Source: Solirubrobacteraceae bacterium (lineage in GTDB: Bacteria; Actinomycetota; Thermoleophilia; Solirubrobacterales; Solirubrobacteraceae). From it: 64,000 nt of DNA. The position numbers were made by a program, and so were the translations under genes. Numbering within the stretch: position 1 is the first letter of the stretch; each line of letters opens with the position of its first letter. Shown piece by piece: positions 1-64,000 of the stretch. The notes beneath the pieces were generated by a model. The model saw only the letters and a program-made list of their open reading frames with translations. It was not told the origin of the DNA and did not search any database. The DNA lies in contig JANWIP010000020.1 in NCBI GenBank assembly GCA_025449845.1, positions 62,001 to 126,000 of the forward strand, written 5' to 3'.

Positions 1-237
1 GCCGGCGAATACGAACAGGGGGATCCGCTCGCCGAACGCCTCCACCGCTGGCAAGACCGCGCCGCCGTGGTGCTTCCGGCTCCAGTCGCTGAGGAGCTGC
101 GGATCGAGGAGCAGACGCGCCTCCTTGAGCAGACGCTCCTTGACGTCATCCAGGCCAACCAAGCGGTCGTAGCGGTCCCCGGCACTTGGGTTAGGGAACT
201 TCTGGGCGGGGTCGAAGAGGTCGGTAGGTTCGGTCAT
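1..237 (-). CDS. cap6: TRIP13-like AAA+ ATPase of CBASS, 5' part only (cut by window edge)
   Basis: This reading frame is absent from the ORF track because it has no stop inside the window. It opens at an ATG at base 237 that overlaps the HORMA gene stop as ATGA. I translate 79 codons, beginning MTEPTDLFDPAQ and containing YDRLVGLDDVKERLLKEA, an N-terminal AAA+ segment. It ends in LFVFAG, just where the Walker A loop should begin. In type III CBASS, Cap6/TRIP13 ATPases remodel the HORMA protein and switch off the cyclase. Position directly after a HORMA gene supports this call strongly. The catalytic part is outside the window, so its integrity is unknown. Confidence 0.8.
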   Translation of the reverse strand, partial: MTEPTDLFDPAQKFPNPSAGDRYDRLVGLDDVKERLLKEARLLLDPQLLSDWSRKHHGGAVLPAVEAFGERIPLFVFAG

Positions 238-743
238 GCAGGCACGAACCGCCGCCGCCGAAGACCCGTCCCCGCAGCCGCGTAGCTTCGGTCTTCAGCG
301 ATCCAGCGCCCTTCCCCGTCGATCGGGGCGTAGCCAAAGACCCGCCGGACCGGCATCCTCGCCTTAAAGGCTTCTCGCTGCAGCTGCGGCAGGCGACCAA
401 AAGCCTCGGACCGCTTCAGGAAGTTGAACGGCGACGCGCCCTCAACATCGACGTCCGCCGGGACGCCACCGGCTCGCGAGTCCGAGAGCGACCCATCGGC
501 AAGCACCTCGTAGTAGAGCGTGAACAGGCGGCGCCCATTGCGCTTGAAGCCGATCTCGAAGCTGTAGAGGTAACTCTCCATGAGATGCTGCGCAAGCTCC
601 TCAAGGTAGTTGTCGATCTCCGACTCGTCGGGGTAGCCGTAGTAGCGGTTCATCTGCCGCATGTCGGCGGCGACGCGCGAGCAGACGTGTCGTGCGTGCG
701 CGATGGTGAAACTCTCGGATTCGCTGTATGAGCCGCTCATCAC
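234..743 (-). CDS. cap7: CBASS HORMA-domain protein
   Basis: The product is about 168 residues and resembles bacterial HORMA domain family 1. Recognisable stretches are YGYPDESEIDNYLEEL and YSFEIGFKRNGRRLFTLYYEV. In type III CBASS the HORMA protein binds a closure peptide during infection and then activates the partner CD-NTase. The gene sits between the cyclase and the TRIP13-like gene. It starts with GTG at 743 or ATG at 740, directly after the cyclase stop, and overlaps the next gene by ATGA, so all three are probably translationally coupled. Family assignment is by pattern recognition and synteny, not by a search. Confidence 0.82.
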   Translation of the reverse strand: MMSGSYSESESFTIAHARHVCSRVAADMRQMNRYYGYPDESEIDNYLEELAQHLMESYLYSFEIGFKRNGRRLFTLYYEVLADGSLSDSRAGGVPADVDVEGASPFNFLKRSEAFGRLPQLQREAFKARMPVRRVFGYAPIDGEGRWIAEDRSYAAAGTGLRRRRFVPA

Positions 744-1724
744 CTACACCGCCCCCGCGAAGGTAGGGCCGAGGATGTCGCGCCAGTCTTCGACCGAGCG
801 CCCCTTGGTGGTGGCGTAGGCGGCGTCCGCCAGTGCGTCGTGCGCCTCCGCAGCGGCGGTCACGATCATCTCGCGGTGCGTGCGCGTGTATGAGGCGGCG
901 ACGTTGTTCTCCGGGTTGACGGGGTCGAGGATTTCGATCTCCGCGCCGGTCAGCGCCGGCAGGTCGCTGGCGGAGCAGAAGTCCGTGAAGGCGATGCGCT
1001 CCTCCAGGCCGGTGGTCACGATGTAGGTGAAGAACGCCTCCATCGCCTCCACGTAGTCGGCGAAGTCGGTGCCGATGTCATGGACGTGAGCGCAGATCAG
1101 CTCGATCATGAAGGACTTGAAGCGGAAAGACGGATCGCGATCCTTCAGCTCGCCCGCCCACCACTTGAGCAGACGGATCACCTGCGCGAAGTCGCTCGGC
1201 GAGACCCCCTTACGCGCGCGGATGAAGTCGAGGTGCCGGGAGACGCTGGTGATCACGCGCTCGCCGGTGTCCCTGACGATCAGGCAGCCGACGTTGTCGG
1301 GCTCTCCGTCGTAGAGGACGGGCACCACGTCAACGTCCACGAGGTTGTGGGAGCGAAACCGGAGCTGGACGCAGTGATCCCGCAGCTCGAACTGATCGTC
1401 GTCCAGTTGCGGGTAGCACTCTCGCAGGCGGTCCCTCAGCCATTCGACCAGCTCCTCGTCGCCTTCGGGCACGGCGGCGCGCTTTACGTACACAGCGAGG
1501 TCCATGTCACCGATCGTGGCGAGCGCCGTGCCCTTGGCCACGCTCCCCGCGTTGAGCATCTTCACGAGCGCGTAGCCGGGGTGGGCGGCGATGTGCTTCT
1601 CCAGCTTGTCCCGCATCCGGTTGCCCTGTTCGCGGTATTCCCGCGCCCGCTGGGGTGAGAGGTTCACGTGGTCCTGTGCGAACTTGGCCAAGACCTCATG
1701 CTGTACGTATCGCGCGATCGTCAT
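744..1724 (-). CDS. CD-NTase cyclase of a type III CBASS system
   Basis: This is a cGAS/DncV-like nucleotidyltransferase that would make a cyclic oligonucleotide second messenger on phage infection. The polymerase-beta active site is clear: GS at residues 60-61, the metal-binding pair DMD at 73-75, and a third acidic residue in LVDVDVV near 132. Length is 326 residues, normal for the family. The ORF track starts the frame at 1847. I prefer ATG 1724 (MTIARYV) because AAGGAGG lies 12 bases upstream and the extra residues would overlap the divergent gene's promoter. It is the first gene of the operon. The clade and the messenger cannot be read from sequence alone. Confidence 0.88.
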   Translation of the reverse strand: MTIARYVQHEVLAKFAQDHVNLSPQRAREYREQGNRMRDKLEKHIAAHPGYALVKMLNAGSVAKGTALATIGDMDLAVYVKRAAVPEGDEELVEWLRDRLRECYPQLDDDQFELRDHCVQLRFRSHNLVDVDVVPVLYDGEPDNVGCLIVRDTGERVITSVSRHLDFIRARKGVSPSDFAQVIRLLKWWAGELKDRDPSFRFKSFMIELICAHVHDIGTDFADYVEAMEAFFTYIVTTGLEERIAFTDFCSASDLPALTGAEIEILDPVNPENNVAASYTRTHREMIVTAAAEAHDALADAAYATTKGRSVEDWRDILGPTFAGAV

Positions 1725-1781
1725 CTGGGGTTGAGCCCTCCTTTTGGCTGCGCACCGGTGGTACGCATTGAAGGTTTTGCA

Positions 1782-1797
1782 GTTCTTGATCGAGAAC
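1782..1797. promoter_or_regulatory. Candidate operator in the CBASS / capP-capH divergent promoter
   Basis: The 122-base gap between the cyclase and the protease gene contains GTTCTTGATCGAGAAC, an imperfect dyad (GTTCT-n-GATC-n-AGAAC) with 14 of 16 positions symmetrical. XRE-type repressors bind such sites, and a repressor gene is the second gene of the divergent operon. That it is the CapH site is inference. Confidence 0.45.
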
Positions 1798-1846
1798 GCT
1801 AGCAGGTCCGCTGCCAGGCATGCAAGAATGAGATCTCGCGTTCGCA

Positions 1847-2686
1847 ATGGAGAACCACCAATTATCGCTGTTCGAGCAGCTCAGCCAAGTAGAGCCGGCC
1901 TTGACCGACGAGGCGATCGTGCGGCGCCTATGCGAGGATCTGCTCGACCAGTCCGCCACCGTTCCTCCGGTGCCCGTCGAGCTGCTGGCATCCATGCGGG
2001 GCATCGCGCGCGTCGAGCAGCGGCTGCAGCCGTGGTCCGGCGTCCTGGCGCCAACGCGCGATGGGTTCGTTGTCGGCGTGCGCGCGCTGGACGGGATCGA
2101 GCGGCAGCGCTTCACGATCCTGCATGAGGTAGGCCACACCCTGCTCCCAGGCTTCGCGGACACCCGCCAGTACCGCTGCAGCGGCCCGAAGACCAGAGAG
2201 GAGCAGCTCTGCGACATCGCGGCGAGTGAGCTGCTGCTGCCCCGGCGGTTCTTCGTGCGCGATCTCCTCCACGCTGCACCGGGGCTGGCGGGCATCGAGA
2301 CGCTCGCCGGGTCCTACGAGGCCAGTATCGAGGCCACCGCGCTGCGTGCTGTTGACCTTCAACGGGACGCCGCTATGCTGCTCGTCTTCAGGGTGGCGCA
2401 CAAGCCATCCGAGAGGGGCCACGAGGACGAGTGTGAGCCCAAGTTGCGTATGTCCTGGTCACACGGGCGTGGTGACTGGCCGTACATGCGCCAGCACAAG
2501 TCGGTCAGCGACGGCTCACCAATCCAGCGCGCCCACGAGGGGGAGCTGGTCGACGAGGTGGGCACGCTCGGCGACCTGGCCAGCACCGAGTCTGGGCCAG
2601 TCAGAATCAGCGCGCGGCGCTACGGCAGCGGCGGACGGGTATTAGCGCTGCTCACGCCCGCGCGCACAAGGGGAGGTTCGACATGA
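1847..2686 (+). CDS. capP: ImmA/IrrE-type metallopeptidase, CapP-like CBASS regulator
   Basis: A 279-residue zinc protease. HEVGHTLL at residues 93-100 is the HExxH zinc motif. The downstream segment EEQLCDIAASELLLP matches the usual third-ligand helix of ImmA/IrrE proteins. The C-terminal third looks like a separate, unrecognised domain. It is divergent from the CBASS operon and overlaps the following XRE gene by ATGA. Described CapP proteins cleave the CapH repressor when stimulated by single-stranded DNA, which derepresses CBASS. The same protease-plus-XRE pair also occurs in phage and ICE control regions, so the CapP assignment depends on the position beside CBASS. Confidence 0.8.
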   Translation: MENHQLSLFEQLSQVEPALTDEAIVRRLCEDLLDQSATVPPVPVELLASMRGIARVEQRLQPWSGVLAPTRDGFVVGVRALDGIERQRFTILHEVGHTLLPGFADTRQYRCSGPKTREEQLCDIAASELLLPRRFFVRDLLHAAPGLAGIETLAGSYEASIEATALRAVDLQRDAAMLLVFRVAHKPSERGHEDECEPKLRMSWSHGRGDWPYMRQHKSVSDGSPIQRAHEGELVDEVGTLGDLASTESGPVRISARRYGSGGRVLALLTPARTRGGST

Positions 2687-3096
2687 ACAAATCCAGTGAA
2701 ACCATCGGTGAGCGCATCAAGCGCTTCCGCGAAGAGCGAGGCCTGAGCCCGAGCGAGCTGGCCGAGCAGGCCGGCGTCGCGAAGAGCTACCTATCAACCC
2801 TCGAACACGAGGATCAGACAAAGAATGTGCGCAGGCCATCGGCGGACACCCTCTACCGGATCGCCAGTGCGCTGGGCGTGGCGATGTCCGACTTGCTGGG
2901 CAGGCCCGTGATCACCGCTGCCCAGGCAGGCAGCCGACCTCCCAGCCTCGTCGAGTTCGCCAAGAGCCGGAGCCTCCCCGAGGCCGACGTGGAGATGCTG
3001 GCAAACATCAGATTCCGAGGTGAGGAGCCCAAGACTCCGGAGCGCTGGGAGTTCATCTACCAGGCGATTAAGAACAGCGCTCCCATGGACCGCTAA
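2683..3096 (+). CDS. capH: XRE-family repressor, CapH-like
   Basis: A 137-residue protein with an N-terminal helix-turn-helix at about residues 7-62 (ERIKRFREERGLSPSELAEQ, then a recognition helix near KSYLSTLEHE). A helical tail follows that could dimerise. The start ATG overlaps the protease stop as ATGA, so the pair is co-translated. The expected role is repression of CBASS and possibly of its own operon through the dyad at 1782-1797, relieved when the neighbouring protease cuts it. The HTH family is certain. The CapH role is inferred from synteny. Confidence 0.8.
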   Translation: MNKSSETIGERIKRFREERGLSPSELAEQAGVAKSYLSTLEHEDQTKNVRRPSADTLYRIASALGVAMSDLLGRPVITAAQAGSRPPSLVEFAKSRSLPEADVEMLANIRFRGEEPKTPERWEFIYQAIKNSAPMDR

Positions 3097-3366
3097 CCAC
3101 TAAGTTCATGCCCGTCAGCGACAAAGCGATGGCTACCGCTGAAGGGGTCGGACACGGCGCTGCCCAAACCACGCGATAGGAGCGGCGAGACTCCTGGTCG
3201 CGTTGCCGCTGCTTCTCGTCCCAAGCGATAGGGGGTAACCTCGCGCAGCAACCCGCTCGCTCGCGTCCAAAAGCGGAGCTACGTGTGTGTGCCTGCTACC
3301 TTCGCCGGTTGCACGGACGGTCACTAGTAGGAGGTCATCCCCTGGTCTGTGGAACGCGCCAGTCGC

Positions 3367-4245
3367 CTAGTGTCGCCTGGACTCCGTGCGTGAGTCTCGT
3401 GCTTTGCGGAGGCGTCCTGCAAGTCCGTTGAGAAACAAACCGATGAGGACTATCCCTGCCAGCGCCTCGACCGCGACCGATATACGAGCCGCCTGGGATA
3501 CGGGCGTCAGATCACCCAACCCTAAAGTGGTGATTGTCGTGGCACTGAAGTAGAACATGCGCCACCACAGTCCAGATGCGTAGGACGGATCTCCCTCCAT
3601 AGCCCGGTATAAGCGCACAATCTTGTCGTCTAGGCGCTTCGACACAGCTAGCAGCCCTTCACTAGAGGGCGGCTCGGCAGCAGGTCGAGAGAGGAAGGGG
3701 AAAAGGATGGAGACAGGCGGCCTAGTGATGTCACGAAAGGTTGTAGGACCGCCGTTTGATTCTGTGAGCGAGACAGGGTAACCGACTTCCACCGCTCCGC
3801 TGGGTTCTGGGATTCCGGGTGGCGAGATCGCGAGATAGGATTCGTCCGGAATAACTTGAACCCACTCCCGGACGCCGCCGCCAAATTCGCCAGATACCGC
3901 TGACTGGCCAGTGAATTCGCCTTCAATGTCCAGCAAGAGCTGCTGATTATTCGTGTGGCGGATCGCAGCGACGTGGATGGTGCCAGGAACCAGCCACTCG
4001 TGTGCCACGCCACCGTTGATAGAGGTGCTCCAGTGGATCTCGGTGGCTCTCGCGCGCACCGGCGGCGTCAATTCGCGCGCCAGACTTCTTGCATCCCGTT
4101 CGAGCGACGACTCGAACTCAATGTTCGAGTCGTGGAAGCTTTTTTCTGGCTGAAACGCGTACCATGTCGCGAAGATCGGCGCCAGCACCAGGTACAGCAC
4201 GGCCCACTTCAGCGGCGAGGCTCGTAACCGATCCAAGGCCCGCAT
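3367..4245 (-). CDS. Two-TM potassium-channel-like membrane protein
   Basis: A 292-residue protein with a first membrane helix at about residues 13-31, a pore helix and selectivity filter at about 231-246 (ATTITTLGLGD), and a second membrane helix at about 253-273. This is the Ion_trans_2 layout with a good TxGxGD filter. It is unusual because roughly 190 residues separate helix 1 from the pore, predicting a large extracytoplasmic domain. No ligand-binding domain is recognisable. It lies alone on the minus strand downstream of the CBASS regulators, inside the presumed island. A role in defence is possible but not shown by the sequence. Confidence 0.75.
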   Translation of the reverse strand: MRALDRLRASPLKWAVLYLVLAPIFATWYAFQPEKSFHDSNIEFESSLERDARSLARELTPPVRARATEIHWSTSINGGVAHEWLVPGTIHVAAIRHTNNQQLLLDIEGEFTGQSAVSGEFGGGVREWVQVIPDESYLAISPPGIPEPSGAVEVGYPVSLTESNGGPTTFRDITRPPVSILFPFLSRPAAEPPSSEGLLAVSKRLDDKIVRLYRAMEGDPSYASGLWWRMFYFSATTITTLGLGDLTPVSQAARISVAVEALAGIVLIGLFLNGLAGRLRKARDSRTESRRH

Positions 4246-4758
4246 TATGGTGACAGGCTACTGATGCAGCACCTCGGACGGCCCGCGGTAGATAGGCGCC
4301 TGCACAGTACGTTGCTCTGACCTCAAGGCAAGATCGCCCAACCTAGTTCTGCGCCGGTTCACTGAGGCAGCCCTCCCTGCAGCTGTGACGGGAACAGCCG
4401 TTCCCAGCTGCGCTGGTATATCCCGCCCGAGAAAACAAGGGCTCTCGTATGGCCCGGCCTCGGTTTCACGAGCCTGGATGTTCCGGGCCTGGAACAGGCC
4501 GACGAGCCCGACAAAGACGAGATGCTCGACACGCACTCCCTGCTCTGTGCTGCAAGTGAGAGCGCCACCCCCGAACTCACCGCTAGCGCATTGGACGAAA
4601 CCCAGGTCTGGAGCTCAGAGAAGCGCCCGCTTCCGCTTTGATCCGCTCAAGCGGGCGTATGCCCGTCCTCGGTCAGCGCACCTGAAGTCTCGCCCACACG
4701 GTGAGCACGTCGACCTCGGGGGGCGTCTATTTTCCCTCTTGCTTCCGGGGGGCGGGCG
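4246..4758. other. Gene-poor stretch with a start-less open frame
   Basis: No gene is supported here. On the plus strand one frame stays open from about 4366 to a TGA at 4639-4641 and reads like real protein (for example RWYIPPEKTRALVWPGLGF), but it has no start codon near its beginning. It may be the tail of a decayed cargo gene. The minus-strand ORF at 4258-4536 is its shadow and is not convincing. Confidence 0.25.
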
Positions 4759-5281
4759 TCAGGCCTTCCACTTGATCGAGCAGCCGACCGGCGGCGTCTC
4801 GGGCTCGTCGGGGTCGCGACTGTCGAGCACGGCGTCGAGGGCGGAACGCAGGAAGGCGGCGTTCTGAGCGGGGTCCTCGTAGTCGGCGTCCGGGGCGCCG
4901 CGGTAGCGAAGTGTGCCGTCGGCGTCGAGCACGAACACGTCCGGTGTCGTCTTCGCGTCGTAGGCACGCGCGATGTCCTGGGACTCGTCGCGCAGGTACG
5001 GGACGCCGTCGAACTCCCCGCGCTCGACACGGGCGCGCATCGCCTGCGGCGAGTCGCCGGGGTAACGCCCGGCGTCGTTGGGGTTGACCGCCAGCATCCG
5101 CACTCCGCGGCCGGCGTAAGTCCCGCGCGACCGCGACGATCCGCTCATGCCACGCCAGTGCGTAGGGGCAGTGGTTGCACGTGAACACGACAACAGTCGC
5201 GGGGGCGCCGCCCGGCCCGTGCGTGGCCCCTTCGGTGTCCGGCAGCGCGAACGTCGGGGCGCGATCGCCGATCCTCGTCAT
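4759..5281 (-). pseudogene. Thioredoxin-family (AhpC/TSA-like) redoxin, frameshifted
   Basis: The N-terminal half (MTRIGDRAPTFALPDTEG, then FTCNHCPYA with a CNHC redox motif) is in one frame. The C-terminal half (GVRMLAVNPNDAGRYPGDS through PPVGCSIKWKA) is in another. The switch maps to one extra A in gtAAgt at about 5118-5119: removing it restores VARDYAGRGV. The family is the roughly 170-190 residue redoxin that ends in PVGCSIKW. The start ATG at 5281 overlaps the upstream gene's stop as ATGA. It may be a true pseudogene or a one-base sequencing error. Everything apart from the shift looks intact. Confidence 0.75.
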
Positions 5282-5619
5282 CCAAAGCTCCTCTCGGTGG
5301 CAGTGGCGGTCTGTGTGGCCCCCAGCGCGTCGCGCACGTCGGCCGGGTCCGGGGTCGGGGAGATCCGTCCATCGCGCCGATGGTAGACGCGGCACGTCAA
5401 CCCGAACGGCTCCTCGCCGGGCGGCTGGATGTCCACGCCATCGATACGGATCGTCGGGGACCCCACAAAGCGCTCCCGGGCCGCCTCGGCCTCCGTGGAG
5501 ACCTCACGGAGAATGACCATGTCCGGATCCAGCCCCGCGTCCGCCATCGCCGAGCGCAACTCGGCGAGCGCCTTGGGATGCGAGGGACAGCCCTCCCAGA
5601 ACAGAAGCTCGACGCGCAC
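5278..5619 (-). CDS. Thioredoxin-like DF-family protein
   Basis: A 113-residue protein of the small thioredoxin-like DF (seleno)protein type, with MRVELLFWEGCPSHPKALAE at the N-terminus, GSPTIRIDG in the middle and a GLTCRVY signature. The family is often annotated only as thioredoxin-like or misnamed alkylmercury lyase. A single Cys replaces the usual CxxC (EGCPSH). It is the first gene of a two-gene unit with the frameshifted redoxin, suggesting a shared role in thiol or metal stress. Substrate is unknown. Confidence 0.7.
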   Translation of the reverse strand: MRVELLFWEGCPSHPKALAELRSAMADAGLDPDMVILREVSTEAEAARERFVGSPTIRIDGVDIQPPGEEPFGLTCRVYHRRDGRISPTPDPADVRDALGATQTATATERSFG

Positions 5620-5926
5620 ACCTTCAGGCTAGGACACGCCGAGGCGCTCCACAGCACGCCGGCTGGACGCGGACACCCGGGCATGAGGGTCGCGAGGCCC
5701 CCTCAGACACCCCACCTCCCGGCTGCTTGATAATAATGTACAATACCTGTTTACATGGTCTTTCATGCGCTTCGTTCCAGCATCCGCGGTCCCACGAGCG
5801 GCCACCTGGGGCCTGTCGCCTTCGTCAACGGCGAGACGGGGGGTTCGGTTTGGCGGAATGACGAGGCACGCCAGAGCGTCGCGTGCTCAGCGGCTGCGAG
5901 TGCGGCCCGATACTATTTGGGGCTGC
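5620..5926. other. Intergenic stretch upstream of tRNA-Phe
   Basis: I see no gene here. An AT-rich patch at about 5729-5756 contains atgtacaatacctgtttacat, with ATGTA/TACAT arms, and could hold a promoter or regulator site. This is a weak call. The remainder leads into tRNA-Phe and presumably contains its promoter. Confidence 0.3.
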
Positions 5927-5999
5927 GGCGAGATAGCTCAGCTGGTAGAGCACGGCACTGAAAATGCCGGTGTCGGCGGTTCAAGTCCGCCTCTCGCCA
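5927..5999 (+). tRNA. tRNA-Phe (anticodon GAA)
   Basis: A full 73-base cloverleaf: acceptor GGCGAGA/TCTCGCC, D stem GCTC/GAGC, anticodon stem CGGCA/TGCCG with loop CTGAAAA (anticodon GAA), variable GTGTC, T stem GGCGG/CCGCC with loop TTCAAGT, discriminator A. CCA is not encoded. It lies about 200 bases upstream of an integrase gene. A 5' fragment of a different tRNA-Phe lies in inverse orientation on the integrase's other side. This intact copy may be a replacement carried by the element. Confidence 0.95.
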
Positions 6000-6202
6000 T
6001 CCATCCACCGAGGGTCAGCAACGGTTGCTGGCTACTCGGACCGGGCACGAGCGAGTCCTTGAGGCCGCGCCTAACAGCGGCCCGAAATTCCTTCGGGGGC
6101 AAACCAGTGGTGTGCCCGACGAGAAGGTATGGAGAGTAGCCGCCCACCGAAAGACCGCCCGCGGCACCTGAGGCCGAGCAACTCGACCCTGGCCGATATC
6201 TG

Positions 6203-7780
6203 ATGGCCAGGCCCTTGACAGGCAGTATCACCCAAGAAGCTCAGGCAGACGATACGCTGGCTTTCCGGCTGCGATTTACAGTCCACGGGTCCCGCCAGAC
6301 GATCGTGCTGCACGAACGTCGCGTGTGTGAGTGTGGATGTGGCGGAGGGTGGACTGAGCGCACGGCCAGTGCCGAGCTTCGAAGCATCATCACGGCGGTC
6401 ACCGCGGGGTTATGGGAGCGTCCTGCCAGGGCCGCTCGCACCAGCAAGAAGCGAATGCCAACCTTTCATAAGTACGCCTCCTACTGGCTGCAAGCCAGGA
6501 TGGAAGGCGTCCTTGGCGGCAGACCCTTGAGCCCCAGCTCATGCAAGGACTACCGCTGGAGGCTCGGCCATCTGCTGGCGTTCTTCGGGCACTACCGGCT
6601 CGATCAGATCAGCAGCGAACTGTGCCTTGCCTTCAAAGCGCACAAGCTCAGAGAGTCACGCGAGCTCGCCCAAGCCATCGCAGCTGGCGCCGATCTCCGC
6701 GACGAGCGCGGGCGCCGGATCAGGCCAGTCGGTGCGTCCTCGCTCAAGAAGCTCCTCGACATGCTCGCGGCGATCATGCAGGACGCCCTCGAAGACGGGT
6801 ACATCACCGTCAATCCCGCGCGCGGCAGGCGGATGAGGATCGACATCCCCAAACCACGCCGGAGCGTCTTGGAGCGCGACGAGCTGATCGCCCTGGAAGA
6901 TGCCGCCAGCGACCAGGACCCCTCGCTGGCCACCTATGCCAGGGCATACCGCAACGCCCCCGCAGACTCCACCCAGGCAGCCGTTGCCCGCGCACTCTCC
7001 CACGGCATGCGCCCCACCCAGATCGTGCAGGCACTCGGGCTACCGAAGGCGACGGTCGGGTATCACTGCGCCAAGATCGACCATCTGGCAGGCAACTACG
7101 TCGGCCGCAAGGCGATCGTCCACACGCTCGGGCGATCAGGGATACGGGTCAGCGAGCTGTGCGACCTCAAGATCGGCCAGCTCACCCTGAACGGGGTGGA
7201 AGGCTCCCGGTTCGAGATCCCCGACGCCAAAACCGACGCCGGGATCAGAGCAGTCGAGATGACCGACCAGCACGTAGAGGCAATCACCGAGCACATCGAC
7301 CGGCTACAGCGAGCCGGCTTCGACACCGGCCCCCAGGCGCCGCTGTTTCCCAACCGTCGCGGCCGGAAAATGTCCCGCCAGCGCGTGTGGGAACTCCTCG
7401 TCGCGGCGAAAGAGCTGGCCGACGAGCGCATGCGCTCCCGCGGGCTACCGCCCCTTCCAACCGTGACCCCGCACACACTGCGCCGCACCTACATATCGAT
7501 CGCCCTACTCGCGAACAACTTCGACATCAAGTGGGTCATGAGCCAAGTCGGCCACGCCGACTCCACCATGACCCTCGATATCTACGCCCAGCTACAACAG
7601 CGCGTCAACCGCACGCACGGCGCCGAGATCGACCGCCTGATGCAAGAAGCCCGCACGCACCTGTACCGCGACGACAACGACGCAGACCCGTCCGCGAAAA
7701 CATACCCAGCAGCCGTTTTGGACGAAGTTTTGGACGGAACATCAAACGAACCCCCCGCCACACGCAAGGAACCCCCCTAA
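6203..7780 (+). CDS. int: Tyrosine integrase with an embedded helix-turn-helix
   Basis: A 525-residue site-specific recombinase. The catalytic residues are all visible: Arg in SGIRVSELCDL (about 315), Lys in DAKTDAGIRA (343), HxxR in TPHTLRRTY (424-427), His in VGHADSTM (451) and Tyr in TLDIYAQ (461). A core-binding domain precedes at about 85-210. Between the start of the catalytic domain and the Arg box, about 60 extra residues (about 238-300) include an HTH-like segment, MRPTQIVQALGLPKATVGYH. An early CECGC cluster (residues 42-46) is also odd. The gene ends 60 bases from a truncated tRNA-Phe, the usual position of an integrase beside its attachment site. Confidence 0.93.
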   Translation: MARPLTGSITQEAQADDTLAFRLRFTVHGSRQTIVLHERRVCECGCGGGWTERTASAELRSIITAVTAGLWERPARAARTSKKRMPTFHKYASYWLQARMEGVLGGRPLSPSSCKDYRWRLGHLLAFFGHYRLDQISSELCLAFKAHKLRESRELAQAIAAGADLRDERGRRIRPVGASSLKKLLDMLAAIMQDALEDGYITVNPARGRRMRIDIPKPRRSVLERDELIALEDAASDQDPSLATYARAYRNAPADSTQAAVARALSHGMRPTQIVQALGLPKATVGYHCAKIDHLAGNYVGRKAIVHTLGRSGIRVSELCDLKIGQLTLNGVEGSRFEIPDAKTDAGIRAVEMTDQHVEAITEHIDRLQRAGFDTGPQAPLFPNRRGRKMSRQRVWELLVAAKELADERMRSRGLPPLPTVTPHTLRRTYISIALLANNFDIKWVMSQVGHADSTMTLDIYAQLQQRVNRTHGAEIDRLMQEARTHLYRDDNDADPSAKTYPAAVLDEVLDGTSNEPPATRKEPP

Positions 7781-7837
7781 AACGGACCCTTCTGTAGGCA
7801 AACCACGCCCCTCAGCCCCTCCAGATTTCACGCAACA

Positions 7838-7878
7838 GATTTTTCAGTCGTGTGCTCTACCAACTGAGCTATCTCGCC
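7838..7878 (-). pseudogene. 5' half of a tRNA-Phe gene, probable attachment junction
   Basis: On the minus strand the sequence reads GGCGAGATAGCTCAGTTGG, then TAGAGCACACGACTGAAAA, matching a tRNA-Phe from its 5' end through the GAA anticodon loop. After the loop the sequence no longer pairs (ATCTG against CACGA), so it is not a working tRNA. A break at the anticodon loop is typical of tyrosine-integrase crossover. Its anticodon stem differs from the intact tRNA at 5927, so it belongs to another tRNA-Phe gene. Chromosomal DNA would lie to the right and the element to the left. Confidence 0.75.
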
Positions 7879-7976
7879 GCGACCCCAACCTTAGCTGTTT
7901 GGGGACGCCAGCCTACCGCTGCGCAGAGCCCCCCACCCCAGCCCAATACGTCTACGCGCAGCCAAGTCGTTCGTCC

Positions 7977-8618
7977 TCACCGGACGCGCTGGGCAAGGCT
8001 CGAAAGGAGCTGGGTCGCTGCTGTCTGGAAGCGCTCGACCTCGCCGTAGGGCCGAGCGACAAGCATGGCGCCCTCAAGGCCGCTGACGATGCTCCTCGCC
8101 GTCTCCCGCGCCGAGCCGCTGAACCGCAAGCTCGCGTCCTTGCGGCCCTGTTCAAGCACGCCCTCAAGCCAGAGCTCGCTGTCGTCAAGGAAGGCGATGA
8201 CCGCATCGCGGATCGGCGCCGCGAGGGTCTCGTACTCGGCCGCGAGCATTCCGCACAGACACATCCTGCGCTCGCGCAGCACGTCGGCATACAAGCCGGC
8301 GTACCCGTCGAGCTTGGCTGGCGCCTCGGCGATGTCACCGTCGATCACGCTCAGTGCCTCGGCAAAGCGCTCTGCATAGCGCGTCATGAGCGCCTCGCCG
8401 AGCTCCGCCTTACCCGGAAAGTGGTAGTGAAGACTGGCCTTGGTGAGGGCCAACTCGGCGGCGACGTCGGCATAGCTGAAGCCATTGAAGCCGCGGACCT
8501 GCACGAGCCGTTCGGCAACGTCGAGGATGCGCGAACGAGTGCCCCCCTCCTGCGGGCCTGTGTTCGTCACGGGCAATGCGGCGCTTCTGTTTTGTGCTCT
8601 CGCTGCCACGGTGCGCAT
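7977..8618 (-). CDS. TetR/AcrR-family repressor
   Basis: The N-terminal HTH is clear: TRSRILDVAERLVQVRGFNG, then YADVAAELALTKASLHYHF, the standard TetR fold. A ligand-binding helical domain follows. The ORF track extends to 8840, but that would run across the divergent cupin promoter. ATG 8618 (MRTVAARA) gives a normal 213-residue protein. The perfect 16-base palindrome 24 bases upstream is its likely operator, so it probably represses itself and the divergent cupin/SnoaL pair. The inducer is unknown. Confidence 0.85.
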   Translation of the reverse strand: MRTVAARAQNRSAALPVTNTGPQEGGTRSRILDVAERLVQVRGFNGFSYADVAAELALTKASLHYHFPGKAELGEALMTRYAERFAEALSVIDGDIAEAPAKLDGYAGLYADVLRERRMCLCGMLAAEYETLAAPIRDAVIAFLDDSELWLEGVLEQGRKDASLRFSGSARETARSIVSGLEGAMLVARPYGEVERFQTAATQLLSSLAQRVR

Positions 8619-8641
8619 TCTTGCAATCCACCTTGTCTTCT

Positions 8642-8657
8642 TACCTACTAGTAGGTA
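8642..8657. promoter_or_regulatory. TetR operator, perfect 16-bp palindrome
   Basis: TACCTACTAGTAGGTA is an exact inverted repeat between the divergent tetR-type and cupin genes. Its form and position fit a TetR-family operator that overlaps both promoters. Confidence 0.7.
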
Positions 8658-8715
8658 GTGTACTTCGTACGTGACCGGGACCCACATCACCTCCAAACCA
8701 CAAGAGGAGACAGTC

Positions 8716-9069
8716 ATGAGCTTTAAGCTCGCCCATCGAGAGGACTGCGAGGCCACGGGCAACTGGCAACTCGTCCGCCGCACGCTCGGCCTGGGGGCAT
8801 TCGGCATCAACATCGTTGAGATCCCTCCAGGCGAGCGCATTCCCGAGCACGACGAGAGCGAACGTGATCAGGAGGAGGTCTTCTACATCCTCAGCGGCAG
8901 CCCAACGCTCCTCATCGACGGTGAGAGCCACACGGCGCCCGCGGGGACGTTCGCGCGGCTCGACCCTGAACACAAGCGCACCGTCAGTAACGATGGCCAG
9001 GAGCCCGCAAGCGTGCTCATCGTCTCGGCGCCTCGATCGAGCGGCTACGAACCGATGGGCTGGGCATGA
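8716..9069 (+). CDS. Cupin-domain protein
   Basis: A 117-residue single-domain cupin. The first motif is visible as PEHDESERDQEEVFYILSG and the second as APAGTFARLDPEHKRTV. ATG 8716 is preferred over the track start at 8671 because AGAGGAG lies 7-8 bases before it and the protein then begins at the conserved fold. It overlaps the next gene by ATGA. Cupins of this size may bind a metal and a small ligand; the substrate cannot be told. Likely controlled by the divergent TetR protein. Confidence 0.75.
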   Translation: MSFKLAHREDCEATGNWQLVRRTLGLGAFGINIVEIPPGERIPEHDESERDQEEVFYILSGSPTLLIDGESHTAPAGTFARLDPEHKRTVSNDGQEPASVLIVSAPRSSGYEPMGWA

Positions 9070-9491
9070 GCAGCGTCAGCGAGCAACTGCACGCGACGAT
9101 CGCCGCCTACAACGACGCCTGGAACGCCCACGACGTGCAGCGGATCTCCACGATGCACGCGCCTGACATGGTGTTCGAGAACCACACTGCCGGCGAGCGC
9201 GCCGAGGGGGATGAGGCGCTGACACACATTGCTCACATCTTCGAGTCCTGGCCCGACATCAAGTTCGAGACTCGCCGGCTCTATGTGCGCGAGGACCTGG
9301 TGGTGCAGGAGTGGACCGCCACGGCCACCCACGTCAAGCCGCTCAGTCGGGGCGAGATCGTGGCCGAGCCCTCGGGCAAGCGGATCACATGGAACGGCAT
9401 GGACGTGATCCCCTTCGAGCAAGGCAAGGTCAAGCGCAAGGACGTCTACTCGGACTCGGTGTCGATCCTGCGCCAGGTTGGGCTGCTGTAG
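9066..9491 (+). CDS. SnoaL-like / NTF2-fold protein
   Basis: A 141-residue protein with the SnoaL-like pattern AYNDAWNAHDVQRISTMHAP at the N-terminus, and GKRITWNGMDVIPFEQGKV then VYSDSVSILRQVGLL near the end. The fold is used by polyketide cyclases, isomerases and many proteins of unknown function. It is translationally coupled to the cupin by an ATGA overlap, so the two probably act on the same compound. No specific reaction is claimed. Confidence 0.75.
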   Translation: MSSVSEQLHATIAAYNDAWNAHDVQRISTMHAPDMVFENHTAGERAEGDEALTHIAHIFESWPDIKFETRRLYVREDLVVQEWTATATHVKPLSRGEIVAEPSGKRITWNGMDVIPFEQGKVKRKDVYSDSVSILRQVGLL

Positions 9492-9531
9492 CCCGCGACC
9501 ACGGTGCAGCTCGCGCTAACGGCGCGGCGCT

Positions 9532-10464
9532 CTAGGTCTGCGGCGCGAACTCCTGCACCAGCGCCTCATAGGTCCGTCGCAGCCCGTCATCCAGCCCGAC
9601 CTCGGCTCGCCAGCCAAGCTCGCGCGCGGCGAGGGAAGGATCGAGGCAGCTGTCCTGCAGCTCCCCCGGGCGCAGGTCCGCAAGCTGGGGCTCGATCTGC
9701 ACCCCGGCCGCCTGACCCAGCCCCTGCCATACGGTCAGGACATCGGCGGCGACGCCGGTAGCGATATTGAAGGTGCCGGAGCGGCCACTGGCGGCGAGCA
9801 GCGCGCGGACGACGTCTCCCACGTAGACATAGTCGCGCGTCGGCTTGCCGTGGCCATAGAGCTTGGGTGTCTTGCCGACGTGCAGGTGATGGCTGAAGAT
9901 CGCGACGACCCCGGCCTCGCCGTGAGGGCTCTGGCGGGGGCCGTAGACGTTGCCGAGCCGACACACCGCATGAGGCACACCCGAGGAGAGCGACCAGGTG
10001 TTCACGTATGCCTCCCCGGCCCACTTGGAGGCGCCATAAGGCGACAGCGGAGCGGGAATGCGGTCCTCAGCAGTCGGCCGGGGAGCCTCGTCGCCGTAAA
10101 GCGCGCCGCCGGTTGAAGTGAAGACCACGGGCACACCCAGGGGGCTGGCTATGTCCACCACGTTCAGCGTGCCCATCACGTTGACTTCGCAGTCGCGCAA
10201 TGGGTTCTCCACGGAGACGACGACGCTCGACTGCGCCGCCAGGTGGTAAATCGCTCGCGGAGCGATCTCCTCGATCGCGGCCTCCAGTTGGCGCCGGTCG
10301 ACGATGTCGAGCTCCAGCAGCCGCGCCTCCGGGTTGACCCGCTCGGCCTTGCCGGAGGAAAGATCGTCGATGACCGTCACCTCGCCGCCGGCCGCCAGCA
10401 GGGCATCCACGAGGTGCGAGCCGATGAACCCGGCGCCGCCGGTGACTATCGCGCGATCTGCCAT
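9532..10464 (-). CDS. galE: NAD-dependent epimerase/dehydratase, UDP-glucose 4-epimerase type
   Basis: A 310-residue extended SDR. The Rossmann motif TGGAGFIGSHLVDALL is at residues 8-23, and the YxxxK pair is in SPYGASKWAGEAY. YGPRQSPHGEAGVVAIF and RDYVYVGDVVRA are the usual UDP-sugar epimerase landmarks. It would interconvert UDP-glucose and UDP-galactose or a related nucleotide sugar for envelope polysaccharide. It is 9 bases downstream of the HD-GYP gene on the same strand. A galT lies 31 kb away. Exact substrate is not certain. Confidence 0.85.
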   Translation of the reverse strand: MADRAIVTGGAGFIGSHLVDALLAAGGEVTVIDDLSSGKAERVNPEARLLELDIVDRRQLEAAIEEIAPRAIYHLAAQSSVVVSVENPLRDCEVNVMGTLNVVDIASPLGVPVVFTSTGGALYGDEAPRPTAEDRIPAPLSPYGASKWAGEAYVNTWSLSSGVPHAVCRLGNVYGPRQSPHGEAGVVAIFSHHLHVGKTPKLYGHGKPTRDYVYVGDVVRALLAASGRSGTFNIATGVAADVLTVWQGLGQAAGVQIEPQLADLRPGELQDSCLDPSLAARELGWRAEVGLDDGLRRTYEALVQEFAPQT

Positions 10465-10473
10465 GCGCGCAAT

Positions 10474-11703
10474 CTAGCCAAGCGCGTGCTCGCGCGCGGC
10501 GAGACGCTCCTGCAGCGACGCAACGCATTGCTCCAGGCGTTCGATCACCAGTTCGCGGCTCGGGTCGGTGCCGCCCAGCATGTAGCGGTGCAGCGTGGCG
10601 AGGATGCGGCGGGTGATGACAAGCGCCTGGCGCTCGCCGTCCTGGTCCAGCTCGCCTGTCTCACACAACTCGTCAATGTGAACAAGCGCAGGTTCGATTA
10701 CATCGGCGTGCAGGGTCGCCGGCGTGAGGCCGTCCTCGATCGCCTGCGCCACGGTCCCCTCGGCGGTCTCCGCGTCGCCGCGTTCCAGTGCCTGCATGTA
10801 GGTCTCGCGCACGTGCGCGAGCAGCGCCTGGGGGTTGGACTTGATCTGCGCGCGCGCGTCCGGGCCGCTGCGGCCCAGCACTTCCATGAAGGCATCCAGC
10901 AGCACCGGGTCGAAGTGCTGGCCGCGCTGCTCCAGCATCATCTCCACGGCCTTCTCCACGGAGAAGGCACGGCGGTACACGCGATCGCTCGTCAAGGCGT
11001 CAAAGACATCGGCGATCGCCACGACACGCCCCTCGATGGGAATGGCCTCGCCGCTGAGGCCGCGCGGGTAGCCGGTGCCGTCCCACTTCTCGTGGTGACT
11101 CAAGGCGATCGAGGCCGCGAGGTCAAGGATCGATGAGGAGCTTCCGCGCAACAGCCTGTGGCCCTCCTCGGCGTGCGTCTCGACGATCGCGCGCTCATCC
11201 TGGGTCAAGGCACCGGGCTTCAGGAGAATCGCGTCGGGGATCGCCACCTTGCCAACATCGTGCAGCGGCGCGGCGTGGCTCATGCGTGTGCACCAGTCGC
11301 CCTCCATGCCCACCTGCACCGCGAGTAGCGTGGAGAAGCGCCCGATGCGCTCGATGTGCGCGCCGGTGTCCTCATCCCGGAACTCGACCGCCATCGAGAG
11401 GCGGCGCACGGTCTCCGCCTGGGCCACCTCCAGCTCGCCGAGCGCGCGGCGCAGCTCGCCAGCGCTGCGCTCGATCTCGCGCTCCAGCTCACCTTGACGG
11501 GCCATGCCCACGCGCCAGCCGATCACGCTGGCGGCGCCCGCCACGACAAGCGCGCAGGCCACACTCGCGGCCGCCCCTACGCCAGCCGCCAGCACCGTCA
11601 CCGCCACGGCCCCGGCGACCAGTGCCGCCACCGACATCAGAGTGTCACGAGATGTTCCGCGCATGGCGGACCGCTGAAGGTCGGCTTGGGTGACTCCGCG
11701 CAC
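10474..11703 (-). CDS. Membrane HD-GYP protein with C-terminal B12-binding-type cap domain
   Basis: Two hydrophobic segments (about residues 22-65) are followed by a short coiled coil and an HD-GYP phosphodiesterase domain: HDVGKVAIPD, a conserved ETHAEEGHRLL, HHEKWDGTGYPRGL and ADVFDALTSDRVYR. Such domains hydrolyse c-di-GMP. After it (about 300-400) comes a four-helix segment, ERGDAETAEGTVAQAIEDGL with HIDELCETGEL, resembling the cap domain found before cobalamin-binding modules, but no Rossmann cobalamin domain follows. The start may be GTG 11703 or ATG 11664; neither has a strong ribosome site. Confidence 0.85.
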   Translation of the reverse strand: MRGVTQADLQRSAMRGTSRDTLMSVAALVAGAVAVTVLAAGVGAAASVACALVVAGAASVIGWRVGMARQGELEREIERSAGELRRALGELEVAQAETVRRLSMAVEFRDEDTGAHIERIGRFSTLLAVQVGMEGDWCTRMSHAAPLHDVGKVAIPDAILLKPGALTQDERAIVETHAEEGHRLLRGSSSSILDLAASIALSHHEKWDGTGYPRGLSGEAIPIEGRVVAIADVFDALTSDRVYRRAFSVEKAVEMMLEQRGQHFDPVLLDAFMEVLGRSGPDARAQIKSNPQALLAHVRETYMQALERGDAETAEGTVAQAIEDGLTPATLHADVIEPALVHIDELCETGELDQDGERQALVITRRILATLHRYMLGGTDPSRELVIERLEQCVASLQERLAAREHALG

Positions 11704-11826
11704 TAGATAACGGGCTCCTTGTTCATGCTGTTCGGTTCTTCCCCGTCCAACCTTGAGCCAAGCAGGCCCGCGACCAGCGAATGGACGAATAGATGAGCCT
11801 GACAGGCATCCGGCTTAGCGGCTAAG

Positions 11827-12552
11827 GTGCCCGGCGTGAAATGTTTCCGACTCCTTCCGGCAGCGGCCTGCGTGGTACTGGCGCTCGCTGCGGCCGCCAT
11901 CGTAGGCTGCGGCAGCTCGGGCTCGAGCTCCTCGGAAAACGGCGTCGCCGCCAAGTCCCCCACGGAAATCCTCAGCGCCTCCAAGACCGCGGCCCAAGGC
12001 GCCAGCGCGGTGCACGTCTCCGGCTCGATGGTCTCAGGTGGCGCCCCCATCACGCTCGACCTCAGCCTCGTGGCGGGCAAGGGCGGCAAGGGCAAGATCT
12101 CCGAGAACGGGCTCAGCTTCGAACTGATCCAGCTCAATGGCACCGCCTACATCAGCGGCAGCTCCGAATTTTATAAGCACTTCGCCGGCCCCGCCGCCGC
12201 GCAGCTGCTGCAAGGCAAGTGGCTGAAGGCCTCCTCCACCAGCGGCAGCCTCGCTACTCTCGCCTCGCTCACCGATCTGCAGAAGCTCATCAGCGCGGCG
12301 CTCGCGCAGCACGGCACGCTCACCAAGGGCAGCAAGACGACCATCTCGGGGCAGCCCGCGATCCCCGTTACCGACACAACCCAGGGCGGCTCGCTCTATG
12401 TGGCTACGACCGGCCAGCCCTTCCCCATCCAGATCTCAAAGAGCGGCTCGGGCGGCGGCAAGATCACCTTCGACGAATGGAACAAGCCGGTGACCATCAC
12501 CGCGCCCGCCAACGCCGTCGACATCAACGAACTGCAGCACGCCGGGCACTGA
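11827..12552 (+). CDS. Secreted lipoprotein (LppX/LolA-like fold suspected)
   Basis: A signal peptide ends in a lipobox, AIVGC, followed by a Ser/Gly-rich linker. The mature part (about 200 residues) has alternating beta strands with KGKISENGLSFELIQLNGTA and ends KITFDEWNKPVTITAPANA, a pattern seen in actinobacterial LppX/LprG-like or LolA-like lipoproteins. The start is either GTG 11827 or GTG 11836; an AAGG lies about 9 bases before the latter. Role unknown; perhaps carriage of a lipid at the outer face of the membrane. Confidence 0.65.
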   Translation: MPGVKCFRLLPAAACVVLALAAAAIVGCGSSGSSSSENGVAAKSPTEILSASKTAAQGASAVHVSGSMVSGGAPITLDLSLVAGKGGKGKISENGLSFELIQLNGTAYISGSSEFYKHFAGPAAAQLLQGKWLKASSTSGSLATLASLTDLQKLISAALAQHGTLTKGSKTTISGQPAIPVTDTTQGGSLYVATTGQPFPIQISKSGSGGGKITFDEWNKPVTITAPANAVDINELQHAGH

Positions 12553-12555
12553 GGC

Positions 12556-14028
12556 CTACAGGCTCAAAGCGACGTACTTGGTCTCCAAGTACTCGCCGAT
12601 CCCCTCAAAGCCACCCTCGCGCCCATACCCCGACTGCTTGACGCCGCCAAAAGGCGCGGCGGGGTTTGAGACTATGCCCTGGTTGAGACCGACCATGCCG
12701 GTTTCGATGCCCTCGGCCATGCGCATGGCGCGTTCGAGGTCGCGCGTGTAGAGGTAGGCGACAAGACCGTACTCGGTACGGTTGGCCGCCTGCAGCGCCT
12801 GCTGCTCGGTGGCGAAGGTGGCGATCGGTGCCACCGGGCCGAAGACCTCCTCGGCCAGCACATGCGCATCCGCCGGCACGTCGGCAAGCACCGTGGGGGC
12901 GTAGAAATAGCCAGGACCATCGAGCGCCTCCCCACCGACGAGCACGCGGGCGCCGCGCTGCACGGCATCCCCCACCAACTCGGCGACCTTCCTCCGCTGC
13001 TTGTCGTCGATGAGCGGGCCCACATCGGTATCGGGCTCGGTCCCACGCCCGACCTTCATCGCGCCCAGACGCTCGGCTAGGCGCCGCGAGAACTCCTGCG
13101 CAATGGGCTCCTCGACGTGAAAGCGATTGGCGGCGGTGCAGGCCTCGCCGACGTTGCGCATCTTGGCGATCACGGCCCCCTCGACGGCGGCATCGAGATC
13201 TGCGTCGGCGAAGACGATGAAAGGGGCGTTGCCGCCCAGCTCCATGGAAACGCGCAGGATCTGCTGGGCGGACTGTTCGATCAGCGAGCGCCCCACCTCG
13301 GTGGAGCCGGTGAAGGAGAGCTTGCGCGTGCGCTCGTCCTTGAGCAACGGCTCGATGACTTCGCCCGAGCGGCGTGAGGTGATGACATTCAGCACCCCAC
13401 CGGGCAGCCCTGCCTGCTCGAGGATCTGCGCGAGCGCAAGCATCGAGAGCGGCGTCTGCTGCGCAGGCTTGACGACCATCGTGCAGCCCGCGGCGATGGC
13501 GGGGGCGATCTTGCGCGTGCCCATGGCGGTGGGGAAGTTCCAAGGCGTGACGAACACGCAGGGCCCCACCGGCTGGCGCATGGTGAGGATGCGTCCCTTG
13601 CCGGTGGTGTTGACCATGTAGCGGCCATGCACGCGCACGGCCTCCTCGGAGAACCAGCGGAAGAACTCGGCGGCATAGGCAATCTCGGCGCGCGACTCGG
13701 CCAGCGCCTTGCCCATCTCAAGCGTCATCAGCAGCGCCAACTCATCGCTGCGCGCGACGATCGCCTCGTAGGCCCGCCGCAGGATCTCGCCCCGCTCGCG
13801 CGGCGCCCAGGCGGCCCACTCGCTCTGCATCTCCGCGGCGGCCGCCAAAGCAGCCAGCGCATCCTCAGCCGTCCCGTCGGCGATCTCCACCAGCGGCAGC
13901 TGGGTCGAAGGGTCCTCCACAGCGAACCGCGCCCCTGCGGCTGCCGCCCGCCACTCGCCCGCGATGTAGAGGTCGCTGGGGACCGCCTGGAGCACGTGCT
14001 GCTCGTTGGCTGCAAGACTGCTGCTCAT
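12556..14028 (-). CDS. gabD: NAD(P)-dependent succinate-semialdehyde dehydrogenase family protein
   Basis: A 490-residue aldehyde dehydrogenase. TPWNFPTAMGTRKIAPAIAA matches the cofactor region, MELGGNAPFIVF carries the general-base Glu, and GEACTAANRF holds the catalytic Cys. EEVFGPVAPI and PFGGVKQSGYGREGG complete the set. The spacing and the TPWNFP and GGVKQSG motifs fit the GabD branch, which oxidises succinate semialdehyde to succinate. Related semialdehyde substrates cannot be excluded. It is convergent with the lipoprotein gene, with a 3-base gap and no visible terminator. Confidence 0.85.
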   Translation of the reverse strand: MSSSLAANEQHVLQAVPSDLYIAGEWRAAAAGARFAVEDPSTQLPLVEIADGTAEDALAALAAAAEMQSEWAAWAPRERGEILRRAYEAIVARSDELALLMTLEMGKALAESRAEIAYAAEFFRWFSEEAVRVHGRYMVNTTGKGRILTMRQPVGPCVFVTPWNFPTAMGTRKIAPAIAAGCTMVVKPAQQTPLSMLALAQILEQAGLPGGVLNVITSRRSGEVIEPLLKDERTRKLSFTGSTEVGRSLIEQSAQQILRVSMELGGNAPFIVFADADLDAAVEGAVIAKMRNVGEACTAANRFHVEEPIAQEFSRRLAERLGAMKVGRGTEPDTDVGPLIDDKQRRKVAELVGDAVQRGARVLVGGEALDGPGYFYAPTVLADVPADAHVLAEEVFGPVAPIATFATEQQALQAANRTEYGLVAYLYTRDLERAMRMAEGIETGMVGLNQGIVSNPAAPFGGVKQSGYGREGGFEGIGEYLETKYVALSL

Positions 14029-14064
14029 GGATCGCGGGGGTTGTTCCGATCCATCACGTGCGTC

Positions 14065-15192
14065 ATGGCCTCAACCTACCACCGCACCGCGGCGTCTAAC
14101 CGTCGTTCGCCCGTGGGCGTAACGGCTTTTGCTGCTGCCTTGCTGGCGATGCTGTGCCTGGGGTGTGTATGCGGCGGCACACCGGCGCAGGCGGGCCAGT
14201 CCCGCGCCGCCACGCTCATCATCGTTGGCGCGGGCTACGGCCACGGCGTCGGCATGAGCCAGGACGGCGCGCTGGGCTACGCCCAACACGGCTACAACTA
14301 CCAGGCCATCTTGGCCCACTACTACACAGGGACCGCCATCGGGCAGGTCTCGCCCAAGACGCGCGTGCGTGTGCTGATGGGCGGCAAGGTGCACAAGGTG
14401 CCGATCGAGTCCTACGTGCGCGGCGTAGTGGCGGCCGAGATGTCCCCGCAGTGGCCATTGGCGGCGCTTGAGGCCCAAGCCGTCGCGAGCCGCACCTATG
14501 CGCTGACGGCGCACGCCGGCGAAGGCAAGTTCGATGTCTACGCCGATACGCGCTCGCAGGTGTACCGCGGCAGGGCGGCGGAAACGCCCGCAAGCAATCG
14601 CGCGGTGCAGGCCACAGCAGGCCAGATCGTCACCTACGCGGGCAAGCCCGCGATCACCTATTTCTTCGCCAGCTCCGGCGGCAGCACGGAGAGCATCCAA
14701 AACGCCTTCCCCGGCTCGACGCCCGAGCCGTGGCTGCGCGGCGTCCCGGACCCCTTCGACGCCGGCCCGTTGCACACCTGGCGCACAAGCCTTAGCTTTG
14801 CCGCTGCCGCCAAAGACCTGAGCGGCCTCGTGCGCGGTAGCTTCCGTGGCATCGAAGTGCTCAAGCGCGGCGTCTCACCGCGCATAATCTCCGCCAATAT
14901 CCTCGGCACAAAGGGCTCCACCCCAATCACCGGCAACGAACTCGCAGCTCGCTTGAACCTATTCGACACCTGGGCCTACTTCACCGTGCACGACTCCCAC
15001 GGCACCCACCGCGAGCCCGACCACAGCGGCGCACCCGCGCCGGCAGCATCGGCTCCGACGCCTACGCCGACTCCCTCCCCCCCGCCGGTGGGGCCAGGCG
15101 GCGGAACCTCAGCGAGCACCGGAGCGGGCTCAGACGGCACAACCGCGGCAAGTGGCAGCCGAGTAACAGGCGGCACGACCGTTGGCCGCTAA
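14065..15192 (+). CDS. SpoIID/LytB-domain secreted protein
   Basis: The track ORF begins at 13627, antisense to gabD. The real start is ATG 14065, giving a signal peptide (about residues 18-43, ending near AQA). The SpoIID domain has YVRGVVAAEMSPQWPLAALE and AQAVASRTYAL, with FFASSGGSTESIQNAF further on. In sporulators SpoIID is a peptidoglycan lytic transglycosylase; in non-sporulating actinobacteria the homologues are secreted and poorly understood. A GHGVGMSQDGALGYAQ segment near the mature N-terminus is also characteristic. The tail (about 60 residues) is a Pro/Thr/Gly-rich linker. Confidence 0.85.
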   Translation: MASTYHRTAASNRRSPVGVTAFAAALLAMLCLGCVCGGTPAQAGQSRAATLIIVGAGYGHGVGMSQDGALGYAQHGYNYQAILAHYYTGTAIGQVSPKTRVRVLMGGKVHKVPIESYVRGVVAAEMSPQWPLAALEAQAVASRTYALTAHAGEGKFDVYADTRSQVYRGRAAETPASNRAVQATAGQIVTYAGKPAITYFFASSGGSTESIQNAFPGSTPEPWLRGVPDPFDAGPLHTWRTSLSFAAAAKDLSGLVRGSFRGIEVLKRGVSPRIISANILGTKGSTPITGNELAARLNLFDTWAYFTVHDSHGTHREPDHSGAPAPAASAPTPTPTPSPPPVGPGGGTSASTGAGSDGTTAASGSRVTGGTTVGR

Positions 15193-16051
15193 CCCACTGC
15201 TGCTGGCAGATGTCCCGTGGCTCTTGTACCGGGCGTTCTTCTCGCTGCCAAAGTCGATCAAAGGCGCCGAAGGCAAGCCGGTCAACGCGCTCTTGGGGAC
15301 AGTAAATGCGCTACTAAATGCGGCCGAGGCATGCCACCCCCGCGCGGTCGTGGCGTGTTTCGGAGCCGAGCAGGCCGCCTACCGCGTAGAGCTCTACCCC
15401 CCCTACCACGCCCACCGCGACCCGATGCCTGAAGAGCTGGCGGCGCAGTGGCAGCGCGCCCCCGAGCTGCTGGCGAGCCTCGGCTGGACGGTCAGCGACA
15501 GCGACGATCTGGAGGCCGACGACGTGATGGGTTCGCTGGCGGCGCTGGAGGCCAAGGCTGGCGGGCGCGCGCTGCTGCTCACCGGCGACCGCGACATGTT
15601 CCAGGCGGTGAACGAGCACGTAGCGATCCTCGAACTGAAGAAAGGCGCCGCTCCGCTCGAAGTCGGCCCCGCCGAGGTCCGTGAGCGCTACGGCATCGAT
15701 CCTGCCTTGGTCCCCGACTTCATCGCGTTGCGCGGCGACCCTTCTGATGGCTTGCCCGGCGCCCCCGGCATCGGCGCCAAGACGGCCGCCGAGCTGCTGA
15801 ACAGGCATGGTCCCCTGCAGGACATCCTCGCCGCCGCCGCGAGCCCCGACTCAGCCCTCAGAGCGAGGTCCTCCGCGACTCTGCTGCACCACGCGGAGCT
15901 GCTGCGCACCTTCAAGCAGGTGGCCACGCTTGTTCCCATCGAGTTCGAACTCCCACCTGATGCCCCAACAGATTTTGCCCGCGGCGCCCTCAAGGCGCGA
16001 GAGTTTGGAATGGAAGGGTTGGCCGCACGCCTGGAGAAAGCTGCCAACTAG
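15182..16051 (+). CDS. 5'-3' exonuclease (Pol I N-terminal-domain type)
   Basis: A 289-residue FEN-like nuclease. Metal-binding acidic residues are seen in LLADVPWLLYRAFF, DSDDLEADDVMGSLAAL and LLTGDRDMFQAV. The helix-hairpin-helix is DGLPGAPGIGAKTAAELL. It lacks any polymerase domain, so it is a stand-alone flap/5' exonuclease like those in many actinobacteria. The start is TTG 15182, overlapping the end of the SpoIID gene by 11 bases; no better start fits the conserved N-terminus. It probably acts in Okazaki-fragment or repair processing. Confidence 0.85.
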   Translation: MAANPLLLADVPWLLYRAFFSLPKSIKGAEGKPVNALLGTVNALLNAAEACHPRAVVACFGAEQAAYRVELYPPYHAHRDPMPEELAAQWQRAPELLASLGWTVSDSDDLEADDVMGSLAALEAKAGGRALLLTGDRDMFQAVNEHVAILELKKGAAPLEVGPAEVRERYGIDPALVPDFIALRGDPSDGLPGAPGIGAKTAAELLNRHGPLQDILAAAASPDSALRARSSATLLHHAELLRTFKQVATLVPIEFELPPDAPTDFARGALKAREFGMEGLAARLEKAAN

Positions 16052-16067
16052 GAGAATCAGGGGTGGG

Positions 16068-16571
16068 TCAAGCTGGTGGCAGGATCTCTTCGTCCTTGGC
16101 CCAGCGCGCAAAGCGGGTGACGTAGCGGTCGAGCTCCTGCACCAGGACCAGTACGCCCTCGTGCAGCGTTTTCCAGTTGGCCGGCGGATAGGCGTGGCCG
16201 AGCGCGTCGCGCATCTCCTTGGCCTCCTGGAGGCGTTCGGCTGACATGTGTGAAATGACGCCGAGCGCGGCGAGGCGCTCCCACGCATGGCCGGGGGCCT
16301 TGTCCACAACGCCTATGCGCTGACCCTCGGCAAGCCCACGCGCCGCCAGCTCGTGGACCCAGTTGAGCAGCACCTCATACTGGCGCTCGATGACCGCCAC
16401 CCTGTTGCGTTCGCCGGCGTCCGAGGACCGCGCGGCAACGATGAAGAGATCCTCCTCGAAGTCCTCTCCGAACCCCTCCATCGCAACCAACAGCTGCTCG
16501 CGCGCACTGGGGATCTCTTGGAGGATGGTCGCGATCCGCCGCTGGCCTTTGGACGCCCGCGGCTCAGTCAC
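16068..16571 (-). CDS. hepT: HEPN-family toxin, HepT-like
   Basis: A 167-residue mostly helical protein. RDALGHAY contains the R-x4-H-x-Y motif that defines HepT-type HEPN RNases, including the Tyr that the partner antitoxin modifies. Its start overlaps the upstream nucleotidyltransferase stop as ATGA, so the two form a coupled pair. In studied type VII systems HepT is an RNase neutralised when MntA adds AMP to the motif Tyr. The N-terminal about 60 residues are longer than typical HepT. RNA target unknown. Confidence 0.75.
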   Translation of the reverse strand: MTEPRASKGQRRIATILQEIPSAREQLLVAMEGFGEDFEEDLFIVAARSSDAGERNRVAVIERQYEVLLNWVHELAARGLAEGQRIGVVDKAPGHAWERLAALGVISHMSAERLQEAKEMRDALGHAYPPANWKTLHEGVLVLVQELDRYVTRFARWAKDEEILPPA

Positions 16572-17134
16572 GCCTGTGCAAGCCGCTCCTGCGCAGCCGC
16601 GACTGCCGCGTGCGCCTGGGCCATAGTGCGCGCGTCTTCGCGAGCCCCTGCCGCCAGGAGCTCATCGCGACGCTGCTGTAGCCCCCTCCAGAGATCGTCG
16701 CGGTCGATCAGCACGCGCCCCTCGCACAGGACATCGGCGAGCAGCGTGGGTTGTGTCTCGGCCTGCTCTAAGGTCACGACATCCACGGGAATACCCAGAA
16801 TCCGGCGCAGGCGGCGCTGCACACCGGCCTGTGCCCTCCACTCCGAGCGACGATGGACGATCAGCAGGTCCACGTCGGAGACCGGGGTGTCCTCGCCGGT
16901 CGCGGTCGAGCCAAAGAGGACAGCCAGGCGCACGTCGCGCTCGGTGCGCAGCGCTTCCATCAACTTGCTCAACAGCCCCCAATGACCACGCAGATAGGCA
17001 GCTTCCGCCTGTGACAGTTCGAGCTGACCGCGGGCAACTCTGCGGCCGCGCAGCAGCCCCCTGTTGATGTAGCGACGCAGCGTGCGCTCACTGCACCCGA
17101 GTTCATCTGCTGAGCTGTTCAGCGCCAATCCCAT
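16568..17134 (-). CDS. mntA: MntA-like nucleotidyltransferase antitoxin fused to an HTH
   Basis: A 188-residue protein. Residues about 8-45 form a MerR/HTH_17-type DNA-binding segment (DELGCSERTLRRYINRGLL). The rest is a minimal nucleotidyltransferase with GSTATGEDTPVSDVD, an exact GS-x10-DxD active site. MntA enzymes AMPylate the partner HepT toxin and so neutralise it. The added HTH is unusual and suggests the antitoxin also binds its own promoter. It is the first gene of the pair; transcription starts just to the right of 17134, in a short gap before ychF. Confidence 0.8.
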   Translation of the reverse strand: MGLALNSSADELGCSERTLRRYINRGLLRGRRVARGQLELSQAEAAYLRGHWGLLSKLMEALRTERDVRLAVLFGSTATGEDTPVSDVDLLIVHRRSEWRAQAGVQRRLRRILGIPVDVVTLEQAETQPTLLADVLCEGRVLIDRDDLWRGLQQRRDELLAAGAREDARTMAQAHAAVAAAQERLAQA

Positions 17135-17208
17135 AGGTCCAGTGTACCAAGCGGTGTGTCCGGGTCTTTAGGCCGTGTGTCCGAGTGCCCTGCGTGAAGA
17201 CGCTCTCC

Positions 17209-18294
17209 CTAAGGCGTGAACTTGACCGTGATCACATCGCCGTCAGTCATGACGTAATCACGCCCCTCCAGGCGCAAGGTTCCGCGTTCACGGCCACCCG
17301 CGTAGCCGCCGGCATCGACCAGGTCCTGCCAGCCGATGACTTCGGCGCGGACGAAGCCCTTCTGGATGTCGGTGTGGATCTCGCCGGCTGCGTGCCAGGC
17401 GCTCAGGCCCTGGCGCAGGTGCCAGGACTGGGCGGGCTTGGCCTCGCCGGCGGTGAAGAAGGCAATCAGCTGCAGGAGTGAGAAAGCGCCGTGGATGATC
17501 CTTTCAAGGCTGGATTCGCTGACGCCGAGCTCGGCTCGCATGGCCGTGGCGTCCGCCTCATCGAGTTCGGCCAACTCGGCCTCGATGCGGGAGGAGACGG
17601 CCACCGCCCCGGCGCCCTGCGCCCGGGCATGCGCGGCGATCGCGGCGGGCACCTCCTCGGAGCCCTCATCGACATTGGCGACGTACAGCACGGGCTTGGC
17701 CGTTAGCGAGCCGAGGTCACGGACCGCGTTCGGTGCATCTGCCGGCACGGGCACCGTGCGCACGGGCTTGCCCGCCTGCAATGCGGCGATCGCTTCTCCG
17801 AGCCAGGCCTCCTCGGCCACCGCCACACGGTCGCCTCCGCGTGCGGTGCGCGTGACGCGTTCCAGGCGCCGCTCGGCCTGCTCCAGGTCGGCCATGATCA
17901 GCTCGGTCTCGATCGTGTCGATGTCGCGCACCGGGTCGACGCTGCCCTCGGGGTGAATGACACCGTCATCGCCATGCGCCCGCACGACGTGCACCAACGC
18001 GTGGGTCTCACGGATGTTGGCGAGGAAACGGTTGCCAAGGCCCTCGCCCTGATGCGCGCCCGCCACCAATCCGGCGATGTCGTGGAAGTCGATCGTGTCC
18101 CACACGAGCTCCGAGGCTCCTACCGTCTCGGCCACCTGCTCCATGCGCCGATCCACAACCGGCACGACCGCCACGTTTGGCTCAATCGTCGTGAAGGGAT
18201 AGTTGGCGGCCTCGACGCCAGCCTTGGTCAAGGCGTTGAACAGCGAGGACTTGCCCGCGTTGGGCATCCCCACGATGCCGATGCGTGTGCTCAC
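17209..18294 (-). CDS. ychF: Redox-regulated ATPase/GTPase YchF
   Basis: A 361-residue Obg-family protein. The P-loop is GMPNAGKSSLFNAL near the N-terminus, followed by NYPFTTIEPNVAVVPV. A coiled-coil insertion lies in the middle, and the C-terminal TGS-like domain ends DGDVITVKF. The family (OLA1/YchF) binds ATP and the ribosome and is linked to stress responses. The track extends the ORF to 18666, but the conserved start is GTG 18294, overlapping the PAP2 gene stop as GTGA. This gives a normal family length. Confidence 0.93.
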   Translation of the reverse strand: MSTRIGIVGMPNAGKSSLFNALTKAGVEAANYPFTTIEPNVAVVPVVDRRMEQVAETVGASELVWDTIDFHDIAGLVAGAHQGEGLGNRFLANIRETHALVHVVRAHGDDGVIHPEGSVDPVRDIDTIETELIMADLEQAERRLERVTRTARGGDRVAVAEEAWLGEAIAALQAGKPVRTVPVPADAPNAVRDLGSLTAKPVLYVANVDEGSEEVPAAIAAHARAQGAGAVAVSSRIEAELAELDEADATAMRAELGVSESSLERIIHGAFSLLQLIAFFTAGEAKPAQSWHLRQGLSAWHAAGEIHTDIQKGFVRAEVIGWQDLVDAGGYAGGRERGTLRLEGRDYVMTDGDVITVKFTP

Positions 18295-18776
18295 CGCGCG
18301 ACCTCTGCGACGAGCGCACCGAGCAAGCCGCCGGCAAGGATGTCGGAGGGATAATGGACACCCAGGTACAACCGCGACAGCGCCAGTCCCTTCGCCAGCA
18401 CAATCAGCGGCACGGCGGGCAACCCCAGCCGCGCATAGGAGATCGCGCCGGCGACGGACGTCGAAGCATGAGCGCTGGGGAAGCTCAATTGGGTCGGCGT
18501 GCTCGTCAACGCCGGCAGTCCCGGCAGCTGCGGGCGGGGCCGGCGGACGATCTGCTTGATGGCCGTGTTCAACGCGTACGTGCCGGCCACGGTGCCCGTC
18601 GCTCGCCGCCACTGCGCCCGGCGACGGGCATCGATCGCCCAACCCCCCACACCGATCGCCAGCCACACCGCGCCGTGCTGCCCCAACCGTGAGAAGCCGG
18701 CGACCGCGCGCTCCGCACCGGGGTTGTGGAAGCGCGTGCGCGCCGCCAGCAGCACCCGCTCATCAAAGGACATCAA
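18291..18776 (-). CDS. PAP2-family membrane phosphatase
   Basis: A 161-residue integral membrane protein with the three phosphatase motifs: KQIVRRPRP, FPSAHAST and SRLYLGVHYPSD. The His in the last motif is the usual nucleophile. Family members dephosphorylate lipid phosphates such as undecaprenyl pyrophosphate or phosphatidic acid. The gene overlaps ychF by GTGA, so the two are cotranscribed, although no functional link is known. The start could be ATG 18776 or 18773. Confidence 0.85.
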   Translation of the reverse strand: MMSFDERVLLAARTRFHNPGAERAVAGFSRLGQHGAVWLAIGVGGWAIDARRRAQWRRATGTVAGTYALNTAIKQIVRRPRPQLPGLPALTSTPTQLSFPSAHASTSVAGAISYARLGLPAVPLIVLAKGLALSRLYLGVHYPSDILAGGLLGALVAEVAR

Positions 18777-18782
18777 CTCGCC

Positions 18783-18891
18783 CGTCTAAGCAGTCGAGGG
18801 GCAAGCGATACAAGGACGCACCGAGCGAAGTGTGCTTCGCACACGAGCGAGGGAGGACGCCGTAGCGCGCCGCTCATCGGCTGCTTAGACG
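18783..18891. repeat. 11-bp inverted repeats enclosing nested hairpins
   Basis: cgtctaagcag at 18783-18793 and its exact complement ctgcttagacg at 18881-18891 bracket about 87 bases. The interior contains overlapping hairpins around gcgaagtgtgcttcgcacac. The right arm includes the stop codon of the small gene ending at 18885. It may act as a terminator between the mce and PAP2 units or be a decayed miniature element. Confidence 0.4.
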
Positions 18892-19103
18892 CCGAAACCG
18901 ACGCGCTGGTCGTCTGTCTCGGCACGGACGTAGACGACCTGGCCGAGATACAGGCGCACCGGCCCGTCCTCGCTCTCAAGCTCGTGCCAGCCGCCCTCGC
19001 CGAGCCCGGCGTAGAGACCCTTGAGCTCATCTTCGTTGACCTTCAGCGCAAGCGAGTGCCCACCCTGGAAGCCGATGCTGATGCGACGAAATTGCAAAGC
19101 CAT
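18885..19103 (-). CDS. Small conserved protein, DUF3107-like
   Basis: A 72-residue protein with mixed alpha/beta character and the segment GPVRLYLGQVVYVRAE, which resembles DUF3107 proteins of actinobacteria. That family assignment is tentative. It has no signal or membrane segment. Its ATG overlaps the stop of methylmalonyl-CoA epimerase by one base (TGATG), so it is translated with it. Function unknown. Confidence 0.6.
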   Translation of the reverse strand: MALQFRRISIGFQGGHSLALKVNEDELKGLYAGLGEGGWHELESEDGPVRLYLGQVVYVRAETDDQRVGFGV

Positions 19104-19525
19104 CAGTGTCCCTCTCCATCTGCCGGCTGGACGATCTCGGTGAGCACGCGGCCGGTTCCCTTAGGCTCCAGGAAGGCCACGAGCGCGCCGCCGATGCCCA
19201 CGCGCGGGGTCTTGTCGATCAACGGTAGTCCGGCTTCAGCGAGCTGCTGCAGGGTGGCCTCGATGTCTGGGACCTGGTAGGCGATGTGGTGCATCCCCGG
19301 CCCTCGCTTGGCCAGAAACTTGCCGACAGGGGTGTCGGGCCCGAGCGGGGCCAGCAGCTCGATGTGGTTCTCGCCGACATTGAGCAGCACCGCCTCGACT
19401 CCCTGATCCTCGACGATCTCACGGTGCGCCACATCAAGCTTGAAGCCATCGCGCCAGAGCTCCAGCGCGGAGTCGATCTCCTGCACGGCAACGCCGACAT
19501 GGTCGATACGGTCGAACACGCGCAT
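19103..19525 (-). CDS. mce: Methylmalonyl-CoA epimerase
   Basis: A 140-residue vicinal-oxygen-chelate protein. DRIDHVGVAVQEIDSALELW opens the first metal-binding module, GPGMHHIAYQVPDIEATL the second, and ENHIELLAPLG and TEIVQP give remaining ligands. It would convert (S)- to (R)-methylmalonyl-CoA in propionyl-CoA metabolism. The track ORF reaches 19717, overlapping ftsH antisense-free sequence with no conservation; ATG 19525 (MRVFDRI) fits the family start. It is the first gene of a pair with the small DUF protein. Confidence 0.9.
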   Translation of the reverse strand: MRVFDRIDHVGVAVQEIDSALELWRDGFKLDVAHREIVEDQGVEAVLLNVGENHIELLAPLGPDTPVGKFLAKRGPGMHHIAYQVPDIEATLQQLAEAGLPLIDKTPRVGIGGALVAFLEPKGTGRVLTEIVQPADGEGH

Positions 19526-19583
19526 GAGTGTATCCGTGTTCCCGAGCCCCTGCGGGAGCCGCGTAGGTTCGCTCGCCGCGCGT

Positions 19584-21320
19584 CTAGAGGCGGGCGCTGC
19601 CGGGTGGGGTCTCCCCCAGCGCGGCGTCCACGGCGGTGGCAGCGGCCACCACGCGCAAGCCCACACCCGGCGCGCGCTCCAGGCGCGGCACGCCGCGCAT
19701 GATGCGATCGATCGCATCGCGGTCGAGCACCTCGTTCTCGAGCAGCTCCTGCGCCAGCTCGTCGAGCTTGCCGCGATGACCGACGATCAGCTTCTGCGCC
19801 GCGCGGCGCGCCTCCTCGATCAGCCCCTGGCGCTCTTCGTCGCGCAGCCGCAGCGTCGTCTCCGAGAGCTGCACGTTCCCATCGGGCGAGCGCCCCACCC
19901 CGGCGGTGCCCATCGCGTAGTCGTGCACCATCGAGTGCGATATCTCCGCCACGCGCTTGAGGTCATCCGAGGCCCCCGTGGTGACCGCCCCGAACACGAT
20001 CTGCTCGGCGACCCTGCCGCCCAGCAGCACCGTCAAGTAGTCGAGCAGCTCCTCGCGCGTCTTCAGGTAGCGGTCCTCGGCGGGCAGGTTCAGCGTGTAG
20101 CCAAGCGCCCGGCCGCGCGGGACGATCGAGATGCGATGCACGCGGTCGACCGAGGGCAGCAGCTCCCCGCACAAAGCGTGCCCCGCCTCGTGGAAGGCGA
20201 CGACACGCTTCTCGTGCGCGTTCAGCACGCGCCTTGACTGCACCCCGGCGATCACGCGCTCAAGCGCCGAGTCGAAATCCTGAGCGCCGATCACCTTGGC
20301 GTTGCGGCGGGCCGCGAAGATCGCAGCCTCGTTGCAGATGTTCGCCAAATCCGCCCCAGTCAGGCCGCTCGTCTGCTGCGCTACCAGTTCCAGATTCACA
20401 TCGTCAAGCGGCTTGTTGCGCGTGTGCACCATCAGCACGCCTTGGCGCCCGCGCACATCGGGCGGGGCCACGAATACCTGACGATCGAAGCGCCCGGGGC
20501 GCAGCAGCGCCGGGTCGAGCTTGTCGAGCAGGTTGCTGGCGGCGATCACCACCACCCTGCCGCTGGAGTCAAAGCCGTCCATCTCCACCAGCAGCTGGTT
20601 GAGCGTCTGGTCCTTCTCGCCTGAGATGTCTGAGCCGCGGCGCCCGCCGACGGCGTCGAGCTCGTCGATGAAGATGATCGCCGGTTCGTGCTTGCGCGCC
20701 TCGCTGAACAGGCGGCGGATGCGCGCCGCGCCCAGGCCCGCGAACATCTCCACGAAGGCTGCCGCGCTCTGCGCGAAGAACTGCGCGCCCGATTCGCGGG
20801 CCACGGCCTTGGCCAGCAGTGTCTTGCCCGTGCCGGGCGGGCCGTGCAGCAGGATGCCCTTAGGCACTCTTGCGCCGAGCGCGTGGAACTGCGCGGGTTC
20901 GCGCAGGAACTCCACGATCTCCTGCAACTCCCCCTTGGCCTCGTCCACGCCGGCGATGTCGCCGAAGGACACCGCCTGGCCCGATGCCGGCTTGATCTGC
21001 TGCGGCTTGACGCGTGGCATCACCTTCAGCGTGCGCCACATCAGGAAGATAAGGCAGAGGAAGAAGATGATCATCACGACGCTCGACCACTGGTAGGCCC
21101 AGTTCTGGATGTGTTCGGCGATCGAGATGTGCGGCGCGGAGGTATGCGCCTGCTCGCTCTTAAGGATCGCCGCGCGATGGGCGGCAGCCAGCGCGGCCGC
21201 GTGCTGCGCCTGGGCGGCGGCCTTCACGGCTTCCGCGTGGTGATGCGCAGCGGCTACCACGGCCGCATGGTGTGTCTGCGCCTTCGCGCTTACGGCTTCA
21301 GTCGCTTCGCTCACAGTCAT
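19584..21320 (-). CDS. ftsH: FtsH-family AAA+ metalloprotease with single TM and Ala/His-rich N-terminus
   Basis: A 578-residue protein. The AAA module has GPPGTGKTLLAKAVA (Walker A), IIFIDELDAVG (Walker B) and the SRH region PGRFDRQVFV. The peptidase domain has HEAGHALCGE. FtsH degrades misfolded membrane and some soluble proteins. Standard FtsH has two N-terminal membrane helices around a small external domain. Here only one (about residues 77-97) is seen, and it is preceded by about 60 residues rich in Ala and His. The C-terminus lacks long extensions. It may be a second, specialised FtsH of this genome. Confidence 0.9.
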   Translation of the reverse strand: MTVSEATEAVSAKAQTHHAAVVAAAHHHAEAVKAAAQAQHAAALAAAHRAAILKSEQAHTSAPHISIAEHIQNWAYQWSSVVMIIFFLCLIFLMWRTLKVMPRVKPQQIKPASGQAVSFGDIAGVDEAKGELQEIVEFLREPAQFHALGARVPKGILLHGPPGTGKTLLAKAVARESGAQFFAQSAAAFVEMFAGLGAARIRRLFSEARKHEPAIIFIDELDAVGGRRGSDISGEKDQTLNQLLVEMDGFDSSGRVVVIAASNLLDKLDPALLRPGRFDRQVFVAPPDVRGRQGVLMVHTRNKPLDDVNLELVAQQTSGLTGADLANICNEAAIFAARRNAKVIGAQDFDSALERVIAGVQSRRVLNAHEKRVVAFHEAGHALCGELLPSVDRVHRISIVPRGRALGYTLNLPAEDRYLKTREELLDYLTVLLGGRVAEQIVFGAVTTGASDDLKRVAEISHSMVHDYAMGTAGVGRSPDGNVQLSETTLRLRDEERQGLIEEARRAAQKLIVGHRGKLDELAQELLENEVLDRDAIDRIMRGVPRLERAPGVGLRVVAAATAVDAALGETPPGSARL

Positions 21321-21372
21321 CCTTGCCTGCCTGGTACACCATCCATGGCGTCATAAACGACAGTATGAGGGC

Positions 21373-22719
21373 TCAGCCCAAAATACGCAACGCCAGGTCG
21401 CGGAAGAACTCGGCCGCGAAGCCCAGGTCGCGCACATCGATGCGCTCGTCGGCCCCGTGGATCAAGGGCATCGTCTCGAACAGCGACTGGTGGCGGTGGG
21501 GAAAGAAACCGTACGCAACGCACTCCGGGAATGCCGCGCGGAAGTGGCGTGAGTCGGTGAAGCCGGGGAGGATCACGGGCACCACCTCGGCGCCCGGGTC
21601 GTGCTCAGCGACCCACTTCGAGATGGTCTGCATGAGGGGTGTATCGATCGGCGAGCGATTGCCCACCACGCGCTCGGTGAACTCAACGCGGGGATTAGGA
21701 CCTGCCGGTGGGTGGGGGGGTGGGTGGGGGGGTGGGTGGGGACCCAATACTTCCTCGATGCCGCGCAGCACCTCCGCTTCGCCCAAACCAGGGGGCACGC
21801 GGCAGTCCACCTTCAGCTCGGCCCGACTGGGTATCACGTTGATCTTCTCCGACGCCTTGATGCGCGTGGGTGTGAAGGTCACGCCGAACATCGGCTCAAA
21901 CACCGTCACCAAGCGCTCGTCCTCCGCCGCCATCCGCGCCACGGCGGCTACAGGGTCGGCAGGGTCCTCGCCCAGTCCCTTTAGGAACGCCTCGGGCTCG
22001 GCCGTCAACTCGTAGGCCGGCTGGCGGGCCGCCAGGCGCTCCAGCAGCGGCGCCATCTTCAACAGCGCGTTGTCTCCCATCTTGGGCATCGAAGCGTGTC
22101 CCGCCACGCCGTCGGTCGTGAGCGTGAAGCGGAACACGCCCTTCTCCGCACAGCACACGCCGTACAGGCGCCGGGCGGGCGGGCCTCCATACTCGAACAC
22201 CGCACCGCCGCCCTCGTTCACGAGCAGGTCACAGCGCACCTTCTCGGGGTGGTTCTTGGTGATCCATTCCGCGCCTAGTTCGCCGCCGGTCTCCTCGTCA
22301 ACCACCGTCACGATCAGCAGCTCGCCGTGCGTGGGGCGCCAGCCTTCGCGGGCCAGCGCGGCCGCCGCCGCGATCTCGGCCGCCACCTGGGACTTCATGT
22401 CAAGGGCGCCTCTGCCCCATATGTAACCGTCGTGCACCTCGCCGGACCAGGGACCGTGACTCCACTCCTCGGCGTCGGCCAAGACCGTATCGACGTGGCC
22501 CAAATAGCAGAGGGTGGGGCCGGGCTCCGTGCCTGTCAGGCGCGCCACCAGGTTTGGCCGCCCTGGCTCCGCGCCTAGCAGCTCGCACTCAAAACCCGCC
22601 TCGCCCAGCAGCTTCGCCAGGTACTCCTGTGCCGGGCGCTCATTGCCCGGGGGGTTGACCGTGTTAAAGCGCAGCAGCTCGCCCAGCAGCTCGGTCGCCT
22701 CCTGACTCAGCCCACTCAC
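21373..22719 (-). CDS. M20-family metallopeptidase
   Basis: A 448-residue zinc peptidase/deacylase (ArgE/DapE/carboxypeptidase G2 family). Metal sites are visible in LGHVDTV, GRGALDMKSQ, VDEETGGELG and, near the end, PLIHGADERID. GHASMPKMGDNA marks the dimerisation-lid region. The start is taken as GTG 22719, which overlaps the ABC ATPase stop as GTGA; the track start at 22755 lies inside that gene. It is last in a peptide-uptake operon, so it probably hydrolyses imported peptides. A PHPP repeat interrupts the protein near residues 325-336. Confidence 0.88.
   Translation of the reverse strand: MSGLSQEATELLGELLRFNTVNPPGNERPAQEYLAKLLGEAGFECELLGAEPGRPNLVARLTGTEPGPTLCYLGHVDTVLADAEEWSHGPWSGEVHDGYIWGRGALDMKSQVAAEIAAAAALAREGWRPTHGELLIVTVVDEETGGELGAEWITKNHPEKVRCDLLVNEGGGAVFEYGGPPARRLYGVCCAEKGVFRFTLTTDGVAGHASMPKMGDNALLKMAPLLERLAARQPAYELTAEPEAFLKGLGEDPADPVAAVARMAAEDERLVTVFEPMFGVTFTPTRIKASEKINVIPSRAELKVDCRVPPGLGEAEVLRGIEEVLGPHPPPHPPPHPPAGPNPRVEFTERVVGNRSPIDTPLMQTISKWVAEHDPGAEVVPVILPGFTDSRHFRAAFPECVAYGFFPHRHQSLFETMPLIHGADERIDVRDLGFAAEFFRDLALRILG
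21707..21742 (+). repeat. 12-bp G-rich tandem repeat (x3) inside the M20 gene
   Basis: The plus strand reads three consecutive units of ggtgggtggggg (the last ends in a). The repeat keeps the frame and encodes PHPPPHPPPHPP on the minus strand. Its runs of three or more G at short spacing are a strong G-quadruplex pattern on the non-coding strand. Confidence 0.85.
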
Positions 22720-24488
22720 ACCGCCGATCGTACCTGCCCGGGGAGCTTTAAACACGCCGCCAGCAACGCCTGGGTGTACTCGTGTTGCGGCGCGCGGAAC
22801 AGCTCCTCTGTGGGGCCCACCTCGACCACCTTGCCGTTGCGCATCACCGCTACGCGGTCGCTCACGCCGCGCACGACCATCAGGTCATGGCTCACCAGCA
22901 GGTAGCTCAAGGGGCGGGTGGGGGCCCCTTCCTCCTGTAGGCGGACGAGCAGATCGAGTACCTGCGCGCGCACCGTCGCATCGAGCGAGGACACCGGCTC
23001 GTCCAGCACCAAGGCCCTGGGGTCACAGGAGAGCGCACGCGCGATTCCCACGCGCTGGCGCTCACCACCTGAGAGCTCATGGGGGTAGCGCTCCAGGTGC
23101 TCCGCGCGCAGTCCCACCCGCTCCAGCAGCTCAGTCGCGCGTTCGCGCCACTGGGCGTGCGGGACCTCGCGTAGACGCAGGCCCGTCTGGAGAATCCACT
23201 CCACGCGGCGGCGGGGATTAAGCGACGCGTGGGAGTCCTGGAAGACCATCTGCAGATCGCGCCTGACGGGCGTCAGCTGGCGGCCTTTGGCCTTGGTTAT
23301 GTCCTGGCCCCGGAAGTGGATCGTGCCGCTGCTCGCGTCCGTCAGCCGGATCAGGCAACGGATCAGCGTCGTCTTCCCGGCGCCCGACTCGCCCACCACG
23401 CCGAGCGTTTCGCCCTCGCCCAGCGTCAGTGACACGCTGTCGAGCACCTGCACACGAGTACGCCTGCTGCCGCGGAAGGTGACGCTCAGCTCGCGCGCTT
23501 GGAGCAGCGCCCGACCCTGCAGTTGCGCCCGCTCCTCCAACGGTGCCTCTCCAGCGATGCCCAGCCCAGTTGAGTAGTGCGATCCCCCGGCGGCTCCCGG
23601 CGTAATCGAGGATTGTGGCCCGACCCACGCGCGCGGCGAGCGCACCGGGCGCGGAGCGTATGCCGCAAGCAGACTCTGCGTGTAGGGGTGCGCGGGCGCC
23701 TGCAGGATCGCGTCCGCCTCGCCCTGCTCGACGAGCTGCCCGCCGCGCATCACGAGGATGCGGTCGGCGAGCTCGGCCACCACGCCCAGGTCGTGGGTGA
23801 TGAACAGGATGCCCATCTCGGTGCGCTCACGCAGCTCCCGCAGCTGGGCCAGTATCTGCGCCTGCGTGGTGACATCCAGCGCTGTCGTGGGCTCATCCGC
23901 GATCAACAGCCCCGGCTCGCAGGAGAGCGCCATGGCGATCATCACCCGCTGGCGCATGCCGCCCGAGAGCTCGTGTGGGTAGGCGCGCACGCGCGAGCGC
24001 GCGTCGGCGATGCCGGCGCGGTCCATCAGCTCCACCGCCTGCTCGAGCGCCTGCGCACCGTTGACGAGCGGCTGGTGCGCGCGGATCTGCTCGGAGATCT
24101 GCCAGCCAACCCTCTGCACCGGGTTTAGCGAGCTAATGGGGTCCTGGAAGACCATCGCCATGCGCCGGCCGCGCAGGGCCTGCAACTCCCGCTCGCTCGC
24201 GCCCAGCAGATCCTCCTCCTCCAATCTCACCGCGCCGGACATGCGCGCGCCGAGCCTGCGCGTCAAGCCCATCAGCGTCAGCCCGATCGTCGACTTCCCC
24301 GAGCCGGACTCGCCTACCAGCGCGAGTACCTCTCCTCGCCTGACCGCGAAGGACACGCCGTCCACCGCCCGCACCTCGCCGGCTTCGGTGTCAAAGGACA
24401 CGCGCAGGTTGGCCACATCCAGCAACTCAGCGGCCCGGGCCGCGGTGTCGGCGCGCGGCGCCTCGCCGGATACGGAAGCGTCGCTCAT
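22716..24488 (-). CDS. dppDF: Peptide ABC transporter, fused double ATPase
   Basis: A 590-residue protein with two complete ABC modules in tandem. The first has [26 protein letters not shown] and [12 protein letters not shown]. The second has [27 protein letters not shown] and [11 protein letters not shown]. Each is followed by the oligopeptide-transporter C-terminal signature ([21 protein letters not shown]). It equals DppD plus DppF, or GsiA. It overlaps both neighbours by four bases and powers the permease pair encoded upstream. Confidence 0.92.
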
Positions 24489-25435
24489 CGCGCCAAGCGG
24501 ATGCGCGGGTCAAGCGCGGCGTAGAGGATGTCCACCACCGCGCCGAGCACCACCACGGCGCAGGCGACCAGCAGCGTGACGACGAGCACCGGCGGTACGT
24601 CCAGGCGCGCGATCGATTCGGCGGCGTACTGCCCCACCCCGTGCAGATCGAAGACCGACTCGATCACGATCGCCCCGCCGCCCACCACCGCGGCAAAGTC
24701 CAGGCCCCACAGCGTGACGATCGGGATCATCGAGTTGCGCAACACATGGCGGACGAGCACGCGGCGCTCGGAAAGCCCTTTGGCATGAGCGGTGCGCACG
24801 TAGTCCTCACCCATCGTGTCCAGCACGCTTGAGCGCAACACGCGCGCATAGACGCCGATAAAGGCGACCGACAGCGCGAGCCAGGGCATCAGCATGTGTG
24901 TGAACCAGCCCCAAGGATCACTCGTCAGGTGCACGTAGCCGCCCAGCGGCAGCAGTTCCAGGCGGTAGCCGAGGTAGTAGAGCAGCAGGGCACCGAGGAA
25001 GAAAGCGGGCGTGGAGACGCCGACGAGCGCGACGACGGTCAGCGAGCGGTCGACGAAGCGCCCGGCGGTGATCGCGCTGAGCACTCCGAAGAGCACCCCG
25101 AAGAACAGCCAGATCACACCCGCCCCCACGGCCAGTGAGAGCGTTGGCGGCAGGCTGCGGAGGATTTCTTCCTCGACGTTGATCTGTTGCGAATAGGAGA
25201 CGACGCTGCCGTTGAGCACCTTTTCCATCGTCGTTAGGTACTGGTCATAGACAGGTCGATCAAAGCCCCACGCGTGGCGCACGTCCTGCACCTGCTGGGG
25301 TGTCGCCAGGCGCCCCGCCATCCGCACCGCGGGATCGCCACCGGGGATCACCTGGAAGATCAGAAAGGTGAGCAGCGAGATCGCGAGCAGCACAGCGGCC
25401 ATGCCGGCCAGGCGGCGTGCGAGGAAGCCGGCCAC
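24485..25435 (-). CDS. dppB: Peptide ABC transporter permease, DppB type
   Basis: A 316-residue membrane protein with an N-terminal helix (LAGMAAVLLAISLLTFLIF), the conserved GLDRPVYDQY-like segment seen here as GFDRPVYDQYLTT, and five further helices. The EAA-type loop is YVRTAHAKGLSERRVLVRHV, which contacts the ATPase. It pairs with the DppC-type permease encoded immediately upstream; their 3-base gap shows a single transcript. Substrate is probably di- or oligopeptides, though nickel or glutathione uptake uses the same family. Confidence 0.92.
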   Translation of the reverse strand: MAGFLARRLAGMAAVLLAISLLTFLIFQVIPGGDPAVRMAGRLATPQQVQDVRHAWGFDRPVYDQYLTTMEKVLNGSVVSYSQQINVEEEILRSLPPTLSLAVGAGVIWLFFGVLFGVLSAITAGRFVDRSLTVVALVGVSTPAFFLGALLLYYLGYRLELLPLGGYVHLTSDPWGWFTHMLMPWLALSVAFIGVYARVLRSSVLDTMGEDYVRTAHAKGLSERRVLVRHVLRNSMIPIVTLWGLDFAAVVGGGAIVIESVFDLHGVGQYAAESIARLDVPPVLVVTLLVACAVVVLGAVVDILYAALDPRIRLAR

Positions 25436-25438
25436 CGC

Positions 25439-26506
25439 TCAGGCCTCCTCGACGGCCGCGCCGGCGGTAGTGGGTCGCGGCAAGCGCATGGCAATCGCCC
25501 GCTGACCCGCGCGCGGGTCGAGCGCGTCGCGCAGGCCGTCGCCAAAGACGTTGACGCCGAGCACTGCGACGACCAGCATCAAGCCGGGCGCAAGCACTAA
25601 ATGAATCGCTCCCGGGGTGAGACGGATGCCTTCCGCGAGCATCGTGCCCCACGAGGGATTTGGGTCCTGCACGCCCGCCCCCAGGTAGGAGAGACCGGCC
25701 TCCAAGAGGATGGCATTGGCCAGCATCAGCGGGATGAACACGACGATCGTAGAGGTCAGGTTGGGCAGGATCTCCTCGGCCAGGATGCGCAGGTGCCCGC
25801 GGCCTTGCACGCGGGCGGCGTCGACGAACTCGCGTCGGCGCAGGCTCAAAACCTGCCCGCGCAGCGGCCGCGCGACATAAGGCACGAAGACGACACCGAC
25901 GATCAGCGCAGGCAGCAACAGCGAGCCGCTGTGCAACTTCACCACCCCTAGGTCAAGCCCCCCGACCGCGAGGGCGACCCCCAGCGCGACCCCCAGCAAG
26001 ATCGGCGGGAAGGCCCAGATGACATCCAGCAGCCGTGAGAGCACGCCATCGGTCACGCCTCGGAAATAGCCGGCTGAGGTGCCGATCAAGACTGCCAGCA
26101 GCATCGTGATCAGCGTGGCAATGGCGCCGATCTCAAGCGAGTTGCGTCCTCCGTAGAGCAGCCTCACCGCCACGTCGCGCCCGTTGGCGTCGGCCCCGAG
26201 GAAAAAGCGCGAATGCCAGGTGGGACCGATCGGCACGCCTGTCGGCGAGACGACTTCCAGCGTCTTGCCGCCGACCTTGACGGTTTCAGTGATGTGATTG
26301 TCGTTCGGGCCCGTATGCGCAATGTCGTGCGCGTACACCGGCGCGAGCAGACACAGCACCACGACCGCCAGGAAAAGCCCGCCGAAGGCAAGCGTGGCCC
26401 GGCTGCGCGCCAGGCGCCGCCACGCGAGCCGCCAGGGTCCCCTACCCGCGGGGGGCGGCCCCTTCGTCGCCGGCGGCGACCTCATCCCCGGCCGCAGTGG
26501 TGTCAT
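25439..26506 (-). CDS. dppC: Peptide ABC transporter permease, DppC type
   Basis: A 355-residue membrane protein. A proline-rich cytoplasmic leader precedes the first helix (about residues 40-55). A long external loop (TGPNDNHITETVKVGGKTLE) follows, then five helices with the loop FVDAARVQGRGHLRILAEEI. The typical FFLGADANGRDV and NPSWGTMLAEG segments are present. It overlaps the substrate-binding-protein gene upstream by ATGA. It forms the membrane channel together with DppB. Confidence 0.92.
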   Translation of the reverse strand: MTPLRPGMRSPPATKGPPPAGRGPWRLAWRRLARSRATLAFGGLFLAVVVLCLLAPVYAHDIAHTGPNDNHITETVKVGGKTLEVVSPTGVPIGPTWHSRFFLGADANGRDVAVRLLYGGRNSLEIGAIATLITMLLAVLIGTSAGYFRGVTDGVLSRLLDVIWAFPPILLGVALGVALAVGGLDLGVVKLHSGSLLLPALIVGVVFVPYVARPLRGQVLSLRRREFVDAARVQGRGHLRILAEEILPNLTSTIVVFIPLMLANAILLEAGLSYLGAGVQDPNPSWGTMLAEGIRLTPGAIHLVLAPGLMLVVAVLGVNVFGDGLRDALDPRAGQRAIAMRLPRPTTAGAAVEEA

Positions 26507-28221
26507 TTCAGTTGCAGCGTGCTCCAGTCATTGCCGTAAACGGGGTGGAAAACGAGCGCACCGAAATTGATGCGTTCTGAGGTGAACTTCGGTACGTCGT
26601 CATAGCCGAGTACTGCTATGTAGGCCTTTTGAGCTGTGTATTCGTCCAGCGCCTGCCACTTCGGCACGACGCTGTTGAGCTTCGAGGAGGGCACGGGTGA
26701 GAGCGCCGCCAATTCGCTCTGGATGTGCGGATCGTTGACCTGCGAGAGGTTGTGGTTTTCCGTCGGTGAAATCGATTCCGCGTCCAGCAGCTGGTAGAAA
26801 TCGACCGGGTTGGGGAAGTCCTGGCTGAAGGCGATCCAGCCGGTCTGGGGGTTGACGTTCTTGATGTTGCCGATCGTCGCGGGGTACTGCGCGGCGGCGA
26901 CGATCTTGACGGTCGCCTTGAGGCCGATCGAATTGAGCACGCTGGCGTAGTAGTCGGCGTATTCCTTGTGTGGCGGATGGGACTCGCTCCAGACATTCAC
27001 GGAGGTCCCCGCCATGCCCGACTGCGTGATGAGTTCCTTGGCCTTGGCGAAGTTTGCCGCCGTCACCGGTTCGTTGGGGTCTCCGTAGGGGCAGGGCCCG
27101 TTGGGATGGCCCGGCATGCCGATCGGCAGCAGGTAACAGGCCGGCGTCAACTGCCCACCATCCAGGCGCGAGAGCGCACGACGGTCAAGCGCATAGTTGA
27201 CTGCCTCACGCGCGAGTTGTGAACTGAACGGCTTGGCCTGCGTGTTGAGGAAGAAGAACTCCGTGGAGACGGTGGGCTCCTGCGCGTAGCGCGAGGCGGC
27301 CTGGGAGTGCACCCGCGGCAGCAGCGTGCCGGGCACCGTGTCGTTCCAGTCAAACACGTCGGCGGTGTTGTTCAAGACCTGCTCGGCCGAGGACTGATTG
27401 TTGGTGACGATGTTGACGTCGATGTTGGTGTGCCCGCCAGGGATGCCGGAGATGGCCTCGCTGGCCCAGTGCGGGTTACCCGCCATACCGAAGGACTGGT
27501 TGGGCACGACATGGACGATCGTGTACGGCCCGACCCCCGCGGGGGGATTGTTGGGCAACGGCTTCATCGGCGTGCTCGCGGGCACAAGGCCAGCGGCAGG
27601 GAAGGCCAGCACGTTCAGGAAAGGCCCGAAGGGCGCTGTCAACTTGACGGTGATGCCTCCTGTGGCGTCATTGGCGGCGATGCCCGAGATGGAGTGTGCC
27701 TTGCCTGCATCGAAGGCTTCCGCACCGACGATGTGGCCGGTGAGGAACTGCTTGTTGCCCCAACCGAGCTTGATGGCACGCTCCAGCGTGTAGGCGAAGT
27801 CACTCGCCTTGACGGCTTCGCCGTTGGCATAGAGCAGGCCCTTGCGCAGAACGAAGGTGTAGGTCTTGCCATCGGCGGAGATCGTGGGCAGGCTCGTGGC
27901 GAGCCCGGGGATCAGCTGCGCCCCCGCGGCGCCTGAGGCGTGCGCGTAGGTGACGAGGCCCGTGTAGGCAAGCCAGGTGGCCTCATAAGACTGGGTGCTG
28001 ACCCCGAGCGCGGGGTCAAGCGAATCGGGCGCCGTCCCCATCAGCACCGTCACGGTTGGGCTGGAGGCGGTTACGCCGCCGGTATCCGAGGCATTCGTGG
28101 CCGAACCGGAACTGCTATTGGACGAGCTGCCGCAGGCGCTGAGACCGAGAGTGAGAGCAGCGGCCAGCACGCCGGCCAGGAGCAGCGAGAGCAGACCCGA
28201 GGGACGAGAGCGCTTGGTCAC
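26503..28221 (-). CDS. dppA: Peptide-binding lipoprotein of ABC transporter
   Basis: A 572-residue SBP_bac_5 protein. The signal peptide ends in a lipobox, LSACGSSS, so the mature protein is membrane anchored. Landmarks are DSLDPALGVS, the YTFVLRKGLLYANGEAVKASD region and QAVNYALDRRAL-like sequence (REAVNYALDRRALSRL). It captures peptides and passes them to DppBC. The start is GTG 28221, backed by a strong GGAGGA 9 bases upstream. It is the first gene of the five-gene operon that ends in the M20 peptidase. Confidence 0.92.
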   Translation of the reverse strand: MTKRSRPSGLLSLLLAGVLAAALTLGLSACGSSSNSSSGSATNASDTGGVTASSPTVTVLMGTAPDSLDPALGVSTQSYEATWLAYTGLVTYAHASGAAGAQLIPGLATSLPTISADGKTYTFVLRKGLLYANGEAVKASDFAYTLERAIKLGWGNKQFLTGHIVGAEAFDAGKAHSISGIAANDATGGITVKLTAPFGPFLNVLAFPAAGLVPASTPMKPLPNNPPAGVGPYTIVHVVPNQSFGMAGNPHWASEAISGIPGGHTNIDVNIVTNNQSSAEQVLNNTADVFDWNDTVPGTLLPRVHSQAASRYAQEPTVSTEFFFLNTQAKPFSSQLAREAVNYALDRRALSRLDGGQLTPACYLLPIGMPGHPNGPCPYGDPNEPVTAANFAKAKELITQSGMAGTSVNVWSESHPPHKEYADYYASVLNSIGLKATVKIVAAAQYPATIGNIKNVNPQTGWIAFSQDFPNPVDFYQLLDAESISPTENHNLSQVNDPHIQSELAALSPVPSSKLNSVVPKWQALDEYTAQKAYIAVLGYDDVPKFTSERINFGALVFHPVYGNDWSTLQLK

Positions 28222-28447
28222 GTGGTGTCCTCCTTAGAGGCAATGCGGTTGCGGTGTGGGCTTTGTCGGGGAACGGCAGGGGCATTTCTCCCAGTAATTC
28301 CCTGCCAGGTGGATATTCCGTGTCATCCAGGCAGATCCTTCTTTGGACATTCCGGACAATTCACTGAATGTGACGCGCCTTGCAGGAGCGACGTGCGAGA
28401 AATGGACAAATCGATGAGTCGCCGCCGATGCGCGATAATCGCTCGGC

Positions 28448-30046
28448 ATGAGCGTGGGGATCAGCGAGACAGCGGCGGTGAAGGCGCGCGATCCGGCGAC
28501 GGGGGAGGCGTTGGGGGAGGTGCGGGCCAGCCTGCCCGACGCGATCGAGGGGGTCGTCGCGGAGGTAGCGAAGGTGCAGCCGCTGTGGGCGCTCTTGCGG
28601 GTGGAGGACCGCGCGCGCTACATGCGCCGGGTGGCGCAGGCGATCGTGGACGAACTCGACGGCCTCGCTGAGCTGCTCGGCCGTGAGCAGGGCAGGCCGC
28701 GCACCGAGATCGTCACGCTTGAGCTGCTGCCGGCGATCGACGCGCTGATCTGGATCGCCGATGAGGGGGGGGACATCCTAGGCACACAGAAGGTCGGCGT
28801 GCACCGCTCGCTGGGGCCGGCCAAGCGCGCCCGCATCGCCTATGAGCCCTACGGCGTGGTCGGTGTGATCGGCGCGGGCAGCGCCCCCTTCGCCCAGCCG
28901 CTAGCGCAGATCGCGGGCGCCCTGCTGGCGGGCAACGGCGTGGCGTTCAAGCCCGCACGCCGCGCCTGCCTGGCGGGCGAGCGGATCGCGCGGGTGCTGG
29001 CGCGGGCGGATCTTCCCGAGGGCCTCGTGCGCCTCGTGCACGGTGGCGCCCAGGTGGGAGTGGCGCTAGCGCGCGCCAAGAACTGCGACAAGGTCCTGTT
29101 CACCGGCTCACCGAGCGTTGGCCGCGCTGTGGCACGCGCATGCGTGTCACAGGAGAAGGAGGTCACGGTGGAGCTGGGCGGCAAGGACGCGATGGTCGTG
29201 CTCGCCGACGCCAACGTCCCGCGCGCGGCCAGCGGAGCGCTGTGGGCGGGCTGCGCCGGCGCCGGTCAGGCGCGCGGCTCAGTGGAGCGCATCTATGTCG
29301 CGCGCGAGGTACATGAGAATTTTCTCAACCGGCTCGTCGGCGGAGCCGGTGCGCTGACCGTGGGTGACCCGGGCAAAGCAGGCGTGCAGGTTGGTCCGTT
29401 GGCTTCGATGCGCAGGCTGGAGCACGTCAAAGAGCTGGTGGATGAGGCCGTCGCGCAAGGCGCCAGAGTGCTTTGCGGCGGCCCGCTTGAAGGCGAGAAG
29501 CAGCCAGAGGGTTGCAGCGGGGCCTTCTACGCGCCGACCGTTCTGACGGGCGTCACCCACGAGATGCGCGTGATGCGCGAGCCGCTCGATGGCCCCGTGC
29601 TGGCGGTCATGCGCGTGGAGAGCATCGCGCAGGCAGTCAGCCTGGCGAATGACAGCGACTACGGCCTGGGCGCCTCGGTATGGACCTCCGACCGCTACGC
29701 CGGCCAGCGCATAGCGCGCGACCTGGAGGCTGGAATGGTGTGGCTGAACGATCATCTTCCCGGCCCGGCGGTGTCGCGCGGACCGTGGGGTGCCGCCGCC
29801 GGCGCGGGCCTCGGGCGCACCTTGGGGGAGACGGGTCTGCGTGGCTGCGCGCAGGAGAAGCTGATCACCTGGGACCCCTCAGGCATGCGCGGGCTGTGGT
29901 GGGGGCCGTATGACGAGACGCTGGGCAAGGCTGCGCGCGCAGTGGCGTGGATGCGCAGCTCGCGCGACTCAGACCGCGAGCGCGCCTGGCGCGAAGGCGC
30001 GCTGGCGATCGGCCGCGCGAGCGCGCGGGCTCTGTCGCGCCGCTGA
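28448..30046 (+). CDS. Aldehyde dehydrogenase-like protein lacking the catalytic Cys
   Basis: A 532-residue ALDH-superfamily protein. The Rossmann region (YGVVGVIGAGSAPFAQPLAQ), FTGSPSVGRAV and the Glu box VELGGKDAMVVL are recognisable. At the nucleophile position the expected GQxC reads GAGQARGSVERIYV: residue 276 is Arg (CGC), one transition away from Cys (TGC). The usual EEVFGP is REPLDGP and the C-terminal GGxKxSG motif is PWGAAAGAG. It is probably not an active dehydrogenase, although the ORF is full length with an added C-terminal tail of about 55 residues. It lies opposite the dpp operon. Confidence 0.85.
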   Translation: MSVGISETAAVKARDPATGEALGEVRASLPDAIEGVVAEVAKVQPLWALLRVEDRARYMRRVAQAIVDELDGLAELLGREQGRPRTEIVTLELLPAIDALIWIADEGGDILGTQKVGVHRSLGPAKRARIAYEPYGVVGVIGAGSAPFAQPLAQIAGALLAGNGVAFKPARRACLAGERIARVLARADLPEGLVRLVHGGAQVGVALARAKNCDKVLFTGSPSVGRAVARACVSQEKEVTVELGGKDAMVVLADANVPRAASGALWAGCAGAGQARGSVERIYVAREVHENFLNRLVGGAGALTVGDPGKAGVQVGPLASMRRLEHVKELVDEAVAQGARVLCGGPLEGEKQPEGCSGAFYAPTVLTGVTHEMRVMREPLDGPVLAVMRVESIAQAVSLANDSDYGLGASVWTSDRYAGQRIARDLEAGMVWLNDHLPGPAVSRGPWGAAAGAGLGRTLGETGLRGCAQEKLITWDPSGMRGLWWGPYDETLGKAARAVAWMRSSRDSDRERAWREGALAIGRASARALSRR

Positions 30047-30089
30047 CCGCGCAGGGGCGCGAGCCTGCGCGCGCCGCTAGCCTGTGGAT

Positions 30090-30842
30090 ATGCCCGCACA
30101 GGCATATATGGGCAAGGAGTGCGTATGCCAGTTGCGCAAGGGCATCTGCGACCAGAGCTGCGTACGCGACATGCTCGACACGCCGTTCTACATCGCCTGC
30201 CTGAAGCTGAAGGGCAGGCGCTGCGTGGTCGTCGGCGCCGGCGACATCGGCCTGGAGAAGGTTGAGGGGCTGCTGGCCTGTGACGCGGACGTGACGCTGA
30301 TCGCGCCTGAGGCGATCGAGCCGCTGCGCGAGCATGCGCGCGAGGGCGCCATCCGCTGGGAGCAGCGTCCCTACGCCGGCGCGGCCGACCTGGAGGGGGT
30401 CTTCATGGCGATCGCTGCGACCGACGACACGGACGTGAACATCAGCGTGTACGACGACGCCGAGCGGCGCGCCATGCTGGTCAACGTGGTGGACGTGCCG
30501 CCGCTGTGCAACTTCATCCTGCCCGCGATCGTGCGCACCGGGCCGCTGGCGATCGCGATCTCTACGGCTGGTGCAAGCCCGGCCCTGGCCAAGCGCATGA
30601 AGCGCGAGATCGAGGCGCTATTTGGCGAGCCCTATGCCCGCTTGGCGGTGATGCTTAACGACGTGCGCGGCTGGGCGAAGGCGACGCTGCCGACCTACCA
30701 GGATCGCAAGGAGTTCTTCGAGGGCATCGTCAACGGCGATCCCGATCCGATCGCTCTACTGCGCGCCGACAACGAGCGCGCGGTGCAGGAGCTGATCGCG
30801 CGAGCCCAGGACGAGCAAGCAGCGCCACGAGTTACGGCCTGA
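30090..30842 (+). CDS. Precorrin-2 dehydrogenase / sirohydrochlorin ferrochelatase-like (CysG N-terminal)
   Basis: About 250 residues. [20 protein letters not shown] is the NAD-binding site and [20 protein letters not shown] with [20 protein letters not shown] is the Met8/CysG core. It oxidises precorrin-2 towards sirohydrochlorin in siroheme synthesis, completing the CobA activity encoded downstream. Conservation begins at [15 protein letters not shown]. The preceding about 30 residues contain [14 protein letters not shown], a possible metal site. Starts at GTG 30084, ATG 30090, ATG 30108 and ATG 30171 are all open, with no clear ribosome site. Confidence 0.85.
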
Positions 30843-30844
30843 GC

Positions 30845-30888
30845 GCCCATGACAAATTTGTCATGGGCCTATGACGGTTCTTGTCATG
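30845..30888. promoter_or_regulatory. 24-bp perfect palindrome plus second TGAC/GTCA dyad before ccmA
   Basis: GCCCATGACAAATTTGTCATGGGC (30845-30868) is an exact palindrome three bases after the siroheme gene stop. A second dyad, ATGACggttcttGTCAT, follows at 30871-30887 and touches the ccmA start. As RNA the first makes a 10-bp stem with an AAUU loop, but no T-run follows. The shared TGAC(A)/TGTCA half-sites suggest an operator pair controlling ccm-hem genes; a terminator role is the alternative. Confidence 0.6.
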
Positions 30889-31584
30889 TCTGATTCGGCT
30901 TCGCTGACCCCGGCGCTCCAGCTCGAAGACCTAGAGCGCCACTATGGCGAACGTGTCGCGCTGAGCGACGTATCGCTGTCGTTGCCTGCAGGACAGACGC
31001 TGGTTGTATTCGGTCCCAATGGGGCCGGAAAGACGACGCTGCTGCGGGTGCTGGCGACTTTGCTGCGTCCGCACGCTGGCAAGGTGCGGCTGCTTGGGAA
31101 GGAGCTGCCTAGGGAGGGGTGGGCAGTGCGCGGACGGATCGGCCTGCTGGGTCACGCGCCGCTGCTGTACCGGGAGCTGAGCGCGGAAGAGAACTTACGC
31201 TTCCACGCCCGCCTGCACGGCGTGGGAGAGCTGCGCGTGGCCGAGGTGCTCAAGGCAGTAGGCATGGAGGGTCGGTCGGGGGAACCGGTGAAGATGCTGT
31301 CGCGGGGGATGCTGCAGCGCGTGGCCGTGGCGCGCGCGGTGCTGCACGAGCCGGAGGTGCTGCTGCTGGATGAGCCTTACGCGAACCTCGACCCGGCGGC
31401 ACGCGAGCAGGTGACGGGTTTGATCGGCGCGGGGAGCGGCTGCACGCGCGTGGTGTGCAGTCACGACCCCAGCGGTGGCGTTGCCGAGGCGGACGTCGTG
31501 TTGGGCCTGCGCGAAGGGCGCCAGGTCATGCTCAAGTTGGCGCGCGATGTCCGCGAGGGCGACATCGCTGGGCTCTACCGATGA
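30886..31584 (+). CDS. ccmA: Heme exporter ABC ATPase CcmA
   Basis: A 232-residue ABC ATPase: GPNGAGKTTLLRVLA (Walker A), LSRGMLQRVAVARAV (signature, R in place of the usual second G) and VLLLDEPYANLDP (Walker B). With CcmB, CcmC and CcmD it loads heme for cytochrome c maturation (system I type). ATG 30886 is chosen because the track start at 30871 lies in the upstream dyad. It overlaps ccmB by ATGA and starts a tight seven-gene run through cobA-hemD. Confidence 0.9.
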   Translation: MSDSASLTPALQLEDLERHYGERVALSDVSLSLPAGQTLVVFGPNGAGKTTLLRVLATLLRPHAGKVRLLGKELPREGWAVRGRIGLLGHAPLLYRELSAEENLRFHARLHGVGELRVAEVLKAVGMEGRSGEPVKMLSRGMLQRVAVARAVLHEPEVLLLDEPYANLDPAAREQVTGLIGAGSGCTRVVCSHDPSGGVAEADVVLGLREGRQVMLKLARDVREGDIAGLYR

Positions 31585-32327
31585 GCACGGGTAGCGCAAC
31601 CCACCCCCCCTCAACCCCTCCCACAATAAGGGTCCACCCCCGGCCACCCGGGGTGGCAGCCGTGGTGCTGGCCTTGCTGCGCAAGGAGTTCCTGGTCGAG
31701 CTGCGCACGCTTGAGTCGGTGCCCGGCATGGCGCTGTTCGCCGTCAGCACGTTCGTGGTGTTTCACTTCGCGCTGGACGCCACGAGCGTGAGCGGCAAGG
31801 AGGCCTCAGGGGTGCTGTGGGTCACGCTGCTGTTCGCCGCGATGCTGGGGGTGAACCGCCTGTTCGTCGCAGACGCCGAGCAGGGCGGCTTTGACGCGTT
31901 TCTGCTCGCGCCGGTGGATCGCAGCGCGCTGCTGATCGCCAAGGCCCTCGCGCTGCTGGCCTATCTCGTGGTGTTCGAGCTGGTTGCCGTGCCGGCCTTC
32001 GGGCTGCTGCTGCTGGAGCCGAGCCTCGGGCAGAGCATGCCGGACCTGCTGGCGGTATTGGCGCTGGCGGATATCGGCATTGCCGTCATTGGGACGCTCG
32101 TCGCCGCGCTGGCGGTGCAGACACGCGCGCGCGACCTGCTTGGGCCCCTGTTGGCGCTGCCGCTGCTGGTGCCGATCGTGATCGGTGCCGCCAAGGCCAG
32201 CGCTCCGCTGCTGGCAATCACCGGCGCTGGCGGCAGCCCGACACGCTGGCTGTTGGGTCTGGCGCTCTATGATCTGGTGTTCGGGCTGATTGCCTACGCG
32301 GTTTTCGACTTCCTGCTGGAGGATTAA
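31581..32327 (+). CDS. ccmB: Heme exporter membrane protein CcmB
   Basis: A 248-residue protein with six predicted membrane helices after a proline-rich leader of about 25 residues. LRKEFLVELRTLESVPGMAL is the typical CcmB N-terminus and FDAFLLAPVDRSALLIAKAL the conserved cytoplasmic loop. It forms the membrane partner of CcmA. ATG 31581 overlaps the ccmA stop (ATGA). The track ORF begins earlier, inside ccmA, without conservation. Confidence 0.9.
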   Translation: MSTGSATHPPSTPPTIRVHPRPPGVAAVVLALLRKEFLVELRTLESVPGMALFAVSTFVVFHFALDATSVSGKEASGVLWVTLLFAAMLGVNRLFVADAEQGGFDAFLLAPVDRSALLIAKALALLAYLVVFELVAVPAFGLLLLEPSLGQSMPDLLAVLALADIGIAVIGTLVAALAVQTRARDLLGPLLALPLLVPIVIGAAKASAPLLAITGAGGSPTRWLLGLALYDLVFGLIAYAVFDFLLED

Positions 32328-32330
32328 TCG

Positions 32331-33167
32331 ATGTACGGACGGGGTTTGCGCCCCCTTTCTCTGGCCACAGCGGCGGCGTTCACGGTCGCCTTGGGCCTCG
32401 TCTTCTTCTACGCCCCGCTGGAGGCGGATCAGGGCTTCGTGCAGAAGATCTTCTACGTGCACGTGCCGCTGGCGATCGTCTCGCTGTGCGGGTTCGTGCT
32501 CGGCGGCCTGCTGGCGATCCAGCATCTGCGCACGCGCGATTCGCGCTGGGACATGCGCTCCTATGTGGCGATCCACATGAGTCTCATTCTGGGGGTCGGC
32601 ACGCTGATAACGGGCTCGATCTGGGCCAAGGCCTCGTGGGGGCACTGGTGGGTTTGGGATGAGCCGACGCTGGTGTCGTTTTTGATCGTTTTTCTGCTCT
32701 ATGCCACCTACCAGCCGCTGCGCTTCTCGATCGAGGACCCCGAGCGCCAGTCGCGCTACGCCTCCGTGTTCGCGATCGCCGCCGGCGCCTTTGTGCCGCT
32801 CAATTTCGCCGCGGTGCGGATGTCCACGGGCTACGTGCACCCGCGCGTGCTGGGCGACACGTCCAACCTTCCGGGGCCGATGGCGCTGACCTTTCTCGTC
32901 TCGCTGCTGGCGATGGCGCTGCTGTACGCCACGCTTTGCAAGTACGAGATGACCGCCAAGCACGCGCGCGGCCAGGTGCGCGCTTTGCGGCGCAAGCTCT
33001 CCGGCGAAGTGCCGGCGCAGGGTCGCAGCGCGGCGCCGAGGTTGAGTGGGCCGCCTGCTCTGAGTGGCACTCCGGCCCCGTCCGCCCCCGCCCCGCTGAG
33101 CCCGCGTCCCGCGGGTGCAACGGCGACAGGCTCTACGACCCCCGCGGTAGGAAGGCCGGGCGGCTGA
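32331..33167 (+). CDS. ccmC: Heme-handling membrane protein CcmC
   Basis: A 278-residue protein with about six membrane helices and the tryptophan-rich heme-binding motif SWGHWWVWDEPTLVSFL. FYVHVPLAIVSLCGF and MSTGYVHPRVLGDTS carry the flanking His residues. CcmC delivers heme to CcmE in system I cytochrome c maturation. The C-terminal about 70 residues are a low-complexity Pro/Ala/Ser tail not found in the usual family. It overlaps the next gene by TGATG. Confidence 0.92.
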   Translation: MYGRGLRPLSLATAAAFTVALGLVFFYAPLEADQGFVQKIFYVHVPLAIVSLCGFVLGGLLAIQHLRTRDSRWDMRSYVAIHMSLILGVGTLITGSIWAKASWGHWWVWDEPTLVSFLIVFLLYATYQPLRFSIEDPERQSRYASVFAIAAGAFVPLNFAAVRMSTGYVHPRVLGDTSNLPGPMALTFLVSLLAMALLYATLCKYEMTAKHARGQVRALRRKLSGEVPAQGRSAAPRLSGPPALSGTPAPSAPAPLSPRPAGATATGSTTPAVGRPGG

Positions 33168-33385
33168 TGCCAGCACTGCCATTGCACGAGGCCGGCAAGT
33201 ACGTGGCGGCGGCGTACATCGTGGTATTCGCGCTGGTGCTGATCTACGTCGCGATCATGGCGATCCGGCTGAGCCGCGTGGAGCGCGAGCTGGGAGAGCT
33301 GCTGGAGCAGGCCGATCGCCAGCAGGAGCGCGGCGATAGTGTGCCGCTTGATCTGGCCCGTCCACCGCGCCCGGAGGCGCTATGA
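33167..33385 (+). CDS. ccmD: CcmD-like small membrane protein
   Basis: A 72-residue protein with one membrane helix (about residues 12-34, YVAAAYIVVFALVLIYVAIM) and a charged C-terminal helix, RLSRVERELGELLEQADRQQ. Size, topology and place directly after ccmC fit CcmD, which joins the CcmABC complex. Sequence conservation in CcmD is low, so synteny carries the call. It overlaps hemA by ATGA. Confidence 0.75.
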   Translation: MPALPLHEAGKYVAAAYIVVFALVLIYVAIMAIRLSRVERELGELLEQADRQQERGDSVPLDLARPPRPEAL

Positions 33386-34764
33386 GCGAGCTGCTGGCGC
33401 TGGGGATCTCCCACAAGACGGCGGGCGTCGAGCTGCGTGAGCGCCTTGCGCTGAGCGAGGCCATGGCGGTGGAGTTCGCGGCCCAGGCGCTCGGGACCCC
33501 GGAGGTGCGTGAGGCGATTGCGATCTCGACCTGCAACCGCACCGAGGTGTACCTCGTGGTGGGCGACCCCGTGCGCGCCGAGGCCGACGTGTTGGGCCTG
33601 CTGGCTGGCCGCGCCGGTATCCGTCCGACGACGCTGGCGGAGGCGATCTACTCGCCGCGCAACTGCGACGCGGCGCGGCAGCTGTTCCGGGTTACAGCGG
33701 GCCTTGAGTCGATGATCGTCGGCGAGGCCGAGATTCAGGGGCAGGTCAAGCGGGCGTACGAGACGGCTCTGCGCGAAGGCCACACAGGCGCGCTTGGCAA
33801 CCGCCTGTTCAGCGCCGCGCTGACAACGGGCAAGCGGGTGCGCACTGAGACGGGGATCGGCTCAAGCCGCGTCAGCGTCCCCTCAGTCGCGGTCGACCTC
33901 GCCGCTGGCGTGCTCGGCAGCCTGGAGAACCGCCACGTGACGATTCTCGGCGCCGGCGAGACAAGCGAGCTGACCGCACGCGCGCTGGCCGATCAGGGAG
34001 CAGGAACGATCTTCGTCGCCAACCGGCATGCCGATCGCGCGCTGGGTCTGGCGCAGCGCTTCGGTGGATCGGTCGTGGGCCTGGACGGCCTGCCCGAGCA
34101 GCTGGCGCTGGCGGACATCGTGGTGTGCTCGACGGCCTCGCCCCATGCGATCGTCGGCGCGGACGAGTTGGAGCTCGTGGTCAGCCGCCGCGAAGGGCGC
34201 CCGCTGCTGCTGATCGACATCGCGGTGCCGCGCGACGTCGACCCGCGCTGCGGCGAGCTGCCGGGCGTGACGCTATATGACATGGACGATCTGCAGGAGG
34301 TCGTGGAGCGCAACCTGAGCACGCGCTCCGCGGAGGTCCCGCGCGCGCAGGAGATCGTGGAGGAGGAGATCCACCGCTTCGCCCGCTGGCTCGGCCAGCT
34401 GGACACCCTCCCCACGGTGAGCGCGCTGCACGAACACGCGGGGGCGCTGGTGGAGCAGATCCTCGCCGAGAATGAGGGGCGCTGGGAGTCGGCCTCCAAG
34501 CGCGACCTCGCGCGCGTGGACGCAATCGCGCGGGCGGTCACCAAGCGTCTGCTGCACGAGCCGACGATCCGCCTGCGCAGCCTCAGCGAGGAGCGTGGCC
34601 ACGCGAGCCTTGAGCTGGTGCGCGAGCTGTTTGGGTTGCGCGATACCGCACCAGCAGAAGAGCCCGCCCGCGGTGACCCGCTCGACGCGCTGCCAGCGAC
34701 AGACGCCGCCGAAACAGGCCTGGCCGAAGTGCGCTCGCTGGACGCGCGCCGCCGGCGCGGCTGA
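33382..34764 (+). CDS. hemA: Glutamyl-tRNA reductase
   Basis: A 460-residue enzyme. LGISHKTAGVELRERLAL opens the catalytic domain, and STCNRTEVYLV holds the nucleophilic Cys. LESMIVGEAEIQGQVKRAY and the NADPH site ILGAGETSELTARALADQG follow. The C-terminal dimerisation helix region ends in a short Ala/Glu-rich tail. It reduces glutamyl-tRNA to glutamate-1-semialdehyde, the first committed step of heme and siroheme synthesis by the C5 pathway. It overlaps hemC by one base. Confidence 0.95.
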   Translation: MSELLALGISHKTAGVELRERLALSEAMAVEFAAQALGTPEVREAIAISTCNRTEVYLVVGDPVRAEADVLGLLAGRAGIRPTTLAEAIYSPRNCDAARQLFRVTAGLESMIVGEAEIQGQVKRAYETALREGHTGALGNRLFSAALTTGKRVRTETGIGSSRVSVPSVAVDLAAGVLGSLENRHVTILGAGETSELTARALADQGAGTIFVANRHADRALGLAQRFGGSVVGLDGLPEQLALADIVVCSTASPHAIVGADELELVVSRREGRPLLLIDIAVPRDVDPRCGELPGVTLYDMDDLQEVVERNLSTRSAEVPRAQEIVEEEIHRFARWLGQLDTLPTVSALHEHAGALVEQILAENEGRWESASKRDLARVDAIARAVTKRLLHEPTIRLRSLSEERGHASLELVRELFGLRDTAPAEEPARGDPLDALPATDAAETGLAEVRSLDARRRRG

Positions 34765-35657
34765 TGCGGATCGGAACGCGCGGCAGCGCCTTGGCGCTCG
34801 CCCAGGCGCAGCTGGTCGTGGAGCTGCTCGGCCGCGGCGAGACGGTGATCGTCACAACCGCGGGTGACCGGGGGGATGCGGTAGCCGACAAGTCCCGCTG
34901 GGTCGACGCCCTTGAGCAGGCGCTGCTGGCCGGCGAGATCGATCTCGCGGTGCACTCCGCCAAGGACGTGCCGGCGGTGCTGGCCGACGGTCTCTCGCTG
35001 CTGGGCACCCCCGCGCGTGCGGCGGCGGCGGACGTCCTGTGCGGCGCGGCGAGCCTGGAGGAGCTGCCTCACGGCGCGCGCCTGGGCACGGGCAGCGTGC
35101 GTCGCGCGGCGCAGCTGCTCGCGGTGCGCGAGGATCTGAAGCTCGTGCCGGTGACCGGCAACGTGGATACGCGTCTGCGCAAGCTCGGCGAAGGCGAGTG
35201 CGACGCGCTGGTGCTGGCGCACGCGGGTCTGCAGCGGCTCGGCCGCGAGGCCGAGGTTGGCGGTGTGCTCGATCCCACCAGCTTTGTGCCGAGCCCCGGT
35301 CAGGGCACGCTGGCGCTTGAGGGTCGCAGCGATGACGCCGCTGCCCGTGAGGCAGTGGCAGCGATTACGGATAAGGACACCAATGCGTGCTTGCGAGCCG
35401 AGCGCGCGGTGGCCAGCGCGCTGGAGGCTTCCTGCCACACGCCCTTGGGTGCCTGGGCGGTCCCCGCCGGCTGCGGCTGCCTGGAGCTACGTGCATGGGT
35501 TGGGCTGCCCGACGGCTCGGCGTGGGTCAGCGATGGCCTGCTCGGCGGCTTTTATGACCCCGAGGAGCTGGGGAGCAGAATGGCGAGGCGGATGACGGCT
35601 GCCGGGGCGGGGGAGTTGCTGAAAGGCGCGCGGGAGATGGCCCTTGACCGTGCCTGA
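34764..35657 (+). CDS. hemC: Porphobilinogen deaminase (hydroxymethylbilane synthase)
   Basis: A 297-residue enzyme beginning MRIGTRGSALALAQAQLV, the family signature. GDRGDAVADKSRWVDALEQ and DLAVHSAKDVPAV form the active site. EASCHTPLGAWAV contains the Cys that carries the dipyrromethane cofactor. It polymerises porphobilinogen to hydroxymethylbilane. It is flanked by hemA and cobA-hemD with overlapping ends, so the pathway enzymes are co-produced. Confidence 0.95.
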   Translation: MRIGTRGSALALAQAQLVVELLGRGETVIVTTAGDRGDAVADKSRWVDALEQALLAGEIDLAVHSAKDVPAVLADGLSLLGTPARAAAADVLCGAASLEELPHGARLGTGSVRRAAQLLAVREDLKLVPVTGNVDTRLRKLGEGECDALVLAHAGLQRLGREAEVGGVLDPTSFVPSPGQGTLALEGRSDDAAAREAVAAITDKDTNACLRAERAVASALEASCHTPLGAWAVPAGCGCLELRAWVGLPDGSAWVSDGLLGGFYDPEELGSRMARRMTAAGAGELLKGAREMALDRA

Positions 35658-37206
35658 ACGGCCGGCCGGGGGCGCGGAGGCCGAGGATGCTGTGCCATCC
35701 CCGGGGCGCGTTTACCTGGTCGGCGCTGGCCCCGGCGACCCCGGGCTGCTGACGGCAAGGGCGCTGGAGCTGATCGCGCAGGCCGACACGATCCTCTACG
35801 ACCGCCTGATCCCAGCACAGGCGCTGGACGGCGCGCGCGTTGATGCGGAGCTGCTGTACGTAGGCAAGGAGGGTGGCGGCGAAGCGGTGCCCCAGGAGCA
35901 GACACAGGCGCTGCTCGTGGCCCGCGCGGGTGAGGGCAAGCAGGTGGTGCGCCTGAAGGGCGGCGATCCTTTCGTGTTCGGTCGCGGCGGCGAGGAGGCG
36001 CTGGCCCTGCGCGAGGCCGGCATCCTCTACGAGGTCGTGCCGGGAGTGACGGCGGGCGTGGCGGCCGCGGCGTACGCGGGCATCCCCGTGACGCACCGCG
36101 GTGTAGCGAGCGCCGTGGCGCTGGTCACGGGCCATGAGGACCCCGACAAACCGGAGACGGCGCTGGACTGGCCGGCCTTGGCAGCCTTCCCGGGCACGCT
36201 CGTGTTCTACATGGGCATCCGCCAGCTCCCGAACATCGCGGAGTCCCTGATCGCGGCCGGGCGTCCTGCCAGCGAGCCCGCGGCCGTAGTGGAACGCGGC
36301 ACGCTGCCCGCGCAGCGCACCGTGACGGCGACGCTCGCCACAATCGCGCGGCAGGCGAGCGGGGCTGGTGTGAAACCCCCCTCGATCACGGTGGTTGGCC
36401 CGGTCGCCGAGCTGGCTGGCGAGATGGCATGGCGATCCCCAGGCCCTTTGAGCGGACGGACGGTAGCGGTGACGCGCGCCCGCGCGCAGGCCAGCGGCCT
36501 GGCACGGAGGCTGGGGGAGTTGGGGGCGAGCGTCATCGAGGCGCCGACGATCCGCATCAAGTCGCTGCCAGGCGATCCGTTGGACCCCTCGCTGTATGAC
36601 TTGCTGTGCCTGACGAGTCCCAACGGGGTCGGGTACCTGTTCGAGCGTTTGCACGCCGGCGGGCGCGATGCTCGCGCGCTGGCGCATGCACGTGTGGCGG
36701 CGATCGGGCCAGGTACCGCGCGCGCACTGCGCGAGCATGGCGTCGTGGCCGACGTGGTGCCTGAGCGCTTTGTGGCCGAGGCCCTGGTGGAAGCCCTTTC
36801 CGAGCTGCCGGTAAAGCATGCGCTCGTCGCCCGCGCCAAGGAGGCCCGCGACGTCCTTCCCGACGCTTTGCGGGCACGGGGTGCCGAGGTGGACGTGCTC
36901 GCGTTGTACGAGACCGTTGCCGAGCCGCTTTCCGCGCGCGCGCTCGCCGGCGCGCGGGCAGCCGACTACATCACCTTCACCTCCTCATCGACCGTGCGCT
37001 TCTTTCTGCAGGCAGTTGGCGAAAATCCGGCGCTATCGCCGAGCACGCGCATCGTCTCAATCGGCCCCGTGACAAGCGAAACCCTGCGCGAGCACGGCAT
37101 CGAGCCACACGTCGAGGCCGAGAGCCATGACATCGAGGGCGTACTCGATGCACTGGTGACCGACGCGTTGACGAGCAGCCCATGCGTCACGGACACCCAC
37201 GAATGA
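35650..37206 (+). CDS. cobA-hemD: Fused uroporphyrinogen-III methyltransferase / uroporphyrinogen-III synthase
   Basis: About 518 residues. The N-terminal half is SUMT/CobA: VYLVGAGPGDPGLLTARAL, RLKGGDPFVFGRGGEEAL and VVPGVTAGVAAAAYAGIPVT. The C-terminal half (from about residue 265, TVAVTRARAQASGLARRL) is HemD, ending with TFTSSSTVRFFL and SIGPVTSETL. One polypeptide closes the ring to uroporphyrinogen III and diverts some to precorrin-2. The track start is TTG 35644; GTG 35650 is equally good. It overlaps the hemC end. Confidence 0.93.
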   Translation: MPERPAGGAEAEDAVPSPGRVYLVGAGPGDPGLLTARALELIAQADTILYDRLIPAQALDGARVDAELLYVGKEGGGEAVPQEQTQALLVARAGEGKQVVRLKGGDPFVFGRGGEEALALREAGILYEVVPGVTAGVAAAAYAGIPVTHRGVASAVALVTGHEDPDKPETALDWPALAAFPGTLVFYMGIRQLPNIAESLIAAGRPASEPAAVVERGTLPAQRTVTATLATIARQASGAGVKPPSITVVGPVAELAGEMAWRSPGPLSGRTVAVTRARAQASGLARRLGELGASVIEAPTIRIKSLPGDPLDPSLYDLLCLTSPNGVGYLFERLHAGGRDARALAHARVAAIGPGTARALREHGVVADVVPERFVAEALVEALSELPVKHALVARAKEARDVLPDALRARGAEVDVLALYETVAEPLSARALAGARAADYITFTSSSTVRFFLQAVGENPALSPSTRIVSIGPVTSETLREHGIEPHVEAESHDIEGVLDALVTDALTSSPCVTDTHE

Positions 37207-37234
37207 CAAACGCGCCGGCCCACACAGGCTGACG

Positions 37235-38005
37235 GTGGCGGCAGCTCCTCAGTCCGTCGCGCTGGGCCGCCCGCGTCTGCATCTGCGCAGCACGACTTCG
37301 ACCAACGATCGCGCACGGGGGCTGGCGATCGCGGGAGCCCCGCACGGAACGCTTGTGACGGCGGCCGAACAGACGGCAGGACGCGGCCGCCAGGGGCGCA
37401 GCTGGGCGGCGCCGGCAGGCAGCTCGCTACTGATGTCGCTGGTGCTGCGCGACGCGCCATCACCGCTGCCACTGCTGGCCGCCGTCGCGGTATGCGACGT
37501 GGCGGGACCGCAGGCGCGCGTGAAGTGGCCGAACGACATCGTGATCGAAGCGCGCGGCGCGATGGGCATCGCGAGAAGCACACTGAGGAAGCTGGCCGGG
37601 ATCCTGGTCGAGGGCCGTCCCCAAGAGGGCTGGGCTGTTTTGGGCATCGGCCTGAATGTGGCGCTGCGCCTCGAGGACCTACCCCCCGACCTGCAGGAGA
37701 CCGCGGCGACACTCGGGCTGTCGCCCGAGATGATCGAGCCGACCCTGACGAGTCTGCTGGCGGCATTGGAACGCCGGCTGGCAACGCCGGCAGGGACAAC
37801 ACTCGATGCGTGGCGCGAGCTGGACGCCCTACGTGGGCGTGAGGTCCACTGGGCAGAGCGCAATCGCCAGGAGCAGGGGCGTGCTGAGGGCATCGACGGC
37901 ACAGGGCGCCTCATCGTGGTTGGGGTGAGTGGCGAGCAGACAGTGCTGGAGGCAGGCGAGGTGCACTTATCAAGCGGCGGCGGGACCACCCTTCAACGCC
38001 GCTGA
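37235..38005 (+). CDS. birA: Biotin--[acetyl-CoA carboxylase] ligase, no DNA-binding domain
   Basis: A 256-residue group I biotin ligase. The biotinyl-AMP site is seen in STTSTNDRARGLA, EQTAGRGRQGRSW and VKWPNDIVIEA, and GIGLNVALR marks the central strand. It has no N-terminal HTH, so it is not a repressor as in E. coli. The last 36 bases overlap the convergent helicase gene. Start is GTG 37235. It attaches biotin to carboxylases, consistent with the methylmalonyl-CoA epimerase elsewhere in the window. Confidence 0.92.
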   Translation: MAAAPQSVALGRPRLHLRSTTSTNDRARGLAIAGAPHGTLVTAAEQTAGRGRQGRSWAAPAGSSLLMSLVLRDAPSPLPLLAAVAVCDVAGPQARVKWPNDIVIEARGAMGIARSTLRKLAGILVEGRPQEGWAVLGIGLNVALRLEDLPPDLQETAATLGLSPEMIEPTLTSLLAALERRLATPAGTTLDAWRELDALRGREVHWAERNRQEQGRAEGIDGTGRLIVVGVSGEQTVLEAGEVHLSSGGGTTLQRR

Positions 38006-40807
38006 GGCGGGAGCGCCCTTCGTCTCGCCGCCCGCCTTCGCAGTCTCTCCCCCACCGCTCCCCTTGGGGGCGCCTCCTCTGGAGGTCGCTGCCGCGGGAG
38101 CCCCCTTCGGCCGCCGCCGCTTGTTACGCGCGCGGCGCTTGGGGAAGTTCCTGAGCAACTCCCGCGCTAGAGCGGGCGGCTTGCGCGCCATCCGTGTCCG
38201 GGCCCCCCGCAGCGCCTCTTCGGCCTCCGGGGTATGCGCCAGCGCGGCTGCCAGCAGCGCGGCGGCCAAGCGCCGGTCCTGTTTGCGCGAGGCATGGATG
38301 AGCCGGCGGGCATTGCGAGCATGCGCGCCCCCTGAAGAGTTCACAAGCAGCCCCAGCAGACGCTTGGTCTCAGGCCAGCGCTGCACGGCATACTCCTCGT
38401 GCACTTCGCGCGTGTACTCGGCAAGCCGCCAGATCCAGGCGGTGGCCTGATCGCGCCGCCCAATCCGCCGATCGACCAAGGCGCGCAGCAGAATCTTGGT
38501 GGCCTCGCGCCGTTCATCGCGAGGCCACGCGCCGATGATGTCGATCGCCGTGTCGAAGGCGTCGGGGTCGCGCACGGTCGCGATCTCGGTAACGGCGCGC
38601 ATGCGCAGCGCGGCATTTTTGTTGCGCTGCAGCGCGGTGACGAGAAAGCGCGAGCGCAGCTCCCCGGTGCGATCGAACTGCAGCATGGTGCGCACGCGGC
38701 GCCACCCCGAAGCGACCACGCGGGCTCCGGCAAGCGCGGCCCACACATGCTGCTCGCCGTAGTCGAGGTTCTCGACGTAGATCCGCCACAGCTCGCGCTC
38801 GAAGACCTCAAAACGCCGCTCCTCCTCGGCACAGACCGGTAGCACGCGCCGCTCAACCCGCATCCTTCTCCCTCGCCCGCGCCGCACGGGACCGACAACG
38901 ATGGCGCCGCCACGATAGACATCGCGATCCAGCAGGGAATGCAGCGTGATCACGGGATCGTCGTTCTTCGTCGCGGGGTGCACGAAGTCCACGACCAGCC
39001 CGGCCTCCTTGCCGGGATGGCGACGCGTGACGCGTCCCACGCGCTGCTGATAGATCCGTCGCGAAGCGGTAGGGGCCAGGTGCAGACATACGGTGGCTCG
39101 CGGCGAGTTCCAACCCTCGGCCAGCAGCTGGGCGTTGATCAGGACATCGACATCGCCACGCTCGTAGCGAGCCAAGATATCCGCCAGTTCGCGCTTGGGG
39201 GTCTCCCCGGAGACAGCCTGTGCCTTGATCCCTTCGGCCCGAAAGGCCTCAGCGAGGTTGTAGGCGTGGCGCACTCCGGCCGCGTAGACAACTCCCGGGA
39301 CGCCGTTGAAGCGGGTCTTGTACAAGTTGGCGGCAGCCAGGTTGAACGGGTGGTGGTCGAGGACCTTGGCGAGCTCCTCGGGGTCGAACTCGGTATCGAC
39401 CTCCCCGCGCCGCAGCGGCACCTTGGCGATCGTACGCACTCCTACCCCAGGCGGAATGCGCACGCAGCGCAGCGGCGAGATGACCCCCCGCCGTGCGGCC
39501 TGCGCAAGGTCAAAGCGCGAAGTCTGCGTGGGGAAAAGATCGGTGACATGCCGAGCGATCAAGGCGCCTGTGGCGGTCATGCCGATGAAGATCGGCCCCG
39601 TCCACTCCCGGATTGCGCCGCTGGTCTTCTCCCCCAGCGCGGTGTGAGCCTCGTCGCAGATGACGATCGTGTAAGCGCTGGATATGCGCCCAGCGTTACG
39701 CACAAACCACTGGTAGGTCTCGACCGTCACCGGCCCCGTGGCCTTGTCCTCCCCCACGTAGAGCGGGCGTGAGATGCGCTTGGAGTAGCCGCGCTGGCGC
39801 AGCTCGCCGTTGAACTGTTCAACCAGATTGCGGCGATGGGTGAGGATCAGCACCCCGCCGGTCTGCGAAGACTCGACAAAGCCCAGCGCGGCGACGGTCT
39901 TGCCGGCGCCGGTGGCGTGCTCGAACCAGAAGCGCTTGGCGGCATTGGGGTCCTCGGGCTGCTCGCCGAGATCCTCCTCATCGTCATCGTCCACCCAGTC
40001 GCGCGGCTCCTCGCCATCGTCCTCATCCTCTGCGGCCTCGGCCTCATCGTCCTCATCATCGTCGAGTGCCAGCGGCGCGATTTCGTCGAGCTCATCCTCA
40101 TCCTCGTCCTCGTCAGGAGCGGCGGCGGCCACAGGTTCGAGGTCCTCGTCGTCGTCCACTTCGTCCTCGTCCTCATCCTCGAGGTCCTCGTCGGGGTAGT
40201 CCTCCTCGTCATCCTCGTCGGAGTCATCCCCGTCAGTCCGCCCAGCGGCGGACTCCGCGCCAGCCGAGGAACTCCCGCTGCCATCCCCACCCTCCACATC
40301 GGCCGCCGCGTTCTCGAGCCCGAGGATCGCGGCCGAGGCAAGCAGCTCAGGCGAGGCGGCGGCAGCGGAGGCGGCCCCAGAAGGGCGCCCGTTGCCACCG
40401 GCGGCGCCGGCACCTCCGTTGGTGCCACCGTTGGCACCCCCGTTGCCGTTCGAGCGCTGCGCCTCGGCCAGCAAGGCGGTGAGCGTGCCCGAGAGCGCAT
40501 CGACCTGGTGGGCGGAGAGGACGGTGCCGTCCTTGAGGCGAGGCTCCTCATCGGAAAGAATGCGTTCCAACCCGAGCAGCAGCGAAAAGCGCCGACGCCA
40601 ATGGGTGGATGGATGCTTGGCCTTTTCCTCCAGCTCCTTGAGCGCGACATCCAACGCGCGCCGTCGTGGAGAGCCGACAGCAAGCACGACCTCGGGGTCC
40701 TCCCCGTCATGCAGGAAGCGCTCGCGCACGAACTTCTCCGCGCGCGCAATGTCGGCGGTGTTAGGAATTGGCGCGGCCGCGAGGGCCACTGGCGTGGGCT
40801 CGGCCAT
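37970..40807 (-). CDS. SF2 DEAD/DEAH-type helicase with long acidic insert
   Basis: A 945-residue protein. Motif I is FEHATGAGKTVAALGF, motif II VICDEAHTAL, motif III MTATGAL, and motif VI IYQQRVGRVTRRHPGKE, typical of the UvrB/XPB-like (ResIII) SF2 group. About 110 residues directly before motif I are almost all Asp and Glu with a few hydrophobics (roughly 190-300). Before that lies a Gly/Asn/Ala-rich linker, and an N-terminal helical domain. The C-terminal about 90 residues are Arg/Lys/Ala/Gly-rich. Function is unknown; a nucleic-acid remodelling role is likely. It is convergent with birA, overlapping by 36 bases. Confidence 0.88.
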   Translation of the reverse strand: MAEPTPVALAAAPIPNTADIARAEKFVRERFLHDGEDPEVVLAVGSPRRRALDVALKELEEKAKHPSTHWRRRFSLLLGLERILSDEEPRLKDGTVLSAHQVDALSGTLTALLAEAQRSNGNGGANGGTNGGAGAAGGNGRPSGAASAAAASPELLASAAILGLENAAADVEGGDGSGSSSAGAESAAGRTDGDDSDEDDEEDYPDEDLEDEDEDEVDDDEDLEPVAAAAPDEDEDEDELDEIAPLALDDDEDDEAEAAEDEDDGEEPRDWVDDDDEEDLGEQPEDPNAAKRFWFEHATGAGKTVAALGFVESSQTGGVLILTHRRNLVEQFNGELRQRGYSKRISRPLYVGEDKATGPVTVETYQWFVRNAGRISSAYTIVICDEAHTALGEKTSGAIREWTGPIFIGMTATGALIARHVTDLFPTQTSRFDLAQAARRGVISPLRCVRIPPGVGVRTIAKVPLRRGEVDTEFDPEELAKVLDHHPFNLAAANLYKTRFNGVPGVVYAAGVRHAYNLAEAFRAEGIKAQAVSGETPKRELADILARYERGDVDVLINAQLLAEGWNSPRATVCLHLAPTASRRIYQQRVGRVTRRHPGKEAGLVVDFVHPATKNDDPVITLHSLLDRDVYRGGAIVVGPVRRGRGRRMRVERRVLPVCAEEERRFEVFERELWRIYVENLDYGEQHVWAALAGARVVASGWRRVRTMLQFDRTGELRSRFLVTALQRNKNAALRMRAVTEIATVRDPDAFDTAIDIIGAWPRDERREATKILLRALVDRRIGRRDQATAWIWRLAEYTREVHEEYAVQRWPETKRLLGLLVNSSGGAHARNARRLIHASRKQDRRLAAALLAAALAHTPEAEEALRGARTRMARKPPALARELLRNFPKRRARNKRRRPKGAPAAATSRGGAPKGSGGGETAKAGGETKGAPASAALKGGPAAA

Positions 40808-41017
40808 TGAGGCTGTTGTGACTTCGAGACGGAGCCGGCGCGAAACTGATTCCCAGTTGCACGCGACCCAATGCCGGCGCTAGGCCAGCGAACGAAACGC
40901 CGGGTGCTCAGAGCGACCCGGCTCTGACGTGACTCCAGGATATAGCACCTCAGCACCAGATTGAAGTGCGCCTCACGGGTAGGCTCCCTGAGAGATGAAC
41001 CCACGGCCCCGTTGCAG

Positions 41018-41635
41018 ATGAACCCAAAGCTCTTATGGACAGCGGTAGCAGGGGCAGCGATGGCGCTGGCGGTGGTGCTGACGATCGGTGTGGCGGAGCT
41101 GCCCAAGAACGAGACCGCCACCCATGCCGGCGGCTCCCAGACGCCTTCAGCCCAGCTGACGCGCGCCGCGGTCAACGCCCGTCTCGCGGGCTCGCCGCCA
41201 GCGTTGGCGGCACTGCACGCGCACGGTGGAGAGCTGCTGGAAGGCGGCACCAGCGCCTGGCAAGCACAGCTGAAGGCGCTGCAGGGCAGGCCGATAGTGA
41301 TCAACAAGTGGGCTTCCTGGTGCGTGCCCTGCCAGGGCGAGCGGGTCGTGTTCCAGCAGGCCGCTGGCAACTGGGGCAAGCGCGTGGCATTCATCGGCCT
41401 GGACTCAAAGGACACGAGCCGTGGCGACGCGCGAGCGTTTCTGAAGGCCACGCCGGTGAGCTACCCGAGCTATTACGACAGCGGCGGTGCCCTGGGCCTA
41501 GCGGTGACAGACTCGTCGTTCACGCCGGTGACGGTGTTCCTGGCAAAGGACGGCAGCAAGTTCATCCACCAGGGCCCATATACGAGCACGCAGGCCCTAG
41601 AACACGACATCGAACGCTACGCGGTGGGGGTATGA
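41018..41635 (+). CDS. TlpA/CcmG-like membrane-anchored thioredoxin
   Basis: A 205-residue protein with one N-terminal membrane anchor (about residues 5-25) and a thioredoxin fold facing outward. The active site is KWASWCVPCQGER, with CVPC as the redox pair. The later cis-Pro region is SFTPVTVFL. Related proteins reduce apocytochrome c or act in thiol-disulfide control, which fits the ccm genes 8 kb away. ATG 41018 (MNPKLLW) is preferred to the track start at 40961 because it places the membrane segment at the N-terminus. Confidence 0.82.
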   Translation: MNPKLLWTAVAGAAMALAVVLTIGVAELPKNETATHAGGSQTPSAQLTRAAVNARLAGSPPALAALHAHGGELLEGGTSAWQAQLKALQGRPIVINKWASWCVPCQGERVVFQQAAGNWGKRVAFIGLDSKDTSRGDARAFLKATPVSYPSYYDSGGALGLAVTDSSFTPVTVFLAKDGSKFIHQGPYTSTQALEHDIERYAVGV

Positions 41636-41641
41636 GACGAG

Positions 41642-42628
41642 ATGCCTGAAGTGAGAGTGGATCCCCTGAGCGGCCACAAGACGATCGTGGCGGGCGAGCG
41701 CTCAAGACGGCCCGGAGGCGAGCCGAGATGCCCGCCGGCACAGCCGATCGAGGCTGCCAAAGACCCCTTCGCGGACGGCAACGAGGAACTCACACCCCCT
41801 GAGCTATATGCGCTGCGACCGGCAGGCGGCCAGCCCAACACGCCGGGGTGGAAGGTGAGGGTTGTTCCAAACCTGTATCCGGCGCTGGCGCCCCCGGGCA
41901 CACAGCAACCCCCAGCAGCCGAGGCACGGCCAGACCTGTTCGCGGTCGCGCCGGCCGCAGGCTGGCATGAGGTGATCGTGAACGGTCCCCAGTCGGTGCA
42001 GTCGCTGGCGGAGCTGCCGGCCGAGCAGGTCGAGCTGGCGATGCAGACGTGGCGCCTGCGGATGCAAGCGCACAGCCAGTGCGCATATACGCAACTGATC
42101 GTCAACGAGCGCCGCGAGGGCGGGGCCTCCCTGGAGCACACGCACGCACAGCTGTATGCGCTTGACTTCGTCCCCGCCGAGGTGGCACGCGAGCGCGAGC
42201 GGGCCAGCGCCTACGCGACCCGCACGCTCGGCCACGACCTCGTGGAGGACCTGGTCGCGGAGGAGGTCCGCCGCAGGGCGAGGGTCGTGGCGATCGATGA
42301 GGAGGCGGTGCTGCTGGCGCCGTGGGCCTCGCGGGTCCCTTTTCAGCTGATGCTGGCGCCGCGCAAGCCGAGGCCCCGCTTCGAGGAAGACGGGCCCCTG
42401 GGCGCAAGGCTGCTGCACGATGGCCTGCGCAGACTGCGCAAGCACCTGGGCGCGAGCCCCCCGCTGAACCTGTGGGTGAGGACGGCTCCCCGCGGCGTGG
42501 AGCGCATGTGCTGGCGAATCGACGTGATGCCGAGGCTCACGCACCTGGCGGGCCTGGAGCTCTCCACGGGAGTGAACCTGAACATCGTCGCGCCCGAGGA
42601 CGCGGCGGCCGCGCTGCGCGAGACATAG
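41642..42628 (+). CDS. galT: Galactose-1-phosphate uridylyltransferase
   Basis: A 328-residue HIT-superfamily enzyme. RVDPLSGHKTIVAGERSRRP is the family start, VRVVPNLYPAL lies in the UDP site, and GASLEHTHAQLYALDF carries the HxHxQ catalytic motif. It exchanges UMP between UDP-glucose and galactose-1-phosphate. Zinc-binding Cys residues of the E. coli type are not evident. It starts 7 bases after the thioredoxin gene stop. A galE lies at 9.5 kb, but there is no galK in the window. Confidence 0.9.
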   Translation: MPEVRVDPLSGHKTIVAGERSRRPGGEPRCPPAQPIEAAKDPFADGNEELTPPELYALRPAGGQPNTPGWKVRVVPNLYPALAPPGTQQPPAAEARPDLFAVAPAAGWHEVIVNGPQSVQSLAELPAEQVELAMQTWRLRMQAHSQCAYTQLIVNERREGGASLEHTHAQLYALDFVPAEVARERERASAYATRTLGHDLVEDLVAEEVRRRARVVAIDEEAVLLAPWASRVPFQLMLAPRKPRPRFEEDGPLGARLLHDGLRRLRKHLGASPPLNLWVRTAPRGVERMCWRIDVMPRLTHLAGLELSTGVNLNIVAPEDAAAALRET

Positions 42629-42642
42629 GCTGCAACGCAACG

Positions 42643-43257
42643 ATGCCGCCCGAGCCGAGACTGGTGCCGCGCTTCGCGGCGGAGCCCCCGCAGGAGAGCC
42701 TGCCCTATGGGCGTTGGGAGACGCGCCTGCGCGAGGCACTGCTGGCGGCCGTGGCGGACCTGCAGGACCCGCCCGCGGAGCTGGGCGAGCTGGGCGAGGT
42801 GGTGTGGTATCCGGACCGCAGCTGGCACGGCCGCACATACGTGCCCGCGACCTCCATGACGACGGGAGGCTACGAAATATTTGGCTACGTGCGGATGCTC
42901 AGCAGCGAGGAAGGGGAACCGAGCGCGCTTGAAGCCCACGCGGATTTCACGGACGAGACGGCAACCGAGAACCCGGACTGGCAGATCGACGTCTGCGAGG
43001 AGACAATCGGGCGCTGGCGGGGGGAGAGCGGCGCGGTCGCAAGCATGACGCTGGTATGGGGCCGCCCGCTGGTGCCCGGCGGCGCAATCGCCACGGCCGA
43101 GCTGGCGGGCCTGGCGGTTGACCAGTGCACCTTGGATGAGGAGCGCTTTACGCTGATCGCGCCTGATGACTACCGACAGGACCTCCTGGAGATCAAGCTG
43201 TGGGACGCGCGCGGGCGCGAAGTCGCGAGCGAGTCGCTGTACGAAGAGGAGGGGTGA
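42643..43257 (+). CDS. Uncharacterised acidic protein
   Basis: I do not recognise this 204-residue protein. It has no signal peptide or membrane helix. It has an acidic composition and segments such as EVVWYPDRSWHGRTYVPAT and EIFGYVRMLSSEEGE, which look like folded beta-rich structure. ATG 42643 is 15 bases after galT, so it is probably cotranscribed. The track ORF that starts at 42322 is an out-of-frame extension inside galT. Confidence 0.7.
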   Translation: MPPEPRLVPRFAAEPPQESLPYGRWETRLREALLAAVADLQDPPAELGELGEVVWYPDRSWHGRTYVPATSMTTGGYEIFGYVRMLSSEEGEPSALEAHADFTDETATENPDWQIDVCEETIGRWRGESGAVASMTLVWGRPLVPGGAIATAELAGLAVDQCTLDEERFTLIAPDDYRQDLLEIKLWDARGREVASESLYEEEG

Positions 43258-43351
43258 GAGAGGTCACGATGCGGCGCTCCTTTTTGACAAGGCGCTGAGC
43301 GACCCGGCATAGGCTCAAGCGCGCGGAAAAAGGGGCCGATGTGCGCATGAA

Positions 43352-44548
43352 ATGCCCGAGCTGTCAGTGAAACCATCCCGCGCGCGAACGGGCGCGCGGG
43401 AGCGTGAGCGCCGAGCGGAGGCACTACAGCGCCACCGCGAGGACACACACGTGCTGCGAATGGCTGCTGCGGGTGAGCTGGCGTACCTGCGAGCACAGCT
43501 GCGAGTGGCGTCGAAGCTGACCGGGCGCCTGGCGGCGATGCGCAATGTAGATGAGATGGTGCGCCTGGTGGTGGACGAGCTGCACGGCACGTTCGCGTTC
43601 TACCTGGCAGCGATACAGCGGCTTGACGAGGACGGGATGCTGCGTCTGGTGGCAAGCCGCGGCGCGCTGGCGGAGGTGATGCGCGAGTTCCTGCTGGTGG
43701 AGCAGTCGGCAGGTGAAGGCGTGAACGGCCGGGTGGCGCGCTCAGGCAACACGGCGCTGGTCCACGACACGCACAAAGACCGCGACTACATCGTGCGCGA
43801 CCCCCAGACGGACCCGCGCAGCGAGCTGGCAGTGGCGATCATGATCGATGGAAGAGTCTGGGGCGTGCTGAACATCGAGGCGGCCGAGCCAGCCGCGCTG
43901 GGCGAGGCCGATGCGGTGCTGGTGGAGGCAATCGCGGCAAGCCTGGGCGGCGCGCTGCACCGCGCGAAGCTCGTAGGCGAGCTTGAAAGCGCGTTCACCA
44001 CAACGCTTGCGGCATTGGCGAGCACCGTGGAGGCGAAGGACGACTACACCGCAGCCCACGGCGCGGACGTGGCGGAGCTGGCCGAGCGGGTGGCTTTGCA
44101 ACTGGGCATGGCGCAAGCGGAGGCAAAGGATGTGCGCTACGCGGCGATGCTGCATGACGTGGGCAAGATCGCGGTACCGAGCGAGATCCTTCTGAAGCCC
44201 GGCCCGCTGAATGATGAGGAGTGGAAGGTGATGCGCGGCCACGCGGCGGTAGGCGGCGATCTGGTGGCACGGATCGACGCCTTCGCGCACCTGGCGCCGG
44301 CGGTGCGCGGCAGCCACGAGCGCTGGGACGGAGGTGGCTACCCGGATGGCCTGGCCGGCGAGACGATCCCGCGGGCAGCGCGTATCATCGCGGCATGTGA
44401 CACCTGGGATGCCATCGTGACCGACCGCCCCTATCGCCCGGCGCGCACCGCGGCGCAGGCGCGGGCGGAGCTTGAGCGGGTGGCGGGCGAGCAGCTGGAT
44501 GCGGTCGTGGTGAGAGCCCTGCTTGAAGTGCTCTCCACCACTGCGTAG
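43352..44548 (+). CDS. GAF and HD-GYP domain protein
   Basis: A 398-residue cytoplasmic protein. An N-terminal coiled coil (about 15-60) leads to a GAF domain (about 60-200; EGVNGRVARSGNTALVHDTH). An HD-GYP domain follows, with LHDVGKIAVPSEILLKPGPL, SHERWDGGGYPDGLAGE and ACDTWDAIVTDRPYRPA, predicting c-di-GMP hydrolysis gated by a small ligand. It is followed 130 bases later by a diguanylate cyclase, so the two may set a local c-di-GMP level. Confidence 0.88.
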   Translation: MPELSVKPSRARTGARERERRAEALQRHREDTHVLRMAAAGELAYLRAQLRVASKLTGRLAAMRNVDEMVRLVVDELHGTFAFYLAAIQRLDEDGMLRLVASRGALAEVMREFLLVEQSAGEGVNGRVARSGNTALVHDTHKDRDYIVRDPQTDPRSELAVAIMIDGRVWGVLNIEAAEPAALGEADAVLVEAIAASLGGALHRAKLVGELESAFTTTLAALASTVEAKDDYTAAHGADVAELAERVALQLGMAQAEAKDVRYAAMLHDVGKIAVPSEILLKPGPLNDEEWKVMRGHAAVGGDLVARIDAFAHLAPAVRGSHERWDGGGYPDGLAGETIPRAARIIAACDTWDAIVTDRPYRPARTAAQARAELERVAGEQLDAVVVRALLEVLSTTA

Positions 44549-44605
44549 ATCCAACGAACGGCACTGGACAACGCGCGCGCAGCCGCGTGACAGGTCATCA
44601 TGCCG

Positions 44606-44624
44606 GCCACAAAAGCCTTGTGGC
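44606..44624 (+). terminator. Hairpin after the HD-GYP gene
   Basis: GCCACAA-aagcc-TTGTGGC forms a 7-bp perfect stem with a 5-base loop, 58 bases after the HD-GYP stop. No T-run follows (taaaggaaaag), so it is a weak terminator or a leader hairpin of the following cyclase gene. Confidence 0.4.
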
Positions 44625-44679
44625 TAAAGGAAAAGAAGCAAATATCCGATAGGGGTACGACCTCGAAGGACCTCCTGAA

Positions 44680-46359
44680 TTGACCCCTGTTCCCACTTCG
44701 TTTCGCGCCATCGGCGCCGTGCTGTGCACGGTGGCGGTCGTCGTCGCGACGCTGTTCGCGACCAGCTCGATCGAGCGCGGAGCGGCCGATCGTGGCTATG
44801 AAGGCACACAGACGGCACAGACGCTGCTGAACACGATGCTGGACCGCGAGACGGGTCTGCGCGGCTTCCTGGAGACGGGCGACGAAACGTTCCTGGCTCC
44901 GTACATGAGCGGCAGCGCCCGCTTCACCGCCGCGGTGAAGAGGGCCGAGAGCTACGCCCACGGAGTGCCGGCGGCAGACCAGGCACTCGGCGAACAGGAG
45001 CTGCTGGCGGCGCGCTGGCAAGGCGTGGCGCAGGCAGTAATCACACTGGCGCGGCACCATGGGGTACACCATCTGTCGTTGAAGGACGCGCTGACGCGCA
45101 AGCGGATCATGGATTCCTTCCGCGCCGCCAACGCGAGCTACCTGGCCGCGATGAACGCGCGGCGCGTGCATCTGCTGTCGGTGGCAACGGCGCTCTCGAC
45201 GTGGATTGTCGTGGGCCTGTCCCTGCTGCTGACGCTGACCGGGCTGTGGCTGGTGCGTGTGAACTTCCGCCGCGAGCGCAAGGCCCAAGAGGCGCTGCGG
45301 GCCGTTGAGCTGCGTCGCGACGCTCGTGAGCGCGAGTACGTCGAAGACCGACGCCGCTTCGCGGAGGTGGTGCAGGTCTCCGAGACGGAGGATGAGGCGC
45401 GCGAGCTGATCAAGCGCCGCATCGAGACAGGTCTGCAAGGCGCGCAGGTGACAGTGCTGAGCCGCAACAACAGCGCAGACCGCCTGGAGGCAGCCACGCC
45501 GCTTGACAAGGGCCCGCTGGCAAAGGCACTGGAGGGCGCCAAGCCGCGCTCATGCCTGGCGATCCGCCTGGGGCGCGAGCACGAGGAGCGCGGAGCGCAC
45601 ACTGGGAGCGCCGTCGCGTGTGAGATCTGCGGCGAGACCGGCAGCCGCTCGCTGTGCGAGCCGCTGTTGGTGAGCGGCGAAGTGATCGGCTCCCTGCTGA
45701 TCTCCCATGAGGACCCGCTGAATGAGCAGGGCAGGCGCCTGATCAACGAGACAGTGACCTACACCGCGCCCGTGCTGGCGAACCTGCGCAACCTGGCGAT
45801 AGCGGAGCGGCGGGCCCATACCGACTCCTTGACGGGCCTGCCCAACCGCCGCGCCCTGGATGACACCTTCAGGCTGCTGATCGCCCAGGCAGGACGCTCA
45901 CTGACGCCGCTGTCGGCGATGCTGATCGACCTGGACCGCTTCAAGGACGTGAACGACACATACGGCCACGACCGCGGCGACGAGGTGCTGGCGGCGATGG
46001 CGACCACCCTGAAGGAGTCGGTGCGCACGAGCGACTTCGCGGCGCGACTGGGCGGCGAGGAGTTCCTGGTGCTGCTGCCGAACACCGACCCGACGACAGC
46101 CGGCGTGGTGGCCGAAGGCATCGCGAAGTCATTGGCGAAGACGAGCGTGCACGGCATGGAGCAGATGGTGACGGCGAGCTTCGGCGTGGCGGGCTATCCG
46201 ATGCACGGAGCGGACATGCCCAACCTGCTGCGCAGCGCCGATCGCGCGCTGTACCAGGCCAAACGCGACGGGCGCGACTGCGTGCGCGTGGCGACGGCGA
46301 TGACGGGGCGCGATGAAGCCCTGGCCAGCGTGCCGGCGGGTATGGCAGAGCCGATATAG
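44680..46359 (+). CDS. Membrane diguanylate cyclase (CHASE3-like, GAF-like, GGDEF)
   Basis: A 559-residue protein. Two membrane helices (about 10-28 and 168-190) flank an external helical CHASE3-type sensor (about 30-165; LLNTMLDRETGLRGFLETGD). A coiled coil, a GAF-like domain with a Cys pair (EICGETGSRSLCEP) and a GGDEF domain follow. The active site is GGEEF in RLGGEEFLVLLP, with DSLTGLPNRRAL before it. It makes c-di-GMP in response to an outside signal. The start is TTG 44680, with GAAGGA 9 bases upstream. Confidence 0.88.
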   Translation: MTPVPTSFRAIGAVLCTVAVVVATLFATSSIERGAADRGYEGTQTAQTLLNTMLDRETGLRGFLETGDETFLAPYMSGSARFTAAVKRAESYAHGVPAADQALGEQELLAARWQGVAQAVITLARHHGVHHLSLKDALTRKRIMDSFRAANASYLAAMNARRVHLLSVATALSTWIVVGLSLLLTLTGLWLVRVNFRRERKAQEALRAVELRRDAREREYVEDRRRFAEVVQVSETEDEARELIKRRIETGLQGAQVTVLSRNNSADRLEAATPLDKGPLAKALEGAKPRSCLAIRLGREHEERGAHTGSAVACEICGETGSRSLCEPLLVSGEVIGSLLISHEDPLNEQGRRLINETVTYTAPVLANLRNLAIAERRAHTDSLTGLPNRRALDDTFRLLIAQAGRSLTPLSAMLIDLDRFKDVNDTYGHDRGDEVLAAMATTLKESVRTSDFAARLGGEEFLVLLPNTDPTTAGVVAEGIAKSLAKTSVHGMEQMVTASFGVAGYPMHGADMPNLLRSADRALYQAKRDGRDCVRVATAMTGRDEALASVPAGMAEPI

Positions 46360-46361
46360 CG

Positions 46362-46445
46362 CTTTACAAGCGCGGCGCGTTCGGTGCGCACATGCACGTG
46401 CAGCTGATCAACGACGGCCCCGTGACGCTGCTGCTGGACGCTTGA
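46362..46445 (+). pseudogene. dtd: C-terminal remnant of D-aminoacyl-tRNA deacylase
   Basis: A short frame after the diguanylate cyclase reads LYKRGAFGAHMHVQLINDGP and then VTLLLDA before a TGA at 46443. This closely matches the conserved C-terminus of DTD (FGAHM, NDGPVTLLL). No upstream part of the gene is present and there is no start. It overlaps the end of the convergent large secreted-protein gene. It appears to be a leftover from a deletion or insertion. Confidence 0.65.
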
Positions 46446-49400
46446 CGCGGGCCTTTGCCTTGCTTCTTGCTTGTGCCTTGCCTGCCCTTGGCTTGCCGGC
46501 CTTGGGGCAGCCGGCGAGCGAGATCTTGGTGCTCTGTTTGATGACGGCCCCGTTCTGCCCGGTGAGGGTCGTTGGCATGACGAGCTTCTGCCCGCAGAGG
46601 GACTTGACGGTGCTCGTAAGCACGCTGTGCTTGCCGCGGGGCAGCATCAGCTCAAAGGAGTTGATGGGCGCGTCGGGCACGCTCGCGAAGGTGCTGCTGG
46701 TGATGCTCTTGACGATCTTGGTGTTGCCGGTGAGGTTGATGCGTACCCCCTCGCCCTGCAGCACGATGACGAGGTCGGGAAACGCGGCGCCGCCGTGGGA
46801 TACGAGATAGGCGGGACCCGTCAAGGTGACAGGGAGAATGGGCGTGGTGGCCCTGACGATCCCCACAAGCGAGTTGGGATCGCAGGTGGCAGGATTGAGC
46901 GCGAAGACCGCCGCCGGACAGGCATGCTGGAGCGTAGTTAGTCTCGCCGGCAGCTGCTTGGGCAGTGTGACGGCCACCCCGCCGAAGTTCGCCTGACCTG
47001 TGCCCGAGGTCACCTTCACGTCGAGGCTCGCGCCCAGAGCCTTTGACACGGCTCCACCCGCGGAAGCCTTGAAGGTGGGCTTGAACGGCAGGCCATTGCA
47101 GCCTTCGGCCGCGACCGGCGCCGTCAGGTTGACGGAGGCGCCCTGCGTTGAATCCACGGTGGTGGCGATCTGCTTGATCGCACAGTTGGTGGGGTTGAAG
47201 AAGAATTCCTTGCGGTTGACCTGCACATTGACCATCTGCAGGTGCAGCGGCACGCCGTCCTTGACCTGCGGCAGCGGATCGCTGGTGACAGTGACAGCGC
47301 TGGTTTCGGGGTTGATGTCGATGCGCGAGCGCACGACGACGTTGCCGAGGTTGAAGGGACCGGCGACGGCAGGCACCACGATGGAGAATCCAAACGGCGC
47401 ACCGTTGTAGGGCCCGGTTAGATAGACCTTGCCGGTGACCCCCAGTGGCTGAGAACCCGAGCCGGCCCTGACGAGAGTGGTGCCGACGAGACTTTCTTCA
47501 CCGCAGGTGCCCAGCGAGGCCTGTGGTTCTGCGCAGAGCGGCACCTTGGAGAGCATTCCCAGCAGCCCCGGGGGCAGCTTGACCTGCAGCCGCGAGAGAT
47601 CCTGCTGGCGATCCCCGCGGGTGAGGGTGAAGGAGAAGGTGCTGAAGTGACCGGCGGCCGCATTGGTGACACCGGCTTCGAGGGAAGGCCTGAAGGGAGG
47701 CGTGCCCGGACAAGGACCGTTGTTGCCGTCCCAGTCGACATTGAACGACGCCGGCACGAGCGCGTCGGGCGTGATCGGGGCGCTCCAGGGCTTGAGGTCG
47801 GCGCTGGCGAGCGCTTCGCCGCACTGGCGCGGGTTGGCCACAGGGGCGCGTCCGCCGCCCTTGATGTTGAGCGTCACTTCGCTGAAAGGGAGCTGCGGAT
47901 TTTCTGTGAACCTAGCGGTGAGCTGGCCGGTAGCGGGATCGGCCGAGACGCTGCCCGCGAGCTTGACGACCGCGCCTGACCCTTCGGCTTCCAGATACAG
48001 CCCAAACAGGCGCCCTTCGCTGGCATCCGTGGCCGTGCACCCAGGCTGCCCCGGCCCGCCGCACTGCGGCTGCGCCACATATACATGCCCTTCCAGTGGG
48101 CTTTCCAGCACCGGAGTCTTGACCTCTACTGTCCCGATCTGCGATGCCTGCGGACAGTGTCCGAGCGTGAGATGGGTCATGCCATCCGCGCCGATCGCTT
48201 CTCCTTCGCCGGCTTCGGTCGGAGTGCCGCCTCCGGTAGGCATGTCGATGCCGTTGGGGCCCGTTGCGGGGCAGCCCACCAGGCCATCGCCACCACCCGG
48301 AGATATCGTCATGCCCGGCGGCAGCGCCATGGTCACGTCCTTGAGCTGGGGCACCGCCAGCACGGGGAACTGCGAGGGATTCTGCGGCACCTTGATCTTG
48401 ACCTGAAGGCCGGTGGGCGCTTCGGCCTCGCTGACTTCGGGGTGCAACTCGACGGTGGGCGCGAACTGCAGCAGTTCGCAGCCGTCTATTTTTGGATACG
48501 CCACTGTTTCGGCGGATGTCCAATGCCCAGGGGCGCTCCAGGGGTCAGCTTCGACCTTGGTCGTCAGTGGGCCGGCCTGGCAGTTGCTGGGGTTGGTGAA
48601 GAAAGCCTTGGCGCCGCTTGGGTTGCCGTCTTCGGTATTGGGGTCGCCGAAGAACGTCAGCTCCGCCCCCTCAAAGTTGATGGCCCGCGGAACGCCGGGG
48701 CTGGCGACGCGCAGACCGTAGCCAGCTCGTGTGCGTACCACACTCACATACAACGGAGCCTCATACCCAAAGACCTTGAAGCCAAACTGGGCAGGATAGC
48801 CTCTATCCGGGACCATGTTATAAACCGAAGACACCACCGCCTGATTTGCCGGTTCGAGGGAGCTGACGACACCGCTTTCGGTAAAGAGCAGAGCAGTACC
48901 AATGCGACTGGCAGGTGGACATTCACTCTTTGTCTCCCCGCCCTGGTTGAGCTGGCGCTCTGTACACTGGGCTGCCGCGGTTGGATCGCCTAGAAAACCA
49001 AGCGGCGGATAGACCGCGATATCCTTTGCGGGATCGACATCAGCAAATGAAAGCGGACCGCCCGATCTGGTTTCAATATTAGTATTTAGGTTCACTGTCG
49101 CCGTCACGCCATACGGGTGATTGTCCGCCTGCGCCTCCAGCTGACCTTCTATGCCATGCACCGCAAAGCCCAGGCCAGCGATCCCGAACCCAACGGATAG
49201 ACCTTCTGCGGTATTGGGCGTAGTCAAAGGCTCGGCCGTAAAGGCCGGCGCCGCACCACCACCCGAAACCCTGGCCGAATTTGTAATGGTGCCAACAGCT
49301 GACGTGACTTCCACCTTTAGGACCACAACCAACGTATCGCCCGGCCTAACCGTTTCGTTATAGCTACAGGTAGTATCAGTCGTGTCACATGACTGCGGAT

Positions 49401-49722
49401 AACCTTCGCTTTCAACATTAATCACCTGCATATTGCGGGGCCTTAGCCCCTGCGGAAGAGTGTCGGTGATAAGCACCGGCCCTTCCGTCGATCTGCCCCC
49501 AACATTAGTGAGCGTCACGATATACTGATCACAAATAGAATAGCCATTACTTGCGCATTTTGTATTGTCTTCGACGGAAAAGTTGGTTGGATGCGCAATC
49601 GATGCTACTTCCCATGCAGGAGCGGCTGAGACAGCCCCGGCGTTGGCCGGCGAGGGCTCCGCAGCTGTAAGTATTATTGCTATTGCGCAAAAAAGGAACT
49701 CGGCTATCACCCTTACCCGCAT
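46408..49722 (-). CDS. Very large secreted protein with DUF11-like domain
   Basis: A 1104-residue protein with a signal peptide (about residues 1-28, ending near NAG). A DUF11-like beta domain lies at about 55-165 (YIVTLTNVGGRSTEGPVLIT). Several repeated beta-rich segments containing paired Cys follow, with the phrase CPPASRIGTALL and related CP-xx-SxIGT forms recurring. The tail is strongly basic (KAGKPRAGKAQARSKAKA). Such proteins come in families in Solirubrobacterales and are of unknown function, probably cell-surface. It follows the PD40 gene by 3 bases. GC falls along it towards the 5' end. Confidence 0.75.
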   Translation of the reverse strand: MRVRVIAEFLFCAIAIILTAAEPSPANAGAVSAAPAWEVASIAHPTNFSVEDNTKCASNGYSICDQYIVTLTNVGGRSTEGPVLITDTLPQGLRPRNMQVINVESEGYPQSCDTTDTTCSYNETVRPGDTLVVVLKVEVTSAVGTITNSARVSGGGAAPAFTAEPLTTPNTAEGLSVGFGIAGLGFAVHGIEGQLEAQADNHPYGVTATVNLNTNIETRSGGPLSFADVDPAKDIAVYPPLGFLGDPTAAAQCTERQLNQGGETKSECPPASRIGTALLFTESGVVSSLEPANQAVVSSVYNMVPDRGYPAQFGFKVFGYEAPLYVSVVRTRAGYGLRVASPGVPRAINFEGAELTFFGDPNTEDGNPSGAKAFFTNPSNCQAGPLTTKVEADPWSAPGHWTSAETVAYPKIDGCELLQFAPTVELHPEVSEAEAPTGLQVKIKVPQNPSQFPVLAVPQLKDVTMALPPGMTISPGGGDGLVGCPATGPNGIDMPTGGGTPTEAGEGEAIGADGMTHLTLGHCPQASQIGTVEVKTPVLESPLEGHVYVAQPQCGGPGQPGCTATDASEGRLFGLYLEAEGSGAVVKLAGSVSADPATGQLTARFTENPQLPFSEVTLNIKGGGRAPVANPRQCGEALASADLKPWSAPITPDALVPASFNVDWDGNNGPCPGTPPFRPSLEAGVTNAAAGHFSTFSFTLTRGDRQQDLSRLQVKLPPGLLGMLSKVPLCAEPQASLGTCGEESLVGTTLVRAGSGSQPLGVTGKVYLTGPYNGAPFGFSIVVPAVAGPFNLGNVVVRSRIDINPETSAVTVTSDPLPQVKDGVPLHLQMVNVQVNRKEFFFNPTNCAIKQIATTVDSTQGASVNLTAPVAAEGCNGLPFKPTFKASAGGAVSKALGASLDVKVTSGTGQANFGGVAVTLPKQLPARLTTLQHACPAAVFALNPATCDPNSLVGIVRATTPILPVTLTGPAYLVSHGGAAFPDLVIVLQGEGVRINLTGNTKIVKSITSSTFASVPDAPINSFELMLPRGKHSVLTSTVKSLCGQKLVMPTTLTGQNGAVIKQSTKISLAGCPKAGKPRAGKAQARSKAKARVKRPAAASRGRR

Positions 49723-49725
49723 AGC

Positions 49726-51891
49726 CTACCTATGCCTAACGGTCTTTTTGCCATGCCGATGCTTTGGCTGTGCATGCGCACGCGTCCTGTGCCTAGACTT
49801 CTTCTTCCCTCTAACGGTCTTCCTTTTGGGCGCAGCTGGCTTCTGCTTGGCGCCAACGACATCCGGCCCTGGGGGCGCTTCTCCTATTGCGGGCGCAGTC
49901 GCTGGCGGGAGAGGCAGCCCGCTGGTCGGACCCTGGCAGGAGTCGGCTGCACACTGTGCAAGAGTCGGCGAAGGCACAAATCCACCATTAATGCGCGCAT
50001 CATATATATCCGCTAATGTATCCGTATCCTGAGGCACAAGTTGGTCGGTAGTCGTGAAAAAAACGTCTTGCCCTGATCCATCGGTCCCTATTAGTTCGAC
50101 AGCAGGACTGCCCGTTGTGAGAGCTACATCGTGACCGTCAGAGATCAAGCCTACCCTCCCGTCGTGATATTCGTATATGTTATTAACACCTTCTAATGCC
50201 TGTGGCGTGAGTGCATCTTCGCTCGAGAAGAACACACGTGAGCCATCGGCTGATACCGCCAAGTGTGTTGAGCGCTGAATGTGCGGATCACGCTCGTAGC
50301 CCTGGATTGGGATCGTGGCACGGTATCTGGCCGAATGTCCGTTTTCGTTAAAGCCCCCCTGACCTTGCGATACCCGGACAAGTGTTTCCGTTTGTGAGTC
50401 GTACTCAAACACCTGTCCAGCTTCCTGTCGACCATTCTGGTCGGGCGTCAGGTTAGCGACACTCTGAAATACCAAGTAGCGTCCGCCGGGCGTGGCCTGC
50501 GCCGGATGGGACTCCTGTAATGTCCAGTCACTTTCATCGGCCGACGAAAGTGTGGTAACGAACGCCATATGTTCGCTACCTATTTCTTCACATCCAGACG
50601 CCGGCCCGGCACATTTAGTGGTCCAGACATACAGGTTAGGAGCCCCATCGATCGGGGCCTCCCCTTCCTTATTAGCGCCCGTCAGCCTCGCTTGTGAAAC
50701 GAAGTAAACATGTGACCCATCCTCAGACACCCGCACAACACCCAACACACGTCCAGCGGTACCGTCACCAGCGGAAACGAGCGTTACCCGTTTGCCTTCA
50801 GCAGCTTCGAAATCATATCTATATAGATAAGGACCTACGCCTATTGCATCGGGCAGCAGCGGCTGTTCAGTCGTAAAGAGCACCGTTGACCCGCTGAGTG
50901 ATGCGCCGCGAAACTGCGCATCCATTCTATTGGTCGTCTGGCATTCTGTACAAGCGATGGTTGAAGGCTCAGATATGGACACGGTCCGTGACGCTCCAAG
51001 ACGCGCATAAATTTCGTTGACCGATGGACCAAACGCGTGGCACACGCTTGAGGCGCTTGCCGTAAAAAAGACCGTAGCGCCGCTTGCAGACACGGCATTA
51101 TAGGTGTTTCCTTCGGGAAAACTTCCCAAATATGTACCACAATCACTTATCAAGTGGGCTGTCGGGACACTGGCGGGCATGCCGATATTGGTTATCCCAA
51201 CTAGCCGGGGTTCCGAGTTGCCCAGCCCTTCGTATTCATAAAGTGACGGTAGACGCCCACCCGCGGTAGTATCGCCCGGCCATAGATGGTTTACTTCTCC
51301 TCCACCAGGAGACCGGTCTGTGTACAGCACATGCGAGAGATCATCAGACGCTCCCTGGAACTCAAGCACCTCTCCCCCCGCATTCGGTGGTTCCCCGGGG
51401 CCAACGAGCTTCAGCGCTCCCTCCGGCGGCCCGCGGTAAATGCCTTCCAAGAGGGGCTGGTCAGGTGTGTGCGCAGACCAAAGACTGCTCTGGAAGTCCG
51501 GGCTGATTGTCTGAACAGCGTAAAGTGAGAACTCAGAATAGGGGGCGTCGAGCGGGGTCGAAGCCCATCCCGTGCTTGTCCGCATAAACTTGTAGGACTG
51601 GCCCAGTGCTCCTGTATCTTCGGTACCTGAGAAACTTCCAAAAGATTCACCGAGCACTTGGGTGCCTTCTTCGGAAACCCCATCAGCCGCAGCCGTAAAG
51701 CCCTCCTTGTACGACGGAGAAACCAGCTCATAGCTGCGGCAGTCCGGGAGATACGCTCGAAATCCCAAGGTGGAGCCGTTTGGACACGGACCAAGAGGGA
51801 CGTCGCCCGCAACTGCCGACGTAGTCACTGGGATTAGTATTGCGGCTGCAAACATCGCAGTTGCACATAGCCTTTTCAAAAAGGGACGCAA
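49726..51891 (-). CDS. Secreted PD40/TolB-like beta-propeller protein
   Basis: A 721-residue protein with a signal peptide (about 1-29). The body contains repeated propeller-like strands: VLYTDRSPGGGEVNHLW, SEDGSHVYFVSQARL, SADGSRVFFSSEDAL and DGSGQDVFFTTTDQL. The N-terminus of the mature part (CPNGSTLGFRAYLPDCRSYE) has a Cys pair. The last about 45 residues are rich in Lys, Arg and His. Codon use is visibly more A/T than in neighbouring genes. With the 3-base gap to the DUF11-like gene it forms an operon. Ligand unknown. Confidence 0.75.
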   Translation of the reverse strand: MRPFLKRLCATAMFAAAILIPVTTSAVAGDVPLGPCPNGSTLGFRAYLPDCRSYELVSPSYKEGFTAAADGVSEEGTQVLGESFGSFSGTEDTGALGQSYKFMRTSTGWASTPLDAPYSEFSLYAVQTISPDFQSSLWSAHTPDQPLLEGIYRGPPEGALKLVGPGEPPNAGGEVLEFQGASDDLSHVLYTDRSPGGGEVNHLWPGDTTAGGRLPSLYEYEGLGNSEPRLVGITNIGMPASVPTAHLISDCGTYLGSFPEGNTYNAVSASGATVFFTASASSVCHAFGPSVNEIYARLGASRTVSISEPSTIACTECQTTNRMDAQFRGASLSGSTVLFTTEQPLLPDAIGVGPYLYRYDFEAAEGKRVTLVSAGDGTAGRVLGVVRVSEDGSHVYFVSQARLTGANKEGEAPIDGAPNLYVWTTKCAGPASGCEEIGSEHMAFVTTLSSADESDWTLQESHPAQATPGGRYLVFQSVANLTPDQNGRQEAGQVFEYDSQTETLVRVSQGQGGFNENGHSARYRATIPIQGYERDPHIQRSTHLAVSADGSRVFFSSEDALTPQALEGVNNIYEYHDGRVGLISDGHDVALTTGSPAVELIGTDGSGQDVFFTTTDQLVPQDTDTLADIYDARINGGFVPSPTLAQCAADSCQGPTSGLPLPPATAPAIGEAPPGPDVVGAKQKPAAPKRKTVRGKKKSRHRTRAHAQPKHRHGKKTVRHR

Positions 51892-52018
51892 GCAACAATC
51901 GCCTCCCCTTGGGCGCGGGATGTGAATGTAATATCAGCCTGCACGACTCCATTGAGGGTAAAGGACGAAAGTGGCTGGAGCAAGCTGTGTCTCTGACCCA
52001 GCCATACGCCGCCGTTGG

Positions 52019-52068
52019 GGCTGGGCGGGAAGCTGGTGCTTTCGCATCGCCAGCTTTTCCGCCCAGCC
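52019..52068. terminator. Long hairpin between two secreted-protein genes
   Basis: GGCTGGGCGGGAAGCTGG, a 13-base loop, and CCAGCTTTTCCGCCCAGCC pair nearly completely (about 17-18 bp with one bulge). It lies downstream of the gene ending at 52100 and upstream of the PD40 gene, both on the minus strand. No T-run follows on either strand, so it may be a terminator, an mRNA end protector or a repeat element. Confidence 0.5.
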
Positions 52069-52099
52069 GATCGGCTAGGTTGCTACGTAGTTTGCGTGG

Positions 52100-52843
52100 C
52101 TATGTACTCCATACTCCGAATACTTTGTTATCACTCAGCCTTGCCCCATATCCTGCGATAAAGTGCGCTTCGTTGGCGCCTAAAGCGAGCGATACGCCCA
52201 GTTCGTCAGGTTGTACTTTTTGTTCGTTTTCAAACAAAAATACCTTGGTGATAGGCGTTTCGGGGAACACCAATTGACCTTCTTGTACTTCCGATTCTTT
52301 TGGCAATAGTTCGGCAGCCACAGTACCTTTTACGGGAAATGGATTGCCCGATTTAATGGGACAAGTTCCTCCTGGACCATCAAGGAAGGATATGTTGGTG
52401 AAAGTAGAGCCTTGTTGCGGTTCGAATAGCTCCGCGAATTTGGATTGATTGCCCGTGAAAGTTACGAGGTGTGATTTTGTTTGATTAGTGGTAATCGGTT
52501 CCTGTGGTTTGCACTTCGTCCCGTTACCTGCCACAACAGAGGTGCACGATGTGAATGCCAGGCGACCTTTGGCCTGGCCCGGTTTTTGGGGACCACTGCC
52601 TTCGATAGCCGCGCCTTCCGAAACACTGTTCCGGCATTCGACTCTCACGGCCATCAAAGAGACCGTCGAAGTGAGAACGGCTATGCCTTTCAACTGGAGT
52701 TTCAGTTGTTGTGTGCCTTGCGCGAACTTGCCTCCGTTCACGTGCCAGAACGGACCACCTGTAGCCGACGCAGTCGACGCACCGATCCCACTGACAACGA
52801 ATAGAGCAAGCACGCCAAGCAAGGCGAACCTCATTTTGAACAT
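52100..52843 (-). CDS. Secreted protein of unknown function
   Basis: A 247-residue protein with a signal peptide ending near ASA (MFKMRFALLGVLALFVVSGI at the start). The mature part is beta-rich with two Cys pairs, seen in FTSCTSVVAGNGTKCKPQEP. I do not recognise a domain. ATG 52843 is chosen over the track start at 52996 because GAAAGGAAG lies about 9 bases upstream and the signal peptide begins there. GC is low for this genome: I counted 28 of 60 G+C in one line of the gene. Probably surface or secreted, like its neighbours. Confidence 0.7.
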   Translation of the reverse strand: MFKMRFALLGVLALFVVSGIGASTASATGGPFWHVNGGKFAQGTQQLKLQLKGIAVLTSTVSLMAVRVECRNSVSEGAAIEGSGPQKPGQAKGRLAFTSCTSVVAGNGTKCKPQEPITTNQTKSHLVTFTGNQSKFAELFEPQQGSTFTNISFLDGPGGTCPIKSGNPFPVKGTVAAELLPKESEVQEGQLVFPETPITKVFLFENEQKVQPDELGVSLALGANEAHFIAGYGARLSDNKVFGVWST

Positions 52844-53167
52844 ACGAGATGCTTCCTTTCTCCCGGACTGATGCCGGAATGGACCTTCGATTGGATACAT
52901 CCTGCTAAGGCGACACCCCGGGCCTGCCCCGAACCTCGGGGCCTGCCGTTCGATGCCTATGTAGCGCCCCTCATCGCCGTCCACTGGGACGGCCAAAACA
53001 AGGAGCCCGGTTGAGTATGCCTATCGAAGATCTATTCGTCAAGATCAAAAAAATCGAACACATAGACTGGTTTCGAAGTCAGCCAAAAGCCCGTAAATAG
53101 GGGCTTTCTACTGACCGGGGTGCTCCGAAATCGGAAACATTCGCGCAGATTTGTCCACCCGGGATCG
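52844..53167. other. Non-coding gap of about 320 bases
   Basis: This gap holds the promoter and ribosome site of the secreted-protein gene at its left end. An AT-rich patch lies at about 53015-53070 (agatcaaaaaaatcgaacac). No coding frame or RNA gene is convincing. The base composition remains lower in GC than the following gene. Confidence 0.4.
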
Positions 53168-54073
53168 CTACCCGACGCCCACCTCTTCGGCCAGCGCCAG
53201 CCGCAGCACCTCATCAAAGCCTCGCGGCGCGACCCCCAAAGCATCGGCTCCCGAGCCATCGGTGACGACGGTCTCTGTCGTGAGCCCCTCCACCAGCGGC
53301 CGCGCCACGTTCGTATCGACCGGCGTGACCAGCCCAAGCCAGAGCGCCGAAAGCCAAGGCGTAATGAAGGGCACCGGTAGCTTGGGCCGCGGGCGCATCC
53401 CCATCGCAAGGGCCATCCGGTCGAGCATCTCCCCGTAGGAGAGGACGTCAGGGCCCCCGATCTGCACCTCGCGGCCCCTAGACTCGGGCACCTCCGGCGC
53501 GCGGCGCAAATACTCGATGACATCCCCGATGCCGATCGGCTGCGTGGCGATCTTCAGCCAGGCCGGCGCGATCATCACGGGCAGCCGCTTGACGAGGTAG
53601 CGCAGCGTTCGATAGGACTCGCTCTGGGCCCCCACCACCATCGCCGCGCGGAAGTAGGTGAGCGGCGGCCCCTCGGCCTTGAGCGCCAGCGCCGTCTCAT
53701 GACGGCTGCGCAGATGCTTGGAGACGCTTTCATCGCCAAGCCCCCCGAGGTAGACGACTTGCCCCACCCCCTCGCGCTTGGCCATACGCGCGAAGTTGCG
53801 AGCCCCCGCGCGCTCGCGCTCCTGGAATCCCTCCCCACCGGCCATGGCATGCACCAAGAAGTAAGCAACATCCACTCCCGCCCCCGCCCCCTCAAGGCTC
53901 GTGGGGTCGGTCACATCGCCTTGGCGAAGCTCACACCCCTGCAAGCGCAGCTGCTCAGCCTTCGCCGGTGTGCGCACCAGACACCGCACATCGACCCCCG
54001 AGCGGGCCAGTGACTCCGCGAGGCGACCGCCGATGAACCCAGTGGCCCCAGTGACAAGTGCGCGTGTGGCGAT
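53168..54073 (-). CDS. NAD(P)-binding SDR / NmrA-like protein, start unclear
   Basis: An atypical short-chain dehydrogenase of about 300 residues. The dinucleotide motif LVTGATGFIGGRLAESLA lies at the very N-terminus, followed by VRCLVRTPAKAEQ and a typical VVYLGGLGDES. The track starts at 53989, after the Rossmann motif. The frame is open upstream only as far as a TAA at 54083-54085, and the codons in between (CCT TGG CTC ATC) offer no ATG, GTG or TTG. ATC 54073 is the only plausible initiator, or the start has been lost. The gene lies 16 bases past the displaced tRNA-Arg end. Confidence 0.7.
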   Translation of the reverse strand: MATRALVTGATGFIGGRLAESLARSGVDVRCLVRTPAKAEQLRLQGCELRQGDVTDPTSLEGAGAGVDVAYFLVHAMAGGEGFQERERAGARNFARMAKREGVGQVVYLGGLGDESVSKHLRSRHETALALKAEGPPLTYFRAAMVVGAQSESYRTLRYLVKRLPVMIAPAWLKIATQPIGIGDVIEYLRRAPEVPESRGREVQIGGPDVLSYGEMLDRMALAMGMRPRPKLPVPFITPWLSALWLGLVTPVDTNVARPLVEGLTTETVVTDGSGADALGVAPRGFDEVLRLALAEEVGVG

Positions 54074-54086
54074 GAGCCAAGGTTAC

Positions 54087-54116
54087 CCATGCCCCGCCAG
54101 GAGTCGAACCTGGATC
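54087..54116 (-). repeat. Displaced tRNA-Arg 3' end (att site)
   Basis: These 30 bases match the T arm and acceptor 3' strand of the tRNA-Arg at 56074-56145, with one C missing. The match stops after ggatc, where the sequence changes from taccgc to gggagc. It is therefore a partial duplicate and not a functional tRNA. Confidence 0.8.
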
Positions 54117-54140
54117 GGGAGCAGGCCGTAGGCTGCGTCG

Positions 54141-54905
54141 ATGAGTACGACGCCAGCAATGCCCGCAACCAAACCGCCCTTTTCCAAGGGCCAGGTCAAT
54201 CGCGCTGGCAAGCTGCTCCTCGATGCGCGAAACACGACGCGACAGGAAGGCACCGATCGAGCGAGCGAGAAGTTCGGTGGCGCGAAGATCGTCAAGGCGT
54301 CCGATGCCGTGGCGTGGTGGCGGACGCTCCATGGCAGACCGCTGTCCAGCGTCGCCGCGAATCTGCGCTACCACGTAAGCAGAGAGGGCGGCCAGGTTGG
54401 TGGCCAGATCGAGGTCGCGCAGCGTTTGAAGCGGCACGACACGATGATCGACAAGCTTTCGCGCGAGCCTACGATGCAGGTCACGCAGATGCAGGACATT
54501 GGTGGCGTCCGCGCCGTGCTGCCGAGCTTGCGTCACGTCTACGCCCTGACTCGTCGCCTGCGCAAGTCATGGACGGTCATCAAAGTCAGGGATTACATCG
54601 CCGAGCCGAAGACCTCGGGATACCGAGCGCTACATCTGATCGTGAAACGCAGTGGCTATCCGGTTGAGGTTCAGCTCCGCACCGTCCGGCAGCACGCATG
54701 GGCCAACCTGGTCGAGGAGGACGGCAGAGAGATGGGAGTCGGATTGAAGTTCGGAGTCGGGGCAGGCGAGATCCATGCCTACTACCTGGCCCTCTCCGAG
54801 GTCCTCGCGCTCATCGACCAGGGCGAGTGTCCACCCGACGAGTTGCAGGCCGCCATCATGGAGCGCTATGCCATTATCAAAGACATCCTGCCCAGCGACG
54901 AGTAA
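54141..54905 (+). CDS. RelA/SpoT-domain nucleotide synthetase (toxSAS-like candidate)
   Basis: A 254-residue protein. The synthetase domain runs from about residue 90 to 215: RLKRHDTMIDKL (ATP side), MQDIGGVRAVL (metal Asp), EPKTSGYRALHLIV (the loop Tyr that stacks on the acceptor) and YPVEVQLRTVRQHAWANLVE (catalytic Glu region). There is no HD hydrolase, TGS or ACT domain, so it is a small alarmone synthetase type. On a mobile island beside a small ORF, it resembles toxSAS toxins that make (pp)pApp or pyrophosphorylate tRNA. The residues needed for catalysis look intact. ATG 54141 lies 25 bases from the att repeat; ATG 54159 is an alternative. Confidence 0.85.
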   Translation: MSTTPAMPATKPPFSKGQVNRAGKLLLDARNTTRQEGTDRASEKFGGAKIVKASDAVAWWRTLHGRPLSSVAANLRYHVSREGGQVGGQIEVAQRLKRHDTMIDKLSREPTMQVTQMQDIGGVRAVLPSLRHVYALTRRLRKSWTVIKVRDYIAEPKTSGYRALHLIVKRSGYPVEVQLRTVRQHAWANLVEEDGREMGVGLKFGVGAGEIHAYYLALSEVLALIDQGECPPDELQAAIMERYAIIKDILPSDE

Positions 54906-54907
54906 AC

Positions 54908-55228
54908 ATGAACCCACCCATGAGCCCCGCCGACATCAAGCACTTCCTCATCATCTACGACATCAAGGCCCGCCACGCCGACGTTCGTCCTCTCGGCACG
55001 GACTACGACGCAGCACAGGCGGCATACGATCAAGTCGAGCGTGAAACTCGCGACCGCTCCGACCTCGACATCGTTCTGCTCAGCGCCGATTCACTGGCGA
55101 CGATAAAGCGCACCCACTCCAGCTACTTTCACTCCCGCAAGTCCTTCGAGGCGCTTTTACCCGCCGGGGTCCGTGCCGCTCGCACTCGCCAACCACGGCG
55201 GACCCTCACGGGCCACGGCAGCGTGTAG
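54908..55228 (+). CDS. Small partner protein of the RelA/SpoT-domain gene
   Basis: A 106-residue protein I do not recognise. It begins MNPPMSPADIKHFLIIYDIK and has an alpha/beta N-terminal half, DYDAAQAAYDQVERETRD, LDIVLLSADSLATIKRTHSSY and a basic tail (AARTRQPRRT). It starts 2 bases after the RelA/SpoT stop, so the two are one transcript. In toxSAS systems the antitoxin is a neighbouring small gene, which makes this the candidate neutraliser. That role is inferred from arrangement only. Confidence 0.65.
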   Translation: MNPPMSPADIKHFLIIYDIKARHADVRPLGTDYDAAQAAYDQVERETRDRSDLDIVLLSADSLATIKRTHSSYFHSRKSFEALLPAGVRAARTRQPRRTLTGHGSV

Positions 55229-55401
55229 CGACTCAGCCGGGGGCGATTATGAGCCCTTGTCGGAGCGTTTGATTGGGCAGCAATGGGCGGTGGATTCATC
55301 CACCAGCCGCCAGTGCCCAAACGATCTCCCCGTCGGCCGCCGCCCCGTGGTCGCCTTCGTGGGGGCGTAGATTGCGCGGTATCCTGACAGGAAAATAACG
55401 T

Positions 55402-55800
55402 TCAGGTTGCCACCGCCTCCTGTAGCGTGACGGTGTGTCCGAGCGCTTCGAGCTGGGTGACGAGGCGTTTGGTTGTGCGTTCGGGGTCGCGTTTGCGGAA
55501 GTAGTCGCCGCCGAGGTCGTTGTAGAGCTCGCCGGTGCTGAGCATGTGCCAGCAGGCGCACAGGATGGAGTGCTTGACAGCGCCGAGCGCCTTCTTGTGG
55601 CCGCGGCGGGGCTTCAGGCGGGCGTATTGCGCTGCGAGGTAGACGTCTTTGGTGCGGATCGCGGCCAGCGCGGACTCCTCGAGTGTCCAGTCGAGCCACT
55701 TGGAGCCCTTGCGGGTCTTTCCCGAGCGGCGTCTGCCGGCTGACTGGTGCAAACGACGCGGGGCAGGTGAGGCCCGATGACCAACAGGGCACCGAAGGGC
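55402..55800 (-). pseudogene. IS110-family transposase, decayed C-terminal fragment
   Basis: One frame reads QSAGRRRSGKTRKGSKWLDW, then DVYLAAQYARLKPRRGHKKA, and ends ALGHTVTLQEAVAT. This is the C-terminal Transposase_20 region of IS110 enzymes. Just upstream the expected sequence continues in another frame (WSSGLTCPAS), so there is at least one frameshift. The N-terminal RuvC-like DEDD half is missing. It is a relic lying between the RelA/SpoT pair and tRNA-Arg. Confidence 0.75.
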
Positions 55801-56073
55801 GAAGTGGTCCGCAACCCGACGTGCGGCGCGGCATCTGGCAGCCGCACACAACAGAAGCGCCACCTGAGGCGCCGCAAGACCTCGGCTTTCGCGAGTTCGT
55901 CTCCGCTTGGTTCGAGGCGATCCGTGGCGAGCGATCGGTGGCGACTGCGGCTGCTTCGAGGGCGCCCATCTGGCAGTAGATGGCAGTGGGCTCGAATTGA
56001 CGCCCCCGAGCCGAGGGTCGCGGCGAACGCCTGAGACAGAGAATGGCTTGATTGCAGGCCACTTCGCCCCCCA

Positions 56074-56145
56074 TGCCCCCGCCAGGAGTCGAACCTGGAT
56101 CTACCGCTTAGGAGGCGGTCGTCTTATCCATTGGACTACGAGGGC
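56074..56145 (-). tRNA. tRNA-Arg (anticodon CCU)
   Basis: A 72-base cloverleaf on the minus strand: acceptor GCCCTCG/CGGGGGC, D stem GTCC/AGAC with G-U-type pairing, anticodon stem ACCGC/GCGGT with loop CTCCTAA (anticodon CCU), T stem CCAGG/CCTGG with loop TTCGACT, discriminator A. CCA is not encoded. Its 3' end is the integration site of the mini-island to its left. Confidence 0.95.
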
Positions 56146-56290
56146 GCAACCCGCTAAACCGGGTCGAACTAAGGCTACCGGCGCACACCCCAGCCCCGGA
56201 GCGCGGGGTCCCTGCGCGAGGCCCCACCCAGGCCGACAACATCCGTCCCCGCAAGGCCAAGGCGTCCACAGCGAAGCCTAAGCTCACAAC

Positions 56291-56656
56291 GTGAACGCCG
56301 TCTCTACAGCCCTGCGCCTAGGCTCGCGCATCGCCTGCCTGATCGTGCTGATCTCCTTCGCACTGTTCGTGATCGACCAGGCAGGCAACGCCTCGGCGCA
56401 CCAGCAGAACGAAGTCAACGCAAGCGCACCGGCCGGCACCGCGCCGCCCCCCAAGTCGACGAGCAAGAAGAAGCACGACAGCGAAATACGCACGACGATC
56501 GATGAAGCGTCGTCAACGATCACCTCGCCTTTCGAAGGCGCCGTGGCAGGAGTGCACAACGAATGGGCAAACCGCGGCGCGCTCTTAGTGCTGGCGCTGC
56601 TGGTGTACGGCTTCGGCGTGGGCTACCTGGCCCGCATGCTGCGAGTGCGCGTCTAA
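56291..56656 (+). CDS. Small two-helix membrane protein
   Basis: A 121-residue protein not recognised by family. It has a first membrane helix at about residues 14-30 (IACLIVLISFALFVI), a charged polar loop of about 60 residues with PPPKSTSKKKHDSE, and a second helix at about 96-112 (ALLVLALLVYGFGVGYLA). The start is GTG-free ATG-like according to the track; no strong ribosome site is seen. It is divergent from or unlinked to its neighbours. Function unknown. Confidence 0.6.
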   Translation: MNAVSTALRLGSRIACLIVLISFALFVIDQAGNASAHQQNEVNASAPAGTAPPPKSTSKKKHDSEIRTTIDEASSTITSPFEGAVAGVHNEWANRGALLVLALLVYGFGVGYLARMLRVRV

Positions 56657-56724
56657 AACCGCCCTAGACCATGCACAAACCGGCCACCACGGCCGCCTGT
56701 GGCGGCCTCCTCAAAACAAAACGC

Positions 56725-57690
56725 CTAAGGCCCAGCGTTGCCGTGAACCGTGTGGCTGCCGCCGCCGCTCTCGAAGTAGACATCGACAGGCGTGCCCAAC
56801 TGGACCCAGCCATAGATCGAAGAGGCATCCGGGACGGGCACACGCAGACAGCCATGGCTGGCGGCATAAGTGGGCACTTCGGCATACCCATGAATGGCGT
56901 AACCGCGGATGAAATAGTTGGCATCGACCATGCCCTTGGCATTGGTGCCGGGCGTCTGGGAATACACGCGAAAGCGCCCAATGACGGTCGGCGTTGAAGG
57001 CTTGCCCGAGCTCATGGTGTAGATGCGCCGCACCTTGCCCCCGGCATCGATCTCGGCCAGCACCTGCCGGGTCAGATCGGCCTCGACGTGGCGCCCATCG
57101 GAGCGATAGCGCACATGGAACTGCCCCGCGCCGCGCTGAAGCAGATGGAACATCGCGGCGTTCGTGCTGGTGATGCGCTCAAGTCCAGTGAGCTTGCGGT
57201 AGGCCACCACGGCGCGGCCGGTGGCTTCGCCGTAGTTGCCGTCGACGGGAACGGCGAAGTGCAGCGCGCTGAGCTGCTCCTGCAGCAGCTGCACCGCCGG
57301 CCCGCTGGCCCCTTCGTGCATCGTGGCACTGACAATGCGCACGGCGCCGGTACTAGCGGAGAAGGCCCCCTGCTCGGCGCTGGCCGCGTGCGCCGCGCTC
57401 ATCTTGATAACGCCGGTGGCCGAGCTGGCATAGGAGATGTGGAACTGCCCAGCGCCATTACCAACGGGGGTGACGGAGACGGTGCGCGAAAACACCTCGC
57501 GCCCGTTGCGCGCAAAGCGCACGACTACCTTCTGGTGCGCCACGTAGGGCAGAACGATGCCGCGCACGACGACGCTCTCGCCGGTCAGGGCGAAGCGCGG
57601 GTGACCGTGGGCACGCTGTACGGCAAGCGTCAGGTGCCCCACGACGGGAGCGGGCCTCACAGGCGGAGGCGGAGGGGCGGCGACGATCAT
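56725..57690 (-). CDS. L,D-transpeptidase (YkuD) with peptidoglycan-binding domain
   Basis: A 321-residue protein. A beta-rich N-terminal region comes first, then a PG_binding_1 domain at about 130-180 (GPAVQLLQEQLSALHFAVPV). The YkuD domain at about 205-310 has IHGYAEVPTYAASHGCLRVP, with the catalytic HGC. It cross-links peptidoglycan through 3-3 bonds or modifies it. No signal peptide follows the start ATG 57690 (MIVAAPPPPPVRPAP), and the frame has no upstream start. It begins 12 bases after the CPBP gene, within the same operon. Confidence 0.87.
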   Translation of the reverse strand: MIVAAPPPPPVRPAPVVGHLTLAVQRAHGHPRFALTGESVVVRGIVLPYVAHQKVVVRFARNGREVFSRTVSVTPVGNGAGQFHISYASSATGVIKMSAAHAASAEQGAFSASTGAVRIVSATMHEGASGPAVQLLQEQLSALHFAVPVDGNYGEATGRAVVAYRKLTGLERITSTNAAMFHLLQRGAGQFHVRYRSDGRHVEADLTRQVLAEIDAGGKVRRIYTMSSGKPSTPTVIGRFRVYSQTPGTNAKGMVDANYFIRGYAIHGYAEVPTYAASHGCLRVPVPDASSIYGWVQLGTPVDVYFESGGGSHTVHGNAGP

Positions 57691-57701
57691 TCCCCTAGAT
57701 C

Positions 57702-58550
57702 CTATGTGCCCGCGGCGACGGCAGACGAAGCAAGGGCGCCAGCAGGGGGCGGATCGCCGATGACGCCAGCGCGTCGCAGCAGCAACCCCAACGCAGCGAT
57801 GGTGGCAAGCGCGGCGAACATCAGCAGCACGGTCTGCCCCGCGTCCCAGCCCTCAAGCGCACCGAAGGCGATCGAGTTGTTGACGGCGTGGGTGGCGATG
57901 CAGGGGTAGAGCGAGCCAGTGAAGCGATACAGCAGGCATAGCGCAAACCCCAGGAAGGCCAGCGGCACGAGATCCACAATGGGGGCGGAGCCGGCATGCA
58001 CGCCGCCGAAGACGAGCCCGGTGAGCACCGCCGCCAGGAACCACCCATGCCAGTTGGAGAGGGCCGCGAAGAAATAGCCGCGAAACAGCACCTCCTCACA
58101 GATAGGCGCCACGATGCAGGTGAGCGCGGCGCTGGCGAGCAGCAGCAGCGTGCTTTCGTTGGCCCCTAGCTGTTCGAGCAGCTTCTCCTTGGTGCTGACT
58201 TCCACGGCGCTCGACCAGATTTCGGTGAAGACGAGAAAGATGAGGACCGTCCCGACGACGGCCCCCACGGCACGCCAGCGACGCGTGGGGCGCAGGCCGA
58301 GCTGCCAGGCCGCAACGGTGCGCCCCCCGAGCTGGGCAAAGATCACGGCGGCCGCCACAAAGGCGAGGTCCTGAATGGCGGTGTCGGCGATCTCAAGGCC
58401 AGAAGGCAGCTTGGAGGCATCGATCTTCACGCCGAAGAAGAGCGCCGCGGGAATATCCACGATGAGCCCGCCCACGGCCGCGAGCACCACGCCGGCGAAG
58501 AGCGCGGCGGGAGCCGTCCAAGGACGCCATGAGCTTGGGCCGGATTGCAT
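57702..58550 (-). CDS. CPBP-family intramembrane metalloprotease
   Basis: A 282-residue protein with about eight hydrophobic segments. The Abi/CPBP motifs are PICEEVLFRGYFFAAL (EExxxR), VFGGVHAGS and THAVNNSIAF (HxxxN). The fold resembles CAAX prenyl proteases, and bacterial members act in peptide maturation or immunity. ATG 58550 is preferred to the track start 58631, which lies past the HAD gene end. It sits between the HAD and L,D-transpeptidase genes in a minus-strand run. Confidence 0.87.
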   Translation of the reverse strand: MQSGPSSWRPWTAPAALFAGVVLAAVGGLIVDIPAALFFGVKIDASKLPSGLEIADTAIQDLAFVAAAVIFAQLGGRTVAAWQLGLRPTRRWRAVGAVVGTVLIFLVFTEIWSSAVEVSTKEKLLEQLGANESTLLLLASAALTCIVAPICEEVLFRGYFFAALSNWHGWFLAAVLTGLVFGGVHAGSAPIVDLVPLAFLGFALCLLYRFTGSLYPCIATHAVNNSIAFGALEGWDAGQTVLLMFAALATIAALGLLLRRAGVIGDPPPAGALASSAVAAGT

Positions 58551-58552
58551 AG

Positions 58553-59254
58553 TCAGATCATGGCGGGCAGTTCGGCGAGCGAGGAGAGGGTGGCCACCCC
58601 CACAGGCGCGTCGGCCACATCCTGGCGGCACAAGAGCACCGGCAGCACGCCGGCGGCACGCGCCCCAAGTACATCGAGTCGAGCGTCATCTCCCACGTGC
58701 AAGGCTTCCCGTGGCGAGACCCCCAACAGGTCAAGCGCCGCACGGAAGACCTCGGGCGCAGGCTTGGCAGCGCCCACCTGCGCGGAGGTGATGACGGCAT
58801 CGAAGCACCCCCCGAGCCCCAGACCCTGCAGCGTAGGGGCGAGCGAGACATCCCAATTGCTGACGACCACCAAGCTAAGGCCGCGGGCGCGCAGGAGTGT
58901 CAACGCGGAGAGCACATCGGCATAGGCGCTGAAGCGCAGCGAATCAAGCATGGCCGCCATGACCTGGCGCAAAGAGAGAGCGCGAGCGGCGTGCGGCGGC
59001 AGCGAGGCATAGAGCACCTCGGCGCAGCGCCGGCGCAGCGCAGCCAGGCTCGCGGCGTCGCGCCCCTGAAGATGATGCGCGCGGTAGTAGTGCATCTCGG
59101 CGGTGAATGCCCACTCCGCCTGCTCGGTGCTCAACTCGATGCGGTAGTCCCGCCAGAGCCCGGCGGCCAACGCCTCCCACGGCGGCGCCAAGGCCACCAG
59201 GGTCCCCAGCCCGTCGAGCAGAACCGCGCGTAGCTTCAGGCCACCCAATGCCAT
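58553..59254 (-). CDS. HAD-superfamily hydrolase
   Basis: A 233-residue protein. Motif I is AVLLDGLGTLVAL (nucleophile Asp; the second acidic residue of the phosphatase DxD is absent, as in haloacid-dehalogenase-type members). Motif II is VVVSNWDVS, motif III KPAPEVFRAAL, and motif IV LHVGDDARLDVLGA. It has a small helical cap. ATG 59254 overlaps the glycosyltransferase end by 19 bases; the track start at 59485 is inside that gene. Substrate unknown. Confidence 0.85.
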   Translation of the reverse strand: MALGGLKLRAVLLDGLGTLVALAPPWEALAAGLWRDYRIELSTEQAEWAFTAEMHYYRAHHLQGRDAASLAALRRRCAEVLYASLPPHAARALSLRQVMAAMLDSLRFSAYADVLSALTLLRARGLSLVVVSNWDVSLAPTLQGLGLGGCFDAVITSAQVGAAKPAPEVFRAALDLLGVSPREALHVGDDARLDVLGARAAGVLPVLLCRQDVADAPVGVATLSSLAELPAMI

Positions 59255-60693
59255 GTTGAGAACTGTGCCACGAAGAGCGCCATGAGCAAGGCGCTGAGCG
59301 CAAGCGCGGCAATCGCGAGACGCCGCCGGGGAGCCAGCCAGGCGGCCGCCCAGATGCTCAAGGGAAAGAGCACGACGAGAAAGCGCGGCAGCGACATCAA
59401 AGGCTGAGAGGCCACGGGCGTTGAGAGCGGCAGCGCAAGCGCCGCCAACAGATAGACGCTGTAGGCAATAGGCAGCCGCCGCCAAACACCCACGAGCGCA
59501 GGCAGCGCGAGCAGCAGGAACGCGAGCAGCAGGACGTTATGCCCAGCGGCGATCATGGGGCTGCCCTGAGAAGGCGCGAAGTAGACGTGATGACTCTGTC
59601 CCGAGAGCAGCTGGCGCAGACCGTCAAACCCGGCGCGAAGCCCATCCCAGACGCCCACGAAAGGCCCGGCAAAGTGCCGGTTCCAGACGTCCTGGGCATG
59701 AAAAGGCAGCAGCGCATCCCCGCCGGAGAGCCCCAGGTAGGCCATGTAGACAGCGGCGCCCAGCGGCACGAGCGCCAGCCAGAGAGCATCCGCCCGCAAG
59801 CGATAGCGACGCACCGCCCCCGCCAGGTCGGGCGGGCGGTCCTCGCGAGGACCGTGCAGATAGAGCAGCAGCGCGGGCAGCAGCAGCAGCACGCCGGCGC
59901 TGCGCGTGGCGGCGGCGAGCGCGCCCAGCACCCCGACCCACATCCAGCGCCCGTGGCGGGCAGACCAGAAGAGCCCGACTGAAAGCGCGAGATAGAGCGA
60001 CTCCGTATAGACGGCGGAGAGGAAGAAGGCCATCGGCGCAAAGGCGGTCAAGAGCACCGAGAGCCGCGCCACGGAGGGACCGAGCTCAAGCGTGGCAAGA
60101 CGATGGATGCCGTACAGGGCGAGCGCGAAAGCAACCAGCGAAATGAGCACGCCGGCAAGCACGGGCGGCAGCCCGAGATCCGAGAACCCCCTGATCCCCA
60201 GCGGGTAGAGCGGAAAGAAGGCAGTGCGAGAAGCGGTGAAGGACCCCAGATCGGGCCGATAGCCGTAGTGCGCGATGACGAGGTACCAGGAGGCATCCCA
60301 ACGGGCCGCGGGGCCGGCCAGCAGGTCGCCGAGCGGCCCAAAACCACGCGTGACGCCCGGAGGATTGAAGGCGCCCCGCACGGGCCCCCAACCAAAGCTG
60401 AGCAGCGTGCCGGCGCCGGCGGCCCAGACCAGCAGCCGCGACCACCAGAGCGCCTGCCAAGCGTCGCGTACGGCAGTCATGCGTGCGGGATCGGCGCGTA
60501 GTCGCGCAAGCCAACGCCCAGATGCAGAGACATCGGTAAAAACAGCAGGGAGGGGGAGGGGGCCGCGCTCTGCGGCGCCAGCGGTCTCTCCGGGCGGTCC
60601 AGGCGCGGTGTGTTCTAACGCGCGGGGCCGCGCGGTGAGGTCAGAGACTGCCCCGCCATCTACGACAGCGAACTCGGCGGTATCGGGGTTCAT
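59236..60693 (-). CDS. PIG-V-like membrane mannosyltransferase
   Basis: About 485 residues with roughly ten membrane helices. It has the layout of GT-C polyprenyl-phosphate-mannose transferases: RWDASWYLVIAHYGY (with the acidic residue of the first external loop), FFPLYPLGIRGFS and AFFLSAVYTESLYLALSVGL. These match bacterial PIG-V homologues, which transfer mannose to an exported acceptor. The start is ambiguous among 60744, 60717 and ATG 60693. The last leaves room for the divergent penicillin-binding-protein promoter. Confidence 0.8.
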   Translation of the reverse strand: MNPDTAEFAVVDGGAVSDLTARPRALEHTAPGPPGETAGAAERGPLPLPAVFTDVSASGRWLARLRADPARMTAVRDAWQALWWSRLLVWAAGAGTLLSFGWGPVRGAFNPPGVTRGFGPLGDLLAGPAARWDASWYLVIAHYGYRPDLGSFTASRTAFFPLYPLGIRGFSDLGLPPVLAGVLISLVAFALALYGIHRLATLELGPSVARLSVLLTAFAPMAFFLSAVYTESLYLALSVGLFWSARHGRWMWVGVLGALAAATRSAGVLLLLPALLLYLHGPREDRPPDLAGAVRRYRLRADALWLALVPLGAAVYMAYLGLSGGDALLPFHAQDVWNRHFAGPFVGVWDGLRAGFDGLRQLLSGQSHHVYFAPSQGSPMIAAGHNVLLLAFLLLALPALVGVWRRLPIAYSVYLLAALALPLSTPVASQPLMSLPRFLVVLFPLSIWAAAWLAPRRRLAIAALALSALLMALFVAQFSTWHWVA

Positions 60694-60746
60694 GGGTGCA
60701 AGCGGCAGGAAATCACACATTGAAGCGGTAATCTCGAATACCACCT

Positions 60747-62906
60747 ATGTCTCGACAGGCCAGAGAGCGCCGACGGCGCCATAACCGCGGCGGCCCGACG
60801 CGGATGCTGATGATCGGCTTCGGCGTGGTGGCGAGCATGCTGGTGGTGGGCACGATCGCGGCGGTGGCCTTCGTGATCTCGGTGGCGAACTCCTCGCCGC
60901 CGCTGTCGGATCTGCACCCGATCGTCAGCGGCGCGTCCTCGCAGGTGTTCGCGGCGAATGGCGAACGCCTGGGCTATATCCAGTCCGATGCGCTACGCAC
61001 CCCGATCACCTGGGGACAGATGCCGCACTACCTGAGCGAGGCGACGGTGGCCATCGAGGACCAGCGCTTCTATCAGAACAATGGCGTCGACCTGACGGGC
61101 ATCTTCCGCTCGGCGGTGAAGGACGTCGTGAACGGGCAGACGCTGCAGGGTGCTTCGACGATCACGATGCAGCTGGTGCGCAACCTGTACCTGGGCAACG
61201 ATCTGCACACCTTCAAACAGAAGATCGACGAGGCGAAGCTGGCGATCGAATACAACAAGAATCACAGCAAGCGCGCGATCCTGACGGGCTACCTGAACAG
61301 CGTGGCATACGGCACGGTGGGCGGCCAGACGGCGATCGGGGTGCAGGCAGCCTCGCGCATCTTCTTCGACAAGTCCGCCTCGCAGCTGAACCTGGCGCAG
61401 TCGGCGCTGCTGGCGGGACTGCCGCAGGCGCCGTCGCAGTACAACCCGTTCCTGTATCCACAGGCAGCGCGCGAGCGACGCAACGAGGTGCTGGCGAAGA
61501 TGGCGGAACTGCACTACATCAGCCCCCATCTGGCGGCGCGGGAGGAGCGCAAACCGCTGGGAGTGAAGCACAGCACCTATTACTCACAGCGCCGCGAGAA
61601 TTTCTTCTTCGAATACGTACGTGAGCAGCTGGACCACCGCTATGGGCGGGCGAAGGTGGAGCAAGGCGGACTGAAGGTCTATACGACGATTGATCTGAAT
61701 ATGCAGCGTTTGGCGCGTAAGGCGATCGCGAATGTTCTCAACCAGCCAGAAGACCCAGCGTCGGCGATCGTGACGATTAATCCCAACAACGGACACATCG
61801 AAGCGATGGCTGAGAGTCAGAGCTACGAGCAGAGCCAGTACAACCTGGCCGCGGACGGCCACCGTCAGCCGGGCTCGACATTCAAGGCGATCGTCTTGGC
61901 CGACGCGCTTACGCGGGGAATTGACCCGAACAGCACCTACTACGTGTCGCATACGCTGGCGCCCGGATGGCTGCCGGGATATCCGACCTATGAAGTGAAG
62001 ACCTTCGAGGGAACTTCGCTGAATCGTTCGATCAACCTGGTGCAGGCAACGCTGGCCTCGGACAACACCGTGTATGCGCAGCTGGCGGCGGATTTGGGCG
62101 AGGACACGATCACGAAGATGGCCTACAAGCTGGGGGTCAAAACGCACTTGGAAGGCAATGCGGGGCAGGCGCTTGGGGGCATAAAGGTCGGGGTCACGCC
62201 GCTGGAGATGGCCAACGTATACGCGACGCTGGCCGATGGCGGCCTGCGCAATACGCCGGTGGCGATCACGAAGGTGGTATTCGCGGACGGTCACGTTGAC
62301 AGCAATTGGGGCCGCGATCACCGCGTGCGTGCGATTTCCAGCGCCGTCGCCGCGGAGGAGACGAAGATTCTGGAGGAAAACGTGCAGAGCGGCACGGCCG
62401 TCAATTCGGCGATCGGCTGCCCCACGGCAGCCAAGACGGGGACCACCAGCGAACTTGCGGACGCGTGGCTTGACGGCTACACCCCGCGGTACTCGACAGT
62501 CGTGTGGATGGGTTATCCGAACCGGCGGGTGCCGATGACCGACGTCCACGGCGAAGCCCAGCAGGGTGGTCGCCTGCCGGCCCATATCTGGCACGCCTAC
62601 ATGACCGAAGTGGTAGGCAATAACTGCGTGCCGTTCCCGACTTCAAGCGAATCGCTCGCCTATCAGCCGTTCTTCGGCAAGTACGCATCGACGGGCAAAG
62701 CTGTGGAATCGAGCGGCAACGAAGAAGAATCGTCTTCGAGCGCCAAGAAGGAAAAGTCAAAGGGCACCCACGCCGAACCAACTCACCCGGAAACCGAACC
62801 CAAGCATCCCGCCGGGAACGAAGCCCCCAACGCCCCGGCGCCACAGGTGCACGAACAGACACCGCAGGCGGGCGCGGGCGGCGGCACCACGGCCCCCCAC
62901 GGCTGA
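60747..62906 (+). CDS. Bifunctional penicillin-binding protein (PBP1A-type)
   Basis: A 719-residue class A PBP. A basic cytoplasmic tail and one membrane anchor (about 21-44) come first. The GT51 transglycosylase has [13 protein letters not shown] and [15 protein letters not shown]. The transpeptidase has PGSTFKAI (SxxK), SDNTVYAQL (SxN) and KTGTTSE (KTG). The C-terminal about 80 residues are a Ser/Glu/Lys then Pro/His-rich tail. It polymerises and cross-links peptidoglycan at the outer membrane face. It is divergent from the mannosyltransferase gene. Confidence 0.95.
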
Positions 62907-62953
62907 CACTGGTAGTTTGGACTGCGGAAACCCGCAAAGAATGGGATTGGCAC

Positions 62954-63172
62954 GTGGCAAAGGAAGACAAGGTTGAATTCGAGGGCGAGGTGATCGAGGC
63001 GCTGCCGAACGCGATGTTTCGCGTGAAGCTCGACAACGATCACGTAGTGCTGGGGCACGTGGCGGGAAAGATGCGCCGCTTCCGGATCAGGATCCTGCCG
63101 GGCGATCGGGTACGGTGCGAGCTCTCGCCGTATGACCTGGATCGCGCCCGGATCGTCTACCGGCATCGCTAG
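62954..63172 (+). CDS. infA: Translation initiation factor IF-1
   Basis: A 72-residue OB-fold protein that begins [20 protein letters not shown] and contains [20 protein letters not shown] and [15 protein letters not shown], nearly invariant in IF-1. It binds the ribosomal A site during initiation. The start is GTG 62954. It is not beside ribosomal protein genes or rpmJ here, so it may be a separately placed or second copy. Confidence 0.93.
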
Positions 63173-63227
63173 AACCAACCGCTCTGGACTGGGTCCCCCA
63201 CCCACCCCAGACATCGCCAAGTAGGTT

Positions 63228-64000
63228 CTGGACATCGCCGAGCGTTCTCTGATCGAGGCCATCGCGGCCGAGTTGGCTCCCACCTACGGGCCGCAGGTTC
63301 TGCGCGGGGCGGGAGACGACGCGGCGGTGGTGCGGGCGGGGGCGGTATGCGTGACGTCGGTGGACGCGATGGTCGAGGGCGTGCACTTCCGTCTGCGGGA
63401 TGGAGCAGGAGGCGGCTGGGCAACCCCGGCAGAGGTGGGCTGGCGGGCCCTCGCGGGCGCCCTGTCAGACCTGGCGGCGATGGGAGTGCCCGCGGGCGAG
63501 GCCTACATGGTGCTGGGATTGCCAGCGGGCTTGGGCGAGGAGCGGGCACTGGAGTTGGTGCGCGGCGCGCGTGAGCTGGCGCTGCAGACAGGCACGGCGA
63601 TGATAGGCGGCGACGTGGTGGCAGCGCCGGCGCTGATGGTGAGCATGACCGTGATCGGCTGGGCGCGGGAGAAGACCGAGGTGGTGGGCCGTGACGGCGC
63701 GCGGCCGGGGGACATCGTGGGCGTCACGGGCAAGTTGGGCGGCGCTGGCGCTGGACTGGCGGTGCTGGAAGGGCGGGCGCGCATGAAATCGGGGCAGACG
63801 GGCACTGGCCAAGACCAGGTACCCACAGGGCAGGCCCCGACAGGCACGCAACCAGCAACGCGGGCGGCGGTGGAACGAGTGCGCCGGCCAAGGCCCCGTC
63901 TAGCGGAGGGACACGCATTGGCAGCGGCGGGCGCCCATGCAATGATCGACCTCTCCGATGGGCTGGCCAGCGATGCCGCCCATGTCGGCCGGATGAGTGC
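63228..64000 (+). CDS. thiL: Thiamine-monophosphate kinase, 3' end cut by window
   Basis: The frame is open from a TAG at 63222 to the window end (about 257 codons seen), so it is absent from the track. GAGDDAAVV, VDAMVEGVHF, LSDLAAMGVPAGEAYMVLG and MIDLSDGLASD are ThiL landmarks of the PurM/AIR-synthase fold. It phosphorylates thiamine phosphate to the diphosphate. Conservation begins at AERSLIEAIAAEL, before any ATG, GTG or TTG; CTG 63228 is the only near-standard start. An inserted Gly/Gln/Thr/Pro-rich segment (GQTGTGQDQVPTGQ) interrupts the region before IDLSDG. Confidence 0.85.
   Translation, partial: MDIAERSLIEAIAAELAPTYGPQVLRGAGDDAAVVRAGAVCVTSVDAMVEGVHFRLRDGAGGGWATPAEVGWRALAGALSDLAAMGVPAGEAYMVLGLPAGLGEERALELVRGARELALQTGTAMIGGDVVAAPALMVSMTVIGWAREKTEVVGRDGARPGDIVGVTGKLGGAGAGLAVLEGRARMKSGQTGTGQDQVPTGQAPTGTQPATRAAVERVRRPRPRLAEGHALAAAGAHAMIDLSDGLASDAAHVGRMS

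What the first reader, a model, noticed from the sequence alone, without database searches (positions are those of the whole stretch)
46408..52843. Lower-GC block of three secreted proteins with basic tails
The DUF11-like, PD40 and third secreted genes are visibly richer in A/T than flanking genes, most in the 5' parts. The two large ones end in strongly basic low-complexity tails. These may be surface proteins of foreign or fast-evolving origin, with tails that bind acidic wall polymers.
Basis: partly seen in the sequence, partly recalled or inferred. Interest (0 to 1): 0.5.

Follow-up and report, generated by a model that had tools for sequence, protein, structure and literature searches.

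The report
Multiplied surface-protein pair in soil bacteria
The odd AT-rich block is not foreign DNA: it is one of about 30 copies of a two-protein surface cassette that fills nearly 6% of this uncultured soil bacterium's genome, apparently a diversified outer-coat repertoire for which I found no published description.

Summary
GC falls to 0.52-0.58 at 48.5-53 kb (genome genes 0.67). Both large proteins end in strongly basic tails. The genome (3.27 Mb, Solirubrobacterales) holds 30 copies of this gene pair plus three lone copies of the larger gene, 5.8% of its bases. P2 is an exported TolB/PD40-like propeller. P1 is a new family of four tandem repeats with 16 invariant cysteines. Genes in a pair are same-strand, in the same order, and touch or overlap in most copies. 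The P1 and P2 trees agree, so pairs duplicated as units. Nineteen of 30 pairs carry an operonic TetR-MarR regulator, whose tree does not follow the pairs'. Copies form species-specific clades: this genome and permafrost MAG palsa_744 expanded separately. Small secreted genes beside pairs are AT-rich genome-wide, so low GC is a gene-family trait. Tails meet a basic criterion in 57/60 paired genes versus 1/149 background genes; a Cys-pair version recurs on four unrelated exported proteins. Most likely: wall-held, diversified surface complexes, a monoderm analogue in kind of PE/PPE or SusCD repertoires. Ligands, wall binding and complex formation are inferred, not shown.

The parts
46408..49722 (-). 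P1: exported 1104-aa protein. Signal peptide, variable DUF11-like N-domain (about 37-165), four-repeat Cys4 core (about 178-1075), basic tail (about 1073-1104)
   Evidence: Not in Pfam or NCBIfam. 33 copies in the genome.
46411..46506 (-). Basic low-complexity C-terminal tail of P1 (PKAGKPRAGKAQARSKAKARVKRPAAASRGRR)
   Evidence: 14 K/R, 0 D/E in last 40 residues; low pLDDT at the C-terminus.
49726..51891 (-). P2: exported 721-aa TolB/PD40-like beta-propeller protein with a disordered basic tail
   Evidence: 30 copies, each directly upstream of a P1.
49729..49929 (-). Disordered basic tail of P2 (residues about 655-721)
   Evidence: pLDDT < 50 over nearly all of 655-716; 45% K/R, 0 D/E in last 40 residues.
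52100..52843 (-). P3: small exported protein (247 aa), lowest GC of the block; ten matches in the genome, seven at the five pairs of the window's clade
   Evidence: P3-P2-P1 order also in G007:C94.

Best explanation
The block is one copy of a multiplied cell-surface operon. SHOWN: about 30 copies per genome of two co-oriented genes, mostly touching or overlapping. P2 is an exported TolB/PD40-like beta-propeller. P1 is an exported chain of four homologous Cys4 beta-sandwich repeats with an interchangeable N-terminal Ig-like cap. Both end in basic tails. The two genes duplicate together, stay under purifying selection and expand separately in different species. Nineteen of 30 copies carry a TetR-MarR regulator in the same operon. 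INFERRED: P1 and P2 of one operon form a cognate complex. The basic tails hold it electrostatically in the anionic wall. The P1 repeats act as a stalk and the propeller plus the variable N-terminal domains as the recognition end. Each copy recognises a different outside partner (polymer, particle, cell or nutrient) and is switched by its local regulator where it has one. Low GC reflects these fast-evolving, weakly codon-selected genes, not recent import.
For: 30 pairs plus 3 lone P1 in a 3.27-Mb genome; 189.5 kb = 5.8% of it. Gaps of -4 to +5 nt in 25 of 30 pairs, 12 of them -4. P1 and P2 trees congruent (Mantel r 0.74, 0 of 2000 permutations reach it). Pairing holds in other Solirubrobacterales MAGs (44 of 64 loci with enough upstream DNA). 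16 cysteines invariant in 51/51 sequences, four per repeat; repeats detected by profile comparison. The same repeats alternate up to about 32 times in open frames of about 5,000-7,200 aa in another family of the order, as expected of a stalk. AlphaFold: P1 all beta, pLDDT 86; P2 matches TolB/S9 propellers, Foldseek prob 1.00. TetR-MarR on the same strand in 19/30 loci (15 after P1, 4 before P2), none in 8 background loci. Basic tails 57/60 vs 1/149. Cys-pair basic tail on P1, P2, a cupredoxin-like and an Fn3 protein. Independent expansions; dN/dS 0.10-0.46.
Against: No ligand, complex or wall binding is demonstrated. 11 of 30 pairs, the window copy included, lack the adjacent regulator, and the regulator tree does not follow the pair tree (r 0.04), so 'one switch per pair' is not strict. 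TetR-MarR genes also occur away from pairs in relatives. Some P1 copies contain stops. A few loci have P1 before P2 (L125; L215). Foldseek matches for P1 are only generic multi-Ig proteins with TM about 0.1. The exact genome identity is unknown, and MAG assembly could distort copy number.
Confidence: 0.5

Rival explanations
1. The block is a recently imported AT-rich genomic island.
For: GC3 is more than 5 SD below background for P2 and P3. A tRNA-Arg lies at 56074-56145, and a fragment reading like an IS110-type transposase lies at 55402-55863 (my reading). The nearest neighbour's orthologs in relatives have other flanks.
Against: Family restricted to the order in the class sample; nested among own-genome paralogs; same low GC in dispersed small secreted genes; P3-P2-P1 order in a second species; no mobile gene recurs beside the copies; no flanking direct repeats of note; no viral-contig relatives.
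Confidence: 0.05
2. The cassettes are a variation or decoy system: many alternative coats, expressed a few at a time to escape phages, predators or competitors.
For: Large species-specific repertoires, local regulators shuffled among cassettes, mosaic divergence suggesting recombination between copies (L086/L087: P1 dS 0.67 but P2 dS 2.95).
Against: No silent cassettes, invertible elements or recombinases recur at the loci; closest copies have dS about 0.6 or more, so no rapid switching library; dN/dS gives no sign of positive selection.
Confidence: 0.2
3. Sus-like nutrient capture: each pair binds a different polymer and hands it to transporters, with its regulator sensing the product.
For: Surface pair plus local regulator repeated tens of times resembles PULs; B. 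thetaiotaomicron has 101 SusC/D pairs, many with linked regulators (PMC3878776).
Against: No glycosidase or transporter family recurs beside the pairs; no TonB-type porin; regulators do not co-evolve with pairs.
Confidence: 0.2
4. The basic tails are not anchors but drift: GC-rich codons for K, R and A accumulate in an unconstrained C-terminus.
For: Low complexity and variable sequence; disordered in the P2 model and low-confidence in P1.
Against: D/E almost absent in 60 paired genes, of which 57 reach the basic-tail criterion against 1/149 background genes. A Cys-pair version is conserved and portable across four unrelated exported proteins. Lone P1 copies of the basal type lack the tail.
Confidence: 0.12

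Closest known systems
PE/PPE families of mycobacteria (PMC1660551, PMC2519833)
   Same: Actinobacterial, exported, two different proteins encoded in operon pairs, multiplied to several percent of the genome, expanded by lineage, partners inferred to co-evolve
   Different: No PE or PPE domain in any protein scanned; Sec-type signal peptides; beta-propeller and Cys-repeat folds instead of helical hairpins; TetR-MarR regulators in many operons; basic tails
SusC/SusD pairs and PULs of Bacteroides (PMC3878776)
   Same: Tens of repeated surface-protein pairs, many with a linked regulator
   Different: No TonB-dependent porin, no linked hydrolases, different regulator class
TolB / PD40 (WD40-like) propellers
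   Same: P2 fold matches TolB and S9-peptidase propellers; some family members pass the PD40 cut-off
   Different: No peptidase domain in the scanned copies; extra NHL and Fn3 domains in long versions; basic tail; multiplied and paired. Presence of Tol/Pal partners was not searched
Wall-bound proteins held by cationic regions, e.g. Lactobacillus S-layer proteins attached to teichoic acids (PMC2571106, PMC11181022; abstracts only)
   Same: Idea of electrostatic retention on anionic wall polymers
   Different: Different folds; binding here is inferred only

Membership tests
DUF11 | Significant match to the Pfam model | tested here: not met
   P1: no Pfam family at E <= 1. Only an N-terminal stretch resembles DUF11 by eye; the lone P1 forms lack it.
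PD40 / TolB-like propeller | PD40 repeats above curated cut-off | tested here: inconclusive
   Window P2 15.5 bits vs 20.9; relatives L078 21.6 and L150 29.2 pass.
PD40 / TolB-like propeller | Beta-propeller fold | tested here: met
   AlphaFold pLDDT 78; Foldseek prob 1.00 to TolB 7mx5 and S9 propellers, though TM by query only 0.2-0.35.
PE/PPE | PE or PPE domain | tested here: not met
   No such Pfam or NCBIfam match.
PE/PPE | Type VII secretion dependence | not tested
   N-terminal Sec-type signal peptides make it unlikely (sequence reading).
SusC/SusD | TonB-dependent porin plus SusD lipoprotein | tested here: not met
   No matching Pfam family in any copy scanned; folds differ.
Horizontally acquired island | Composition differs from host genes | tested here: met
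Horizontally acquired island | Phylogeny points outside the lineage | tested here: not met
Wall-anchored surface protein | Export signal | tested here: met
   Hydrophobic N-termini in the window genes and nearly all full-length copies, by hydropathy and reading, not a trained predictor.
Wall-anchored surface protein | Binding to the wall | not testable with these tools
   Needs fractionation or binding assay.

The most novel reading that the evidence does not exclude
A previously undescribed surface-repertoire system of Solirubrobacterales: tens of propeller-plus-Cys4-stalk complexes, each recognising a different partner. Many sit in an operon with a TetR-MarR switch that is exchanged among cassettes, and they are held in the wall by a portable C-terminal basic (Cys-pair) tag that is also used by unrelated exported proteins.
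Probability: 0.3. Interest if true: 0.75.

Novelty: new variant of a known kind. Interest (0 to 1): 0.55.

Why it matters
Almost 6% of a small (3.3-Mb) genome of an uncultured soil lineage is spent on one unannotated two-protein system, so it is likely important to how these bacteria meet their surroundings. It gives a concrete family (invariant 16-Cys core), a testable partner assignment, candidate regulators and a candidate wall-retention tag. It also shows that low GC in such genes can be a family trait rather than a sign of gene transfer.

Tried and rejected
Foreign island: rejected on phylogeny and on equal composition of dispersed genes. Phage origin: no viral-contig relatives. Defence system: no PADLOC match. 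AT-rich silencing by Lsr2: no Lsr2 found in the genome, so not pursued. Recent gene conversion as the cause of P1's GC gradient: four-fold sites are near saturation on average, although GC3 and 4-fold identity rise together toward the 3' end and one close pair looks mosaic; left open. Positive selection: not seen. Empty-site test at the window locus: the nearest neighbour's orthologs have other flanks, so uninformative about insertion. Solved homologs by sequence: none. Literature searches for Solirubrobacterales surface paralogs, Thermoleophilia gene family expansion and Palsa-744: nothing relevant.

Full report
WHAT IS THERE. The stated coordinates are exactly three minus-strand genes: P3 (52100-52843), P2 (49726-51891) and P1 (46408-49722), in that order in the direction of transcription. 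GC in 1-kb windows falls to 0.52-0.58 between 48.5 and 53 kb. Against 78 background genes of the same genome (GC3 0.820 +/- 0.052), P2 (0.535) and P3 (0.50) are more than five standard deviations low. P1 (0.719) is low mainly toward its 5' end (0.53, 0.73, 0.80, 0.82 by quarters). Both large proteins end in basic tails; P3 does not.

A MULTIPLIED FAMILY. The window lies in G000, a 3.27-Mb, 93%-complete genome. Searching it gives about 30 relatives of P2, 33 of P1 and ten matches to P3. After fetching every locus, 30 P2-P1 pairs and three lone P1 genes remain. P2 is always directly upstream of P1 on the same strand. The gap is -4 to +5 nt in 25 of 30, and exactly -4 in 12, an arrangement typical of translational coupling. 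P1 and P2 together take 189.5 kb, 5.8% of the genome.

CO-DUPLICATION. Trees of the 30 P1 and 30 P2 proteins agree; distances correlate with r = 0.74 and no permutation of 2000 reaches it. Four-fold sites are near saturation on average, so most duplications are old. dN/dS among closest copies is 0.10-0.46 (purifying) wherever it could be computed, and P2 accumulates more amino-acid change than P1.

REGULATORS. Nineteen of 30 pair loci contain a TetR_N plus MarR_2 regulator on the same strand, 15 right after P1 and 4 right before P2; none is seen in eight background loci. Genome-wide only about three further close relatives lie elsewhere, all with stops in the frame. The regulator tree is unrelated to the pair tree (r = 0.04), so regulators appear to have been exchanged among cassettes. 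In other MAGs 16 of 38 paired loci over 9 kb have one, against 0 of 17 unpaired loci. The window copy has none. It belongs to a five-locus clade that carries the small exported P3 instead. Another clade carries a second small exported family.

P1 ANATOMY. P1 matches no Pfam or NCBIfam family. Its core consists of four divergent tandem repeats (profile comparison 87-99% probability between all pairs), each with four cysteines invariant in 51 of 51 sequences, 16 in all. The model is almost all beta with pLDDT 86. Solved-structure matches are only generic multi-Ig proteins. In another family of the same order the second and third repeat types alternate up to about 32 times in single open frames of about 5,000-7,200 residues, which argues for a stalk-like structural role. 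The N-terminal DUF11-like domain is variable and optional.

P2 ANATOMY. P2 is a propeller resembling TolB and S9-peptidase propellers (Foldseek probability 1.00, modest TM), with a disordered basic tail. Longer copies add NHL and Fn3-like domains.

TAILS. Fifty-seven of 60 paired genes have K/R >= 25% and D/E <= 5% in their last 40 residues, against 1 of 149 background genes. A structured variant, TRAQKLAKALKACxK...KRxxCExxARKxYGPK, ends both P1 and P2 copies. In the same genome it also ends a cupredoxin-like and an Fn3-repeat exported protein. A portable C-terminal module on unrelated exported folds is what a retention or sorting tag would look like. In 149 genomes of the class only this genome and one sister-genus genome matched, so its range is narrow at that sensitivity.

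ORIGIN. In a 399-genome class sample all matches to P1 lie in the same order. Named relatives are nearly all Solirubrobacterales MAGs, several from peat or permafrost; one is labelled Phenylobacterium and may be mis-binned. Copy number within the genus runs from 2 to 36 matches. The second most expanded genome, G007, is palsa_744, because two of its contigs have the same lengths as PLYX01000132.1 and PLYX01000240.1. Copies form own-genome clades, so expansions were independent; the basal-type lone P1 genes form the deepest branches. Small exported genes scattered through the genome have GC 0.47-0.55 wherever they lie, and P3-P2-P1 order recurs in palsa_744. Low GC is therefore a trait of these gene families. 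Why it arises is open; GC3 rises with conservation along P1.

MECHANISM. Shown: export signals, pairing, co-duplication, purifying selection, linked regulators in most but not all copies, and near-universal basic tails. Inferred: cognate complexes, electrostatic wall retention, and different recognition by each copy. The closest parallels in kind are PE/PPE pairs (about 10% of M. tuberculosis coding capacity, PMC1660551; cognate pairing by operon and co-evolution, PMC2519833) and SusC/D pairs (101 in B. thetaiotaomicron, PMC3878776). Membership in either was tested by domain content and not met.

LIMITS. Functional claims rest on sequence and models. Gene starts are by rule. Background statistics come from samples. 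The MAG may collapse or miss copies. Several P1 hits contain stop codons in the matched frame and may be pseudogenes, assembly errors or simply matches running past the true stop.

Noticed in passing
L226+L227 (G042:C7:240001-275000) and L228 (G039:C7:10001-30000): Open frames of 7,099 and 4,990 residues within the fetched stretches (7,223 and 5,628 aa) built of alternating copies of the P1 repeats (u2-u3-u2-u3...), about 32 in the first, in another family of the order: apparent giant surface proteins.
   Followed up: partly
L197 1495-2187 (-) and L207 1-1629 (+): A cupredoxin-like and an Fn3-repeat exported protein end in the same Cys-pair basic module as P1 and P2 copies; no Pfam model covers the module.
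   Followed up: partly
L086, L087, L092, L094, L095: A second small exported, low-GC protein family (about 230 aa) lies beside the pairs of one clade, divergent from the pair or otherwise adjacent, in the place that P3 takes in the window clade.
   Followed up: partly
L215 (G002:C36:1-20000), L214, L212: Runs of several long (about 430-580 aa) regulators matching the TetR profile side by side, in L215 flanking a P1-P2 pair in reversed order (P1 before P2).
   Followed up: no
window 54141-56145: RelA/SpoT-domain gene (54141-54905), a fragment reading like an IS110-type transposase (55402-55863) and a tRNA-Arg (56074-56145): possibly a small decayed insertion next to the block.
   Followed up: no
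L218 (G007:C21): In palsa_744 one operon carries P2-P1 followed by two further P2-type genes and the TetR-MarR regulator, i.e. multi-propeller versions exist.
   Followed up: no
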